Shown here piece by piece: positions 1-64,000 of a stretch of 64,000 nucleotides of DNA; within the stretch, counting starts at the first letter, position 1, and each line of letters begins with the position of its first letter. The stretch is taken from the NCBI RefSeq assembly GCF_020618415.1, contig NZ_CP085344.1, forward strand, positions 496,001 through 560,000. The letters are read 5' to 3'. Position numbers and translations under genes: made by a program. This stretch comes from Cupriavidus sp. MP-37. GTDB taxonomy: Bacteria > Pseudomonadota > Gammaproteobacteria > Burkholderiales > Burkholderiaceae. The notes beneath the pieces were generated by a model. That model saw nothing but the letters and a program-made list of their open reading frames with translations. It had not been told where the DNA came from and searched no databases.

Positions 1-2913
<2,913 letters not shown>

Positions 2914-2927
2914 TCGAGCCGATGCGG

Positions 2928-2947
2928 GTGCCGGCCGCGGCCGGCAC
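2928..2947 (+). other. Hairpin between rpoB and rpoC without U-tract
   Basis: GTGCCGGCC and GGCCGGCAC form a perfect 9-bp inverted repeat separated by GC. No T-run follows, so it is not a typical intrinsic terminator. It may be an mRNA processing or stability element between the two cistrons. Confidence 0.55.
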
Positions 2948-3027
2948 TCACCAGCGCAGGATTTCCCACAGAATGAATGCCCCTGGACCGGACAGACTCC
3001 GGCACGGGGGCGAAACAAGGAGTTGCA

Positions 3028-7269
<4,242 letters not shown>

Positions 7270-7303
7270 TCCCGTTGCAGTAATGACCGCCGCAAGGCGG
7301 AGC

Positions 7304-7335
7304 AAAGCCCGGCTGATCCAGCCGGGCTTTTTTTT
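7304..7335 (+). terminator. Intrinsic terminator after rpoC
   Basis: AAAGCCCGGCT and AGCCGGGCTTT form an 11-bp stem with a 5-base loop, followed by a run of eight T. It sits 35 bases after the rpoC stop and ends the rpoBC transcript. Confidence 0.93.
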
Positions 7336-7454
7336 CGTCCGCGCGCGGCGCGGCCTTTCGTGAGAAACATCGGAGAGTTTGCCGCGCAGGCGCGGCGGCA
7401 GGCCCCCTTAGTGGTAAGGTTACGGCTTTTCCGGCTCCAGCATTTCCGTTGTCC

Positions 7455-9302
<1,848 letters not shown>

Positions 9303-9665
9303 CCCACGCGGGGTGCCGCCCCTGTTGCAGGCAGGCAGGTGGGCAGGCGAGGTATACGGCTTGACGGTATACGATTCCGCTGCTAGGATGCCAGATTCGA
9401 GTTTTTGGCTTTGGATTTCGCTCGCCCGTCGGATAAGTGGCCTTCAGGCCGCTGCCGGCAAGCCTACCGGACTGGGTTTCCAGGGACGGGTGGCGGCAGA
9501 CGCGGGATCCGGGTGCCGGCTCGCGCTCTTTGGCATGCTGTTACCGCACAGTCCCGTCTGCAGAGCGCCCGCTCACCTCTCCCGTCCAAAACCCGTAGTT
9601 GCCTCTCCCGCCTGGCGCATGCCGGCACGAGGGGCGTTTTTCGTAAAACCAAGCTGGATTGAACA
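9303..9665 (+). other. Intergenic region recQ-rpsL: str promoter and long leader
   Basis: This 363-base stretch has no supported gene. It holds a promoter near 9361-9389 and a leader of about 270 bases before rpsL. Within the leader, GCAGACG-C-GGGA (9496-9507) can pair with TCCCGTCTGC (9552-9561), closing a stem with one bulged base around a 44-base interior. Confidence 0.6.
9361..9389 (+). promoter_or_regulatory. Sigma-70-type promoter of the str operon
   Basis: TTGACG (9361-9366) and TAGGAT (9384-9389) are separated by exactly 17 bases. It is the best sigma-70 match in the recQ-rpsL gap and points at rpsL. The predicted start is about 9396. Confidence 0.7.
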
Positions 9666-10043
9666 ATGCCAACTATCAACCAACTGGTTCGCAAGCCGCG
9701 CGTCTCGGAAGTCGTCAAGAGCAAGAGCCCGGCGCTTGAGAACTGCCCCCAGCGCCGTGGCGTGTGCACCCGTGTGTACACCACGACGCCGAAGAAGCCG
9801 AACTCGGCACTGCGTAAGGTCGCCAAGGTGCGCCTGACCAACGGTTTCGAAGTCATTTCGTACATCGGCGGTGAAGGCCACAACCTGCAGGAACACTCGG
9901 TCGTGCTGATCCGCGGCGGCCGTGTGAAGGATCTGCCGGGTGTGCGTTACCACATCGTCCGTGGTTCGCTGGACCTGCAAGGCGTGAAGGACCGCAAGCA
10001 GGCCCGTTCGAAGTACGGCGCGAAGCGTCCGAAGGCCGCCTAA
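9666..10043 (+). CDS. rpsL: 30S ribosomal protein S12
   Basis: This 125-residue protein sits at the decoding centre of the 30S subunit. The sequence is nearly canonical along its length ([32 protein letters not shown]). Lys43 and Lys88, the usual streptomycin-resistance positions, are wild type. It is the first gene of the str operon, about 270 bases downstream of the predicted promoter. rpsG, fusA and tuf follow on the same strand. Confidence 0.99.
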
Positions 10044-10267
10044 GTTCCGGCAGCCTGGGCCCGCAAGGCCCGAAGCAACAGACGATAGCCTGTGGCGCGA
10101 GTCATGGTGCTGTCACCAGGCGGCGGTACAACGGAGCGCCTTTTTGGCAACCGTGCCGTCGAGTAAGTGGTCACCCGGCGAATTTGCTGTCTTTGCATGC
10201 AAGCTAGTTGGTGGCCGGAGAGCGGGAAACTCTGACCGCGCTCTCAACTGAATCTAAAGGAAAGAAG

Positions 10268-10738
10268 ATGCCACGTCGTCGTGAAGTCCCGAAGCGGGAC
10301 GTTCTGCCTGATCCGAAGTTCGGCAACGTTGAAGTTGCCAAGTTCATGAACGTGCTGATGCTGGACGGCAAGAAGTCGGTTGCCGAACGCATCGTGTACG
10401 GCGCGTTCGACCAGATCGAAAAGAAGGCAGGCAAGGCCCCCATCGAAGTGTTCTCCGTTGCCATCAACAACGTGAAGCCGGTGGTGGAAGTGAAGAGCCG
10501 TCGCGTGGGCGGCGCCAACTATCAGGTTCCGGTCGAAGTCCGTCCGTCGCGTCGTTTGGCATTGGCGATGCGCTGGCTGCGTGAGGCCGCGAAGAAACGC
10601 AGCGAGAAGTCGATGGCGCTGCGCCTGGCAGGTGAGCTGCTGGAAGCTGCTGAAGGCCGTGGCGGCGCGATGAAGAAGCGCGACGAAGTGCACCGCATGG
10701 CCGAAGCCAACAAGGCGTTCTCGCACTTCCGCTTCTAA
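10268..10738 (+). CDS. rpsG: 30S ribosomal protein S7
   Basis: This 156-residue protein nucleates assembly of the 30S head by binding the 3' major domain of 16S rRNA. It begins [16 protein letters not shown] and ends with the helical C-terminus [20 protein letters not shown] 10268 follows a purine-rich AAGGAAAG site; longer upstream starts lack family similarity. The 224-base spacer after rpsL is longer than typical. In enterobacteria S7 is the autogenous repressor of this operon and binds this spacer; similar control here is possible but not shown. Confidence 0.99.
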
Positions 10739-10763
10739 AGCGAGCGAAAACATTGTTGGTTGC

Positions 10764-10795
10764 CGGGCGGGCTGTGTTTTTACACATCTCGCCCG
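10764..10795 (+). other. Imperfect hairpin between rpsG and fusA
   Basis: CGGGCG (10764-10769) pairs with CGCCCG (10790-10795), and TGTGT (10773-10777) with ACACA (10782-10786) inside it. Only TTT follows, so at most it is a weak, leaky terminator within the operon. Confidence 0.45.
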
Positions 10796-10855
10796 TTTGT
10801 GTTAGGGGCGCGGGCCATGAGATGCCGGCGCCTCACGGACGAATAGAGGATTAAA

Positions 10856-12964
<2,109 letters not shown>

Positions 12965-12975
12965 ATAAGCTGTAT

Positions 12976-13003
12976 GCCGCCGCGTTCACCGGAACGCGGC
13001 GGC
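12976..13003 (+). other. Perfect 12-bp hairpin between fusA and tuf
   Basis: GCCGCCGCGTTC and GAACGCGGCGGC form a perfect 12-bp stem with loop ACCG. No T-run follows. It is probably an mRNA processing, stability or partial attenuation element rather than a full terminator. Confidence 0.65.
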
Positions 13004-13046
13004 GTGATGAATCGACAAGACTGCATTCCATTAGGAGCTGAAAAAA

Positions 13047-14237
<1,191 letters not shown>

Positions 14238-14246
14238 GCACTTCCT

Positions 14247-14270
14247 GGGACATGCCCGCGGGCGTGTCCC
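14247..14270 (+). other. Hairpin between tuf and rpsJ without U-tract
   Basis: GGGACATGCC pairs with GGCGTGTCCC over 10 bp, with one G-T pair and a CGCG loop. No T-run follows. Its form matches the fusA-tuf hairpin. Confidence 0.55.
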
Positions 14271-14315
14271 CATTCAACGGGCAGCTTTGCCCAATCGCTC
14301 TTTTAAGGAAATATC

Positions 14316-14624
14316 ATGCAGAACCAGAAGATCCGTATCCGCCTGAAGGCTTTCGACTACCGCCTGATCGACCAGTCGGCCGCCGAAATCGTGGATACCG
14401 CCAAGCGTACCGGCGCGATCGTCAAGGGCCCGGTGCCCCTGCCGACCCGCATCCAGCGCTTCGACATCCTGCGTTCGCCGCACGTCAACAAGACCAGCCG
14501 CGATCAGTTCGAGATCCGCACCCACCAGCGCCTGATGGACATCGTCGACCCGACCGACAAGACCGTTGACGCGCTGATGAAGCTCGACCTGCCGGCAGGC
14601 GTGGACGTCGAGATCAAGGTGTAA
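14316..14624 (+). CDS. rpsJ: 30S ribosomal protein S10
   Basis: This 102-residue protein of the 30S head also acts in transcription antitermination as NusE. It starts [20 protein letters not shown] and has the conserved [16 protein letters not shown] segment. It follows tuf on the same strand after 78 bases. It normally heads the S10 operon with rplC directly behind. Here a terminator and an unrelated gene cluster of about 5 kb separate it from rplC, so it is probably transcribed with the str operon. Confidence 0.99.
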
Positions 14625-14660
14625 TCATGCTTCGGGCTGCTTGCGCAGCCTGCTGCAGCA

Positions 14661-14688
14661 AAACGGCGAACCTCGGTTCGCCGTTTTT
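14661..14688 (+). terminator. Intrinsic terminator after rpsJ (possibly bidirectional)
   Basis: AAACGGCGAACC and GGTTCGCCGTTT form a 12-base inverted repeat around TC, followed by TTTTTG. On the minus strand the stem is followed by TTTTG, so it could also stop the convergent araC-type gene. It cleanly ends the str-rpsJ transcript. Confidence 0.9.
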
Positions 14689-14732
14689 GTTTTATGGCCT
14701 GGCATGAGCGGCCGCGCAGTTGCCCTGACCGG

Positions 14733-15746
14733 CTATCCCGCCCCGCGCCGCCGCAGCGTCTGCGCCGGACACTCCCCGAATACCCGCCGATACTCCGCGC
14801 TGAACCGCCCCAGGTGCGCAAAGCCCCAGCGCAACGCCGCTGCACTGACCGATGAAACCGATGCATCGTTCAGCAGATCCCGCCGTACCCGCTCCAGGCG
14901 CACCGCGCGCAGATAAGCCATCGGCCCGGTCCCGCGGTGCTCGCGGAAGCCGGCGAACAGGCTGCGCACGCTGACGCCGGCCACTTCCGCCAGCAGCGCC
15001 GGCGTCAGTTCCGCGCCGGCGTTGGCATGGATGTATTCCTCGACCACCTTCACATGGCGCGGCGCGAGCGGCTTGCCGTGCTCGCGCAGCGCGTCCGACA
15101 GGCTGTGCGGCTGTGCCGTCAGCAGCGTGCCGATCACCAGCTGCTCGAGCTGGCAGGCGGTGAGGGGATGGCGCGCGGTCTCCGGCGCCGCATCGAGCAT
15201 CGCGGCGAGATATCGGATCAACTCATACCAGGCGCCGGTGCGCCACGCCATACCGAGTGCAAAGCGCAGGGCACGCTCGGGCCGGCGGCCCAGGTGGGCG
15301 GCGCAGATCCGGTCGAGCGCGCTGCGCTCGATGCGCACGATCAGCTGGTCGTTGTCCGCGCTCCAGCGCATCAGCAGCGGATCGCTGGGCGTCAGCACGG
15401 AAGCGCAGTCGGGTGTCGACACGATCTGCTGCCCGCCGCAGCGGATCTCCGCCTGCCCGCCGAGCGGCATCTGCACCAGCAGGAAGTCTCCGAGCGGACC
15501 CGGGTCGATGGTGACATCAGCCCCGTAGGCGAGCCGGTTCAGCGACACCGCGCCCAGCGGGGCGTGGTGCATGCGGGCCGACAGGCTGGTCCCGCGGATA
15601 TCGAGCCGGTGTGGCTTGAAGACCCTGCCCACCGCCGCGCGCGTCTGCGCGAGGTCGGTCGAGGCGAACACCTGCCGCCCGGCATCGTGTAGCAGGGCAT
15701 GCGCCAGCGGCGCCGGCGCGCGGGCAGTCGGGGGCAGCTGCAACAT
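14733..15746 (-). CDS. AraC-family transcriptional regulator
   Basis: This 337-residue regulator has an N-terminal effector-binding half of the AraC-binding-like type and a C-terminal double helix-turn-helix (residues about 230-330). The second helix-turn-helix carries the family pattern [25 protein letters not shown] 15746 has an AGAGGAG site 5' of it on the minus strand; a longer upstream frame looks non-coding. It is divergent from the monooxygenase operon across a 278-base region and is probably its regulator, responding to the substrate. It may correspond to iifR/indR-type regulators of indole oxidation genes (inference). Confidence 0.93.
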
Positions 15747-16024
15747 GGTCTCGCTCCTCTGGCGTGGCCGCGGCGCTGGCTGGCATCCACGGCGGCGGGC
15801 CGGGCGCCATGCGCGCAGCATGGTCCACGCAACCACTATAGCGGATCGACCCGCGCGACCCTGGCCCTGCGTTGACCGAAGCCGAACTTTCCTGCACTAA
15901 TCGGATAGCCGCTGCAGCCAGCGGCTAGTTTGCTGCGGTGCGGAGCCACCATCATGGGATCCAGCACGGCAGCGCAACCCTCCACCAGCTGTCAGCCAAC
16001 AGAGAACGACAAGGAGCGCAGGCC
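15747..16024 (+). promoter_or_regulatory. Divergent control region of the oxygenase island
   Basis: On the plus strand, TTGACC (15872-15877) and ACTAAT (15896-15901, preceded by TGC) give an 18-base spacer and an extended -10. On the minus strand, TATAGT (15840 to 15835) is a candidate -10 for the regulator gene. A perfect 9-bp inverted repeat lies at the expected plus-strand start site. AAGGAG (16011-16016) is the ribosome site of the first operon gene. Confidence 0.55.
15906..15927. repeat. 9-bp inverted repeat at the operon start site
   Basis: TAGCCGCTG and CAGCGGCTA are perfect inverted repeats separated by CAGC. The repeat begins about five bases after the candidate -10 box, so it could be an operator or a hairpin at the mRNA 5' end. 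Confidence 0.55.
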
Positions 16025-17254
16025 ATGGGCCAGACTATCCAGATCCAGACCCCCGAAGGCAGTTTCAGCGGCTATCTCGCCACCCCGGCGGCGGGCAAGG
16101 GCCCCGGCATCGTGCTGTGCCAGGAGATCTTCGGCGTCAATGCCACCATGCGCCAGGTGGCCGACTATTACGCCGAAGAGGGCTATACGGTGCTGGTGCC
16201 AGACCTGTTCTGGCGCATCGCGCCCGGCATCGAACTGACCGACCGCGGCGAGGACTTCCAGCGCGCGCTCGGCCTGTATCAGCAGTTCGATGAAGCGAAG
16301 GGCGTGCAGGACGTGGGCGCGGCGCTGGAGACGTTGCGCGCGCGTCCGGAATGCGCCGGCCGGACCGGCGTGCTGGGCTTCTGCCTGGGCGGCAAGCTGG
16401 CCTACCTGGCGGCCTGCCGGCTGCCCGACGTCGCTTGCGCGGTGGCGTACTACGGCGTCGGCATCGAGCACGCGCTGGGCGAGGCCGCCAACGTGCGTGG
16501 CCGCCTGGTGCTGCATATCGCGGAGCAGGACGGCTTCTGCCCGCCGCAGGCGCAGGCCGCGATCCGCGAGGCGCTGGCCGGCCGGGACCACATCGAGACC
16601 TACGTCTATGCCGGCGTCGACCATGCCTTTGCGCGCGCCGGCGGCGAGCATTTCGACAAGCCTTCGGCGCTGATGGCGCACCAGCGCTCGATCGCCGCAC
16701 TGCGACGCGAGATGGGGCCGCACTACGACTTCTCGGCGCTGTGGGACAAGCACTGCGAGTATGAATTCGCCACCCGCGATGTCGATGCAACCATGGCCAC
16801 GATGGTGGCGCAGCCCTATGTGAACCATATCCCGACCATGACCGGCGGCGTAGGCCACACGCAACTGCGCCGCTTCTACCAGCACCACTTCGTGCACAGC
16901 AACCCGCCGGACACGACGCTGATCCCGCTGTCGCGCACGGTCGGCGCCACGCAGATCGTCGACGAGCTGCTGTTCTGCTTCACCCACACCCGCGAGATCG
17001 ACTGGATGCTGCCTGGCGTGCCGCCCACCGGCAAGCGCGTGGAGATCCCGCTGATCGCCATCGTCAAGTTCCGCGGCGACAAGCTCTACCACGAGCATAT
17101 CTACTGGGACCAGGCCAGCGTGCTGGTGCAGATCGGCAAGCTCGATCCGGCGGGTTTGCCGGTGGCGGGTGTCGAGACCGCGCGCAAGCTGCTGGACGAG
17201 ACCCTGCCGTCGAACACGCTGATGGCGCGCTGGCAGCAGAGCGAAGGCAAGTAG
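16025..17254 (+). CDS. Dienelactone hydrolase / SnoaL-like fusion protein
   Basis: This 409-residue cytoplasmic protein has two parts. Residues 1-230 are a dienelactone hydrolase-type alpha/beta hydrolase with a complete Cys-Asp-His triad: Cys120 in GFCLGG, Asp169 in AEQDG and His200 in GVDHAF. Residues about 240-400 look like a SnoaL/NTF2-type alpha+beta barrel. ATG 16025 has AAGGAG eight bases upstream. It is first of four co-oriented genes. In the indole-oxidation clusters I know, the first gene encodes a protein acting on the oxidised indole intermediate; a matching ring-cleavage role here is inferred. Confidence 0.88.
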   Translation: MGQTIQIQTPEGSFSGYLATPAAGKGPGIVLCQEIFGVNATMRQVADYYAEEGYTVLVPDLFWRIAPGIELTDRGEDFQRALGLYQQFDEAKGVQDVGAALETLRARPECAGRTGVLGFCLGGKLAYLAACRLPDVACAVAYYGVGIEHALGEAANVRGRLVLHIAEQDGFCPPQAQAAIREALAGRDHIETYVYAGVDHAFARAGGEHFDKPSALMAHQRSIAALRREMGPHYDFSALWDKHCEYEFATRDVDATMATMVAQPYVNHIPTMTGGVGHTQLRRFYQHHFVHSNPPDTTLIPLSRTVGATQIVDELLFCFTHTREIDWMLPGVPPTGKRVEIPLIAIVKFRGDKLYHEHIYWDQASVLVQIGKLDPAGLPVAGVETARKLLDETLPSNTLMARWQQSEGK

Positions 17255-17331
17255 GCCTGCTGCAGTGACCGGGAGCGGGCCCGCAGAGGCCCGCCCCGCA
17301 CCAGAGACCGGTGACCAACAAGGAGACAACC

Positions 17332-18120
17332 ATGAAGGGATTGCAGGACAAGGTGGCCATCGTCACCGGCGGCGCCACGCTGATCGGCGCGGCCGTGGCG
17401 CGGGCCTTCGTCGAGGCCGGCGCGCGCGTGGCGATTTTCGATATCGACGCCGCCAACGGCGAGCGCGTCGCCGCGGAGCTGGGCAAGGACGCGCTCTTCA
17501 TCGCGGCCGACATCACGCGGGACGCGCAGGTCCGCGATGCGGTCGGCCAGGTCGCGCAGCGCTTCGGCGGCGTCGATTTCCTGGTCAACCTGGCCTGCAC
17601 CTATCTCGATAATGGCTTCCGCTCGAACCGGGCCGACTGGCTGGCGGCGCTCGATGTCAACGTCGTCTCCGGCGTGATGCTGGCGCAGGCGGTGCATCCG
17701 CAGATGCGTGCCCGCGGCGGCGGCGCGATCGTCAACTTCACCAGCATCTCCGCCAGCGTGGCGCAGACCGGGCGCTGGCTTTATCCGGTGTCGAAGGCCG
17801 CGATCGCGCAGCTGACGCGCAGCATGGCGATGGACCTGGCGCCGGACCGCATCCGCGTCAATGCGGTGTCGCCCGGCTGGACCTGGTGCCGGCTGATGGA
17901 CGAGGTCAGCGGCGGCAACCGCGCCCGCACCGATGCGGTGGCCGCGCCGTTCCATCTGCTCGGGCGCGTCGGCGAGCCCGACGAGGTCGCGCAGGTGGTG
18001 CTCTTCCTCTGCTCTGACCACGCCAGCTTCGTCACCGGCGCCGACTATGCCGTCGATGGGGGCTACTCCGCCATGGGTCCGGAACAGAACGTGCCCGCCA
18101 TCGGCAAGCTGGCCGGCTGA
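17332..18120 (+). CDS. SDR-family oxidoreductase
   Basis: This 262-residue short-chain dehydrogenase/reductase has a Rossmann fold with Ser138, Tyr151 and Lys155 (YPVSK) as catalytic residues. The Gly-rich motif reads TGGATLIG, with Leu where the middle Gly usually stands, and the NNAG motif is replaced by NLAC. ATG 17332 follows AAGGAG; an in-frame GTG seven codons upstream is less likely. Asp37 and Asp39 after beta-2 (FDIDA) suggest NAD preference. In an indole-type pathway it would oxidise the dihydrodiol made by the oxygenase (inference from order). Confidence 0.9.
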   Translation: MKGLQDKVAIVTGGATLIGAAVARAFVEAGARVAIFDIDAANGERVAAELGKDALFIAADITRDAQVRDAVGQVAQRFGGVDFLVNLACTYLDNGFRSNRADWLAALDVNVVSGVMLAQAVHPQMRARGGGAIVNFTSISASVAQTGRWLYPVSKAAIAQLTRSMAMDLAPDRIRVNAVSPGWTWCRLMDEVSGGNRARTDAVAAPFHLLGRVGEPDEVAQVVLFLCSDHASFVTGADYAVDGGYSAMGPEQNVPAIGKLAG

Positions 18121-18153
18121 ACGCCCCGCAACCATCCTTCAGGAGACCACGTC

Positions 18154-19395
18154 ATGCGCCAACGTATCGCCATCGTCGGAGCGGGCCAGTCGGGCCTGCA
18201 AATGGCCCTCGGGCTGCAGGCCCATGGCTACCGCGTCACGCTGCTGTCCAACCGCACCCCGGAACAGATCCGCGCCGGCAAGGTCATGTCCAGCCAGTGC
18301 ATGTTCGATCGCGCGCTGCAGACCGAGCGCGAGCTTGGCCTGAACTGGTGGGACGATGCCTGTCCGCCGGTGCAGGGCATCGGCCTGGCCGTGCCGCATC
18401 CCGAGCAGCCCGGCGCCAGGGTGATCGACTGGGCCGCGCCGCTGGACCGGCCGGCGCAGGCGGTCGACCAGCGCCTGAAGATGCCGGCGTGGATGGAGGC
18501 CTTCGCTGCGCGCGGCGGCGACCTGCGCATCGTTGATGTCGGCGTCGACGAGCTGGAGGAACTGACCCGCGAACATGACCTGGTGCTGCTGGCCGCCGGC
18601 AAGGGCGAGATCGTCAGCCGCTTCGAGCGCGATGCGTCGCGCAGCCCGTTCGACCGGCCCCAGCGCGCGCTGGCGCTGACCTACGTGACCGGCATGCTGC
18701 CGCGCGAGCCGTTCTCGCGGGTCTGCTTCAACCTGATCCCTGGCGTGGGCGAGTACTTTGTGTTTCCAGCGCTGACGTTGTCGGGGCCGTGCGAGATCAT
18801 GGTGTTCGAAGGCATCCCCGGCGGCCCGATGGACCGCTGGGCCGAGGCGCGCACGCCCGAACAGCACCTTGCCGAGAGCCTGCGCATCCTGCGCACCTAT
18901 GTGCCCTGGGAAGCCGAGCGCTGCGAGCGCGTGGCGCTGACCGACGACCACGGCATCCTGTCGGGCCGCTTCGCGCCGACGGTGCGCAAGCCCGTGCTGA
19001 CGCTGCCGTCCGGGCGGCTGGTATTCGGCATGGCCGATGCCGTGGTGGTCAACGACCCCATCACCGGGCAGGGCTCCAACAATGCCGCCAAATGCTGCAA
19101 GGTCTATCTCGATGCCATCCTCGGCCATGGCGAGCGGCCGTTCGACCGCGGCTGGATGGAGCAGACCTTCGCCGGCTACTGGCAATACGCCGCCGATGTG
19201 GTGGCGTGGACCAACTCGCTGCTGACCCCGCCACCGCCGCACATCCTGGCGCTGCTGGGCGCCGCGGGGCAAGCGCCGGCGCTGGCGGCCCGCATCGCCA
19301 ACGGCTTTGACAATCCGCCGGACTACTTCCCCTGGTGGACGGATCCGCACGCCTGCCACCAGCTGATCGACCACCACCTGCCGCAGGCCGCCTGA
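18154..19395 (+). CDS. StyA-like FAD-dependent monooxygenase (styrene/indole monooxygenase family)
   Basis: This 413-residue protein matches the oxygenase subunit of two-component group E flavoprotein monooxygenases in length and motifs. The FAD-binding GAGQSG is at residues 9-14, and the C-terminal part has the family block NDPITGQGSNN. Such enzymes use reduced FAD from a separate reductase to epoxidise styrene or indole; indole yields indigo by side reaction. ATG 18154 has an AGGAG site upstream. The reductase gene begins one base after its stop, so the two are translated together. Indole is the favoured substrate because of the neighbours; styrene-like substrates remain possible. Confidence 0.9.
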   Translation: MRQRIAIVGAGQSGLQMALGLQAHGYRVTLLSNRTPEQIRAGKVMSSQCMFDRALQTERELGLNWWDDACPPVQGIGLAVPHPEQPGARVIDWAAPLDRPAQAVDQRLKMPAWMEAFAARGGDLRIVDVGVDELEELTREHDLVLLAAGKGEIVSRFERDASRSPFDRPQRALALTYVTGMLPREPFSRVCFNLIPGVGEYFVFPALTLSGPCEIMVFEGIPGGPMDRWAEARTPEQHLAESLRILRTYVPWEAERCERVALTDDHGILSGRFAPTVRKPVLTLPSGRLVFGMADAVVVNDPITGQGSNNAAKCCKVYLDAILGHGERPFDRGWMEQTFAGYWQYAADVVAWTNSLLTPPPPHILALLGAAGQAPALAARIANGFDNPPDYFPWWTDPHACHQLIDHHLPQAA

Positions 19396-19396
19396 C

Positions 19397-19894
19397 ATGG
19401 ACACCACCCGCCATGCCGCCCCCGCGCTCGATCCGCGCGAATTGCGCCGGGTTTGCGGCCGCTACGCGACCGGCGTCGCGGTCATTGGTGCCTGTACGGC
19501 GCAGCGGCCGGTCGGCATCACCGTCAACTCGTTCGCGTCGCTGTCGCTGGCGCCGCCACTGATCCTGTGGAGCCTGGCCCGGCATTCGCCCAATGCCGGC
19601 CTGTTCGGAGCGGGCGCGCCGTTCGGCATCAGCATCCTGCGCGCGGGCCACGGCGAGCTGGCGCGCCGCTTTGCCACGCCGTCGCCGGACAAGTTCGCCG
19701 GCGTCGGCCATCGCCGCTGCGCGCACGGCGTGCCTTACCTGGACGAGGCGCTGGCGACGCTGTCGTGCCGGGTCGAGCGCGCCGACCCGGTGGGCGACCA
19801 TCTGCTGATCGTCGGCGCCGTCGAAGCGTTCACGGCGGGGGAGGGCGAGCCGCTGGTATTCTATGGCGGCGATTTCGTCCGCATTGCCGCCTGA
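19397..19894 (+). CDS. StyB/HpaC-like flavin reductase
   Basis: This 165-residue flavin reductase-domain protein has the family pattern GRYATGVAVIG, then GITVNSFASLSLAPPLILWS. It is expected to reduce FAD with NADH and supply FADH2 to the adjacent oxygenase. The start is one base after the oxygenase stop, implying translational coupling. It is the last gene of the island. No strong intrinsic terminator was found between it and the rplC promoter. Confidence 0.92.
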   Translation: MDTTRHAAPALDPRELRRVCGRYATGVAVIGACTAQRPVGITVNSFASLSLAPPLILWSLARHSPNAGLFGAGAPFGISILRAGHGELARRFATPSPDKFAGVGHRRCAHGVPYLDEALATLSCRVERADPVGDHLLIVGAVEAFTAGEGEPLVFYGGDFVRIAA

Positions 19895-20025
19895 CGCCCT
19901 GTTTTGCTGTGCCCGACCGGCCGCTCCGAGGCCAGTCCGTCGCCCCGACACCACAACCAGGCAGCGCAAGCGTCACTGCCGCGGCATTCCTGCCTACAGC
20001 ATTGCAGGGAAATCCGCAATTCATA

Positions 20026-20054
20026 TTGCCCTTTCCAAACTGCTGCGATATAGT
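20026..20054 (+). promoter_or_regulatory. Sigma-70-type promoter for rplC and the S10 remainder
   Basis: TTGCCC (20026-20031) and TATAGT (20049-20054) are 17 bases apart. The predicted start is about 20061. It provides separate transcription for rplC onwards, which is needed because rpsJ and its terminator are cut off by the island. Confidence 0.72.
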
Positions 20055-20060
20055 GTAAGG

Positions 20061-20080
20061 CTACCCGTTTCCTCGGGTAG
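20061..20080 (+). promoter_or_regulatory. Hairpin at predicted 5' end of the rplC mRNA
   Basis: CTACCCG and CGGGTAG are perfect 7-bp inverted repeats with a 6-base loop. They begin at the predicted start site. It could protect the 5' end from RNase attack or take part in autogenous control. Confidence 0.5.
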
Positions 20081-20202
20081 TGGGCTGGCCATTTTGGCCG
20101 CGCGCAGTCTTGTTTAGCGCAAGTCCATCCGCGCACAAGCGCAAGCACAGTTTTCGTGTATCAATCAGCCCCGGCCAATCGCAGCTGGGAATGGAGCAAA
20201 CC

Positions 20203-20853
20203 ATGAGCCTTGGCCTTGTAGGTCGCAAGGTTGGCATGACCCGTATTTTCACGGACGACGGTGAAGCGATTCCCGTGACCGTGGTCGAGGTCGGCGACAA
20301 CCGCGTGACGCAAATCAAGACGGACGAGACCGACGGTTACACCGCGGTTCAAGTCACCTTCGGCGCACGACGCGCAAGCCGCGTCACCAAGCCGCTGGCG
20401 GGTCACCTCGCCAAAGCCGGCGTGGAAGCCGGCGAAATCATCCGCGAATTCCGTATCGACGCAGCCAAGGCTGCCGAACTGCAAGCTGGCGGTTCGCTGT
20501 CGGTCGACCTGTTCGAAGTCGGTCAGAAGATCGACGTGCAGGGCGTGACCATCGGTAAGGGCTACGCCGGTACCATCAAGCGCTACCACTTCGCCTCCGG
20601 CCGTGCCACCCACGGTAACTCGCGCTCGCACAACGTGCCGGGCTCGATCGGTATGGCGCAGGATCCGGGCCGCGTGTTCCCGGGCAAGCGCATGACCGGT
20701 CACCTGGGCGATGTCACCCGCACCGTGCAGAACCTGGAGATCGCCAAGATCGACGCAGAGCGCAAGCTGCTGCTGGTCAAGGGCGCCATTCCCGGCTCCA
20801 AGAACGGCAAGGTCATCGTTACCCCGGCCGTCAAGGCCAAAGCCAAAGCTTAA
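20203..20853 (+). CDS. rplC: 50S ribosomal protein L3
   Basis: This 216-residue protein binds near the peptidyl-transferase centre and starts 50S assembly. It begins [16 protein letters not shown] and includes the conserved loop [21 protein letters not shown] 20203 is chosen over ATG 20191 because GGAG lies six bases upstream and the product matches the family N-terminus. It heads the transcription unit rplC-rplD-rplW-rplB-rpsS-rplV-rpsC-rplP-rpmC-rpsQ. Confidence 0.98.
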
Positions 20854-20865
20854 GGAGCGCATGTA

Positions 20866-21486
20866 ATGGAACTCAAGCTCCTCCAGGACAATGGCCAAGT
20901 CGGTGCAGGCGTTGCTGCCTCGCCCGAAGTGTTCGGCCGTGACTACAACGAAGCCCTCGTTCACCAGATCGTCGTCGCTTACCAGGCCAACGCGCGCAGC
21001 GGTAACCGCAAGCAGAAGGATCGTGAAGAGGTCAAGCACACGACCAAGAAGCCGTGGCGCCAGAAGGGTACGGGCCGTGCTCGTGCCGGTATGTCTTCCT
21101 CGCCGCTGTGGCGCGGGGGCGGCCGTATCTTCCCGAATTCGCCGGAAGAGAACTTCAGCCAGAAGGTCAACAAGAAGATGTTCCGTGCCGGCATGCGCTC
21201 GATTTACTCGCAGCTCGCACGTGAAGGTCGTATCAACGTGGTGGACGGTTTCACTGTCGACGCGCCCAAGACCAAGCTCTTGGCCGACAAGTTCAAGGCC
21301 ATGGGCCTGGACTCGGTGCTGATCATCACCGACAGCCTCGACGAAAACCTCTACCTGGCTTCGCGCAACCTGCCGCACGTGGCAGTTGTCGAGCCGCGCC
21401 AGGCTGACCCGCTGTCGCTCGTGCACTACAAGAAGGTGCTGGTGACCAAGGCGGCCGTCGCGCAGATCGAGGAGTTGCTGAAATGA
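20866..21486 (+). CDS. rplD: 50S ribosomal protein L4
   Basis: This 206-residue protein lines the peptide exit tunnel. The tunnel-loop segment [16 protein letters not shown] is clear at residues about 62-77. In enterobacteria L4 also represses its own operon by binding the leader, which would need the region before rplC here. It lies 12 bases after rplC. Its stop overlaps the rplW start as ATGA. Confidence 0.99.
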
Positions 21487-21797
21487 CGCAAGTAGCCAAG
21501 AACGATCATCGTTTGATGCAGGTGCTGCTCGCGCCGGTGGTTTCCGAAAAGGCAACCCTGGTCGCCGACAAGAACGAACAAGTCGTGTTCGAAGTGGCCC
21601 GCGATGCCAACAAGGCAGAAGTGAAGGCCGCCGTCGAACTGCTGTTCAAGGTCGAGGTGCAGTCCGTTCAGATCCTGAACCAGAAGGGCAAGCAGAAGCG
21701 CTTCGGCCGTTTCATGGGCCGTCGCAACCACGTGAAGAAGGCTTACGTGGCACTGAAGCCGGGTCAGGAAATCAATTTTGAAGCGGAGGCCAAGTAA
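21483..21797 (+). CDS. rplW: 50S ribosomal protein L23
   Basis: This 104-residue protein sits at the tunnel exit and docks trigger factor and SRP. It has the typical [20 protein letters not shown]-terminal part and the [13 protein letters not shown] end. It overlaps rplD by four bases and is three bases from rplB, so translation is tightly coupled. Confidence 0.99.
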
Positions 21798-21799
21798 TC

Positions 21800-22630
21800 A
21801 TGGCACTCGTCAAGACCAAGCCGACTTCCCCGGGTCGTCGCTCGATGGTGAAGGTGGTCAACAAGGACCTTCACAAGGGCACCCCGTACGCGCCGCTGCT
21901 GGAAAAGCAATTCCAGAAGTCGGGCCGTAACAACAATGGTCATATCACCACCCGCCACAAGGGCGGTGGTCATAAGCACCACTACCGCGTGGTCGACTTC
22001 AAGCGCAACGACAAGGACGGCATCCCCGCCCGCGTCGAGCGCCTGGAATACGATCCGAACCGCAGCGCCAACATCGCGCTGGTGGTGTTCGCCGACGGCG
22101 AGCGCCGCTACATCATCGCCACCAAAGGCATGGTCGCCGGCCAGCAGCTGCTGAACGGCTCGGAAGCGCCGATCAAGGCCGGTAACAACCTGCCGATCCG
22201 CAACATTCCGGTCGGTACCACGATCAACAACGTGGAAATGCTGCCGGGCAAGGGTGCCCAGATCGCACGCGCCGCAGGCGGCTCCGCCGTGCTGCTGGCC
22301 CGCGAAGGCCTGTACGCCCAGGTTCGCCTGCGCTCCGGCGAAGTGCGCCGCGTGCACATCGAGTGCCGCGCCACCGTCGGTGAAGTGGGCAACGAAGAGC
22401 ACAGCCTGCGCGTCATCGGCAAGGCCGGTGCGACCCGCTGGCGCGGTATCCGCCCGACGGTCCGTGGTGTCGTGATGAACCCGGTCGACCACCCGCACGG
22501 TGGTGGCGAGGGCAAGACCGCTGCTGGTCGCGATCCGGTGTCGCCGTGGGGTACCCCGACCAAGGGTTACCGTACCCGCAGCAACAAGCGCACGGACAGC
22601 ATGATCGTCCAGAAGCGCCACAAGCGTTAA
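21800..22630 (+). CDS. rplB: 50S ribosomal protein L2
   Basis: This 276-residue protein binds 23S rRNA domain IV and is needed for subunit association and peptidyl transfer. The conserved C-terminal motif [14 protein letters not shown] carries the functional histidine. It lies directly behind rplW. No unusual insertion is seen. Confidence 0.99.
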
Positions 22631-22652
22631 TCGGTAGGTAGGAGCTAAAGAT

Positions 22653-22928
22653 ATGACTCGTTCCGCTAAAAAGGGTCCGTTCTGCGACGCCCACCTGCTG
22701 AAGAAGGTGGAAGTTGCAAGCAGCGGCAAGGACAAGAAGCCCATCAAGACCTGGTCGCGCCGCTCGACCATTCTGCCGGAGTTCATCGGCCTGACGATCG
22801 CCGTCCACAACGGCCGTCAACACGTGCCGGTGTACGTTACGGAAAACATGGTTGGCCACAAGCTCGGCGAATTTGCGATCACCCGCACGTTCAAGGGCCA
22901 TGCGGCTGACAAGAAAGCGAAGAGGTAA
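22653..22928 (+). CDS. rpsS: 30S ribosomal protein S19
   Basis: This 91-residue 30S head protein contacts S13 and the A-site tRNA. It starts [19 protein letters not shown] and has the conserved [16 protein letters not shown] segment. AGGAG lies upstream of ATG 22653. It is 22 bases after rplB and 9 before rplV. Confidence 0.99.
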
Positions 22929-22937
22929 GGTGCCATC

Positions 22938-23267
22938 ATGGAAGTGAAAGCGATTCATCGCGGTGCCCGCATCTCCGCCCAGAAGACGCGCCTGGTCGCT
23001 GACCAGATCCGTGGTCTGCCGATCGAGCGCGCGCTCAACGTCCTGACGTTCAGCCCGAAAAAGGCTGCCGGGATCGTGAAGAAGGTGGTCGAATCGGCCA
23101 TCGCCAACGCCGAGCACAACGAAGGCGCCGACATCGACGAACTCAAGGTCAAATCGATCTACGTCGACAAGGCAACCTCGCTCAAGCGCTTCACGGCACG
23201 GGCAAAGGGCCGCGGCAACCGCATCGAGAAACAAACCTGTCACATCACTGTGACGCTCGGCAACTAA
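22938..23267 (+). CDS. rplV: 50S ribosomal protein L22
   Basis: This 109-residue protein has a beta-hairpin that lines the exit tunnel ([18 protein letters not shown], where macrolide resistance changes occur; no deletion is seen). It starts [20 protein letters not shown]. It lies between rpsS and rpsC with short spacers. Confidence 0.99.
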
Positions 23268-23276
23268 GGAGTCACG

Positions 23277-24074
23277 ATGGGACAGAAGATTCATCCGACT
23301 GGCTTCCGTCTGGCTGTCAGCCGTAACTGGGCTTCGCGCTGGTACGCCAGCAACACGAAGTTCGCCGGCATGCTGAAGGAAGACATCGAAGTTCGCGACT
23401 TCCTGAAGAAGAAGCTCAAGAACGCATCGGTTGGCCGCGTCGTGATCGAGCGCCCCGCCCGCAATGCCCGCATCACCATTTACAGCTCGCGTCCGGGCGT
23501 GGTGATCGGCAAGAAGGGTGAGGACATCGAACTGCTGAAGGCCGAACTGCAGCGTCGCATGGGCGTGCCCGTGCACGTGAACATCGAGGAAATCCGCAAG
23601 CCGGAAACCGATGCTCAGCTGATCGCCGATTCGATCACCCAGCAGCTCGAGCGCCGCATCATGTTCCGCCGCGCCATGAAGCGCGCCATGCAGAACGCGA
23701 TGCGCCTGGGCGCCCAGGGTATCAAGATCATGAGCGCCGGTCGTCTGAACGGTATCGAAATCGCCCGTACCGAGTGGTACCGCGAAGGCCGTGTGCCCCT
23801 GCACACCCTGCGCGCCGACATCGACTACGGCTTCTCCGAAGCAGAAACCACCTACGGCATCATCGGTGTCAAGGTGTGGGTCTACAAGGGGGATCACCTC
23901 GGCCGCAATGACGCGCCGGTGGTGGAAGAGCCGCAGGACGACCGTCGTCGTCGCCCGGGTCGTCCGGAAGGCCGCCGCCGTGAAGGCGAAGGCCGTCCGG
24001 GTGGCAACCGCCGCGGCGGTGCCGGTGCCGGTCGCCGCGCTGCGCCTGGCGCAGATGCGAAGAGTGGAGAATAA
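23277..24074 (+). CDS. rpsC: 30S ribosomal protein S3 with Arg/Gly-rich tail
   Basis: This 265-residue protein has the N-terminal KH domain ([11 protein letters not shown]) and the C-terminal S3 domain of the mRNA entry channel. It ends in a low-complexity tail of about 45 residues rich in Arg, Gly and Pro, making it longer than the 233-residue E. coli protein. The tail is common in Burkholderiaceae homologues as far as I recall. rplP starts two bases after its stop. Confidence 0.98.
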
Positions 24075-24076
24075 CG

Positions 24077-24493
24077 ATGCTGCAACCTAAGCGCAGAAAA
24101 TACCGCAAGGAGCAGAAAGGCCGCAACACGGGTAAGGCTACCCGTGGTAACGCCGTGTCTTTCGGCGAATTCGGCCTGAAGGCCATGGGCCGTGGCCGCC
24201 TGACGGCTCGTCAGATCGAGTCGGCACGTCGTGCGATGACCCGCCACATCAAGCGTGGCGGCCGCATCTGGATCCGGATTTTCCCGGACAAGCCGATCTC
24301 GAAGAAGCCCGCCGAAGTCCGTATGGGTAACGGCAAGGGCAATCCGGAGTACTACGTGGCTGAAATCCAGCCGGGCAAGATGCTGTACGAAATGGATGGC
24401 GTGAGCGAAGACCTGGCACGTGAGGCGTTCCGCCTCGCCGCTGCCAAGCTGCCGATCGCCACCAATTTCGTGGTGCGCCAGGTCGGGACGTAA
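24077..24493 (+). CDS. rplP: 50S ribosomal protein L16
   Basis: This 138-residue protein lies near the A-site tRNA elbow of the large subunit. It begins [17 protein letters not shown] and includes [20 protein letters not shown]. It sits two bases after rpsC and eleven before rpmC. Confidence 0.99.
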
Positions 24494-24504
24494 GGAGAGC
24501 AGGG

Positions 24505-24699
24505 ATGAAAGCATCCGAACTTCGCGGCAAGGACGCCGCAGGCCTGAATCAGGAGCTCTCCGAGCTGCTGAAGGCCCAATTTAGCCTGCGCATGCAAAAG
24601 GCAACCCAACAGCTGCAGAACACCAGCCAGCTGAAGAAGGTTCGCAAGGACATCGCGCGCGTGCAAACCGTGCTGACTGAAAAGGCGAACGCGAAATGA
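24505..24699 (+). CDS. rpmC: 50S ribosomal protein L29
   Basis: This 64-residue two-helix protein lies near the tunnel exit next to L23. It begins [18 protein letters not shown] and has the [13 protein letters not shown] helix. Its stop overlaps the rpsQ start as ATGA. Confidence 0.98.
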
Positions 24700-24974
24700 C
24701 TGAAGCTGCACAAACGGAAAAGTCGCTTCGCCGCACCCTGGTCGGCCGTGTCGTGAGCGACAAGATGGACAAGACCGTTACGGTCTTGGTGGAAAACCGC
24801 GTCAAGCATCCTCTGTACGGCAAGTACGTGCTGCGTTCCAAGAAGTACCACGCACACGACGAAGCCAACCAGTACAAGGAAGGCGACAAGGTCGAAATCC
24901 AGGAAGGCCGTCCGCTGTCGCGGACCAAGTCCTGGGTGGTTTCCCGGCTGGTAGAGGCTGCACGCGTCATCTAA
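24696..24974 (+). CDS. rpsQ: 30S ribosomal protein S17
   Basis: This 92-residue OB-fold protein binds 16S rRNA in early 30S assembly. The conserved [17 protein letters not shown] and [13 protein letters not shown] segments are present. It is the last gene before a 282-base gap with its own promoter. A small hairpin (TAAGAAC/GTTCTTA, 24972-24990) overlaps its stop codon. Confidence 0.98.
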
Positions 24975-24997
24975 GAACAACACGTTCTTAGCTTGAC

Positions 24998-25035
24998 TTG
25001 CAAGTCCAGGATTATGTAGCTATAATCCTGGACTT
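24998..25035 (+). promoter_or_regulatory. rplN (spc) promoter inside a perfect 14-bp inverted repeat
   Basis: TTGCAA (24998-25003) and the consensus TATAAT (25021-25026) are 17 bases apart, so this is a strong sigma-70 match. AAGTCCAGGATTAT (25002-25015) and ATAATCCTGGACTT (25022-25035) form a perfect 14-bp inverted repeat with a 6-base spacer. The -10 box lies across the spacer end and right arm. This starts the spc transcript, with a leader of about 220 bases before rplN. The repeat could be an operator or limit read-through from rpsQ; it has no T-tail. Confidence 0.75.
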
Positions 25036-25256
25036 CCGCTTTATTGCGTTCGCCTTAGCTGTACCACCCGGGCGGGCCTGTTGAGCGAGCCAGGGCCAGG
25101 CGGCTCCGATGTTTTTCAGTCGGAAATTGCCGGGCTCCTACCGACTTCAAAGTTGATCAACCCATACGGTGCTGGCGCAAGGCCGGAACCGACGGGACCA
25201 AGACTGACCGACGGGCGCTATCGCACCTGGCGGATTAAGTTGGGAAGACAAACACC

Positions 25257-25625
25257 ATGATTCAGACAGAAAGCCGGCTCGAAGTGGCCGATAACACTGG
25301 TGCGCGCGAAGTGCTGTGCATCAAGGTGCTGGGTGGCTCCAAGCGCCGCTACGCAAGCGTTGGCGACATCATCAAGGTGACCGTCAAGGACGCAGCGCCG
25401 CGCGGTCGCGTCAAGAAGGGCGACATCTACAACGCCGTCGTCGTGCGTACCGCCAAGGGCGTGCGCCGCGCTGACGGTTCGCTGATCAAGTTCGACGGCA
25501 ACGCCGCCGTCCTGCTGAACAACAAGCTCGAGCCGATCGGCACCCGTATCTTCGGGCCGGTGACTCGTGAACTCCGTACCGAGCGCTTCATGAAGATCGT
25601 GTCGCTCGCTCCGGAAGTGCTGTAA
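25257..25625 (+). CDS. rplN: 50S ribosomal protein L14
   Basis: This 122-residue protein forms an inter-subunit bridge on the 50S subunit. It begins [27 protein letters not shown] and ends [14 protein letters not shown]. It is the first gene of the spc operon, downstream of the palindromic promoter, with rplX nine bases behind. Confidence 0.99.
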
Positions 25626-25634
25626 GGAGCCGCC

Positions 25635-25943
25635 ATGAACAAGATTCGCAAAGGCGACGAAGTCATCGTGCTGACCGGCAAGGACAAGGGCAAGCGCGGT
25701 ACCGTGCAAGCCGTCCTCGGCGACAAGGTTGCGGTGCAAGGCGTGAACATCGCCAAGAAGCATGCCCGCCCGAACCCGATGCTGGGCACGACCGGTGGTG
25801 TGGTCGACAAGGTCATGCCGCTGCATATTTCCAACGTTGCGCTCGTGGATGCCAATGGCAAGCCGTCGCGCGTCGGCATCAAGGTGGAAGACGGCAAGCG
25901 CGTGCGCGTGCTGAAGACCACCGGCGCCGTCGTGGCAGCTTGA
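25635..25943 (+). CDS. rplX: 50S ribosomal protein L24
   Basis: This 102-residue KOW-motif protein initiates 50S assembly with L3. It begins [24 protein letters not shown], the classical KOW segment. It lies between rplN and rplE with an AAGGAG site upstream. Confidence 0.99.
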
Positions 25944-25968
25944 TTCTGGGCACGTATAGGAGTTGAGC

Positions 25969-26511
25969 ATGGCAGCACGTCTGCAAGAGTTTTACAAAGA
26001 ACAGGTTGTGCCGAAGCTGATCGAGCAGTTCGGCTACAAGTCGGTCATGGAAGTGCCGCGCATCACCAAGATCACCCTGAACATGGGCCTTGGCGAAGCC
26101 ATCAATGACAAGAAGATCATTGAAAACGCCGTCGGCGACCTGACCAAGATCGCCGGTCAGAAGCCGGTCGTGACGAAGGCCAAGAAGGCCATCGCCGGCT
26201 TCAAGATCCGCCAGGGCTACCCCATCGGTGCGATGGTGACCCTGCGCGGCGAGCGCATGTTCGAATTCCTCGATCGTTTCGTCACCGTGGCCCTGCCGCG
26301 CGTGCGTGACTTCCGTGGTGTGTCGGGCCGTTCGTTCGACGGTCGTGGCAACTACAACATCGGTGTGAAAGAGCAGATCATTTTCCCCGAAATCGAGTAC
26401 GACAAGATCGACGCACTGCGTGGTCTGAACATCAGCATCACGACGACGGCAAAGAACGACGAGGAAGCCAAGGCCCTCCTCGGTGCGTTCAAGTTCCCGT
26501 TCCGCAATTAA
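25969..26511 (+). CDS. rplE: 50S ribosomal protein L5
   Basis: This 180-residue protein binds 5S rRNA and contacts S13 across the subunit interface. It begins [20 protein letters not shown] 25969 follows TAGGAG; an in-frame TTG two codons upstream is not needed. The conserved [18 protein letters not shown] segment is present. rpsN follows after nine bases. Confidence 0.98.
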
Positions 26512-26520
26512 GGGGTAACC

Positions 26521-26826
26521 GTGGCTAAACTGGCTCTGATTGAACGTGAGAAGAAGCGCGCCAAGCTGGTGGCAAAGTATGCTGCCAAGCGCGCCAACCT
26601 CAAGGCCATTATCGACGACCAAGAGAAGTCGGAAGAAGAGCGTTACAGCGCGCGTCTCGAGCTGCAACAGCTCCCGCGCAACGCGAACCCGACCCGCCAG
26701 CGCAACCGCTGCGCGATCACCGGTCGTCCCCGCGGTACCTTCCGCAAGTTTGGCCTGGCGCGTAACAAGATCCGCGAAATCGCCTTCAAGGGCGAAATCC
26801 CGGGTCTGACGAAAGCCAGCTGGTAA
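26521..26826 (+). CDS. rpsN: 30S ribosomal protein S14 (zinc-free form)
   Basis: This 101-residue protein of the 30S head is the long, zinc-independent form: no CxxC pairs are present, only [21 protein letters not shown]. The start is GTG 26521 with AAGGGG upstream. It lies between rplE and rpsH in the standard spc order. Confidence 0.98.
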
Positions 26827-26853
26827 TTACGCACAGGCTACAGGAGAAACAGT

Positions 26854-27249
26854 ATGAGCATGAGCGATCCTATCGCCGATATGCTGACGCGCATCCGCAA
26901 CGCCCAGGGCGTGCAGAAGGCGTCGGTTGTCATGCCGTCGTCGAAGCTGAAAGTGGCAATCGCCAAGGTCCTGAAGGACGAAGGCTACATCGACGACTAC
27001 GCCGTCCAGGAAGATGGCGGCAAGGCACAACTGACCATCGGTCTCAAGTACTACGCCGGCCGTCCGGTGATCGAGCGCATCGAACGCGTCTCGAAGCCCG
27101 GCCTGCGCGTGTACAAGGGCCGCAGCGACATTCCGCAAGTGATGAACGGCCTCGGTGTGGCGATCATCTCGACCCCGCAGGGTCTGATGACCGACCGCAA
27201 GGCTCGCGCCACCGGCGTGGGCGGCGAAGTTCTCTGCTACGTCGCTTAA
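26854..27249 (+). CDS. rpsH: 30S ribosomal protein S8
   Basis: This 131-residue primary 16S rRNA-binding protein begins [18 protein letters not shown] and ends [14 protein letters not shown] 26854 has GGAG seven bases upstream; ATG 26860 is an alternative. In enterobacteria S8 represses the spc operon by binding near rplE; that site was not identified here. Confidence 0.98.
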
Positions 27250-27259
27250 GGAGAGAACC

Positions 27260-27793
27260 ATGTCCCGTGTAGGTAAGGCTCCCATCGCGCTCCCCAAGGG
27301 CGCGGAAGTGAACGTGGCAGCTGGCGTGCTCTCCGTGAAGGGTCCGCTGGGTACGCTGTCGCAGCCGATTCACAGCCTGGTCAAGGTCAATGTCGAGAAC
27401 GACACGCTGACCTTCTCGCCGGCTGACGAGTCGCGTGAAGCAAACGCCCTGCAAGGCACCATGCGCGCCCTGGCGGCGAACATGGTCAAGGGCGTGACCA
27501 CCGGTTTCGAGCGCAAGCTGAACCTCGTCGGCGTGGGCTACCGTGCCCAGCTGCAAGGCACTGCGCTGAAGCTCCAGCTTGGTTTCTCGCACGACGTGAT
27601 CCATGAGATGCCGGAAGGCGTGAAGGCTGAAACGCCGACGCAGACCGAGATCCTGATCAAGGGTGCGGACAAGCAGAAAGTCGGTCAGGTTGCCGCGGAA
27701 GTCCGCGCGTACCGTCCGCCCGAGCCCTACAAGGGCAAGGGTGTGCGTTACAGCGACGAGCGCGTCATCCTGAAGGAAACCAAGAAGAAGTAA
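27260..27793 (+). CDS. rplF: 50S ribosomal protein L6
   Basis: This 177-residue protein has two tandem alpha/beta domains near the sarcin-ricin loop. It begins [17 protein letters not shown] and ends with [18 protein letters not shown]. It is preceded by AAGGAGAG and lies 10 bases after rpsH. Confidence 0.99.
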
Positions 27794-27804
27794 GGGGTGC
27801 AATG

Positions 27805-28161
27805 ATGAACAAGAAAGACGCTCGTTTGCGCCGTGCACGTCAGACCCGCGCCAAGATCGCGGAGCTGAAAGTCAATCGTCTGACCGTGTTCCGTACGAAT
27901 TCGAACATTTACGCCCAGGTCTTCTCCGAGTGCGGCACCAAGGTGCTGGCGTCGGCTTCGACCGTCGAGGCAGAAGTGCGCAAGGAACTGGATGGCAAGG
28001 GCGCTACCGCCGCTGCCGCTACCGTCGTGGGCAAGCGCATCGCCGAGAAGGCGAAGGCTGCCGGCGTGGAAACCGTCGCGTTCGATCGCGCCGGCTTCCG
28101 TTTCCATGGCCGCGTGAAGGCCCTGGCAGACGCCGCCCGCGAAGCCGGCCTGAAGTTCTAA
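27805..28161 (+). CDS. rplR: 50S ribosomal protein L18
   Basis: This 118-residue protein binds 5S rRNA with L5. It begins [18 protein letters not shown] and ends [19 protein letters not shown]. Two adjacent ATG codons exist; the second (27805) gives the usual family N-terminus. Confidence 0.98.
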
Positions 28162-28182
28162 GCGCAGAGAGAGAGATACGTC

Positions 28183-28701
28183 ATGGCAAAGATGCAAGCA
28201 AAAGTCCAACAGGACGAACGCGACGACGGCCTCCGCGAGAAGATGATCTCGGTCAACCGTGTCACCAAGGTGGTGAAGGGTGGCCGGATTCTCGGTTTCG
28301 CTGCGCTGACCGTGGTTGGTGACGGCGATGGCCGCATCGGCATGGGCAAGGGCAAGGCCAAGGAAGTGCCGGTTGCGGTTCAGAAGGCAATGGACGAAGC
28401 CCGTCGCAAGATGGTCAAGGTCGCGCTGAAGAACGGCACGCTGCAACACGAAGTCGTAGGCAAGCACGGCGCCGCCAAGGTGCTGATGATGCCCGCCAAG
28501 GAAGGTACCGGCGTGATCGCCGGCGGCCCGATGCGCGCGATCTTCGAAGTGATGGGTGTCACCAACGTGGTGACCAAGTCGCACGGCTCCACCAACCCGT
28601 ACAACATGGTTCGCGCCACGCTGGACGGCCTTCAGAAGATGAGCACGCCGGGCGAAATCGCCGCCAAGCGTGGCAAGTCGGTCGAAGACATCCTGGGTTA
28701 A
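28183..28701 (+). CDS. rpsE: 30S ribosomal protein S5
   Basis: This 172-residue protein acts in decoding fidelity and mRNA unwinding at the entry channel. The N-terminal double-stranded RNA-binding part has [20 protein letters not shown]; no spectinomycin-type deletion is evident in the [11 protein letters not shown] loop. It is followed by rpmD after ten bases. Confidence 0.98.
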
Positions 28702-28711
28702 GGTGAACGCA

Positions 28712-28894
28712 ATGTCGCAGAAAACCGTAAAAGTGCAACTCGTGCGCAGCCTGATCGGCACGCGCGAGGATCATCGCGCCACCGTTCGTGGCCTGGGCCT
28801 GCGCCGCATCAACTCGGTGTCGGAGCTGCAGGACACGCCCGCCGTGCGCGGCATGATCAACAAGGTCTCGTACCTGGTCAAGGTTCTGGCCTGA
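28712..28894 (+). CDS. rpmD: 50S ribosomal protein L30
   Basis: This 60-residue protein has the fold of the L30 family ([20 protein letters not shown]). ATG 28712 is chosen because the upstream part of the frame overlaps rpsE and is unlike the family. rplO begins 19 bases after its stop. Confidence 0.98.
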
Positions 28895-28913
28895 TCGGGA
28901 CTTGGAGAGCAAG

Positions 28914-29348
28914 ATGCAACTGAACAACCTGAAACCGGCTGCCGGTTCGAAGCACGCCAAGCGTCGCGTCGGCCGCGGTATCGGCTCCGGCCTGGGCAAG
29001 ACCGCCGGTCGCGGTCACAAGGGCCAGAAGTCGCGTTCGGGCGGCTTCCACAAGGTGGGTTTCGAAGGCGGCCAGATGCCGCTGTATCGTCGCCTGCCGA
29101 AGCGCGGCTTCACCTCGCTGACCAAGGCGTTCACCGCCGAAGTCACGCTGCGTGACATCGAGCGCCTGGAAGCGGCCGAAGTCGACCTGCTGGTCCTGAA
29201 GCAGGCTGGCCTGGTCGGCGACCTGGTCAAGAGCGCCAAGGTCATCAAGGCCGGCGAGCTGACCCGCAAGGTGACGATCAAGGGTCTGGGCGCCACCGCT
29301 GGCGCCAAGGCCGCGATCGAAGCCGCCGGCGGCCAGATCGCAGCCTGA
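28914..29348 (+). CDS. rplO: 50S ribosomal protein L15
   Basis: This 144-residue protein begins [20 protein letters not shown], followed by the Gly/Arg-rich extended region [23 protein letters not shown] 28914 has GGAGAG upstream; an in-frame TTG four codons earlier is part of that site. secY follows after 47 bases. Confidence 0.98.
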
Positions 29349-29395
29349 TACGGCAGCATTCATCGCAGCATAGGCAGTCATAGTCGGAGCATCGT

Positions 29396-30739
29396 TTGGC
29401 CACGGCGAAACCCAATGCAAGCGCGCAAGCCAGGAACACGGCGAAGTACGGCGACCTCAAGCGCCGGCTGATGTTCCTGGTGCTGGCCCTGATCGTGTAC
29501 CGCATCGGCGCTCATATTCCGGTGCCCGGTATCGACCCGGAGCAGCTTGCGAAGCTTTTCCAGAGTCAGTCGGGTGGCATCCTCGGGATGTTCAACCTGT
29601 TCTCGGGCGGGGCGCTGTCGCGCTTTACCGTCTTCGCGCTCGGCATCATGCCGTACATCTCGGCGTCGATCATCATGCAGTTGCTGACGATCGTGCTGCC
29701 GCAGCTGGAGTCGCTGAAGAAGGAGGGGCAGGCAGGGCAGCGCAAGATCACGCAGTACACGCGCTACGGCACCGTGGTTCTGGCCACGTTCCAGGCGCTG
29801 TCGATCGCGGTCGCGCTGGAGTCGCAGCCCGGGCTGGTGCTGGATCCGGGCCTGATGTTCCGGGCCACGGCAGTGATCACGCTGGTGACCGGCACGATGT
29901 TCCTGATGTGGCTGGGTGAGCAGATCACCGAGCGCGGTCTGGGCAACGGCATCTCGATCATCATCTTCGGCGGTATCGCGGCGGGCCTGCCCAACGCGAT
30001 CGGCGGACTGTTCGAACTGGTCCGCACGGGTTCCATGAGCATCATCGCGGCGATCTTCATCGTGGCGATCGTGATCGGTGTGACCTTCGCCGTGGTGTTC
30101 GTCGAGCGTGGCCAGCGCAAGATCCTGGTGAACTATGCCAAGCGTCAGGTCGGCAACAAGGTGTACGGCGGCCAGTCGTCGCACCTGCCGCTGAAGCTGA
30201 ACATGGCAGGGGTGATTCCGCCGATCTTCGCATCGTCGATCATCCTGTTCCCGGCGACGATCGCGGGCTGGTTCACGTCTGACTCGACCGGTGCGGTCGG
30301 CCGGTTCATCAAGGACCTGGCTGCCACGCTGTCGCCGGGCCAGCCGGTCTACATCCTGCTGTACGCTGCTGCGATTGTATTTTTCTGCTTCTTCTACACG
30401 GCCCTGGTGTACAACAGCCGTGAAGTGGCAGACAACCTGAAGAAAAGCGGTGCCTTCATTCCGGGCATTCGTCCGGGCGAGCAGACGACGCGCTATATCG
30501 ACAAGATCCTGGTGCGTCTGACGCTGGCTGGTGCGATCTACATCACACTGGTCTGCCTGTTGCCGGAATTCCTGGTGCTGCGCTGGAACGTTCCGTTCTA
30601 TTTCGGCGGAACCTCCCTGCTGATCATCGTGGTCGTCACGATGGACTTCATGGCCCAGGTTCAGTCCTATGTCATGTCGCAGCAGTATGAGTCGCTGCTG
30701 AAGAAGGCGAATTTCAAGGGCAATCTGACCTTGCGCTGA
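29396..30739 (+). CDS. secY: Protein translocase channel SecY
   Basis: This 447-residue inner-membrane protein forms the Sec translocation pore with SecE and SecG. About ten hydrophobic segments are visible, from [20 protein letters not shown] to the C-terminal part, and the SRF-type motif [19 protein letters not shown] is present. The only start that keeps the whole N-terminus is TTG 29396, with GGAG six bases upstream; no ATG occurs before the first membrane segment. It is the usual end of the spc-type gene order. Confidence 0.97.
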
Positions 30740-30762
30740 CTTCGGATCGGTACAGGCTAGGT

Positions 30763-30981
30763 ATGGCTAAAGACGACGTCATCCAGATGCAGGGCGAGGT
30801 CCTGGAAAACCTGCCCAACGCGACGTTCCGAGTCAAGCTGGAGAATGGCCATGTAGTGCTGGGCCATATCTCCGGCAAGATGAGAATGAACTACATCCGG
30901 ATTCTTCCGGGTGACAAGGTGACGGTCGAGCTGACCCCATATGATCTGTCGCGCGCACGAATCGTCTTCCGGACGAAGTGA
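30763..30981 (+). CDS. infA: Translation initiation factor IF-1
   Basis: This 72-residue OB-fold factor blocks the A site during initiation. It begins [20 protein letters not shown] and ends RARIVFRTK. It lies between secY and rpmJ, a placement common in betaproteobacteria. Confidence 0.98.
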
Positions 30982-31011
30982 GCGAACAGGAATTGAAGGA
31001 AGAGGAAAATT

Positions 31012-31128
31012 ATGAAAGTGCTGGCTTCTGTTAAGCGCATTTGCCGCAACTGCAAAATCATCAAGCGCAACGGTGTCGTGCGCGTGATCTGCTCGTCGGA
31101 TCCCCGCCACAAGCAACGCCAAGGCTAA
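31012..31128 (+). CDS. rpmJ: 50S ribosomal protein L36
   Basis: This 38-residue protein is complete from ATG 31012 to TAA 31126-31128 and was read directly from the sequence. It starts [20 protein letters not shown]. The zinc ligands Cys11, Cys14, Cys27 and His33 are all present, so it is the zinc-binding (C+) form. AGAGGA lies upstream. rpsM follows after 19 bases. Confidence 0.97.
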
Positions 31129-31147
31129 TCGGAAAGAGGATTGACGA

Positions 31148-31513
31148 ATGGCACGTATCGCAGGGGTTAACATCCCGAACCACAAGCATACCGAAATCGG
31201 CCTGACGGCTATTTACGGTATCGGCCGCTCGCGCGCCCGCAAGATTTGCGAGGCCACCGGTGTACCGTTTGACAAGAAGGTCAAGGATCTGACCGACGCC
31301 GACCTGGAAAAGCTTCGTGACGAAGTGGGCAAGGTCACGGTCGAGGGTGACCTGCGTCGTGAAACCACGATGAACATCAAGCGTCTGATGGACCTTGGTT
31401 GCTATCGTGGCATGCGTCACCGCAAGGGCCTGCCGATGCGCGGCCAGCGTACGCGCACCAACGCCCGTACCCGCAAGGGTCCGCGCAAGGCCGGCGTGGC
31501 TCTGAAGAAGTAA
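31148..31513 (+). CDS. rpsM: 30S ribosomal protein S13
   Basis: This 121-residue protein of the 30S head contacts the P-site tRNA and L5. It begins [20 protein letters not shown] and has the basic tail [19 protein letters not shown]. It opens the alpha gene group rpsM-rpsK-rpsD-rpoA-rplQ. Confidence 0.99.
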
Positions 31514-31537
31514 AGCCGAAGGCAGAGGAAGAAACTA

Positions 31538-31936
31538 ATGGCAAAAGGTCCGAATAACGCCGCTCGCGCGCGTAAAAAGGTCAAGAAGAACGTTGCCGAC
31601 GGCATTGCGCACGTCCACGCTTCGTTCAACAACACCATCATCACGATCACCGATCGCCAGGGCAACGCCCTGTCGTGGGCGACCGCCGGTGGCCAGGGCT
31701 TCAAGGGTTCGCGCAAGTCGACCCCGTTCGCTGCCCAGGTTGCTGCCGAGAACGCCGGCCGCGTGGCGCAAGACCAGGGCATCAAGAACCTGGAAGTGCG
31801 CATCAAGGGCCCCGGCCCGGGTCGTGAATCGGCTGTCCGCGCGCTGAACGCGCTGGGCATCAAGATCGCGATCATCGAAGACGTCACGCCGATTCCGCAC
31901 AACGGCTGCCGTCCGCCGAAGCGCCGCCGCATCTGA
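31538..31936 (+). CDS. rpsK: 30S ribosomal protein S11
   Basis: This 132-residue platform protein binds near the E-site mRNA. The conserved [19 protein letters not shown] and C-terminal [14 protein letters not shown] are present. A 303-base gap with several hairpins separates it from rpsD. Confidence 0.99.
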
Positions 31937-32002
31937 TGCGTTGGCGTGTCCGCAGCCGGCGGGTTTACCTGCCGGTTTCGGATATGGTAGTATCGCGCGT
32001 TC

Positions 32003-32036
32003 ACCTGCTGCATTTTAATGCGGCAGGTTTTCGTTT
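32003..32036 (+). terminator. Terminator-like hairpin after rpsK
   Basis: ACCTGCTGCATT pairs with AATGCGGCAGGT through one G-T pair, and is followed by a broken T-run (TTTTCGTTTT). It may be a partial terminator or attenuator before rpsD. Confidence 0.55.
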
Positions 32037-32193
32037 TGCGCCGGGGTAGTGTCTATCACTGCACATTGCAGTGCCGGCGTCTGTGTAAATGCTTGCAGCG
32101 ACTCTCCGGTAACGGAGCGCGCTTAATAAGCCCACCGTCCGTCACGGTCTGGCGCGTGCCTCGCGGCACCGCGGCAGCACTGCGTTGGCGGAC

Positions 32194-32220
32194 TCACGGC
32201 GCGTCCTGAAGGCGCCGTGA
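32194..32220 (+). promoter_or_regulatory. rpsD leader hairpin
   Basis: TCACGGCGC and GCGCCGTGA form a perfect 9-bp stem with a 9-base loop, ending about 20 bases before the rpsD start. S4 controls the alpha operon in enterobacteria by binding mRNA; a similar role here is only a possibility. Confidence 0.45.
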
Positions 32221-32239
32221 TCGATCAAAGGAAGACAAC

Positions 32240-32863
32240 GTGGCACGTTATACCGGCCCGAAGGCCAAACTTTCCCGCCGTGAAGGCACCGACCTGTTCC
32301 TGAAGAGCTCGCGCCGCTCGCTGGCCGACAAGTGCAAGCTGGACAGCAAGCCGGGCCAGCATGGCCGCACCTCGGGTGCTCGCACCTCCGACTACGGCAA
32401 CCAGCTGCGCGAAAAGCAGAAGGTCAAGCGCATCTACGGCGTGCTCGAGCGCCAGTTCCGCCGCTACTTCGCCGAAGCCGACCGCCGCAAGGGCAACACC
32501 GGCGAAAACCTGCTGCAACTGCTGGAATCGCGCCTGGACAACGTGGTGTACCGCATGGGCTTCGGCTCGACCCGCGCTGAAGCGCGCCAGCTGGTGTCGC
32601 ACAAGGCGATCCTGGTGAACGGCCAGACCCTGAACGTGCCGTCGGCGCAGATCAAGTCGGGCGACGTCATCACCATCCGCGAGCAGTCGAAGAAGCAGGT
32701 CCGTATCGCCGAGGCGCTGTCGCTGGCCGAGCAGTCGGGTTTCCCGACCTGGGTCGCCGTGGACGCCAAGAAGTTCGAAGGCACCTTCAAGCAAGTCCCG
32801 GATCGCGCCGATATCTCGGGCGACATCAACGAAAGCCTGATCGTCGAACTGTACTCGCGTTAA
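32240..32863 (+). CDS. rpsD: 30S ribosomal protein S4
   Basis: This 207-residue primary assembly protein has an S4 RNA-binding domain ([23 protein letters not shown], residues about 94-116). The start is GTG 32240 with AAAGGAAG upstream. It lies between rpsK and rpoA in the usual order. Strong hairpins flank it on both sides. Confidence 0.98.
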
Positions 32864-32913
32864 TCCGCGAGCACCCGGCCCAGAGCTTGCGTTCGTCGCA
32901 AAGCTTCTCCTTC

Positions 32914-32942
32914 AGCCCGACGCGCTTCGCGCGCGTCGGGCT
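32914..32942 (+). other. Perfect 12-bp hairpin between rpsD and rpoA
   Basis: AGCCCGACGCGC and GCGCGTCGGGCT pair perfectly with loop TTCGC. No T-run follows. It is the strongest of the U-less intergenic hairpins in the window. Confidence 0.65.
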
Positions 32943-32945
32943 TCG

Positions 32946-32962
32946 CCCATCGTTACGATGGG
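32946..32962 (+). other. Second hairpin between rpsD and rpoA
   Basis: CCCATCG and CGATGGG form a perfect 7-bp stem with a TTA loop, three bases after the previous hairpin. No T-run follows. Confidence 0.5.
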
Positions 32963-33028
32963 ATTTCCAGGTTCCAAACGTCAGCCTTATCGGTGTAACG
33001 AGCCGAGGGTATTGAAAAGGACAACCTA

Positions 33029-34009
33029 ATGCAAACAGCACTCCTCAAGCCAAAAATCATCGCCGTCGAGCCTCTGGGCGACCATCACGCCAAAGTCGTG
33101 ATGGAGCCGTTCGAGCGCGGCTACGGCCATACGCTCGGTAACGCCCTGCGTCGCGTGCTGCTGTCGTCGATGGTCGGTTATGCCCCGACCGAAGTCACGA
33201 TCGCTGGGGTGGTCCACGAGTATTCCACCATCGACGGCGTGCAGGAAGACGTCGTCAACCTGCTGCTCAACCTGAAGGGCGTGGTGTTCAAGCTGCACAA
33301 CCGCGACGAAGTCACGGTGTCGCTGCGCAAGGATGGCGAAGGCGTGGTCACGGCCGCCGATATCGAGCTGCCGCACGACGTCGAGATCATCAACCCGAAC
33401 CACGTGATCGCCCATCTGTCGGCCGGCGGCAAGCTGGACATGCAGATCAAGGTCGAGCAGGGCCGCGGCTACGTGCCGGGCAACGTGCGCAAGTTCGGCG
33501 ACGAATCCGGCAAGGTCATCGGCCGCATCGTGCTGGACGCTTCGTTCTCGCCGGTGCGCCGCGTCTCGTACGCGGTGGAATCCGCCCGCGTGGAGCAGCG
33601 TACCGACCTCGACAAGCTGGTGATGAACATCGAAACCGACGGCGTGATCTCGCCCGAGGAAGCGATCCGCCAGTCGGCCCGCATCCTGGTCGACCAGCTG
33701 TCGGTGTTCGCCGCGCTGGAAGGCACCGAGTCGGCCGCCGAGGCCGCTTCGAGCCGCACGCCGCAGATCGACCCGATCCTGCTGCGCCCGGTCGACGACC
33801 TGGAGCTGACGGTGCGTTCGGCCAACTGCCTGAAGGCCGAAAACATCTACTACATCGGCGACCTGATCCAGCGTACCGAGAACGAACTGCTCAAGACCCC
33901 GAACCTGGGTCGCAAGTCGCTCAACGAGATCAAGGAAGTCCTCGCCTCGCGTGGCCTGACCCTCGGCATGAAGCTCGAGAACTGGCCGCCCGCAGGTCTG
34001 GAGAAGTAA
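33029..34009 (+). CDS. rpoA: RNA polymerase alpha subunit
   Basis: This 326-residue subunit nucleates polymerase assembly through its N-terminal domain ([20 protein letters not shown]) and binds UP elements and activators through its C-terminal domain ([20 protein letters not shown], then [16 protein letters not shown]). ATG 33029 is the standard start. It lies between rpsD and rplQ. Confidence 0.99.
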
Positions 34010-34048
34010 TTGCGGCGCGGGGCATCCGTCCCGCATCGCAGCAACCGT

Positions 34049-34064
34049 CCCGGCTTCGGCCGGG
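34049..34064 (+). other. UUCG-loop hairpin between rpoA and rplQ
   Basis: CCCGGC and GCCGGG pair around a TTCG tetraloop. No T-run follows, so it is likely an mRNA stability element or a minor feature. Confidence 0.45.
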
Positions 34065-34144
34065 GCATGTATGACTACCGGCCCGCGTCCAGCCGCATCG
34101 GACGATAGAAGAGCTGGTCAAACACTTAACTGAAAGGAATCATC

Positions 34145-34540
34145 ATGCGTCACCGTCATGGTCTGCGGAAACTGAACCGCACCTCGTCGCACCGTCTCGC
34201 GATGCTGCGCAACATGTCCAACTCGCTGTTCCAGCACGAGCTGATCAAGACCACCGTGCCCAAGGCCAAGGAACTGCGCAAGGTCGTCGAGCCGCTGATC
34301 ACGCTGGCCAAGAAGGACACCGTTGCCAACCGCCGCCTGGCCTTCGCCCGCCTGCGCGACCGCGACATGGTCACCAAGCTGTTCACCGAACTGGGCCCGC
34401 GCTACGCCACCCGTCCGGGCGGCTACACCCGCATCCTGAAGTTCGGCTTCCGTCAGGGCGACAACGCGCCGATGGCGCTGGTCGAGCTGGTGGATCGTCC
34501 GGAAATCACCGAAGCCCCGGCCGAAGAAGCCGCGGAATAA
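34145..34540 (+). CDS. rplQ: 50S ribosomal protein L17
   Basis: This 131-residue protein near the tunnel exit begins [20 protein letters not shown]. It has an acidic C-terminal extension ([10 protein letters not shown]). It ends the alpha operon and is followed by a good terminator. Confidence 0.99.
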
Positions 34541-34596
34541 GTGCGTTTCCTGCCTGCGGCCGTCGCGCGACGGTTGCGGGTACACCGCTTACAATC

Positions 34597-34628
34597 GAGC
34601 CAGGCATGCGCCTGGCTCTTTTGTTTTG
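34597..34628 (+). terminator. Intrinsic terminator after rplQ
   Basis: GAGCCAGGC and GCCTGGCTC form a 9-bp stem with an ATGC loop, followed by TTTTGTTTTG. It ends the ribosomal gene block. Confidence 0.88.
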
Positions 34629-34664
34629 TGCGGGTCGGCGGCGGCCGGTCGAGGGAGAGTGTCG

Positions 34665-35090
34665 ATGCAAAGCCATACTGAGCAGGGTGCCGGTCCGGAC
34701 GAGGTGCTCGTCGTCGTCACCAATGCACCCGATGCCGATACCGCGGCGCGCTTGTCGCGGGCCGTGCTGCAGGCGCGCGCCGCGGCCTGCGTGAACCGTC
34801 TGGCGCCGGTCGAATCCGAGTACTGGTGGCAGGGCAAACTCGAGCAGGCGCAGGAATGGCCGCTGCTGATCAAGACCACGCGCGCACGCTACGCTGCGCT
34901 CGAGGCCGTGATCCGGCAACATCACCCCTATGACGTGCCGGAGCTGCTCGCGCTGCCGGCGTCGGCGGGCTACGGGCCTTACCTGGAATGGGTGCGCAGC
35001 GAGACCGCCGCGCCGGGCGGCGACGCCCGCGGCGCAGCACCGGGTACAGCAGCACCCCAGGATCCAAGCAAACAGGAATCGGCTTCATGA
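34665..35090 (+). CDS. cutA: Divalent-cation tolerance protein CutA
   Basis: This 141-residue protein is a small trimeric CutA1-family member linked to metal (copper) tolerance. The signature runs from CVNRLAPVESEYWWQGKLE to HPYDVPELLALP, with a variable Ala/Pro/Gly-rich tail. ATG 34665 follows GAGGGAGAG. Its stop overlaps the dsbD start (ATGA), the same cutA-dsbD pairing known from enterobacteria. Confidence 0.95.
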   Translation: MQSHTEQGAGPDEVLVVVTNAPDADTAARLSRAVLQARAAACVNRLAPVESEYWWQGKLEQAQEWPLLIKTTRARYAALEAVIRQHHPYDVPELLALPASAGYGPYLEWVRSETAAPGGDARGAAPGTAAPQDPSKQESAS

Positions 35091-36994
35091 ACATCGGGTT
35101 GGCACGGCGGGCGGACACGCCCGTGCAGAGATGGGCGCGGCATATTGCCGCAGCGCTGCTGGCGGCGCTGGCCTGGCTATGCCTGGCGGGCAGCCTCCAC
35201 GCCGCCACCGAGGACGACTTCCTGCCGCCCGAGCAAGCCTTTCGCTTTGCCGCCAGCCAGCCCGACGACCAGACCATCGAGGTGCGCTTCGAGGTCGCGC
35301 CGGGCTACTACATGTACCGCGAGCGCTTCGCCTTTGCCGCGCAGCCGGCCGATGTGAAGCTGGGCGCGCCGGCCTATCCCCAGGGCAAGGTCAAGTTCGA
35401 CGAGACCTTCGGCAAGGAGATGGAGACCTACCGCGACACCGTGGTCATCCGCATCCCGGTCGCGGCCGCGCCCGCCGACGGCAAATGGACGCTGACGGTG
35501 ACTTCGCAGGGCTGTGCCGACAAGGGCCTGTGCTATCCGCCGATGGAAAGCGTCTACAAGGTGGGCGGCAGCGCACTGGCCGACCTGTTCGGCAAGCGCG
35601 GCCGCAGCGATGCAGCGGCGGCCGCGCCGGCGCCGGCACCCGCCCCGCAGGCCGCGCCGTCGGCATTGCGCGCAGACGATAGCGACCGCATCGCCGGCGC
35701 GCTGGCCAGCCGCAACTTGGGCCTGGTCGGCGCACTGTTCTTCGGACTGGGCCTGCTGCTGACCTTTACGCCGTGTGTGCTGCCGATGGTGCCGATCCTG
35801 TCGTCGATCGTGGTGGGCGAGCACGTCACGCGCGGCCGCGCACTGGTGGTCTCGCTGGCCTATGTGCTGGGCATGGCGGTGGTGTACACCGCGGTCGGCG
35901 TTGCCGCGGGGTTGCTGGGCGAAGGGCTGTCAGCCGCGTTGCAGACGCCGTGGGTGCTGGGCGCCTTCGCGGCGCTGATGGTGGCGCTGGCGCTGTCGAT
36001 GTTCGGCCTGTACGAGCTGCAGCTGCCGCAGCGCTGGCAGACCCGGCTGACGGAATCGTCCAACCGCCGCCAGGGCGGCCAGGTGGCTGGCGCCGCGGCG
36101 ATGGGGGCGATTTCCGCGCTGATCGTCGGGCCGTGCGTGACCGCGCCGCTGGCGGGCGCGCTGGCCTATATCGCGCAGAGCCGCGATGCCGTGATCGGCG
36201 GCGCGGCGCTGTTCGCGATGGCGCTGGGCATGGGCGTGCCGCTGGTGCTGGTGGGCGTGGGCGCGGGCAACCTGCTGCCGCGCGCCGGCCGCTGGATGGA
36301 GGTGACCAAGCGCTTCTTCGGTTTCCTGCTGCTGGGCGTGGCGCTGTGGATGCTGGCGCCGGTGCTGCCGGCGTGGACCACGATGCTGCTGCTGGCGGCG
36401 CTGCTGCTGGTGGCGGCGGTGTTTCTCGGCGCCTTCGACGGCCTGGGGCCGGATCCGCGCAACCTGGTGCGGGTGGGCAAGGGCGTGGGCGTGCTGTTTG
36501 CCATCGCCGCCGCGATCGTGCTGATCGGCGTGGCCTCGGGCGGGCGCGATCCGCTGCAGCCGCTGTCGCACCTGAGCGTGGCGCGCACTGGCGGCGAAGG
36601 CGCAGACGCTGCGCAGGCGGTGCGCTTCGAGCGCGTGAGCAGCGTGGCCGAGCTCGACGCGCGCGTGGCGCAGGCCGCCGCCGCGGGCAAGCCGGTGCTG
36701 CTGGATTTCTATGCCGACTGGTGCGTCAGCTGCAAGGAAATGGAGCGCATGACCTTCGTCGATCCGCGCGTGCGCGCGCGGCTGTCGGAGCTCGTGCTGC
36801 TGCAGGCGGACGTGACCGCCAACAATGCCGACGACAAGGCCTTGCTCAAGCGCTTCGGGCTGTTCGGGCCGCCCGGCATCATCCTGTTCGGGCCGGATGG
36901 GCGCGAGCGCCCGGTGCGCGTGATCGGCTACCAGTCGGCCAACCGCTTCTTGGAAAGCCTGGAGCGCGCGTTCGGCACGCGTACACGGACCTGA
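35087..36994 (+). CDS. dsbD: Thiol:disulfide interchange protein DsbD
   Basis: This 635-residue inner-membrane reductase carries electrons from cytoplasmic thioredoxin to periplasmic DsbC/DsbG and cytochrome maturation proteins. A signal peptide covers about residues 1-40. The alpha domain has Cys143 and Cys149, the eight-segment membrane beta domain has Cys230 (FTPCVLPM) and Cys350 (GPCVTAPL), and the thioredoxin-like gamma domain has Cys546/Cys549 (WCVSC). All six redox cysteines are present. It is translationally coupled to cutA. Confidence 0.97.
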   Translation: MNIGLARRADTPVQRWARHIAAALLAALAWLCLAGSLHAATEDDFLPPEQAFRFAASQPDDQTIEVRFEVAPGYYMYRERFAFAAQPADVKLGAPAYPQGKVKFDETFGKEMETYRDTVVIRIPVAAAPADGKWTLTVTSQGCADKGLCYPPMESVYKVGGSALADLFGKRGRSDAAAAAPAPAPAPQAAPSALRADDSDRIAGALASRNLGLVGALFFGLGLLLTFTPCVLPMVPILSSIVVGEHVTRGRALVVSLAYVLGMAVVYTAVGVAAGLLGEGLSAALQTPWVLGAFAALMVALALSMFGLYELQLPQRWQTRLTESSNRRQGGQVAGAAAMGAISALIVGPCVTAPLAGALAYIAQSRDAVIGGAALFAMALGMGVPLVLVGVGAGNLLPRAGRWMEVTKRFFGFLLLGVALWMLAPVLPAWTTMLLLAALLLVAAVFLGAFDGLGPDPRNLVRVGKGVGVLFAIAAAIVLIGVASGGRDPLQPLSHLSVARTGGEGADAAQAVRFERVSSVAELDARVAQAAAAGKPVLLDFYADWCVSCKEMERMTFVDPRVRARLSELVLLQADVTANNADDKALLKRFGLFGPPGIILFGPDGRERPVRVIGYQSANRFLESLERAFGTRTRT

Positions 36995-37019
36995 GGCGGA
37001 CCTGAGGCGCACCTGAGGC
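36987..37019 (+). repeat. Three tandem 11-bp repeats across the dsbD stop
   Basis: GGACCTGAGGC, GGACCTGAGGC and GCACCTGAGGC lie head to tail. The first contains the dsbD TGA stop; because the unit is 11 bases, the three TGA triplets fall in three different frames. Confidence 0.85.
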
Positions 37020-37035
37020 GTACCCAGGGCTGCGG

Positions 37036-38265
37036 CTAGCGCTCCAGTTGCCGCGCCAGCGCCCACAGCGCCGCCAGTACCACCGCCACCGCGCCCATCA
37101 GGCCGATCGACCACCAGAAGCCCTGCGGCTCCTGCAGCCAGGGCATGCGCTCGAAGTTCATGCCGAAGACGCCGGTGATCAGCGTCAGCGGCATGAACAG
37201 CGCCGTGATCAGCGTCAGCGCGCGCATGGTGCGGTTGGTCCGGTGCGCCACCGCCGAGAAGTGGATCTGCACCGCCGATTCGATCGAGTCCTCCAGCCGC
37301 CGCGCGTGCGCCAGCACCCGCTGGATATGCTCCATTACGTCGTTGATGCGCACCAGTAGCACCTCGTCGCGCCCCGGCGCATTGGCCGCGCCGCCGGCCT
37401 GGTCGCTGCTGTAGCGGTTGTCGAGCAGGCTGTCGCGGAATTCCTGCAGCGCGTCGCGCTGCTCCTCGCTCAGGTGTTCCAGCTTGCGCAGCTGGATGCG
37501 CGCATCGAGCAGGCCCTCCCAGCTGGAGAAGCTGCGGCGCGAGTTCAGCAGCGCGCGCTGCCAGCGGTCGAGCTGGCGCGTCAGCGGCGCGCGCAGTTCC
37601 AGGTAGCGGTCGACCATGGCGTTGAGCAGCCGCAGCATCAGGTCTTCGGGCCGGCTCGGCGGACGGATGCCGTGCAGCAGCGACTGGCCGTTGCCACGCG
37701 CGGGCGCGGCTTGCGGGCGCGGGGCCTGGCACAGCTCGAGCAAACGCTGCCGCACCTGGTCGATGGTGCGCGACGGCCCCGAGCGCACCGTCACCAGCAC
37801 GGTGTCGAACATGAAGAAGGTGACCGGCTGGGTGTCGATCTTTGCCAGCGCCGGCAGGAAGCCCGGCGCATAACGCTTCTGGCGGGCCGCTGCCTCGGCC
37901 GCGGCCGGCTTGGTGGTGCCGGCGGGGCCGGTGGTGCCGGCCGCGTCCTGCGGTTCGGCCTCGGCAATGGCGCGGCTGGTTTCGAAGGTCAGCTTGCGGA
38001 AGATCACCATGTCGTACGCATGGGTCGTATCGAAGTACGACGGATGCGCGGCGTTGGTGGCGTCGGCCAGGTGCAGGTCGAGGATGGGCGCGCCGGCAAG
38101 CTGGCGCACCTGCTCGCGCCATGCATCGGGCGCCGCGGTGACTTCGTCGGTGGAAAAATCCGCCCACACGAACAGCGACGCGGCATTGCCCGACAGAAAG
38201 CTGGCGGCCTCGGCGAGCGAGGCGAGCGGGTGTACCTGGCTGGCGGAGAACCCTAGCAATTCCAT
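37036..38265 (-). CDS. corA: CorA-family magnesium/divalent cation channel
   Basis: This 409-residue protein has a large cytoplasmic N-terminal domain, a long helical stalk (residues about 200-340) and two C-terminal membrane segments. The CorA signature GMN (GVFGMNFE) stands at the end of the first. A low-complexity Ala/Gly/Thr insert lies near residues 105-130. It is 21 bases downstream of hemB on the same strand and probably shares its transcript. Confidence 0.93.
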   Translation of the reverse strand: MELLGFSASQVHPLASLAEAASFLSGNAASLFVWADFSTDEVTAAPDAWREQVRQLAGAPILDLHLADATNAAHPSYFDTTHAYDMVIFRKLTFETSRAIAEAEPQDAAGTTGPAGTTKPAAAEAAARQKRYAPGFLPALAKIDTQPVTFFMFDTVLVTVRSGPSRTIDQVRQRLLELCQAPRPQAAPARGNGQSLLHGIRPPSRPEDLMLRLLNAMVDRYLELRAPLTRQLDRWQRALLNSRRSFSSWEGLLDARIQLRKLEHLSEEQRDALQEFRDSLLDNRYSSDQAGGAANAPGRDEVLLVRINDVMEHIQRVLAHARRLEDSIESAVQIHFSAVAHRTNRTMRALTLITALFMPLTLITGVFGMNFERMPWLQEPQGFWWSIGLMGAVAVVLAALWALARQLER

Positions 38266-38286
38266 AGGCGCGCCATCCGTCGGCCG

Positions 38287-40231
<1,945 letters not shown>

Positions 40232-40728
40232 GCGCTAGAGCGGTAGGGCGGGCCGCGGAGGCCGCGCAAGCGCGTGCCGGGGCCGGGGTCTCGCCAGGGT
40301 GGGATGGCTGCGGCCTGGGCCGCCCGCCGGGGTTGATCTGGCGCAGCCGCAAGCAGGCACGACAAGGCGCAAGGCATCAATCCGGCACTTAACTTATTGT
40401 ACAATACGCCGGTTTACGGTCTCCTGAGCGGGTGACGCGTGGCATCCATGCCGCGTGCCTCGGCTGCCGTCGTCCGGGCGGGAAGCCTAGTGTGTCGTTC
40501 CATCGTGGGCAAGGCCTTGCCCCGCGTTGCGCGTTTGCACCGGACGGTGCGGCGGCCGCGGGAGCGGGCTGGCGGGGTCTGCCGCCACGGCCAGCGTTGC
40601 GCGGATCGGTCAGCCGCACGCGGGTCGCCACGATTCCCAGCCTTTTGCACCGGCGCGTCCTCACCGCCGGCAAAGCGCCGGAGCGGCACGCATCACGGTA
40701 TCCAAAACAATTCAGAGAAGGTGTGCGA
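40232..40728. other. Divergent intergenic region engB / cytochrome c4
   Basis: This 497-base gap has no convincing gene. The cytochrome frame stays open upstream to 40432, but that part lacks a ribosome site and reads as low-complexity Arg/Gly. It holds a perfect 12-bp palindrome TATTGTACAATA (40395-40406), whose TACAAT could serve as a -10 box in either direction. Confidence 0.5.
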
Positions 40729-41388
40729 ATGAACCGCATTGCGAAGATTCTGGGTGTCCTGGCTCTGGCCGTTCCTGCCGCCGCCCTTTCCGGTCTGGCA
40801 TCTGCCGCAGAGCAGGCCGCCGCGAAGGCGGACCCGGCCAAGGGTGAAACGCTGTACACGCAAGGTGCCCCTGATCGCAATGTGCCCGCCTGCCTGAGCT
40901 GCCACGGTGCCGCCGGCAACAGCGCGGCCGCCGCCAACCCGAAGCTGGCCGCGCAGCATCCCGAGTACGTCCACAAGCAGCTGGCCGACTTCAAGGCCAA
41001 GACCCGCAACAATGCAATCATGGTGCCGATGGCGTCGGTGCTGACCGACGAGGAAATGCGCAACGTCGGCGCCTACCTGGCCAAGCAGTCGCTCAAGCCG
41101 GCCACCGCCAAGAACAAGGACAGCATCGAAGCCGGGCAGAAGATCTACCGCGCCGGCATCGCCGCCAAGGGCGTGCCGGCCTGTGCCGCCTGCCATGGCC
41201 CCGCCGGCGCAGGCATTCCGGCGCAGTATCCGCGCATCGGCGGCCAGTGGGCCGACTATACCGAGGCACAACTGGTGGCATTCCGCCAGGGCACCCGCAA
41301 GAACAACCCGGTCATGACGACCATCGCCGCCAAGATGTCGGATGCCGAGATCAAGGCGGTGGCGGACTACGTCGCCGGGGTTCGCTGA
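40729..41388 (+). CDS. Di-haem cytochrome c4
   Basis: This 219-residue periplasmic protein has a signal peptide (MNRIAKILGVLALAVPAAAL, cleavage after ASA about residue 27). Two haem c sites, CLSCHG and CAACHG, and distal Met candidates in each half give a duplicated cytochrome c4 fold that carries electrons to terminal oxidases. ATG 40729 follows AGAGAAGG. The System II haem-ligation genes resB and ccsA lie just downstream. Confidence 0.93.
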   Translation: MNRIAKILGVLALAVPAAALSGLASAAEQAAAKADPAKGETLYTQGAPDRNVPACLSCHGAAGNSAAAANPKLAAQHPEYVHKQLADFKAKTRNNAIMVPMASVLTDEEMRNVGAYLAKQSLKPATAKNKDSIEAGQKIYRAGIAAKGVPACAACHGPAGAGIPAQYPRIGGQWADYTEAQLVAFRQGTRKNNPVMTTIAAKMSDAEIKAVADYVAGVR

Positions 41389-41576
41389 CGATCCGGGATT
41401 CCGCGACGCTGGCGCCTGCGCGCGCCGGCGCACCGGTTGAGCGGCCGCCGCCGGATGGCGCGGCCAGGCATGCAACCGAACGCGCTTGTCACAATCGAAA
41501 AGGGTGGCCTGCTTGCCAAAGCATGTCCACCCTTTATTCATTTCCAGGCCGTACGCTGTTTTAGGTTTCACTGCAC

Positions 41577-43763
41577 ATGTCGACCGCTTCCACTTCAGGG
41601 CTGCACCTGAAGACCTCTCACCGCGTGCTGCGCGACGCGGTCGAATTGTTGTCCTCGATGCGCTTTGCGATCGCGCTGCTGACGGTGATCTCGATCGCCA
41701 GCGTGATCGGCACCGTGCTCAAGCAGAACGAGCCGTATCCGAACTACGTCAACCAGTTCGGCCCGTTCTGGGCCGAGGTGTTCCACACGCTGTCGCTGCA
41801 GAAGGTCTACGGTTCGTGGTGGTTCCTGCTGATCCTGGCCTTCCTGGTGGTGTCCACCAGCCTGTGCCTGGTGCGCAACGCGCCCAAGATGATCGCGGAC
41901 ATGCGCTCGTGGAAGGACCATGTGCGCGAGCGCAGCCTGCGCGCCTTCCATCATCGCGGCGAGTTCGACGGCGCCCGCCCGCGCGCCGAGGCCGTGGGCC
42001 GGCTGTCGGCGCTGCTGCGCAACCGCGGCTACCGCATCAAGGCGGTCGAGCATGACGGCGCCACGCTGCTGGCCGCCAAGGCCGGCGCCGCCAACAAGGT
42101 CGGCTATATCCTGGCGCACACCGCCATCGTGGTGATCTGCATCGGCGGCCTGCTCGACGGCGACCTGCTGATCCGCGCGCAGATGTGGCTGGGCGACAAG
42201 ACCCCGCTGCGCGGCAACGCGGTGATCAGCGAGATCCCGCCGCAGCACCGGCTGTCGGTGAACAACCCGGGCTTCCGCGGCAACGCCTACGTGCCCGAGG
42301 GCTCGACCGTCTCCACCGCCATCCTCAACATTGCCGACGGGGCGCTGGTGCAGGACCTGCCGTTCGCGATCACGCTCAAGAAGTTCAAGGTCGATTTCTA
42401 CGAGACCGGCATGCCCAAGCTGTTTGCCTCGGACGTGATCGTGACCGACCGCGCCACCGGCAAGCAGACCGAGGCCACCATCAAGGTGAACGAGCCGCTG
42501 ATCGTCGACGGCATCGCCATCTACCAGTCCAGCTTCGAGGACGGCGGTTCGCGCCTGAAGTTCGTCGGCTATCCGATGCAGGGCAGCGGCCACGCCACCT
42601 TCACCCTCGACGGCGCGGTGGGCGGCAACAAGCCGCTGGCCGGCACCGGCACCAGCGCGGACAGCGACGGCCTGACGGTGGAGTTCAGCGACTTCCGGCT
42701 GATGAATATCGAGAACGTCACCGATGCCTCGGGCAAGCCCGATGCGCGCGGCGTGGCGCGCAAGTCGTTCAACGAAACGCTGGAAAAGCACCTTGGCGCC
42801 GCCGCCAGCACCGACCGCGCCAAGACCCTGCGCAATGTCGGCCCGTCGGTGCAGTACAAGCTGCGCGACCGCACCGGGCAGGCGCGCGAGTACAACAACT
42901 ACATGGTGCCGGTGCAGATGGACGGCCAGTCGGTGTTCCTGGCCGGCATGCGCGAGTCGCCGAGCGAGCCGTTCCGCTACCTGCGCATTCCCGCCGACGA
43001 CCAGAGCAGCGTGGCCGACTGGATGCGCCTGCGCGCCGCACTGCAGGACCGCGCCCTGCGCGGCGAGGCCGCGCGCCGCTTTGCGCTGGCATCGATGCCT
43101 GGCGACGACAAGGCCGAGCTGCGCCGGCAACTGGCCGAAAGCGCGCTGCGCGCGCTCGACCTGTTCGCGGGCGCGACGCGCCCCACGCCGGATTCGCCGC
43201 CGGGCGGCTTTACCGCCATCGCCGCCTTCCTGGAAAAATCGGTGCCGCCGGCCGAGCAGCAGAAGGCCGCCGACGTGCTGCTGAAGATCCTGAACGGTTC
43301 GATGTGGGAGCTGTGGCAGCTTGCGCGCGCGCAGGACCAGTTGCCGGTGGTGGCCAACAGTGCCCAGAGCGGCGCCTTCCTGCAGCAGGCCATCAATGCG
43401 CTGTCGGATAGTTTCTTCTACGGCGCACCGGTGTTCCTGCAGCTCGACGACTTCCAGGAAATCAAGGCCAGCGTGTTCCAGCTGACCCGTGCGCCGGGCA
43501 AGAACATCGTGTATCTTGGCTGTCTGCTGCTGGTGCTGGGCGTGTTCGCCATGTTCTATATCCGCGAACGCCGGGTCTGGGTCTGGGTGAAAGACCAGCC
43601 CGCCACGGGCGACACCGACGCCGCCAGCCATGTGCTGATGGCGATGTCGACCCAGCGCCGCACCATGGATTTCGAGAAGGAATTCACCGCGCTGCGCGAT
43701 GACATCGGCCGCGCCGCCGGAGGCCGCAACGCCGCCCGCGAGCCCGCCGGCACTTCCCACTGA
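41577..43763 (+). CDS. resB: Cytochrome c biogenesis protein ResB (Ccs1)
   Basis: This 728-residue membrane protein is one half of the System II haem delivery and ligation complex. The N-terminal block (LLSSMRFAIALLTVISIASV, then IGTVLKQNEPYPNYVNQFGP) is typical. Membrane segments lie near residues 25-45, 80-100 and 175-195 and one near the C-terminus (about 650-670), with a large periplasmic domain between the last two. ccsA begins 16 bases after its stop. Confidence 0.95.
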   Translation: MSTASTSGLHLKTSHRVLRDAVELLSSMRFAIALLTVISIASVIGTVLKQNEPYPNYVNQFGPFWAEVFHTLSLQKVYGSWWFLLILAFLVVSTSLCLVRNAPKMIADMRSWKDHVRERSLRAFHHRGEFDGARPRAEAVGRLSALLRNRGYRIKAVEHDGATLLAAKAGAANKVGYILAHTAIVVICIGGLLDGDLLIRAQMWLGDKTPLRGNAVISEIPPQHRLSVNNPGFRGNAYVPEGSTVSTAILNIADGALVQDLPFAITLKKFKVDFYETGMPKLFASDVIVTDRATGKQTEATIKVNEPLIVDGIAIYQSSFEDGGSRLKFVGYPMQGSGHATFTLDGAVGGNKPLAGTGTSADSDGLTVEFSDFRLMNIENVTDASGKPDARGVARKSFNETLEKHLGAAASTDRAKTLRNVGPSVQYKLRDRTGQAREYNNYMVPVQMDGQSVFLAGMRESPSEPFRYLRIPADDQSSVADWMRLRAALQDRALRGEAARRFALASMPGDDKAELRRQLAESALRALDLFAGATRPTPDSPPGGFTAIAAFLEKSVPPAEQQKAADVLLKILNGSMWELWQLARAQDQLPVVANSAQSGAFLQQAINALSDSFFYGAPVFLQLDDFQEIKASVFQLTRAPGKNIVYLGCLLLVLGVFAMFYIRERRVWVWVKDQPATGDTDAASHVLMAMSTQRRTMDFEKEFTALRDDIGRAAGGRNAAREPAGTSH

Positions 43764-43779
43764 ATCGAGCAGGTACGCT

Positions 43780-44979
43780 ATGTCCTCAAACGTGAACCAG
43801 GCCGGTCCCGCCATGCGCGGCACCCCGCGCGCCGACACCGGCGCCGACGAGGCCTACCTCGAACCTTCCTTCCTGCGCCGCCTGAGCTGGGTGGACTGGC
43901 TGTTCGCGCTGGCGCTGGCCGCGGGTGCCGGCGTGGCGCTGTCGCAATACGGGCAATGGATGGATGGCTACGACAAGGCCGTGCTGATCGGCGCCGTGCC
44001 GACGTTTGCACTGCTCGGCTGGCACTGGAAGCCGGTGCGGCCGCTGATGGTGGCGCTGGCGGTGCTGTCGCTGTTCGCGATCCAGCTCTACCAGGGCCAG
44101 CTGGCGCGCGCCGACCAGGCCTTCTTCCTGAAGTACTTCCTGTCGAGCCAGTCGGCCATCCTGTGGATGAGCGCGCTGGTGTTCCTGTCCACGCTGTTCT
44201 ACTGGGTCGGGCTGGCCACGCGCTCCGAGACCGGCTACAGCATCGGCAGCAAGCTGTGCTGGGGCGCGGTGGTGCTGGGCTTCACCGGCATGCTGGTGCG
44301 CTGGTACGAGTCGTACCTGATCGGCACCGATATCGGCCATATCCCCATCTCGAACCTGTATGAAGTGTTCGTGCTGTTCACGCTGATCACTTCGCTGTTC
44401 TACCTGTACTACGAAGGCCGCTATGCCACCCGCGCGCTGGGCCCGTTCGTGATGCTGGTGGTGTCGGCCGCGGTCGGCTTCCTGCTGTGGTACACGGTCA
44501 GCCGCAACGCGCAGGAAATCCAGCCGCTGGTGCCCGCGCTGCAAAGCTGGTGGATGAAGATCCATGTGCCGGCCAACTTTATCGGCTACGGCACCTTCGC
44601 GCTCGCGGCGATGGTCGCGGTGGCCTACCTGCTCAAGCAGCGCGGGGTCATGGCCGAGCGCCTGCCGTCGCTGGAACTGCTCGACGACGTGATGTACAAG
44701 GCGATCGCGGTCGGCTTTGCCTTCTTCACCATCGCCACCATCCTCGGCGCGCTGTGGGCGGCCGAGGCCTGGGGCGGCTACTGGAGCTGGGATCCCAAGG
44801 AGACCTGGGCGCTGATCGTCTGGCTCAATTACGCGGCCTGGCTGCATATGCGGCTGATGAAGGGCCTGCGCGGCACGGTGGCGGCCTGGTGGGCGCTGGT
44901 CGGCCTGCTGGTGACGACCTTTGCGTTCCTCGGCGTGAACATGTTCCTGTCGGGGCTGCACAGCTACGGCGAACTCTGA
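43780..44979 (+). CDS. ccsA: Cytochrome c biogenesis protein CcsA (ResC-type)
   Basis: This 399-residue polytopic protein is the partner of ResB. Its tryptophan-rich haem-handling (WWD) motif is WGGYWSWDPKETWALI, with flanking conserved histidines (KIHVPANFIGY and AAWLHMRLMKG). About eight to nine membrane segments are visible. ATG 43780 follows an AGG site; upstream in-frame codons overlap resB. Databases may call it CcsB. A strong terminator follows. Confidence 0.95.
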   Translation: MSSNVNQAGPAMRGTPRADTGADEAYLEPSFLRRLSWVDWLFALALAAGAGVALSQYGQWMDGYDKAVLIGAVPTFALLGWHWKPVRPLMVALAVLSLFAIQLYQGQLARADQAFFLKYFLSSQSAILWMSALVFLSTLFYWVGLATRSETGYSIGSKLCWGAVVLGFTGMLVRWYESYLIGTDIGHIPISNLYEVFVLFTLITSLFYLYYEGRYATRALGPFVMLVVSAAVGFLLWYTVSRNAQEIQPLVPALQSWWMKIHVPANFIGYGTFALAAMVAVAYLLKQRGVMAERLPSLELLDDVMYKAIAVGFAFFTIATILGALWAAEAWGGYWSWDPKETWALIVWLNYAAWLHMRLMKGLRGTVAAWWALVGLLVTTFAFLGVNMFLSGLHSYGEL

Positions 44980-45000
44980 CGCGCGCCTGCTGCGCAGCAA

Positions 45001-45027
45001 AAACCTGCCTTCGGGCAGGTTTTTTTT
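45001..45027 (+). terminator. Intrinsic terminator after ccsA
   Basis: AAACCTGCC and GGCAGGTTT form a 9-bp stem with a TTCG tetraloop and eight T. It ends the resB-ccsA transcript. Confidence 0.92.
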
Positions 45028-45056
45028 CGACTTTTTTCAAATTTTTCGGGCGCGGC

Positions 45057-45086
45057 GGGAATAAACAGATCACATCCGGTGTTTAC
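45057..45086 (+). promoter_or_regulatory. Candidate ECF-sigma promoter
   Basis: GGGAATAAAC (45057-45066) and CCGGTGTTTAC (45076-45086) resemble the two blocks of ECF-type promoters. They sit about 50 bases before the lipoprotein gene that heads a sigma/anti-sigma operon. Autoregulation is inferred. Confidence 0.4.
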
Positions 45087-45136
45087 TTGAGGGACGGTGC
45101 CGGCTGGCGGCACCGGTTTGCATGGAGAACAAGATC

Positions 45137-45574
45137 ATGGCAAGTCTGCGTCGTAACGCTGCTGCATCCCTCGTTCGTCCCGGCGCGCTCGCGCTTGGCT
45201 GCGCGGCCGTCCTGCTCGCCGGTTGTGCCGGCATGGGCATGGGTGGCGGCAGCGCCGGCAATATGCCGCCCACGGTGAAGGTGACCAACGGCGTGCTGAC
45301 CGATCCGCAGGGCCTGACGCTGTACACCTTTGACCGCGACACCGCCGGCAGCGGCAAGAGCGCCTGCAACGGCCCCTGCGCCACCAACTGGCCGCCGCTG
45401 ATGGCCGCCCCGGGCACCAGTGGCTCGGGCCAGTACACCATCATCACGCGCGACGACGGCAGCAAGCAGTGGGCCTACCGCGGCCAGCCACTGTACCGCT
45501 TCGCCAAGGACGCCAAGCCGGGCGACCGCACCGGCGACAACGTCAACAACGTCTGGCACGTGGCCAAGCCCTGA
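45137..45574 (+). CDS. COG4315-type repeat lipoprotein, unknown function
   Basis: This 145-residue predicted lipoprotein has a lipobox LLAGC at about residue 34, then Met/Gly-rich sequence. Two copies of the YxFxxD-type repeat follow (LTLYTFDRDTAGSGKSACNG and QPLYRFAKDAKPGDRTGDN). Such proteins are often linked to ECF sigma factors; their function is unknown to me. ATG 45137 is preferred because GGAGA (45124-45128) would be its ribosome site; ATG 45122 in frame is an alternative. Confidence 0.8.
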   Translation: MASLRRNAAASLVRPGALALGCAAVLLAGCAGMGMGGGSAGNMPPTVKVTNGVLTDPQGLTLYTFDRDTAGSGKSACNGPCATNWPPLMAAPGTSGSGQYTIITRDDGSKQWAYRGQPLYRFAKDAKPGDRTGDNVNNVWHVAKP

Positions 45575-45623
45575 GGCGGCGGCAGCCATCCCCATAGCCA
45601 CCACAGTCCCGACAGCCACCGGC

Positions 45624-46163
45624 ATGGATGGGTTTGACGGCCAGCTCGTTGCGCTGGCGCCGCGGTTGCGGCGCCATGCGCGCGGCCTTACCGGCGACGC
45701 GGCGCTGGCTGACGACCTGGTGCAGGACACGCTCGAGCGCGCGCTGCGCTACCGCTGGCGCTTCCGCCTGCGCCCCGGTGCCTGGTGGGGCGACGGCGCC
45801 GACGGCCTGCTGCCGTGGCTGCTGACACTGATGCACCGCCTGCGCCTGAACGCCTTGCGCAGGAAGGACCTGGTGGTGGCCACCGATACCCTGCCCGAGG
45901 TCAGCGCGCCCGCGGAAGACCCGGGACTGCGCCGCGACCTGTCGCAGGCGCTGGCGCAGCTGCCCGAGCCGCAGCGCGCGGTGCTGCTGCTGGTCAGCCT
46001 GGAACAATTGACATACGCCGAGGCCGCGCGCGTGCTCGACATCCCGCAAGGCACGGTGATGTCGCGGCTGGCGCGGGCGCGCGAACAGATGCGGCGGCTG
46101 CTTGACGGCGCGGCGCCGAACCGGACTGCCACGGCCGCCAATCCGCTGCAACGGGTGAAATGA
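45624..46163 (+). CDS. ECF-family RNA polymerase sigma factor
   Basis: This 179-residue sigma factor has region 2 (DDLVQDTLERALRYRWRF) and region 4 with a helix-turn-helix (LTYAEAARVLDIPQGTVMSR). ATG 45624 starts just before region 2; the longer upstream frame overlaps the lipoprotein gene. It lies 49 bases after the lipoprotein and overlaps the anti-sigma gene by four bases, so the three are one operon. Confidence 0.92.
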   Translation: MDGFDGQLVALAPRLRRHARGLTGDAALADDLVQDTLERALRYRWRFRLRPGAWWGDGADGLLPWLLTLMHRLRLNALRRKDLVVATDTLPEVSAPAEDPGLRRDLSQALAQLPEPQRAVLLLVSLEQLTYAEAARVLDIPQGTVMSRLARAREQMRRLLDGAAPNRTATAANPLQRVK

Positions 46164-47023
46164 TGCCGGGCATCCACGAAGCCGATCTCCACGCCTACGC
46201 CGACGGCCAGCTGGCCGGCGCGCGCCGCGCCGCCGTTGAGGCCTACCTGGCGCAGCACCCGGACGCGGCGGCACAGGTGGCCGCCTGGCGCCGGCAGGCC
46301 GAGGCGCTGCACGGCGCGCTCGACCCCGTACTCAATGAGCCGGTGCCCCTGGCGGCCTTGCCGCCGGGTTTGCACGGCGATCGTGGCCGCCGCAGCGGCC
46401 GCGACGGCCGCCGCGATGGCGACCTTCCCTGGCCGCGCTGGACCATGGCGCTGGCGGCCACGTGCGTGTCGGTGGCGTTGCTGGCCGTGGGCGGCACGCT
46501 GGGCTGGCTGGCGCACGGCCGCCTCGGCGGCGGCACGCTGGTGCTGGCGCCCGGCGAGCGCTTTGCGCGCGAGGCGCTCGCCACGCACGCGGTCTACGCC
46601 CCGGAGATGCGCCACCCGGTAGAAGTCGCGGCGACCGAAGAGGCCCATCTTGTCGCCTGGCTGTCCAGGCGGCTGGGCACGGCACTGCAGGTGCCGGACC
46701 TGCGCGCGCAAGGCTTCCACCTGATCGGCGGACGGCTGGGCGTGGCCGAGGGCGGCCCGTCGGCGATCCTGATGTATGAAGCGGACGACGGCACGCGCCT
46801 GTCGCTGCAGCTGCGGCGCATGGCGCAGGGCACGCCCGATACCGGCTTTCGCGTCGAGCGCATGACGGGCGAGGGCGCGCGCCGGCGGGCGCCGGGCCGC
46901 GACCCGATGATGGCGTTCTACTGGATCGACCGCGACCTGGGCTTTGCGCTGGCAGGGCCGCTGGAACGCGCCCGGCTGCTGACGCTGGCGCAGGTGGTGT
47001 ACCAGCAATACCAGGGCGGATAA
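46160..47023 (+). CDS. Anti-sigma factor, membrane-anchored
   Basis: This 287-residue protein has an N-terminal anti-sigma-like region ([20 protein letters not shown]), one membrane segment at about residues 94-116 ([20 protein letters not shown]) and a periplasmic C-terminal domain. The zinc-anti-sigma His-x3-Cys-x2-Cys motif is absent, so metal-based redox sensing at that site is unlikely. It overlaps the sigma gene as ATGA. Confidence 0.85.
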
Positions 47024-47193
47024 CGCACCCGCAGCGCGCTTGCGGCACATTGGCAGGCGCAGGCCTGCGTCATTTCGACGCCATCACAAAAAACTGTCAG
47101 GACTGGCCCGCACTCCACGACCAAGCCCGGAGTCCAATCCTGCAAGCACGCGGCGCCGCCGGCGCCGGCACGATCAGGCAATCGAGGAAAACC

Positions 47194-48195
47194 ATGCTGA
47201 TTCCTTCCCCCAAATGGCTGCGCGGCGACGACATTGCCGCCAGCGAGATCACGCCGCGCCATGTCTTCGAAGCGCGCCGCCGCATGCTGGCGCTCGCTGC
47301 CGCGGGTGCTGCCGGCGGCACGCTGGCACCGTGGTTCGCGCGCCAGGCCTTCGCGCAAGGCCAGCATGGCGCCAGGCTGCCCGCCACGCCGAACAACACC
47401 TACGTCATCACCGAGAAGCGCACGCCCTACGAAGAGGTGACCACCTACAACAACTTCTACGAGTTCGGCACCGACAAGTCCGACCCGGCGCGCCACGCCG
47501 GCACGCTGCGTCCGCGCCCGTGGCAGGTGGCGGTCGAAGGGCTGGTGAAGAAGCCCAAGGTCTATGACCTGGACGAGCTGACGAAGCTGGCGCCGATGGA
47601 GGAGCGCGTCTACCGGCTGCGCTGCGTCGAGGGCTGGTCGATGGTGATCCCGTGGATCGGCTATCCGCTGGCCGAACTGATCCGCCGCGTCGAGCCGCAG
47701 CCGGGCGCGAAGTACGTGCAGTTCATCACGCTGGCGGACAAGAAGCAGATGCCCGGCCTCAGCAGCGGCGTGCTCGACTGGCCGTACAGCGAGGGCCTGC
47801 GCATGGATGAAGCCATGCACCCGCTGGCGCTGCTGACCTTTGGCCTGTACGGCGAGGTGCTGCCCAACCAGAACGGCGCGCCGGTGCGCATGGTGGTGCC
47901 GTGGAAATACGGCTTCAAGAGCGCCAAGTCGATCGTGAAAATCCGCTTCGTCGACAAGCAGCCGCCGACTAGCTGGAACCTGGCGGCACCGCAGGAATAC
48001 GGCTTTTACTCGAACGTGAACCCGGATGTCGACCATCCGCGCTGGAGCCAGGCGACCGAGCGCCGCATCGGCGAAGAGCGCGGCAGCGGCTTTGGCGCGC
48101 TGTTCGCGCCCAAGCGCAAGACCCTGCCGTTCAACGGCTATGGCCAGCAGGTGGCGGCGCTGTACCAGGGCATGGACCTGAAGAAGTTCTTCTGA
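47194..48195 (+). CDS. msrP: Periplasmic methionine sulfoxide reductase MsrP (molybdopterin)
   Basis: This 333-residue Mo-molybdopterin enzyme repairs oxidised methionines in periplasmic proteins. A twin-arginine signal ([17 protein letters not shown]) covers residues about 27-52. The Mo-ligand Cys is in [12 protein letters not shown] 47194 follows GAGGAAA; the longer upstream frame lacks family similarity. Its stop overlaps the msrQ start. It follows the sigma/anti-sigma genes after 170 bases, with no promoter that I can name. Confidence 0.96.
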
Positions 48196-48893
48196 TGCAG
48201 GGCGAACGCATGGCCACCTCTTCTCCCGCCGCCGCGGCCGCCGCGCGCAAGCCGGCTGGCCTCGCCACGCTGGCGCCGCAGCGGGTGCGCGCGCTCAAGC
48301 TCGCGCTGTGGCTGCTGGCGCTGCTGCCGTTCGTGCGGCTGCTGTACCTGGGCGCGACCGGACAGTTCGGCGCCAATCCGCTGGAATTCGTCACGCGCTC
48401 GACCGGCACCTGGACGCTGGTGATGCTGTGCCTGACGCTGGCGATCACGCCGCTGCGCCGCCTGACCGGCTGGAACTGGCTGATCAAGCTGCGGCGCATG
48501 CTGGGGCTGTTCGCGTTCTTCTACGGCCTGCAGCACTTCCTGCTGTGGATCGGCGTGGATCGCGGCTTCGACCTGGCCTACATGATCAAGGACGTGTACA
48601 AGCGCCCCTTCATCACGGTCGGTTTCACCGCCTTCATGCTGATGGTGCCGCTGGCACTGACCTCGACCAACGGCATGGTGCGCCGCCTCGGCGGCAAGCG
48701 CTGGCAGGCGCTGCACCGGCTGGTCTATGCCATTGCGGTGCTGGCCATCCTGCACTACTGGTGGCACAAGGCGGGCAAGAACGACTTCGGCGAGGTCTCG
48801 ATCTACGCCGCGGTGGTGTTCGTTCTGCTGGGGATGCGGGTGTGGTGGCGGCTGCGCAAGCCAGCCGCCGGGACGCGCCAGCCCGCCGCATAA
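48195..48893 (+). CDS. msrQ: Haem-binding membrane subunit MsrQ
   Basis: This 232-residue protein with five to six membrane segments feeds quinol or flavin electrons to MsrP. Haem-ligand histidines are visible in YGLQHFLLW, ALHRLVY and LHYWWHKA. ATG 48195 shares one base with the msrP stop (TGATG). ATG 48210 is an alternative start. Confidence 0.94.
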   Translation: MQGERMATSSPAAAAAARKPAGLATLAPQRVRALKLALWLLALLPFVRLLYLGATGQFGANPLEFVTRSTGTWTLVMLCLTLAITPLRRLTGWNWLIKLRRMLGLFAFFYGLQHFLLWIGVDRGFDLAYMIKDVYKRPFITVGFTAFMLMVPLALTSTNGMVRRLGGKRWQALHRLVYAIAVLAILHYWWHKAGKNDFGEVSIYAAVVFVLLGMRVWWRLRKPAAGTRQPAA

Positions 48894-48919
48894 GCAGCGG
48901 CGGACCGGGCTGTGGGAAC

Positions 48920-50179
48920 TCAGTCCTGCAGCAGGCGCTCGTCGCGGAACAGGTCTTCGACCAGCTCGCGCTCGCGCACCAGGTGCACCTTGCCGCCGTC
49001 GACCATCACTTCGGCGGCGCGCGGGCGCGTGTTGTAGTTGGAGCTCATGGTGAAGCCGTAGGCGCCGGCCGACATCACCGCCAGCAGGTCGCCGGGCTGC
49101 ACCGCCAGCGCGCGGTCGCGGCCGAGCCAGTCGCCCGATTCGCACACGGGGCCGACGATGTCGTAGGTCACCGCCGCGCCGTCGCGCAGCGCCACCGGCT
49201 CGATGCGGTGGTAGGCCTCGTACATGGCCGGGCGCGCCAGGTCGTTCATGGCGGCGTCGACGATGCAGAAGTTCTTGGCCGCGCCCGGCTTGAGGAACTC
49301 GACCTGCGTCAGCAGCACGCCGGCGTTGCCCACCAGCGAGCGGCCCGGCTCGAACAGCACCTCGCGGTGGCCATGGCCGCGTGCGGCGACGCGCTCCAGC
49401 AGCGTGGTGGCGAAGCCGGTGATGTCCGGCGGAGTCTCGTCGGTGTAGGTGATGCCGAGGCCGCCGCCCACGTCGATGTGTTCCAGGCTGATGCCTTCGC
49501 GCTCGAGCGCCTCGACCACGTCCAGCACTTTGTCCAGTGCTTCCAGGTAGGGCTCGACCTCGGTGATCTGCGAACCGATATGGCAGTCGATGCCGGTCAC
49601 TTCCAGGTGCGGCAGCGCGGCCGCGGCGCGGTAGGTCGGCAGCACGTCTTCGAAGGCGATGCCGAACTTGTTGCCCTTGAGGCCGGTGGAGATATACGGG
49701 TGGGTCTTGGCATCGACGTCGGGATTGATGCGCAGCGACACGCGCGCACGCTTGCCGACGCGGCCCGCCACCTCGTTGAGGCGGTCCAGTTCGGGGATCG
49801 ATTCGACGTTGAAGCAGCGCACGTCCTGCGCCAGCGCCAGCTCCATTTCGGCCGCGCTTTTGCCCACACCCGAGAACACCACCTTGCGCGGATCCCCGCC
49901 GGCGGCCAGCACGCGCTTGAGCTCCCCGCCCGAGACGATATCGAAGCCCGCGCCCAGCCGGGCGAATACCTGCAGCACCGCCAGGTTCGAATTCGCCTTC
50001 ATCGCGTACTGCACCTGCGCCTTGCGGCCCGCGCAGGCGGCGGCATAGGCCTGGTACGCGGCGGTCAGCGCCGCGCGCGAATAGACGTAGGTAGGCGTGC
50101 CGAACTCGGCGGCGATGCGCGCCAGCGGCACTTGCTCGACGGCAAGCGCGCCGTCCTGGCGGTGGAAAAATGCGGTCAT
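48920..50179 (-). CDS. lysA: Diaminopimelate decarboxylase
   Basis: This 419-residue PLP enzyme makes lysine from meso-diaminopimelate. The PLP Lys61 is in VQYAMKANSN, HIDVGGGLGITY binds phosphate, and the catalytic Cys is in GPVCESGDWLGRD. ATG 50179 gives the family N-terminus; the longer upstream frame overlaps lptM. It lies two bases after the lptM stop on the same strand. Confidence 0.97.
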   Translation of the reverse strand: MTAFFHRQDGALAVEQVPLARIAAEFGTPTYVYSRAALTAAYQAYAAACAGRKAQVQYAMKANSNLAVLQVFARLGAGFDIVSGGELKRVLAAGGDPRKVVFSGVGKSAAEMELALAQDVRCFNVESIPELDRLNEVAGRVGKRARVSLRINPDVDAKTHPYISTGLKGNKFGIAFEDVLPTYRAAAALPHLEVTGIDCHIGSQITEVEPYLEALDKVLDVVEALEREGISLEHIDVGGGLGITYTDETPPDITGFATTLLERVAARGHGHREVLFEPGRSLVGNAGVLLTQVEFLKPGAAKNFCIVDAAMNDLARPAMYEAYHRIEPVALRDGAAVTYDIVGPVCESGDWLGRDRALAVQPGDLLAVMSAGAYGFTMSSNYNTRPRAAEVMVDGGKVHLVRERELVEDLFRDERLLQD

Positions 50180-50181
50180 GG

Positions 50182-50403
50182 TTATCGGGTGGTGGGGGCG
50201 GCGGGGGACGATGCCGGGGCCGGCGCGGTCGGGGTGGCCGGCACGGCATCGGCACGGCCCAGCCCCGGATCCGGCACGGTCGGCGGAGTCGGCTCGGGCG
50301 GCACCTTGGGCAGGGTCAGCGGCCCGCGGATACCGCATCCGCCCAGCAGGGGCATCGCAAGGGCGGCGGCAAACGCCGATACAATCGCAACACGACGCAG
50401 CAT
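50182..50403 (-). CDS. lptM: LptM-like small lipoprotein
   Basis: This 73-residue predicted outer-membrane lipoprotein has the lipobox LLGGC with the modified Cys at 23, followed by GIRGPLTLP, the LptM/YifL signature, and a Pro/Ala-rich tail. LptM helps LptDE assembly in E. coli. It lies upstream of lysA with a two-base gap, matching the yifL-lysA or lptM-lysA-type neighbourhood. It is divergent from cyaY. Confidence 0.88.
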   Translation of the reverse strand: MLRRVAIVSAFAAALAMPLLGGCGIRGPLTLPKVPPEPTPPTVPDPGLGRADAVPATPTAPAPASSPAAPTTR

Positions 50404-50547
50404 CGGGTCGTCCTTTTGGCTGTTGGCAAGGCGTTGGATGACGCGGCGCGATGGCCAGGCATCCGAAGGATTCTTAACAAAAAAAGCCGTTCGCGCCACG
50501 TACGCCCGGTCCGGGCAGCGGCGGCAACGGCGGTCTCGGAGTTTAGC

Positions 50548-50883
50548 ATGCCCCCCTTGAGCGAAAGCGAGTTCCTGGCCCTGGCCACGCGGGAGCTGGA
50601 CCGCATCGAAGCCGCGGTCGAGGCGGCCGCCGATGCGGCCGATGCCGATATTGAAATCAGCCGCACCGGCAACGTGATGGAACTGGAATTCGAGAACGGT
50701 TCCAAGATCATCATCAACAGCCAGGCGCCGATGCAGGAACTGTGGGTGGCCGCGCGCGCGGGCGGCTTCCACTTCCGCCGCGAGGGCGAGCGCTGGGTCG
50801 ATACGCGCAACGGCGGCGAGCTGTACGCGGCGCTGTCGGGCTATGTCAGCGAGCAGGCGGGCGCCAATCTCAGCCTGCAGTGA
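50548..50883 (+). CDS. cyaY: Frataxin-like iron-sulfur assembly protein CyaY
   Basis: This 111-residue protein binds iron and tunes IscS activity. The acidic first helix (LSESEFLALATRELDRIEAA) and the sheet segment EFENGSKIIINSQAPMQELW are typical. ATG 50548 gives the standard length; the upstream frame overlaps lptM antisense. It is divergent from lptM-lysA and convergent with mrcA. Confidence 0.96.
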   Translation: MPPLSESEFLALATRELDRIEAAVEAAADAADADIEISRTGNVMELEFENGSKIIINSQAPMQELWVAARAGGFHFRREGERWVDTRNGGELYAALSGYVSEQAGANLSLQ

Positions 50884-50921
50884 CGCCAGCCTCCCGCGGC
50901 GTACACGGGAGCGCAAAAAGT

Positions 50922-50945
50922 AAAGCCGGCCTCGCGGCCGGCTTT
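50922..50945. terminator. Bidirectional terminator cyaY / mrcA
   Basis: AAAGCCGGCC and GGCCGGCTTT form a 10-bp stem with loop TCGC. T-rich sequence follows on the minus strand (TTTACTTTTT) and a short TTT on the plus strand. It separates convergent genes. Confidence 0.82.
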
Positions 50946-50965
50946 CCGTTGTCTGGAGAGCGCGC

Positions 50966-53341
50966 TCAGGCGCCGCCGAACATCTCCAGGATCTTGCGTT
51001 TCTCGGTCTCGGTATCGACCGACGGGGTCGTCGATTCCTCCGGCTTGCCCGGCCACGGATCGCCCAGGCCCACCGACGCCACGCCGGCGCCGCCGGCGTT
51101 CTCTTCGAAGGTCCAGTCGCCGCCCACCATCAGCACGCCTTCGGGCGCCGGCCGCTCCGGCGACTCCGGCACGCCCTTGAGCGCCTTGCTCATGTAGCCG
51201 ACCCAGATCGGCAGCGCCAGGCCGCCGCCGGTTTCGCGCACGCCCAGGCTCTTGGGCTGGTCGTAGCCCATCCAGGCGATTGCCACCAGGTTGGGGGTGT
51301 AGCCGGCGAACCAGGCATCGACCGCGTCGTTGGTGGTGCCGGTCTTGCCGGCCAGGTCGTTGCGGCCCAGGCGCTGCTTGGCGCTGTTGGCGGTGCCGTA
51401 GCGCACCACGTCGCGCAGCATGGTGTCGGCGATAAAGGCGGTGCGCGCGTCGAGCACGCGCACGGCATCGGTGCCGGCGCGCTGCGGGTGGGTTTCGGAG
51501 ATCACGTTGCCGCGCGCGTCGACCACCTTCTGGATCAGGTACGGGTTGACGCGGTAGCCGCCGTTGGCGAATACCGAATAGGCGCCGGCCATCTGCAGCG
51601 GCGTCACCGCGCCCGAGCCCAGCGCCATCGGCAGGTAGGCGGGGTGCTTGTCGGCCTCGAAGCCGAAGCGGGTGATGTAGTCCTGCGCATATTGCGTGCC
51701 GATCGCGCGCAGGATCCGCACCGAGACCAGGTTCTTCGACTTGGCCAGCGCGCGGCGCATGGTCATCGGGCCCTCGAAGCGGCCGTCGTAGTTCTTCGGT
51801 TCCCACACCTGGCCGCCGGTATCGGGACCGATCGACAGCGGCGCATCGTTGATCACCGTGGCCGGCGAGAAGCCCTTTTCCAGCGCGGCCGAGTAGATGA
51901 ACGGCTTGAAGCTGGAACCCGGCTGGCGCCAGGCCTGGGTCACGTGGTTGAACTTGTTGCGGTTGAAGTCGAAGCCGCCCACCATCGAGCGGATCTCGCC
52001 ATCCTGCGGGTTGATCGACACGAACGCCGCCGCCACTTCCGGCAGCTGCGTCACCGACCAGTTGCCCTTCTCATCCTGCGTCACGCGGATCACCGCGCCG
52101 GGGCGCATCTTCATCTTGGGCTGGGCGTTGGCCGACAGCGACGGCGAGATAAAGCGCAGCGCCGAGCCCTCGATGGTCGCCACCTCGCCGGACAGCAGCG
52201 TCGCCTTGACCTGCTTGGACGACACGCTGGTGACCACCGCCGAGCGCAGGTCGCCGCTGCCCGGGTGCTCCACCAGCGCATCGTCGATGGCCTGCTCGCG
52301 CTCGGCCGGGTCCGAAGGCAGGTCGATGAAGGCCTCGGGACCGCGGTAGCCGTGCTTGCGCTCGTAGTTCATGATGCCGGTGCGCACGGCTTCATAGGCG
52401 GCGTCCTGGTCGGTCTTGGTCAGCGTGGTGTAGACCGTCAGGCCGCGCGTGTAGGTTTCCTCGCGGTACTGCGCATACATCAGCTGGCGCACGATCTCGG
52501 CCACGTATTCGGCGTGGGTCGAAAACTCGTTGCCCTCGGTGCGCACCTTCAGTTCGGCCTGCACGGCCTGGTCGTACTGCTCGGGGGTGATGTAGCGCAG
52601 GTCGCGCATGCGCTGCAGGATGTACTCCTGGCGCACCTTGGCGCGGCGCGGGTTGACCACCGGGTTGTATGCCGACGGTGCCTTGGGCAGCCCGGCCAGC
52701 ATGGCGGCCTCGGCCGGCGTCACGTCGCGCACCGACTTGCCGAAGTACACGCGCGCGGCGCTGTCGAAGCCGTAGGCGCGCTGGCCCAGGTAGATCTGGT
52801 TCATGTACAGCTCGAGGATCTGGTCCTTGCTCAGGTTGGCCTCGATCTTGTACGCCAGCAGCATCTCGTAGATCTTGCGGGTGTAGGTCTTCTCGCTGGA
52901 CAGGAAGAAGTTGCGCGCCACCTGCATGGTGATGGTGGAGGCGCCCTGCGACAGCCCGCCGCGCAGGTTGGCCAGGCCGGCTCGCATCACGCCGACGAAG
53001 TCGACGCCGCCGTGCTCGTAGAAGCGGTCGTCCTCGATCGCCAGTACTGCCTTTTTCATCACGTCCGGAATTTCGGCGATGGGCACGAAGTTGCGCCGCT
53101 CCTCGCCGAATTCGCCGATCAGCACATTGTCCGCGGTGTAGATCCGCAGCGGAATCTTGGGCCGGTAGTCGGTGATGGTGTCCAGCGACGGCAGGTTGGG
53201 CGCGGCCACCAGCAGTGCGTAGCCAAGCAGCAGCGCAATCACGACGGCACCGGCGACAACCAGTCCGACCGCCCAGAACATGAGCCGCGTCCAGATCGAA
53301 CGGCGGGCAGGGTGGGGCGGCTTGTGTTGTGCTGTGGCCAT
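50966..53341 (-). CDS. mrcA: Penicillin-binding protein 1A
   Basis: This 791-residue bifunctional peptidoglycan synthase has one N-terminal membrane anchor (about residues 17-45). The GT51 transglycosylase domain shows EDDRFYEHGG and GASTITMQVARN. An OB-like insert and the transpeptidase domain follow, with SSFK, SKN and KTGTTN motifs. All catalytic motifs are present. It is divergent from the pilM operon, a pairing common in proteobacteria. Confidence 0.97.
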   Translation of the reverse strand: MATAQHKPPHPARRSIWTRLMFWAVGLVVAGAVVIALLLGYALLVAAPNLPSLDTITDYRPKIPLRIYTADNVLIGEFGEERRNFVPIAEIPDVMKKAVLAIEDDRFYEHGGVDFVGVMRAGLANLRGGLSQGASTITMQVARNFFLSSEKTYTRKIYEMLLAYKIEANLSKDQILELYMNQIYLGQRAYGFDSAARVYFGKSVRDVTPAEAAMLAGLPKAPSAYNPVVNPRRAKVRQEYILQRMRDLRYITPEQYDQAVQAELKVRTEGNEFSTHAEYVAEIVRQLMYAQYREETYTRGLTVYTTLTKTDQDAAYEAVRTGIMNYERKHGYRGPEAFIDLPSDPAEREQAIDDALVEHPGSGDLRSAVVTSVSSKQVKATLLSGEVATIEGSALRFISPSLSANAQPKMKMRPGAVIRVTQDEKGNWSVTQLPEVAAAFVSINPQDGEIRSMVGGFDFNRNKFNHVTQAWRQPGSSFKPFIYSAALEKGFSPATVINDAPLSIGPDTGGQVWEPKNYDGRFEGPMTMRRALAKSKNLVSVRILRAIGTQYAQDYITRFGFEADKHPAYLPMALGSGAVTPLQMAGAYSVFANGGYRVNPYLIQKVVDARGNVISETHPQRAGTDAVRVLDARTAFIADTMLRDVVRYGTANSAKQRLGRNDLAGKTGTTNDAVDAWFAGYTPNLVAIAWMGYDQPKSLGVRETGGGLALPIWVGYMSKALKGVPESPERPAPEGVLMVGGDWTFEENAGGAGVASVGLGDPWPGKPEESTTPSVDTETEKRKILEMFGGA

Positions 53342-53726
53342 AAGGGAAATACCTAGTCAGGGGTGCCCGCGATTATATCTTCCGGCATCGGCCCGCCCGG
53401 GCGCACAGTGGCGGGGGCGCCGCTATCGCGCTGTTACAAGATGTAAGGCCGCGGATGCCGGCGTGCAGGGCGACGTTGGCGGTGACTACGGGGGGAAGCG
53501 CGCGGCACAGGCAGGCATGGAAGGGAACCCGACGACCGTGGGGTTTTGGCAACGGATTGATGAGGGCCTTCTCAAAAACAAGTTCGGCCCAGTTCGGCAC
53601 GTTGCCACCGATGCTGGTTTTTGTGAGAATCGGCCAACATAAAAAGCACACGTTTCATTCAAGAAACTAGGCTCGCCCGATTAGAGCGTTCAAGCCAGGG
53701 GCGAGTTCAAAAGTCAGGGGGTCACC
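53342..53726. other. Divergent intergenic region mrcA / pilM
   Basis: This 385-base gap has no supported gene. TTGCCA (53602-53607) and GAGAAT (53625-53630), 17 bases apart, are a candidate pilM promoter. AGGGGG (53716-53721) is a ribosome site for the TTG start of pilM. Confidence 0.45.
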
Positions 53727-54812
53727 TTGCGTCGGGGCATTTTGTCGGGGCTTCTGCGCCGGACTACGGTCGGCGTGGATATCGGGTCGTCCAGTGTCAA
53801 GGTAGTCGAGCTCTCCGTGGGGGGCAGCAGGCAAGACTACCGGCTGGAAAAATGCGCCAGCGAACTGCTGGACCGCAATGCCGTTGCCGATGGCAACGTC
53901 ATCAACATCGAGGCAGTCGGGATCGCGCTCAGGCGTGCGCTCGGCAAGGCCGGCATCCGCTCCAAGGACGTGGTGCTGGGCGTTCCCTCCATGCTGACCG
54001 AATCGCAGACGGTCAGCCTGCCGGACAACCTGTCCGAAGACGAACTCTATTCCCAGGTCGAATCCGAGGCGCACCGCCTCTATCCGCCGTCGCAGGCGGT
54101 CAATTTCGACTTCGCCGTGATCGGCCCCAGCGAGACCGAAGGCGGCATCGGCGTGCGCGTGACCGCGGCCAACAGCGATCGCGTGCAGGAGCGCGTGACC
54201 GCGGCCGAAATGGCGGGCCTCAAGCCGCAGGTGATGGACGTCGAGGAATACGCGGTGCAGCGCTCGATCGTGCAGATGCTGGGCGTACCGCAGGAGATGT
54301 CCGAGGCCGACGCGCGCGCGCTGCCGGTGGTGGCGGTGGTGCACCTGGGCGGCAGCCGCTCCAAGGCGATCTTCTACCAGGGCTGGAAAGAACTCTACGA
54401 ACAGCCGCTGAACAGCTACGGCGACCAGCTCACGCAGAGCGCGGCACGCATGTTCACGCTCGACGCGCTCAAGGCCGAGATCAAGAAGCGCAAGAACACG
54501 CTGCCCGAGGCCTGGCGCGCCCAGTTGCTCAAGCCGTCGCTCGACGCCCTCGCCATGGAGGTGCAGTCCGCGATCGGCAATTTCATCGCCAGTTCCAGCC
54601 TGGGCCGCGTCGACGAGATCCTGCTGTCCGGCGGGCATGCCTCGCTGTTCGGGGTGCAGGCGGCGATCCAGCACCAGACCAAGATCACCACCACGCTGGC
54701 GAATCCGTTCGCCAACATGGCGACCAACGCCAAGGTCAATGAGCGCTACCTGCAGCGCGACCTGCCGGCGTATATCGTCAGTGCCGGCCTGGCCCTGCGC
54801 GGCCTGCAATAA
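53727..54812 (+). CDS. pilM: Type IV pilus inner-membrane platform protein PilM
   Basis: This 361-residue actin-like protein of the type IV pilus alignment complex binds PilN on the cytoplasmic side. The ATP-binding motif TVGVDIGSSSVKVVELS is near residue 14, and ILLSGGHASLFGV near 290. The start is TTG 53727 with AGGGGG upstream. It opens pilM-pilN-pilO-pilP-pilQ. Confidence 0.95.
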   Translation: MRRGILSGLLRRTTVGVDIGSSSVKVVELSVGGSRQDYRLEKCASELLDRNAVADGNVINIEAVGIALRRALGKAGIRSKDVVLGVPSMLTESQTVSLPDNLSEDELYSQVESEAHRLYPPSQAVNFDFAVIGPSETEGGIGVRVTAANSDRVQERVTAAEMAGLKPQVMDVEEYAVQRSIVQMLGVPQEMSEADARALPVVAVVHLGGSRSKAIFYQGWKELYEQPLNSYGDQLTQSAARMFTLDALKAEIKKRKNTLPEAWRAQLLKPSLDALAMEVQSAIGNFIASSSLGRVDEILLSGGHASLFGVQAAIQHQTKITTTLANPFANMATNAKVNERYLQRDLPAYIVSAGLALRGLQ

Positions 54813-54829
54813 CGCTCCGGAGGCAAGAG

Positions 54830-55495
54830 ATGTCAACGAACACGCTGCCTTCGGTCAACCTGCTGCCCTACCATGAAGCCCGCAAGGCGGCGCGGCGCAA
54901 GAAGGTCTACACCATGCTGGGCGCTGCGGCCGCCGCCGGTGCCGCGGTGGTGCTGCTGGGCGGCCTCTACATCGACGGGCGCATCGCGTCCGTGGTGGCG
55001 CTCAACCAGGTGCTGAGCGCGGAAAACGCCAGGCTCGATGGACAGATCCGCGAGGTCAACAGCCTGAAGAAGGATATCGACGCGCTGCTGCAGCGCCAGA
55101 AGGCCGTCGAAAGCCTGCAGACCGAGCGCAACCGCCCGGTGCAGCTGCTCGAGGAACTGGTGCGGCAGGTGCCCGAAGGGGTCTACCTGACCAGCCTGAA
55201 GCAGGCCGGCGAGGCCTTCACCATCGCCGGCGTGGCGCAGTCCAACGAGCGCATTTCCGAGCTGCTGCGCAACCTGGGCGGAGTGGCCTGGCTGGACAAG
55301 GCCGAGCTGGTCGAGTCCAAGGCGGTCACCATGACCAACAACCTGCGCGAGCAGCGCCGGCTGTTCGATTTCTCGATGCGTTTCGCGTACCGCGCGCCCG
55401 AAGCCCCGGCCGACGGCAAGAAGGCTGCCGCGGGCGCGTCGGCGCCATCCGCGGCCCCCGCACCTGCACCCGCCCCTGCGGCCGGAAAGGCCTGA
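54830..55495 (+). CDS. pilN: Type IV pilus assembly protein PilN
   Basis: This 221-residue single-pass inner-membrane protein has the PilM-binding motif VNLLPYHEARK at residues 8-18, a membrane segment at about 25-45, coiled-coil and a ferredoxin-like periplasmic domain. It ends in an Ala/Pro tail. It lies between pilM and pilO with short spacers. Confidence 0.95.
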   Translation: MSTNTLPSVNLLPYHEARKAARRKKVYTMLGAAAAAGAAVVLLGGLYIDGRIASVVALNQVLSAENARLDGQIREVNSLKKDIDALLQRQKAVESLQTERNRPVQLLEELVRQVPEGVYLTSLKQAGEAFTIAGVAQSNERISELLRNLGGVAWLDKAELVESKAVTMTNNLREQRRLFDFSMRFAYRAPEAPADGKKAAAGASAPSAAPAPAPAPAAGKA

Positions 55496-55497
55496 CC

Positions 55498-56169
55498 ATG
55501 GCGCTCAATACCGAAATCAACCTGGCTGACCTGACTAGCCAGTTCCGCGGGCTCAACCTGAACGAGCCCGAGACCTGGCCGGCCGCGCCGCGCGTGCTGT
55601 TCGCGATCCTGGCCGCGGCGGTGGTACTGCTGCTGGGCTGGCAGTTCTACTGGAGCGGCAAGTTCGATGAACTCGAGCGCCAGCGCCAGGAGCAGGAAAG
55701 CCTGAAGCAGGCGTACCAGACCAAGGTGGCGCAGGTGGCCAATCTCGACGCGCTGCGCGAGCAGAAAAAGCAGGTCGAGCAGCGCGTGGCACTGCTGGAG
55801 CGGCAGCTGCCCAACAAGACGGAAATGGACGCCCTGCTGGCCGACGTCAACCATGCCGGCGTGGCGCGCGGGCTGCAGTTCGAGCTGTTCAAGCCGCAGG
55901 CGGCGGTGATCAAGCCCTACTTTGCCGAGATCCCGGTGAACCTGCGGGTGACCGGGCGCTATCACGAGGTGGCGCAGTTCAACGCCGACGTCGCGGCGCT
56001 GTCGCGGATCGTGTCGATGCAGAACCTGCAGCTGGCCAATACCAAGGACGGCGGGCTGTCGATGGAAGCGGTGGCGATGGCCTACCGCGCGCTCGACGCT
56101 GAAGAACAGGCGGCGCAGCGCAAGGCTGCCGCGGCCGCTGCCGCCGCCAAGGCAGGAGGTGCGAAATGA
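55498..56169 (+). CDS. pilO: Type IV pilus assembly protein PilO
   Basis: This 223-residue partner of PilN has a membrane segment at about residues 30-50 (VLFAILAAAVVLLLGWQFYW), a coiled-coil and a ferredoxin-like periplasmic domain. It starts two bases after pilN and overlaps pilP by four. Confidence 0.95.
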   Translation: MALNTEINLADLTSQFRGLNLNEPETWPAAPRVLFAILAAAVVLLLGWQFYWSGKFDELERQRQEQESLKQAYQTKVAQVANLDALREQKKQVEQRVALLERQLPNKTEMDALLADVNHAGVARGLQFELFKPQAAVIKPYFAEIPVNLRVTGRYHEVAQFNADVAALSRIVSMQNLQLANTKDGGLSMEAVAMAYRALDAEEQAAQRKAAAAAAAAKAGGAK

Positions 56170-56711
56170 GCCGCGCCGTTCGCACTCGCGCCCTGGCATG
56201 GGCCGCGTCCCGGCGAGCGCTGGCGGCGCTGGCGCTCGGCTTGCTGAGTGCCTGTGGCGCCAGCGATGAAGACGCGCTGCGCCAGTGGATGGAAGCCACC
56301 CGCAGCGCCCGCGCCAAGCCGCCCGAACCCGTGCCTGACGCCCGGCCCTACGTGCCGCGCGAATACGCCGCGGCCAGTGCGCCCGAGCCGTTCGCACAGG
56401 CCAAGATCGGCGAACTGAACAAGACGCTGGCGGATTCGCCCGAAGCCGGCCGGCGCCGCGAGCCGCTGGAGGACTACCCGCTCGAAAACTTCAAGATGCT
56501 CGGGATGATGAAGAAGCAGGGGGAAACCTTCGGCATCGTCCGTGTTGATAACAAGATCCACCATGTGAAGGTGGGTCAGTATCTCGGCCAGAGCTATGGC
56601 CGGGTGGTCCGCATCACCGATCAGGAGATCGTGCTGCGCGAATTGGTCCGGGAGGGGGTATCCGAGTGGAAAGAGAAAATGACCAGCCTGAAGCTGGACG
56701 CGGCGGCATGA
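56166..56711 (+). CDS. pilP: Type IV pilus lipoprotein PilP
   Basis: This 181-residue lipoprotein has the lipobox LLSAC with Cys at about 30. Its beta-rich domain (FKMLGMMKKQGETFGIVRVD) links PilNO to the secretin PilQ. It overlaps pilO and pilQ by four bases each. Confidence 0.95.
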   Translation: MSRAVRTRALAWAASRRALAALALGLLSACGASDEDALRQWMEATRSARAKPPEPVPDARPYVPREYAAASAPEPFAQAKIGELNKTLADSPEAGRRREPLEDYPLENFKMLGMMKKQGETFGIVRVDNKIHHVKVGQYLGQSYGRVVRITDQEIVLRELVREGVSEWKEKMTSLKLDAAA

Positions 56712-58843
56712 CCCCCGCGCGCTGGTACCGTGCGCGCGCGGGCGCCGTGATGAGGACCATGGCCACGGCGCTGGCGCTATGGCTTGCCATGGCCGCGCCG
56801 GCTGCCCTGGCGCAGAGCAACCGGATCAAGTCGGTGGACGTCAGCACGACCGGGGAGCAGACCGTGCTCGTGGTCGAACTGGAACGGCCGCTGGCGCAGA
56901 AGCCGGCGGATTTCACCACGCAGAACCCGGCACGGCTCGCGATCGATTTCTTCGATACCGGCTTTGCCGAGCGGCGCGCGCAATATGACTACGGCGGCAA
57001 GCTGGTCAAGGCCGCCAATGTGATGCAGATCGGCGACCGCACGCGCGTGATCCTCGACCTGACGCGCAACGCCACCTATCGGACCGACCAGCGCGGCAAT
57101 GTCTTCGTGGTGTCGCTCGATAATGTTGCGCCGGCGGCCAAGAGCGCTGCGCCGACGTTCGCGCCGGCCGCGACGCCGCCCGGCGCTGCCGCGGGGCGGC
57201 CCTCGGTGCGCAATATCGACTTCCGCCGCGGGGCCGACGGCGCGGGACGCGTGGTGGTCGACCTGTCGTCGCGCGAGTCGGGCATCAATATCGCGCAGCA
57301 GGGCAAGAACGTGGTGGTCGATTTCCTCGGCACCACGCTGCCGGAAAACCTGCGGCGGCACTTCGACGTCAGCGACTATGGCTCGCCGGTGCAGGGCATG
57401 CGCGCCTCCGACGCCAACGGCAATGCGCGCCTGACCATCGAGCCGCGCGGCAACTGGGAATACAGCTCGTACCAGACCGACACCCAGTTCGTGGTCGAGG
57501 TCCGTCCGGTCAAGGAAGACCCGACCAAGCTGATCAGCGGCCCCGGCTATCGCGGCGAACGGCTGTCGCTGAACTTCCAGAACATCGACATCCGCTCGCT
57601 GCTGCAGGTGTTTGCCGACTTCACCAACCTGAACATCATCACCAGCGAAAGCGTGCAGGGCAACATCACGCTGCGCCTGAAGGACGTGCCGTGGGACCAG
57701 GCGCTGCAGATCGTGATGGATGCGAAGGGGCTGGCCTCGCGCCGCAACGGCAATGTGCTGTGGGTGGCGCCCAAGGCCGAGCTGCAGACCAAGGAGAAGC
57801 TGGAGCTGGAGTCGCAGCAGCAGATCAACGATCTGGAGCCGATCCGCAGCCAGGTGTTCCAGCTCAATTACCAGCGCGCCGAGGACGTGCGCCGGATGCT
57901 GCTGGGCATGGGCGCCGGCGGCGGCGCAGCCGCCCCCATCGGCGCCGCGGGGGCGGCCGGCGCCAGCACGCGCATGCTGTCCAAGCGCGGTTCGCTGACG
58001 GCCGATGCGCGTACCAACCAGCTCTTTGTGTCGGATATCGCCTCGAAGCTGGAAGAGGTGCAGAACTTTATCGGCAAGATCGACATCCCGGTGCGCCAGG
58101 TCATCATCGAGGCGCGCATCGTCGAGGCGACCGATACCTTCAGCCGCAACCTGGGCGTGAAGCTTGGCTTTGCCGGGCAGTACAACAATGCCCGCGTCGG
58201 CAACACCTACAACAACGTGCTGCCGGGCTCGACCTCGGACAACGGCCCGTTCCTGAGCCTGCCGGCCGGATCCATCAACGGCACCAACCCGGCCAATATC
58301 GCGGTGAGCCTGTTCAACAGCGCCGCCACGCGCTTCCTGGCGCTGGAGCTGTCGGCGCTGGAGGCCGACGGCAAGGGCAAGATCATCTCCAGTCCGCGCG
58401 TGGTCACGGCCAACAACATCAAGGCGCTGATCGAGCAGGGCACTGAATTGCCTTACCAGGCGGCCACTTCCAGCGGCGCCACCTCGGTGCAGTTCCGCAA
58501 GGCCAACCTGAAGCTTGAGGTGACGCCGCAGATCACGCCCGAAGGCAATGTGCTGCTGGACGTCGACGTGAACAAGGACAGCGTGGGCATCCAGACCACG
58601 TCCGGCTTTGCCATCGACACCAAGCACGTGCAGACCCAGGTGCTGGTCGAGAACGGCGGCACCGTGGTGATCGGCGGCATCTACACCCAGACCGAGTCCA
58701 CCGATGTCGACAAGGTGCCGCTGCTGGGCGATATCCCGGTGCTCGGCTACCTGTTCAAGAACAACGCCAAGGTGCGCAACCGGACCGAGCTGCTGGTGTT
58801 CCTGACGCCGCGCATCCTGAACGAAAGCGTGTCGCTCAGGTAG
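56708..58843 (+). CDS. pilQ: Type IV pilus secretin PilQ
   Basis: This 711-residue outer-membrane secretin lets the pilus leave the cell. A signal peptide ends after AALA. Two AMIN domains bind peptidoglycan, then come STN/N0 (GERLSLNFQNIDIRSLLQVF), N1 and the C-terminal secretin domain (VLVENGGTVVIGGIYTQTES). ATG 56708 overlaps the pilP stop; a GTG at 56666 and internal ATG codons are alternatives. A terminator follows. Confidence 0.95.
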   Translation: MTPARWYRARAGAVMRTMATALALWLAMAAPAALAQSNRIKSVDVSTTGEQTVLVVELERPLAQKPADFTTQNPARLAIDFFDTGFAERRAQYDYGGKLVKAANVMQIGDRTRVILDLTRNATYRTDQRGNVFVVSLDNVAPAAKSAAPTFAPAATPPGAAAGRPSVRNIDFRRGADGAGRVVVDLSSRESGINIAQQGKNVVVDFLGTTLPENLRRHFDVSDYGSPVQGMRASDANGNARLTIEPRGNWEYSSYQTDTQFVVEVRPVKEDPTKLISGPGYRGERLSLNFQNIDIRSLLQVFADFTNLNIITSESVQGNITLRLKDVPWDQALQIVMDAKGLASRRNGNVLWVAPKAELQTKEKLELESQQQINDLEPIRSQVFQLNYQRAEDVRRMLLGMGAGGGAAAPIGAAGAAGASTRMLSKRGSLTADARTNQLFVSDIASKLEEVQNFIGKIDIPVRQVIIEARIVEATDTFSRNLGVKLGFAGQYNNARVGNTYNNVLPGSTSDNGPFLSLPAGSINGTNPANIAVSLFNSAATRFLALELSALEADGKGKIISSPRVVTANNIKALIEQGTELPYQAATSSGATSVQFRKANLKLEVTPQITPEGNVLLDVDVNKDSVGIQTTSGFAIDTKHVQTQVLVENGGTVVIGGIYTQTESTDVDKVPLLGDIPVLGYLFKNNAKVRNRTELLVFLTPRILNESVSLR

Positions 58844-58872
58844 GGCCGGGGCGCCGGATACAGTAGACTGGC

Positions 58873-58902
58873 AGGCCGCATCGACCGATGCGGCCTTTTT
58901 TT
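58873..58902 (+). terminator. Intrinsic terminator after pilQ
   Basis: AGGCCGCATCG and CGATGCGGCCT are inverted repeats around two bases, followed by seven T. It ends the pilMNOPQ transcript. Confidence 0.9.
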
Positions 58903-59005
58903 GCGCCGCGCGCCGCAGCGGCCGGGCCGGCAATGCCTGCGCCACGGCGAGAAATGCGGTCTATGCCGCATTCGGCACTTGCCGGCCGCGCCACAACATA
59001 AGAAG

Positions 59006-59746
59006 ATGATGCAGTTCCCAACCGGGGAGGACGGCCCGCATGCCGCACTCCCGAACCACAGTCCCGTGACAGCCTCAGCGACAGGGCCGGCGGCGCAGCG
59101 CCAGGCGCCGGATCGGCGCGAAGCCGAACGATCCGGTGCCGAGCGCCCGGAATCCGATCGCCCCAACCTCTTTTTCGTCGGCCTGATGGGCGCCGGCAAG
59201 ACCACCGTGGGCCGCACCGTGGCGCGGCGCCTGCACTATCCGTTTTTCGATTCCGACCACGAGCTGGAGGCGCACTGCGGCGTGCGCATCCCGGTGATCT
59301 TCGAACTCGAAGGCGAGGCCGGCTTCCGCGACCGCGAGGCCGCGATGATCCGCGAACTGGCGCAGCGCCAGGGCATCGTGCTGGCCACCGGCGGCGGCGC
59401 GGTGCTGCGCGCCGAAAACCGCGAGGTGCTGAAGGCCCGCGGCACGGTCGTGTACCTGCGCGCCAGCCCGCACGACCTGTGGCTGCGCACCCGGCACGAC
59501 CGCAACCGGCCGCTGCTGCAGACCGAGGATCCCAAGGGCAAGCTCGAGGCGCTGTACGCCGAGCGCGATCCGCTGTACCGCGAAGTCGCCGACTTCATCA
59601 TCGAAACCGGCAAGCCCTCGGTGGCGCAGCTTGCTAATATGGTGTTGATGCAACTTGAAATGGCCGGTTTCCGGATCGATCCCCCGCAGCCGGCGTCCCC
59701 GCCCGCGGGCGACGCCGGGCCGCCGGCGCAGGACCCCAATCCATGA
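59006..59746 (+). CDS. aroK: Shikimate kinase
   Basis: This 246-residue protein (from ATG 59006) phosphorylates shikimate in aromatic amino acid synthesis. The core starts near residue 50: Walker [10 protein letters not shown], shikimate-binding DSDHELE and the GGGAV motif. About 50 N-terminal residues precede it and are not conserved, so the start could be later (for example ATG 59009). The stop overlaps the aroB start. Confidence 0.94.
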
Positions 59747-60849
59747 TTACCCTCGAAGTCGACCTGGGCGAGCGCAGCTACCCCATCCATATCGGCACCG
59801 GCCTGCTCGACAACGCCGAGCTGCTGCGCCCGCACGTGCGCGGCCAGCACGCCGTCATCGTCACCAACGAAACCGTCGGGCCGCTTTATGCGGCGCGCGT
59901 CGAGGCGGCGCTGGCCGCGCTGGGCAAGACCGTGCGCACCGTCACGCTGCCGGATGGCGAGGCCTTCAAGCACTGGGAAACGCTGAACCGGATCTTCGAC
60001 GCCCTGCTGCAGGCGGGCGCCGACCGCAAGACTACGCTGGTGGCGCTGGGCGGCGGCGTGGTCGGCGACATGACCGGGTTTGCCGCCGCCTGCTACATGC
60101 GCGGCGTGCCGTTCATCCAGATGCCGACCACGCTGCTGGCGCAGGTGGATTCGTCGGTGGGCGGCAAGACCGGCATCAACCATCCGCTCGGCAAGAACAT
60201 GATCGGCGCGTTCCACCAGCCCAACGCGGTGATCGCCGACATCGACACGCTGCGCACGCTGCCGCCGCGCGAACTGGCCGCCGGCATGGCCGAGGTCATC
60301 AAGCACGGCGCCATCGCCGACGCCGATTACTTTGGCTGGATCGAGCGCAACATCCAGGCGCTGAACGCCTGCGACCCGGAGCTGATGGCGGTCGCCGTGC
60401 AGCGCTCGTGCGAGATCAAGGCCGGCGTGGTGGCACAGGACGAGCGCGAGGGCGGGCTGCGCGCCATCCTCAATTTCGGCCATACCTTCGGCCACGCGAT
60501 CGAGGCCGGCATGGGCTACGGCGCGTGGCTGCACGGCGAAGCCGTCGGCTGCGGCATGGTGATGGCCGCTGACCTGTCGCACCGGCTCGGCTTTATCGAT
60601 ATCGAGACGCTGGCCCGCGTGCGCACGCTGACGCAGGCGGCGATGCTGCCGGTGGTGGCGCCGGAACTGGGTGCCGACCGCTATATCGAACTGATGAAGG
60701 TCGACAAGAAGGCCGAGGCCGGCAGCATCAAGTTCATCCTGCTGAAGAAGCTCGGCGAGGCGTTCATCACCAGCGTGCCCGACGCGGATCTGCGCGCGAC
60801 GCTGGCGCACGCCGTGCTGAAACCTCCCACCGAGGCGCCGGTCGCCTGA
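59743..60849 (+). CDS. aroB: 3-dehydroquinate synthase
   Basis: This 368-residue NAD- and metal-dependent enzyme makes 3-dehydroquinate from DAHP. The NAD-binding [19 protein letters not shown] and the segment [17 protein letters not shown] are complete. Zinc-ligand residues are in [13 protein letters not shown]. It overlaps aroK by four bases. dgt follows after 48 bases. Confidence 0.97.
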
Positions 60850-60897
60850 CCGATCGGTTATGCCTCGCCACCCCGACCCAGCCACCGGACGCGCTGC

Positions 60898-62040
60898 ATG
60901 ACCGACTTTGAAAGCCACCTCGCCCCGTACGCCGCCCGCTCCGCGCAGACGCGCGGGCGGGTCCACGCCGAACCCGCGTCGCTGTCGCGCAGCGAATTCC
61001 AGCGCGACCGCGACCGCGTGATCCACAGCACGGCGTTCCGGCGGCTCGAGTACAAGACCCAGGTCTTCGTCAACCACGAGGGCGACCTGTTCCGCACGCG
61101 GCTGACGCACAGCCTGGAAGTCGCGCAGATCGCCCGCTCGATCGCCCGCAACCTGCGCCTGAACGAGGACCTGGTCGAGGCGATCTCGCTGGCGCACGAC
61201 CTGGGCCACACGCCGTTCGGCCATGCCGGCCAGGACGCGCTGAACCAGTGCATGAAGAACCACGGTGGCTTCGAGCACAACCTGCAGAGCCTGCTGGTGG
61301 TGGACGAACTGGAAGAGCGCTACGGCGGCTTCAACGGCCTGAACCTGACCTTCGAGACGCGCGAGGGCATCCTCAAGCATTGCTCGCGCGTCAATGCCTC
61401 GGCGCTGGGCGAACTGGGCCGGCGCTTCCTGGAAGGCACGCAACCGTCGCTCGAGGCCCAGCTGGCCAACCTTGCCGACGAGATCGCCTACAACAACCAC
61501 GATATCGACGACGGGCTGCGGTCAGGGCTGTTGACGCTGGAACAGCTCGACGAGGTGCCGATGTGGGGCCGCCACCGCGCCGAGGTGGCCGAGGCCTTTC
61601 CCGGCATCAATGGCCGGCGCGCCATCAACGAGACGGTCCGGCGCATGATCAACACGCTGATCGTCGACCTGATCGAAACCACCAGCCGCAATATCGCCGA
61701 CACCAACCCGCGCAATATCGACGCAGTGCGTGCCGCCGGACCGCTGGTCGGCTTCAGCCCGCAGATCCACGAGGAAGCCGCCGCGCTCAAGCGCTTCCTG
61801 TTCCGGCACCTGTACCGGCATTACCTGGTGATGCGGATGTCGGCCAAAGCGCAGCGCATCGTCGGCGACCTGTTCCAGGCCTTCATGTCCGACTCGCGCC
61901 TGCTGCCGCCGCAGTACCAGGCCAGCCACGGCGGCGACCAGTCGCGGCTGATCGCCCATTACATCGCCGGCATGACCGACCGCTACGCCATCCGCGAGCA
62001 TCGCCGCATCTTTGCCGTCAGCGAGGGAACTGCTCCCTGA
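60898..62040 (+). CDS. dgt: dGTP triphosphohydrolase-like HD-domain protein
   Basis: This 380-residue HD-superfamily protein hydrolyses dGTP or other dNTPs to nucleosides. The metal-binding HD motifs are [16 protein letters not shown] and [15 protein letters not shown]. It begins [20 protein letters not shown]. It is in the conserved order aroK-aroB-dgt-gltB. A transposase-bearing element starts directly behind its stop. Confidence 0.95.
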
Positions 62041-62041
62041 A

Positions 62042-62833
62042 AAATAGGGACGGATCAGGCTATGATGCGGGCATCCCAGCCCGCACCACCTATCATGGCC
62101 CGCCTTCCCCGTTTTTCCCCCACCGGACTGCCCGCGCTGGTGTTGCAGCGCGGCAACAACCGCCAGCCCGTCTTCCTGGGCGCTGACGATTACCTGCATT
62201 ACCTGGACTGCCTGCGCATGGCCGCGCGCGAGCACGACCTGGCCGTCCATGCCTATGCCCTGCGGCCCAACCATGTGCATCTGGTGGCGACGCCAAAAAG
62301 TGAGGACGCGCTTAGCCTCACCATGCAGGCGGTCGGACGCCGCTACGCGCGCTACTTCAACCGCGTGGCCGGGCGCACGGGCACGCTCTGGGAAGGCCGC
62401 TTTCGTTCCGCTGTATTCGATCCGGCGCAGTGGATGCTGCCGGCCATGCTCTATGTCGAGGGCAACGCGGTGCGCGCGGGCGAGGTCAACACCCCGGAGG
62501 CCGACCGCTGGAGCAGCTACCGCCATCACGCCGGCATCGAGGCCAGCCCTTTCATCAGCGATCACGCCGCGTACTGGGAACTGGGCAATACGCCGTTCGA
62601 GCGGCAGTCGAACTACCGCATGCTCAGCGCCGAAGGCCTCTCCGGCAAGACGCTGGACACGCTGCGCACACATGCGCATAGCGGCTGGCCGCTCGGGGAC
62701 GACGCGTTCCTGGCGCAGCTGGAAAGACATGCCACACGCCGGGTCCAGCCGTTGCCAAAAGGGCGCCCCAAAAAGGTGCAAAGCCAGCCTAAAGGCGAGG
62801 CTAAATCGTCACAAAATTAATGTGTCCCTATTT
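62042..62833 (+). mobile_element. RAYT-type element bounded by 10-bp inverted repeats
   Basis: AAATAGGGAC (62042-62051) and GTCCCTATTT (62824-62833) are perfect inverted repeats flanking the transposase gene. The left one starts one base after the dgt stop. The arrangement fits a REP-associated tyrosine transposase domesticated or inserted between dgt and gltB. Confidence 0.65.
62095..62820 (+). CDS. REP-associated tyrosine (Y1, IS200-like) transposase
   Basis: This 241-residue protein belongs to the Y1 HUH superfamily. The HUH motif is His60-Val-His62 (RPNHVHLVATP), and Tyr120 in MLYVEGNAVRAGEV is the candidate nucleophile. The N-terminus MARLPRFSPTGLPALVLQRG is typical of RAYT proteins; the C-terminal tail is Lys/Gln rich. 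ATG 62095 is chosen; an in-frame ATG 11 codons upstream is possible. Both key residues are intact, so it may be active. Confidence 0.9.
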   Translation: MARLPRFSPTGLPALVLQRGNNRQPVFLGADDYLHYLDCLRMAAREHDLAVHAYALRPNHVHLVATPKSEDALSLTMQAVGRRYARYFNRVAGRTGTLWEGRFRSAVFDPAQWMLPAMLYVEGNAVRAGEVNTPEADRWSSYRHHAGIEASPFISDHAAYWELGNTPFERQSNYRMLSAEGLSGKTLDTLRTHAHSGWPLGDDAFLAQLERHATRRVQPLPKGRPKKVQSQPKGEAKSSQN

Positions 62834-63106
62834 AATTGATTCACCGAAACGGTGCGTCTTTTAATGTGTTCCGACCCCGTTTAATTTTTTTGCGAGCCGC
62901 AGGCGATTCCCATATAGTTGCTCCACCCACAGTCATTGTGCGGCGCGTCACGCTCGTGTACGCCGCTGCGGCCCGCAGACAGCTTCGTCCCCATTTCCCT
63001 TCCCGCCGGTCCACCGGTCCGGGTGGATTGATAGAAAGCGCGCGGTCCCCGTTCCGGTAGTCCAGCAGTTCGCGCAGCCTTCACCGGAATTCAGCCCGTG
63101 GACCAA
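62834..63106 (+). other. Intergenic region before gltB
   Basis: This 273-base stretch contains AT-rich sequence with repeat-like GTTCCGACCCCGTTTAA near 62869, then GC-rich leader. No gene or clear promoter was identified. It probably carries the gltB promoter. Confidence 0.4.
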
Positions 63107-64000
63107 ATGAAGAACCTTTCGGCCCAAGCGCAGACCAGCGAGCACATCAGCGAGTCTTCCTCCGCCATCGACCTGCGTCCGCAGGCGCAAGGCATGTACG
63201 ACCCGAGCAACGAGCACGACGCCTGCGGCGTCGGCATGGTCGCGCATATCAAGGGCAAGAAGTCGCACGAGATCATTTCCCAGGGCCTGAAGATCCTGGA
63301 GAACCTGGACCACCGCGGCGCGGTCGGCGCCGACCCGCTGATGGGCGACGGTGCCGGCATCCTGATCCAGATTCCGGACCAGTTCTACCGCGAGGAAATG
63401 GCCGCGCAGGGCGTGAGCCTGCCTCCCGCCGGCGAATATGGCGTCGGCATGATCTTCCTGCCGAAGGAACACGCCTCGCGCCTGGCCTGCGAGCAGGAAC
63501 TGGAGCGCACGGTGCGCCTGGAAGGCCAGGTCGTGCTGGGCTGGCGCGACGTGCCGGTCGACGCGGCCATGCCGATGTCCCCCACGGTGCGCAAGACCGA
63601 GCCGGTGATCCGCCAGATCTTCATCGGTCGCGGCCGCGACATCATGACCACGGACGCGCTGGAACGTAAGCTCTACGTCATCCGCAAGACCGCCAGCCAC
63701 GCCATCCAGGCGCTCAAGCTCAAGCACGGCAAGGAATACTTCGTGCCGTCGATGTCGGCCCGTACCGTGGTGTACAAGGGCCTGCTGCTGGCCAACCAGG
63801 TCGGCGAGTACTACCTGGACCTGCAGGACCCGCGCGCCGTATCGGCGCTGGCCCTGGTGCACCAGCGTTTCTCGACCAACACCTTCCCGGCCTGGGAACT
63901 GGCCCACCCGTACCGCATGGTCGCCCACAACGGCGAAATCAACACGGTCAAGGGCAACGTCAACTGGATCAACGCGCGTACCGGCGCGATCTCGTCGCCG
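63107..64000 (+). CDS. gltB: Glutamate synthase large subunit, 5' part
   Basis: 298 residues are present; the gene runs off the window (full length is about 1,570). The frame starts MKNLSAQAQTSEHISESSSA; the catalytic Cys40 of the glutaminase domain is in EHDACGVGM after a propeptide that would be removed. Further class II amidotransferase residues are seen in HQRFSTNTFP and RMVAHNGEINTVKGN. GTG 63098 in frame is an alternative start. The enzyme makes glutamate from glutamine and 2-oxoglutarate. Confidence 0.96.
   Translation, partial: MKNLSAQAQTSEHISESSSAIDLRPQAQGMYDPSNEHDACGVGMVAHIKGKKSHEIISQGLKILENLDHRGAVGADPLMGDGAGILIQIPDQFYREEMAAQGVSLPPAGEYGVGMIFLPKEHASRLACEQELERTVRLEGQVVLGWRDVPVDAAMPMSPTVRKTEPVIRQIFIGRGRDIMTTDALERKLYVIRKTASHAIQALKLKHGKEYFVPSMSARTVVYKGLLLANQVGEYYLDLQDPRAVSALALVHQRFSTNTFPAWELAHPYRMVAHNGEINTVKGNVNWINARTGAISSP

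Follow-up and report, generated by a model that had tools for sequence, protein, structure and literature searches.

A predicted iif/ind-type indole catabolic operon between rpsJ and rplC in Cupriavidus

The iif operon of Acinetobacter (iifABCDE with the regulator gene iifR) is reported to encode a dienelactone hydrolase (DLH)-family IifA of about 410 aa, a short-chain dehydrogenase (SDR), an oxygenase, a flavin reductase, and an AraC-family regulator (PMC4577076), all of which the locus described here shares, together with the A-B-C-D order. It differs from that operon in lacking the iifE porin gene, in its divergent, upstream regulator gene, whereas that of A. baumannii is reported to lie downstream (PMC4577076), and in its location between rpsJ and rplC. 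The ind genes of strains SHE, IDO, and KK10 come from Cupriavidus, the genus of the present locus; IDO was compared by sequence and SHE and KK10 through papers, with indAB homologues reported on the KK10 chromosome (PMC8280871). The record named IDO (locus L007) carries the same cluster adjoining rpsJ and rplC, with 89% oxygenase identity. The Providencia rettgeri GS cluster (GS-B, C, D, A, O, E, R) likewise contains an SDR, an oxygenase, a flavin reductase, and an AraC-type regulator, but it is reported with no IifA and includes a PF04199 protein as well as an FAD oxidoreductase (PMC9871250). In the WHOP region of Pseudomonas savastanoi (ipoABC, dhoAB, whpR), homologous genes are proposed to convert indole to anthranilate; unlike the present cluster, that region is described as split operons with ant and cat genes alongside, and its regulator as a repressor of most of the region's operons (PMC12538310).

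Taken as a whole (operon identity, regulation, enzyme steps, anthranilate use, and site history), the cluster in the window, the 64-kb stretch of DNA that was analysed, is best explained as a complete predicted indole catabolic operon of the iif/ind type (IifA type), a reading to which we assign a probability of about 0.92. Orthology and layout were computed here and published homologues supply the enzyme steps, whereas we infer the regulation and the fate of anthranilate. An earlier note on this DNA had described five open reading frames in the order AraC regulator, hydrolase fusion, SDR, StyA-like oxygenase, and StyB-like reductase, with one base between the last two, and had likened them to iif/ind clusters. 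All five lie where the note placed them (Table 1), a single base separates the oxygenase stop from the reductase ATG, and iifA-iifB-iifC-iifD, on a single strand by the ORF list and the sequence, follow the reported order of iifABCD in A. baumannii (PMC4577076). The five genes occur in identical order in 18/18 near relatives (loci L002–L019; 16 titled Cupriavidus), and iifA, SDR, oxygenase, and reductase genes are present together in 58 of the best 80 among 541 related loci, which argues that the five-gene grouping is not due to chance. The iifE gene (MetA-type porin) had no match in any of the 18 loci (tblastn, E 1e-15); it is not counted here as defining an iif/ind cluster because a review reports its role as ruled out (PMC6221969).

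Table 1. Features of the cluster and its flanks, in window coordinates
Feature	Position	Strand	Basis
rpsJ (ribosomal protein S10), left neighbour, outside cluster	14316..14624	+	ORF list, sequence
Predicted intrinsic terminator after rpsJ, 12-pair stem, T run	14660..14687	+	consensus scan
AraC/XylS-type regulator gene (IifR-like)	14733..15836	-	Pfam AraC_binding_2 + HTH_18
Predicted operator, two direct half-sites TGCA-N6-GGNTA, 20-base period	15893..15927	+	0 mismatches
iifA, DLH domain + SnoaL-like domain fusion	16025..17254	+	Pfam DLH + SnoaL_2
iifB, SDR	17332..18120	+	Pfam adh_short_C2, NCBIfam
iifC/indA, predicted FAD-dependent indole monooxygenase, StyA-like	18154..19395	+	Pfam Smoa_sbd 4.7e-45
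iifD/indB, flavin reductase partner	19397..19894	+	Pfam Flavin_Reduct 4.9e-35
Promoter-like site of rplC operon, TTGCCC-17-TATAGT	20026..20054	+	scan
rplC (ribosomal protein L3), right neighbour, outside cluster	20203..20853	+	ORF list

To the left of the cluster lie tuf-rpsJ and to the right rplC-rplD, neighbours absent from the earlier note. Among 60 genomes of the genus, rpsJ was found in 56 and a close copy of the oxygenase in 32, 31 of these at the rpsJ-rplC site and the 32nd cut by a contig end. The terminator scan returned 2 sites against 2.3 expected in shuffles and is by itself no evidence, but the 8 short (empty) junctions aligned, of 12 known, have a similar inverted repeat downstream of rpsJ. 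The promoter scan returned 2 sites against 0.4 expected, and the promoter-like site of rplC recurs with slight base differences in these 8 junctions; the consensus scan found no terminator-like site between iifD and rplC. With the tuf-rpsJ terminator before it and the rplC promoter after it, the cluster therefore need not disturb ribosomal-protein expression. The cluster is probably old at this site in the genus and has probably been lost repeatedly, often with the IifA part kept. Among the matches listed in a search of open-licence PMC papers, none was relevant by title to the rpsJ-rplC position.

A divergent araC gene is present in all 18 near relatives. Its product in the window is matched best among NCBIfam models by AndR, at 186.6 bits, below the cut-off of 350 for an AndR assignment; the true start of the gene may be an internal ATG near 15746. 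A conserved two-half, XylS-like predicted operator lies upstream of iifA. It has 2 matches in the window at ≤2 mismatches, against 0.15 expected from 20 single-base shuffles, and it recurs at ≤1 mismatch in 18/18 of loci L002–L019 and in none of the shuffled controls. The other match in the window (24617, minus strand) falls in a ribosomal-protein region, recurs in most of L002–L019, and is read as coding conservation. Outside these loci, the operator is found in 21 of 39 IifA-type loci at ≤2 mismatches and in 27 of 39 at ≤3; none was found in the second Cupriavidus clusters (L122–L133).

In A. baumannii, IifA is reported as a 416-aa DLH-family protein (PMC4577076), and elsewhere the enzyme is described as a two-domain protein with a C-terminal SnoaL fold (PMC7225977). 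The window IifA, with its DLH and C-terminal SnoaL domains, matches this published makeup. The DLH cysteine of IifA is C120, and H268, D313, and H358 in the SnoaL part are invariant. Proteins of the HOD/QDO type, presumably cofactor-free α/β-hydrolase oxygenases, were absent from the 50 matches listed when the DLH domain was considered as such an oxygenase. The idea that the DLH-SnoaL gene is a substitute for a true IifA, which came from the naming of the PF04199 protein as GS-A in the Providencia paper (PMC9871250), was rejected, the A. baumannii table giving IifA as a DLH protein (PMC4577076). No open-licence PMC paper was found on a SnoaL-dienelactone hydrolase fusion in an indole context.

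Among the same best 80 of 541 loci, IifA is encoded in 58 and a PF04199 protein in 21, never both in one locus, and the oxygenases of the two types of locus fall on different branches. Two PF04199 proteins were tested and both match solved isatin hydrolases best; that of Providencia rettgeri (locus L069), termed arylformamidase-like in its paper (PMC9871250), scores 450 bits against isatin hydrolase 5nmp. Pfam places all five products of the window cluster, the regulator included, in families other than PF04199. The IifA type and the PF04199 type thus appear, from gene content, to be two alternative ring-opening designs, a distinction that would bear on isatin as an intermediate. The status of isatin as an intermediate and the roles of the several clusters in strain IDO are raised as questions in a 2018 review, which states that no iif-cluster gene has been tied to isatin and regards the isatin hydrolase genes present in Cupriavidus and other indole degraders as worth testing (PMC6221969). 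The genome equal to IDO holds one IifA-type and one PF04199-type cluster. The isatin hydrolase structure paper (PMC6117287) never mentions a cluster, an operon, or a monooxygenase.

Nine Cupriavidus genomes have lost the regulator and the oxygenase yet keep iifA at rpsJ-rplC. Eight of the nine orphan genes are intact, with dN/dS of 0.04–0.14, indicating purifying selection; the SDR and reductase genes are mostly lost too, genes having gone on both sides of iifA, and the orphan state arose in about six loss events. IifA may therefore have a job of its own. Stand-alone IifA-like fusions exist elsewhere too. We put at even odds the joint proposal that IifA has a second role where its own oxygenase cluster is missing, acting on dioxindole-like compounds through conserved chemistry that resides in its SnoaL-like part, and that the ring-opening designs are two and exclusive, one bypassing isatin and one passing through it. 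It is possible, though doubtful, that orphan iifA is instead kept to serve a second, PF04199-type cluster in trans by opening the ring of the 3-hydroxyindolin-2-one that this cluster would produce. Second oxygenase clusters do occur in 7/9 orphan genomes and 4/32 full-cluster genomes (Fisher p 0.0004) and, within one clade, in 7/8 and 4/17 (p 0.007), both tests uncorrected for kinship, and the PF04199 gene lies outside the cluster in 5 of 11 cases, all 5 in orphan genomes (the other 6 include 2 orphans). However, no oxygenase match of any kind was found in G047 and G057, whose orphan genes are intact, G043 has both its orphan iifA and its second oxygenase split, and all 11 second-cluster genomes hold an isatin-hydrolase-like PF04199 gene somewhere. 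This last count also disposes of the notion that the second cluster is without a ring-opening enzyme and must borrow IifA; in 6/11 the gene directly follows the FAD oxidoreductase gene (genus search).

The earlier note had held that closer similarity of the oxygenase to true styrene monooxygenases would speak against its reading, and the opposite was seen: IifC scores 634 bits against PDB chain 7z4x, which we take to be an Acinetobacter indole monooxygenase, and 593 against 9lrq, compared with 154 and 143 for the styrene monooxygenases 9qi9 and 3ihm. The PDB name of 7z4x is 'putative dehydrogenase/oxygenase subunit'. The best chain for IifB is 8eh2 (345.6 bits; next 150), and IifD reaches no NCBIfam equivalog cut-off. 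The main substrate is unlikely to be an indole derivative such as skatole or a plant indole, with the mechanism unchanged. The names of the best-matched chains specify no substrate, and skatole degradation has been reported for a StyA-like oxygenase from a different bacterium (PMC11434297), but the gene order is that of iifABCD, which is reported to be indole-induced in A. baumannii, where iifC is required for indigo formation (PMC4577076). A styrene side-chain oxygenation pathway, with StyAB epoxidising styrene and other genes processing the epoxide, is highly improbable, for although the oxygenase has a Smoa_sbd domain and matches the NCBIfam StyA model at 217 bits, this is less than half the cut-off of 550, the StyA structure 3ihm falls 491 bits below 7z4x, IifD is below the StyB cut-off (92.7 vs 200 bits), and the partner genes are those of indole clusters.

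In the iif/ind-type operon, the AraC/XylS-type protein would bind the predicted double half-site and, with indole, turn on iifABCD. IifD would supply reduced FAD, with which IifC would oxygenate indole, first to the epoxide and then to the dihydrodiol; the dihydrodiol would follow the epoxide because IifC/IndA enzymes are described as yielding indole-2,3-epoxide, which is unstable (PMC7225977). IifB would oxidise the dihydrodiol to 3-hydroxyindolin-2-one, and the two-domain IifA would open its ring to yield anthranilate without isatin. Set against this prediction, isatin and isatic acid are reported in Cupriavidus strain SHE (PMC6221969). The genome of the window has one oxygenase match and no isatin-hydrolase-like (PF04199) match at E 1e-10, whereas 12/60 genomes have one.

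Anthranilate may then be consumed through a 2-aminobenzoyl-CoA-like gene set at another chromosomal location. The candidate set, on the same contig, comprises an NF006101 protein (1441.7 bits; cut-off 1078), an NF006107 enoyl-CoA hydratase (508; cut-off 330), an acyl-CoA dehydrogenase, and a CoA ligase at 358.4 bits, just below the family cut-off of 375.25. The link from the cluster to this set is weak because the ligase falls short of its cut-off and the name of NF006101 refers to salicylyl-CoA. Two benzoate-CoA ligases (L211, L212) were rejected as an anthranilate route, both lying in sets that, by gene order, we take to be box (benzoyl-CoA) genes. The search for an anthranilate dioxygenase, made with the AntA model (TIGR03228), gave a best match in the genome of 107.6 bits against a cut-off of 671.9.

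The operon adds a solid member to the known iif/ind family. Its predicted operator is a ready part to try as an indole sensor, and what the unusual two-domain enzyme may do outside indole breakdown can be approached genetically through the orphan iifA genes. The split between IifA-type and PF04199-type clusters would give the isatin question a prediction that can be made cluster by cluster.

All five genes that the earlier note had reported are present as described, with Pfam-type domains in agreement (table), and the single base that it had placed between oxygenase and reductase is the distance from the stop of the former to the start of the latter. Compared with the PDB, the oxygenase scores highest with 7z4x (634 bits), which has a generic PDB name and which we take to be an Acinetobacter indole monooxygenase, followed by two mutant-like variants of 631 and 627 bits and by 9lrq (593 bits); the other three sequences among the matches listed score 143 to 198 bits. 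The SDR matches 8eh2 with 345.6 bits (runner-up, 150), and the window oxygenase and reductase fall far below the NCBIfam cut-offs for StyA and StyB. The gene order is identical to that of iifABCD in A. baumannii, in which IifA is a DLH protein of 416 aa, indole raises iifA to iifD and the AraC-like IifR is required (PMC4577076). The nearest structures, the missed StyA/StyB cut-offs and the shared gene order thus support the assignment to indole rather than styrene oxidation, in a cluster of an already known kind.

Genes of the cluster between rpsJ and rplC and their domains
Gene	Position	Strand	Domains
AraC-type regulator	14733-15836	-	AraC_binding_2/HTH_18
iifA	16025-17254		DLH + SnoaL_2
iifB (SDR)	17332-18120		adh_short_C2
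iifC (oxygenase)	18154-19395		Smoa_sbd
iifD (flavin reductase)	19397-19894		Flavin_Reduct

The closest named loci are Cupriavidus, with oxygenase identities of at most 96%, and none of the 18 near-relative loci contains a match to the porin gene iifE. With regard to the downstream fate of ANTHRANILATE, the window's own genome (6.1 Mb, two contigs) has no AntA-type match above the cut-off. It does encode, above cut-off, an NF006101 bifunctional hydroxylase/oxidoreductase, adjoined by an enoyl-CoA hydratase, an acyl-CoA dehydrogenase, a thioesterase-like and a Rid-like protein, and a CoA ligase slightly below the benzoate-CoA ligase cut-off. This gene set presumably resembles the 2-aminobenzoyl-CoA set reported for strain SHE. 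The 2-aminobenzoyl-CoA pathway is one of four in a review of the field, which gives the route as indole to indole-2,3-dihydrodiol, 3-hydroxyindolin-2-one and anthranilate (PMC6221969); an epoxide step would precede the dihydrodiol (PMC7225977), and the IifA reaction is also described in PMC10934121.

Upstream of iifA lies a predicted operator, two copies of TGCA-N6-GGNTA with a 20-base period, each copy corresponding to the XylS half-site described in PMC4225500. In a search that held this period at 20 bases, and with five loci in all having too little upstream DNA, the operator is found with at most one mismatch in all 18 near relatives, in 21 of the 39 other IifA-type loci with at most two mismatches and in 27 with at most three (absent from the remaining 12 even then). 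It also occurs, at two mismatches or fewer, in 13 of the 17 testable loci with a PF04199 protein, and in none of the second clusters of Cupriavidus. Shuffled controls (20 per stretch, keeping single-base composition only) gave no operator at three mismatches or fewer.

The cluster sits between ribosomal-protein genes, with 108 bases from the end of rpsJ to the regulator gene and 308 bases from the reductase gene to the start of rplC. In 55 of 60 genomes of the genus, rpsJ and rplC share a contig, and 31 of these genomes carry the oxygenase between the two in a gap of 5.5 to 7.5 kb (in two pieces in G003). The gap is 323 to 446 bases in 12 genomes, 543 to 713 bases in three, one of which retains a reductase fragment, and 1.7 to 3.2 kb in nine. 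Outside the 55 are G006, G022 (rpsJ not found) and G046, G048 and G051 (neither rpsJ nor rplC found); in G006, rpsJ and the oxygenase share a contig whose end falls inside the reductase, and this genome is probably a 32nd carrier at the site. Across the 60 genomes, every oxygenase match of at least 82% identity lies at this site, and the remaining matches are at most 62% identical. In G019, about 2 kb of additional DNA separates rpsJ from araC.

Alignment of the window with eight of the 12 short junctions reveals a common inverted repeat after rpsJ and, ahead of rplC, a common element that reads TTGCCC-17-TATAGT in the window, with some base changes; the cluster therefore sits between two transcription units and need not break an operon. 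A scan of window positions 19895-20025, between iifD and the rplC promoter, found no terminator-like site, so that read-through from iifD is possible and indole-induced transcription may extend into the ribosomal-protein genes.

In a midpoint-rooted tree of 57 genomes, built from 12 kb of ribosomal-protein DNA, full clusters lie on either side of the root; the genus has therefore probably long had the cluster, with most absences being losses. Support is below 0.8 at seven nodes, including G029/G047/G042. In the nine gaps of 1.7 to 3.2 kb, araC and the oxygenase are absent or present as a fragment only, the SDR is absent or partial, and the reductase is retained in G014 only, while the IifA gene is kept. 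In eight of these orphans the iifA match covers 407 to 409 residues with 87 to 96% identity, and the copy in G043 is split. Assuming no regain, the orphan state would take about six losses on the tree (G047; G057; G043/G024/G034; G020/G033; G014; G038), the last ones counted apart because G019, which has a full cluster, falls among them. Every such loss requires deletions on both flanks of iifA, and exchange between strains may also have occurred.

Pairwise dN/dS values (Nei-Gojobori; 34 sequences of ~409 codons), each of which partly predates orphaning, are 0.04 to 0.14 for 15 chosen pairs including an orphan and 0.03 to 0.11 for 10 chosen pairs of full clusters. Between two orphans, the values are 0.046 for G024-G034, 0.141 for G020-G033 and 0.072 for G014-G038. 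Taken together, iifA seems to remain under selection without its partner genes. The operator is preserved upstream of the orphan with zero or one mismatch in four of nine cases and with two in one; the scan gave no match in the other four, in one of which (L105) a single half-site is still visible. Elsewhere in the Burkholderiaceae, 18 of 20 sampled loci (L136-L153 of L134-L153) carry a DLH-SnoaL fusion without an indole oxygenase nearby; in L150 and L152, these relatives lack the hydrolase nucleophile and its partner residues, with the SnoaL domain still conserved.

Outside Cupriavidus, the rpsJ-rplC gap could be measured in 100 of 110 sampled family genomes and is at most 400 bases in 95. 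Four of the five larger gaps (L227-L230, the last in G108) span 3 to 9 kb and were read; they contain no iif genes, and carry molybdopterin dehydrogenase subunits in L227 (G064), an FAD protein in L228 (G073) and an amidase in L229 (G093). The fifth, in G079, spans 32 kb. The gap thus looks like a repeated landing site across the family, with differing cargo.

Two kinds of predicted ring-opening protein divide the best 80 of 541 related loci: 58 have IifA, 21 a PF04199 protein, none both, and one (L054, at a contig end) neither. In the oxygenase tree, read by branching order without support values, IifA-type loci form a single group, which excludes both the loci of PF04199 type and the second clusters of Cupriavidus; seven tips have no type tag (L051 and L054, at contig ends; L124, L125, L128 and L129, second clusters whose PF04199 gene lies outside the cluster; and the distant L133). 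L133, in G006, is a third kind of cluster, ordered oxygenase-reductase-SDR, with identities of 40%, 41% and 60%, respectively. In the PF04199-type loci L048, L053 and L057, no flavin reductase is recognisable and the SDR match is on the opposite strand.

Isatin hydrolase 5nmp is the best solved-structure match of all three PF04199 proteins compared, two from the 21 loci (L056, 517 bits; L069, 450 bits) and one from a second cluster (L123, 402 bits), and the two that were scanned, L056 and L123, fall far below the arylformamidase cut-off. An FAD oxidoreductase (Amino_oxidase/CrtO-like) accompanies the PF04199 gene in 20 of the 21 loci; among the 11 Cupriavidus genomes with a second cluster, the PF04199 gene directly follows the oxidoreductase gene in six and lies elsewhere in the genome in five. 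The oxidoreductase is thus more widespread than in the Providencia paper, which confines it to Providencia and treats the PF04199 protein as yielding N-formylanthranilate (PMC9871250). Contrary to that reading, we argue from sequence similarity that the PF04199 protein would hydrolyse isatin. Passages of the review tie no iif gene to isatin, and also suggest that an isatin hydrolase may act and that its gene occurs in Cupriavidus; the isatin and isatic acid reported there from Cupriavidus SHE speak against our reading (PMC6221969). Cupriavidus sp. IDO (L007, G040) seems to carry one cluster of each type. If the PF04199 type does hydrolyse isatin, the review's statement would fit the IifA type alone. 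Beyond a cluster of known kind, the analysis adds an unusual location that is conserved, iifA genes left as orphans and a division into two ring-opening designs.
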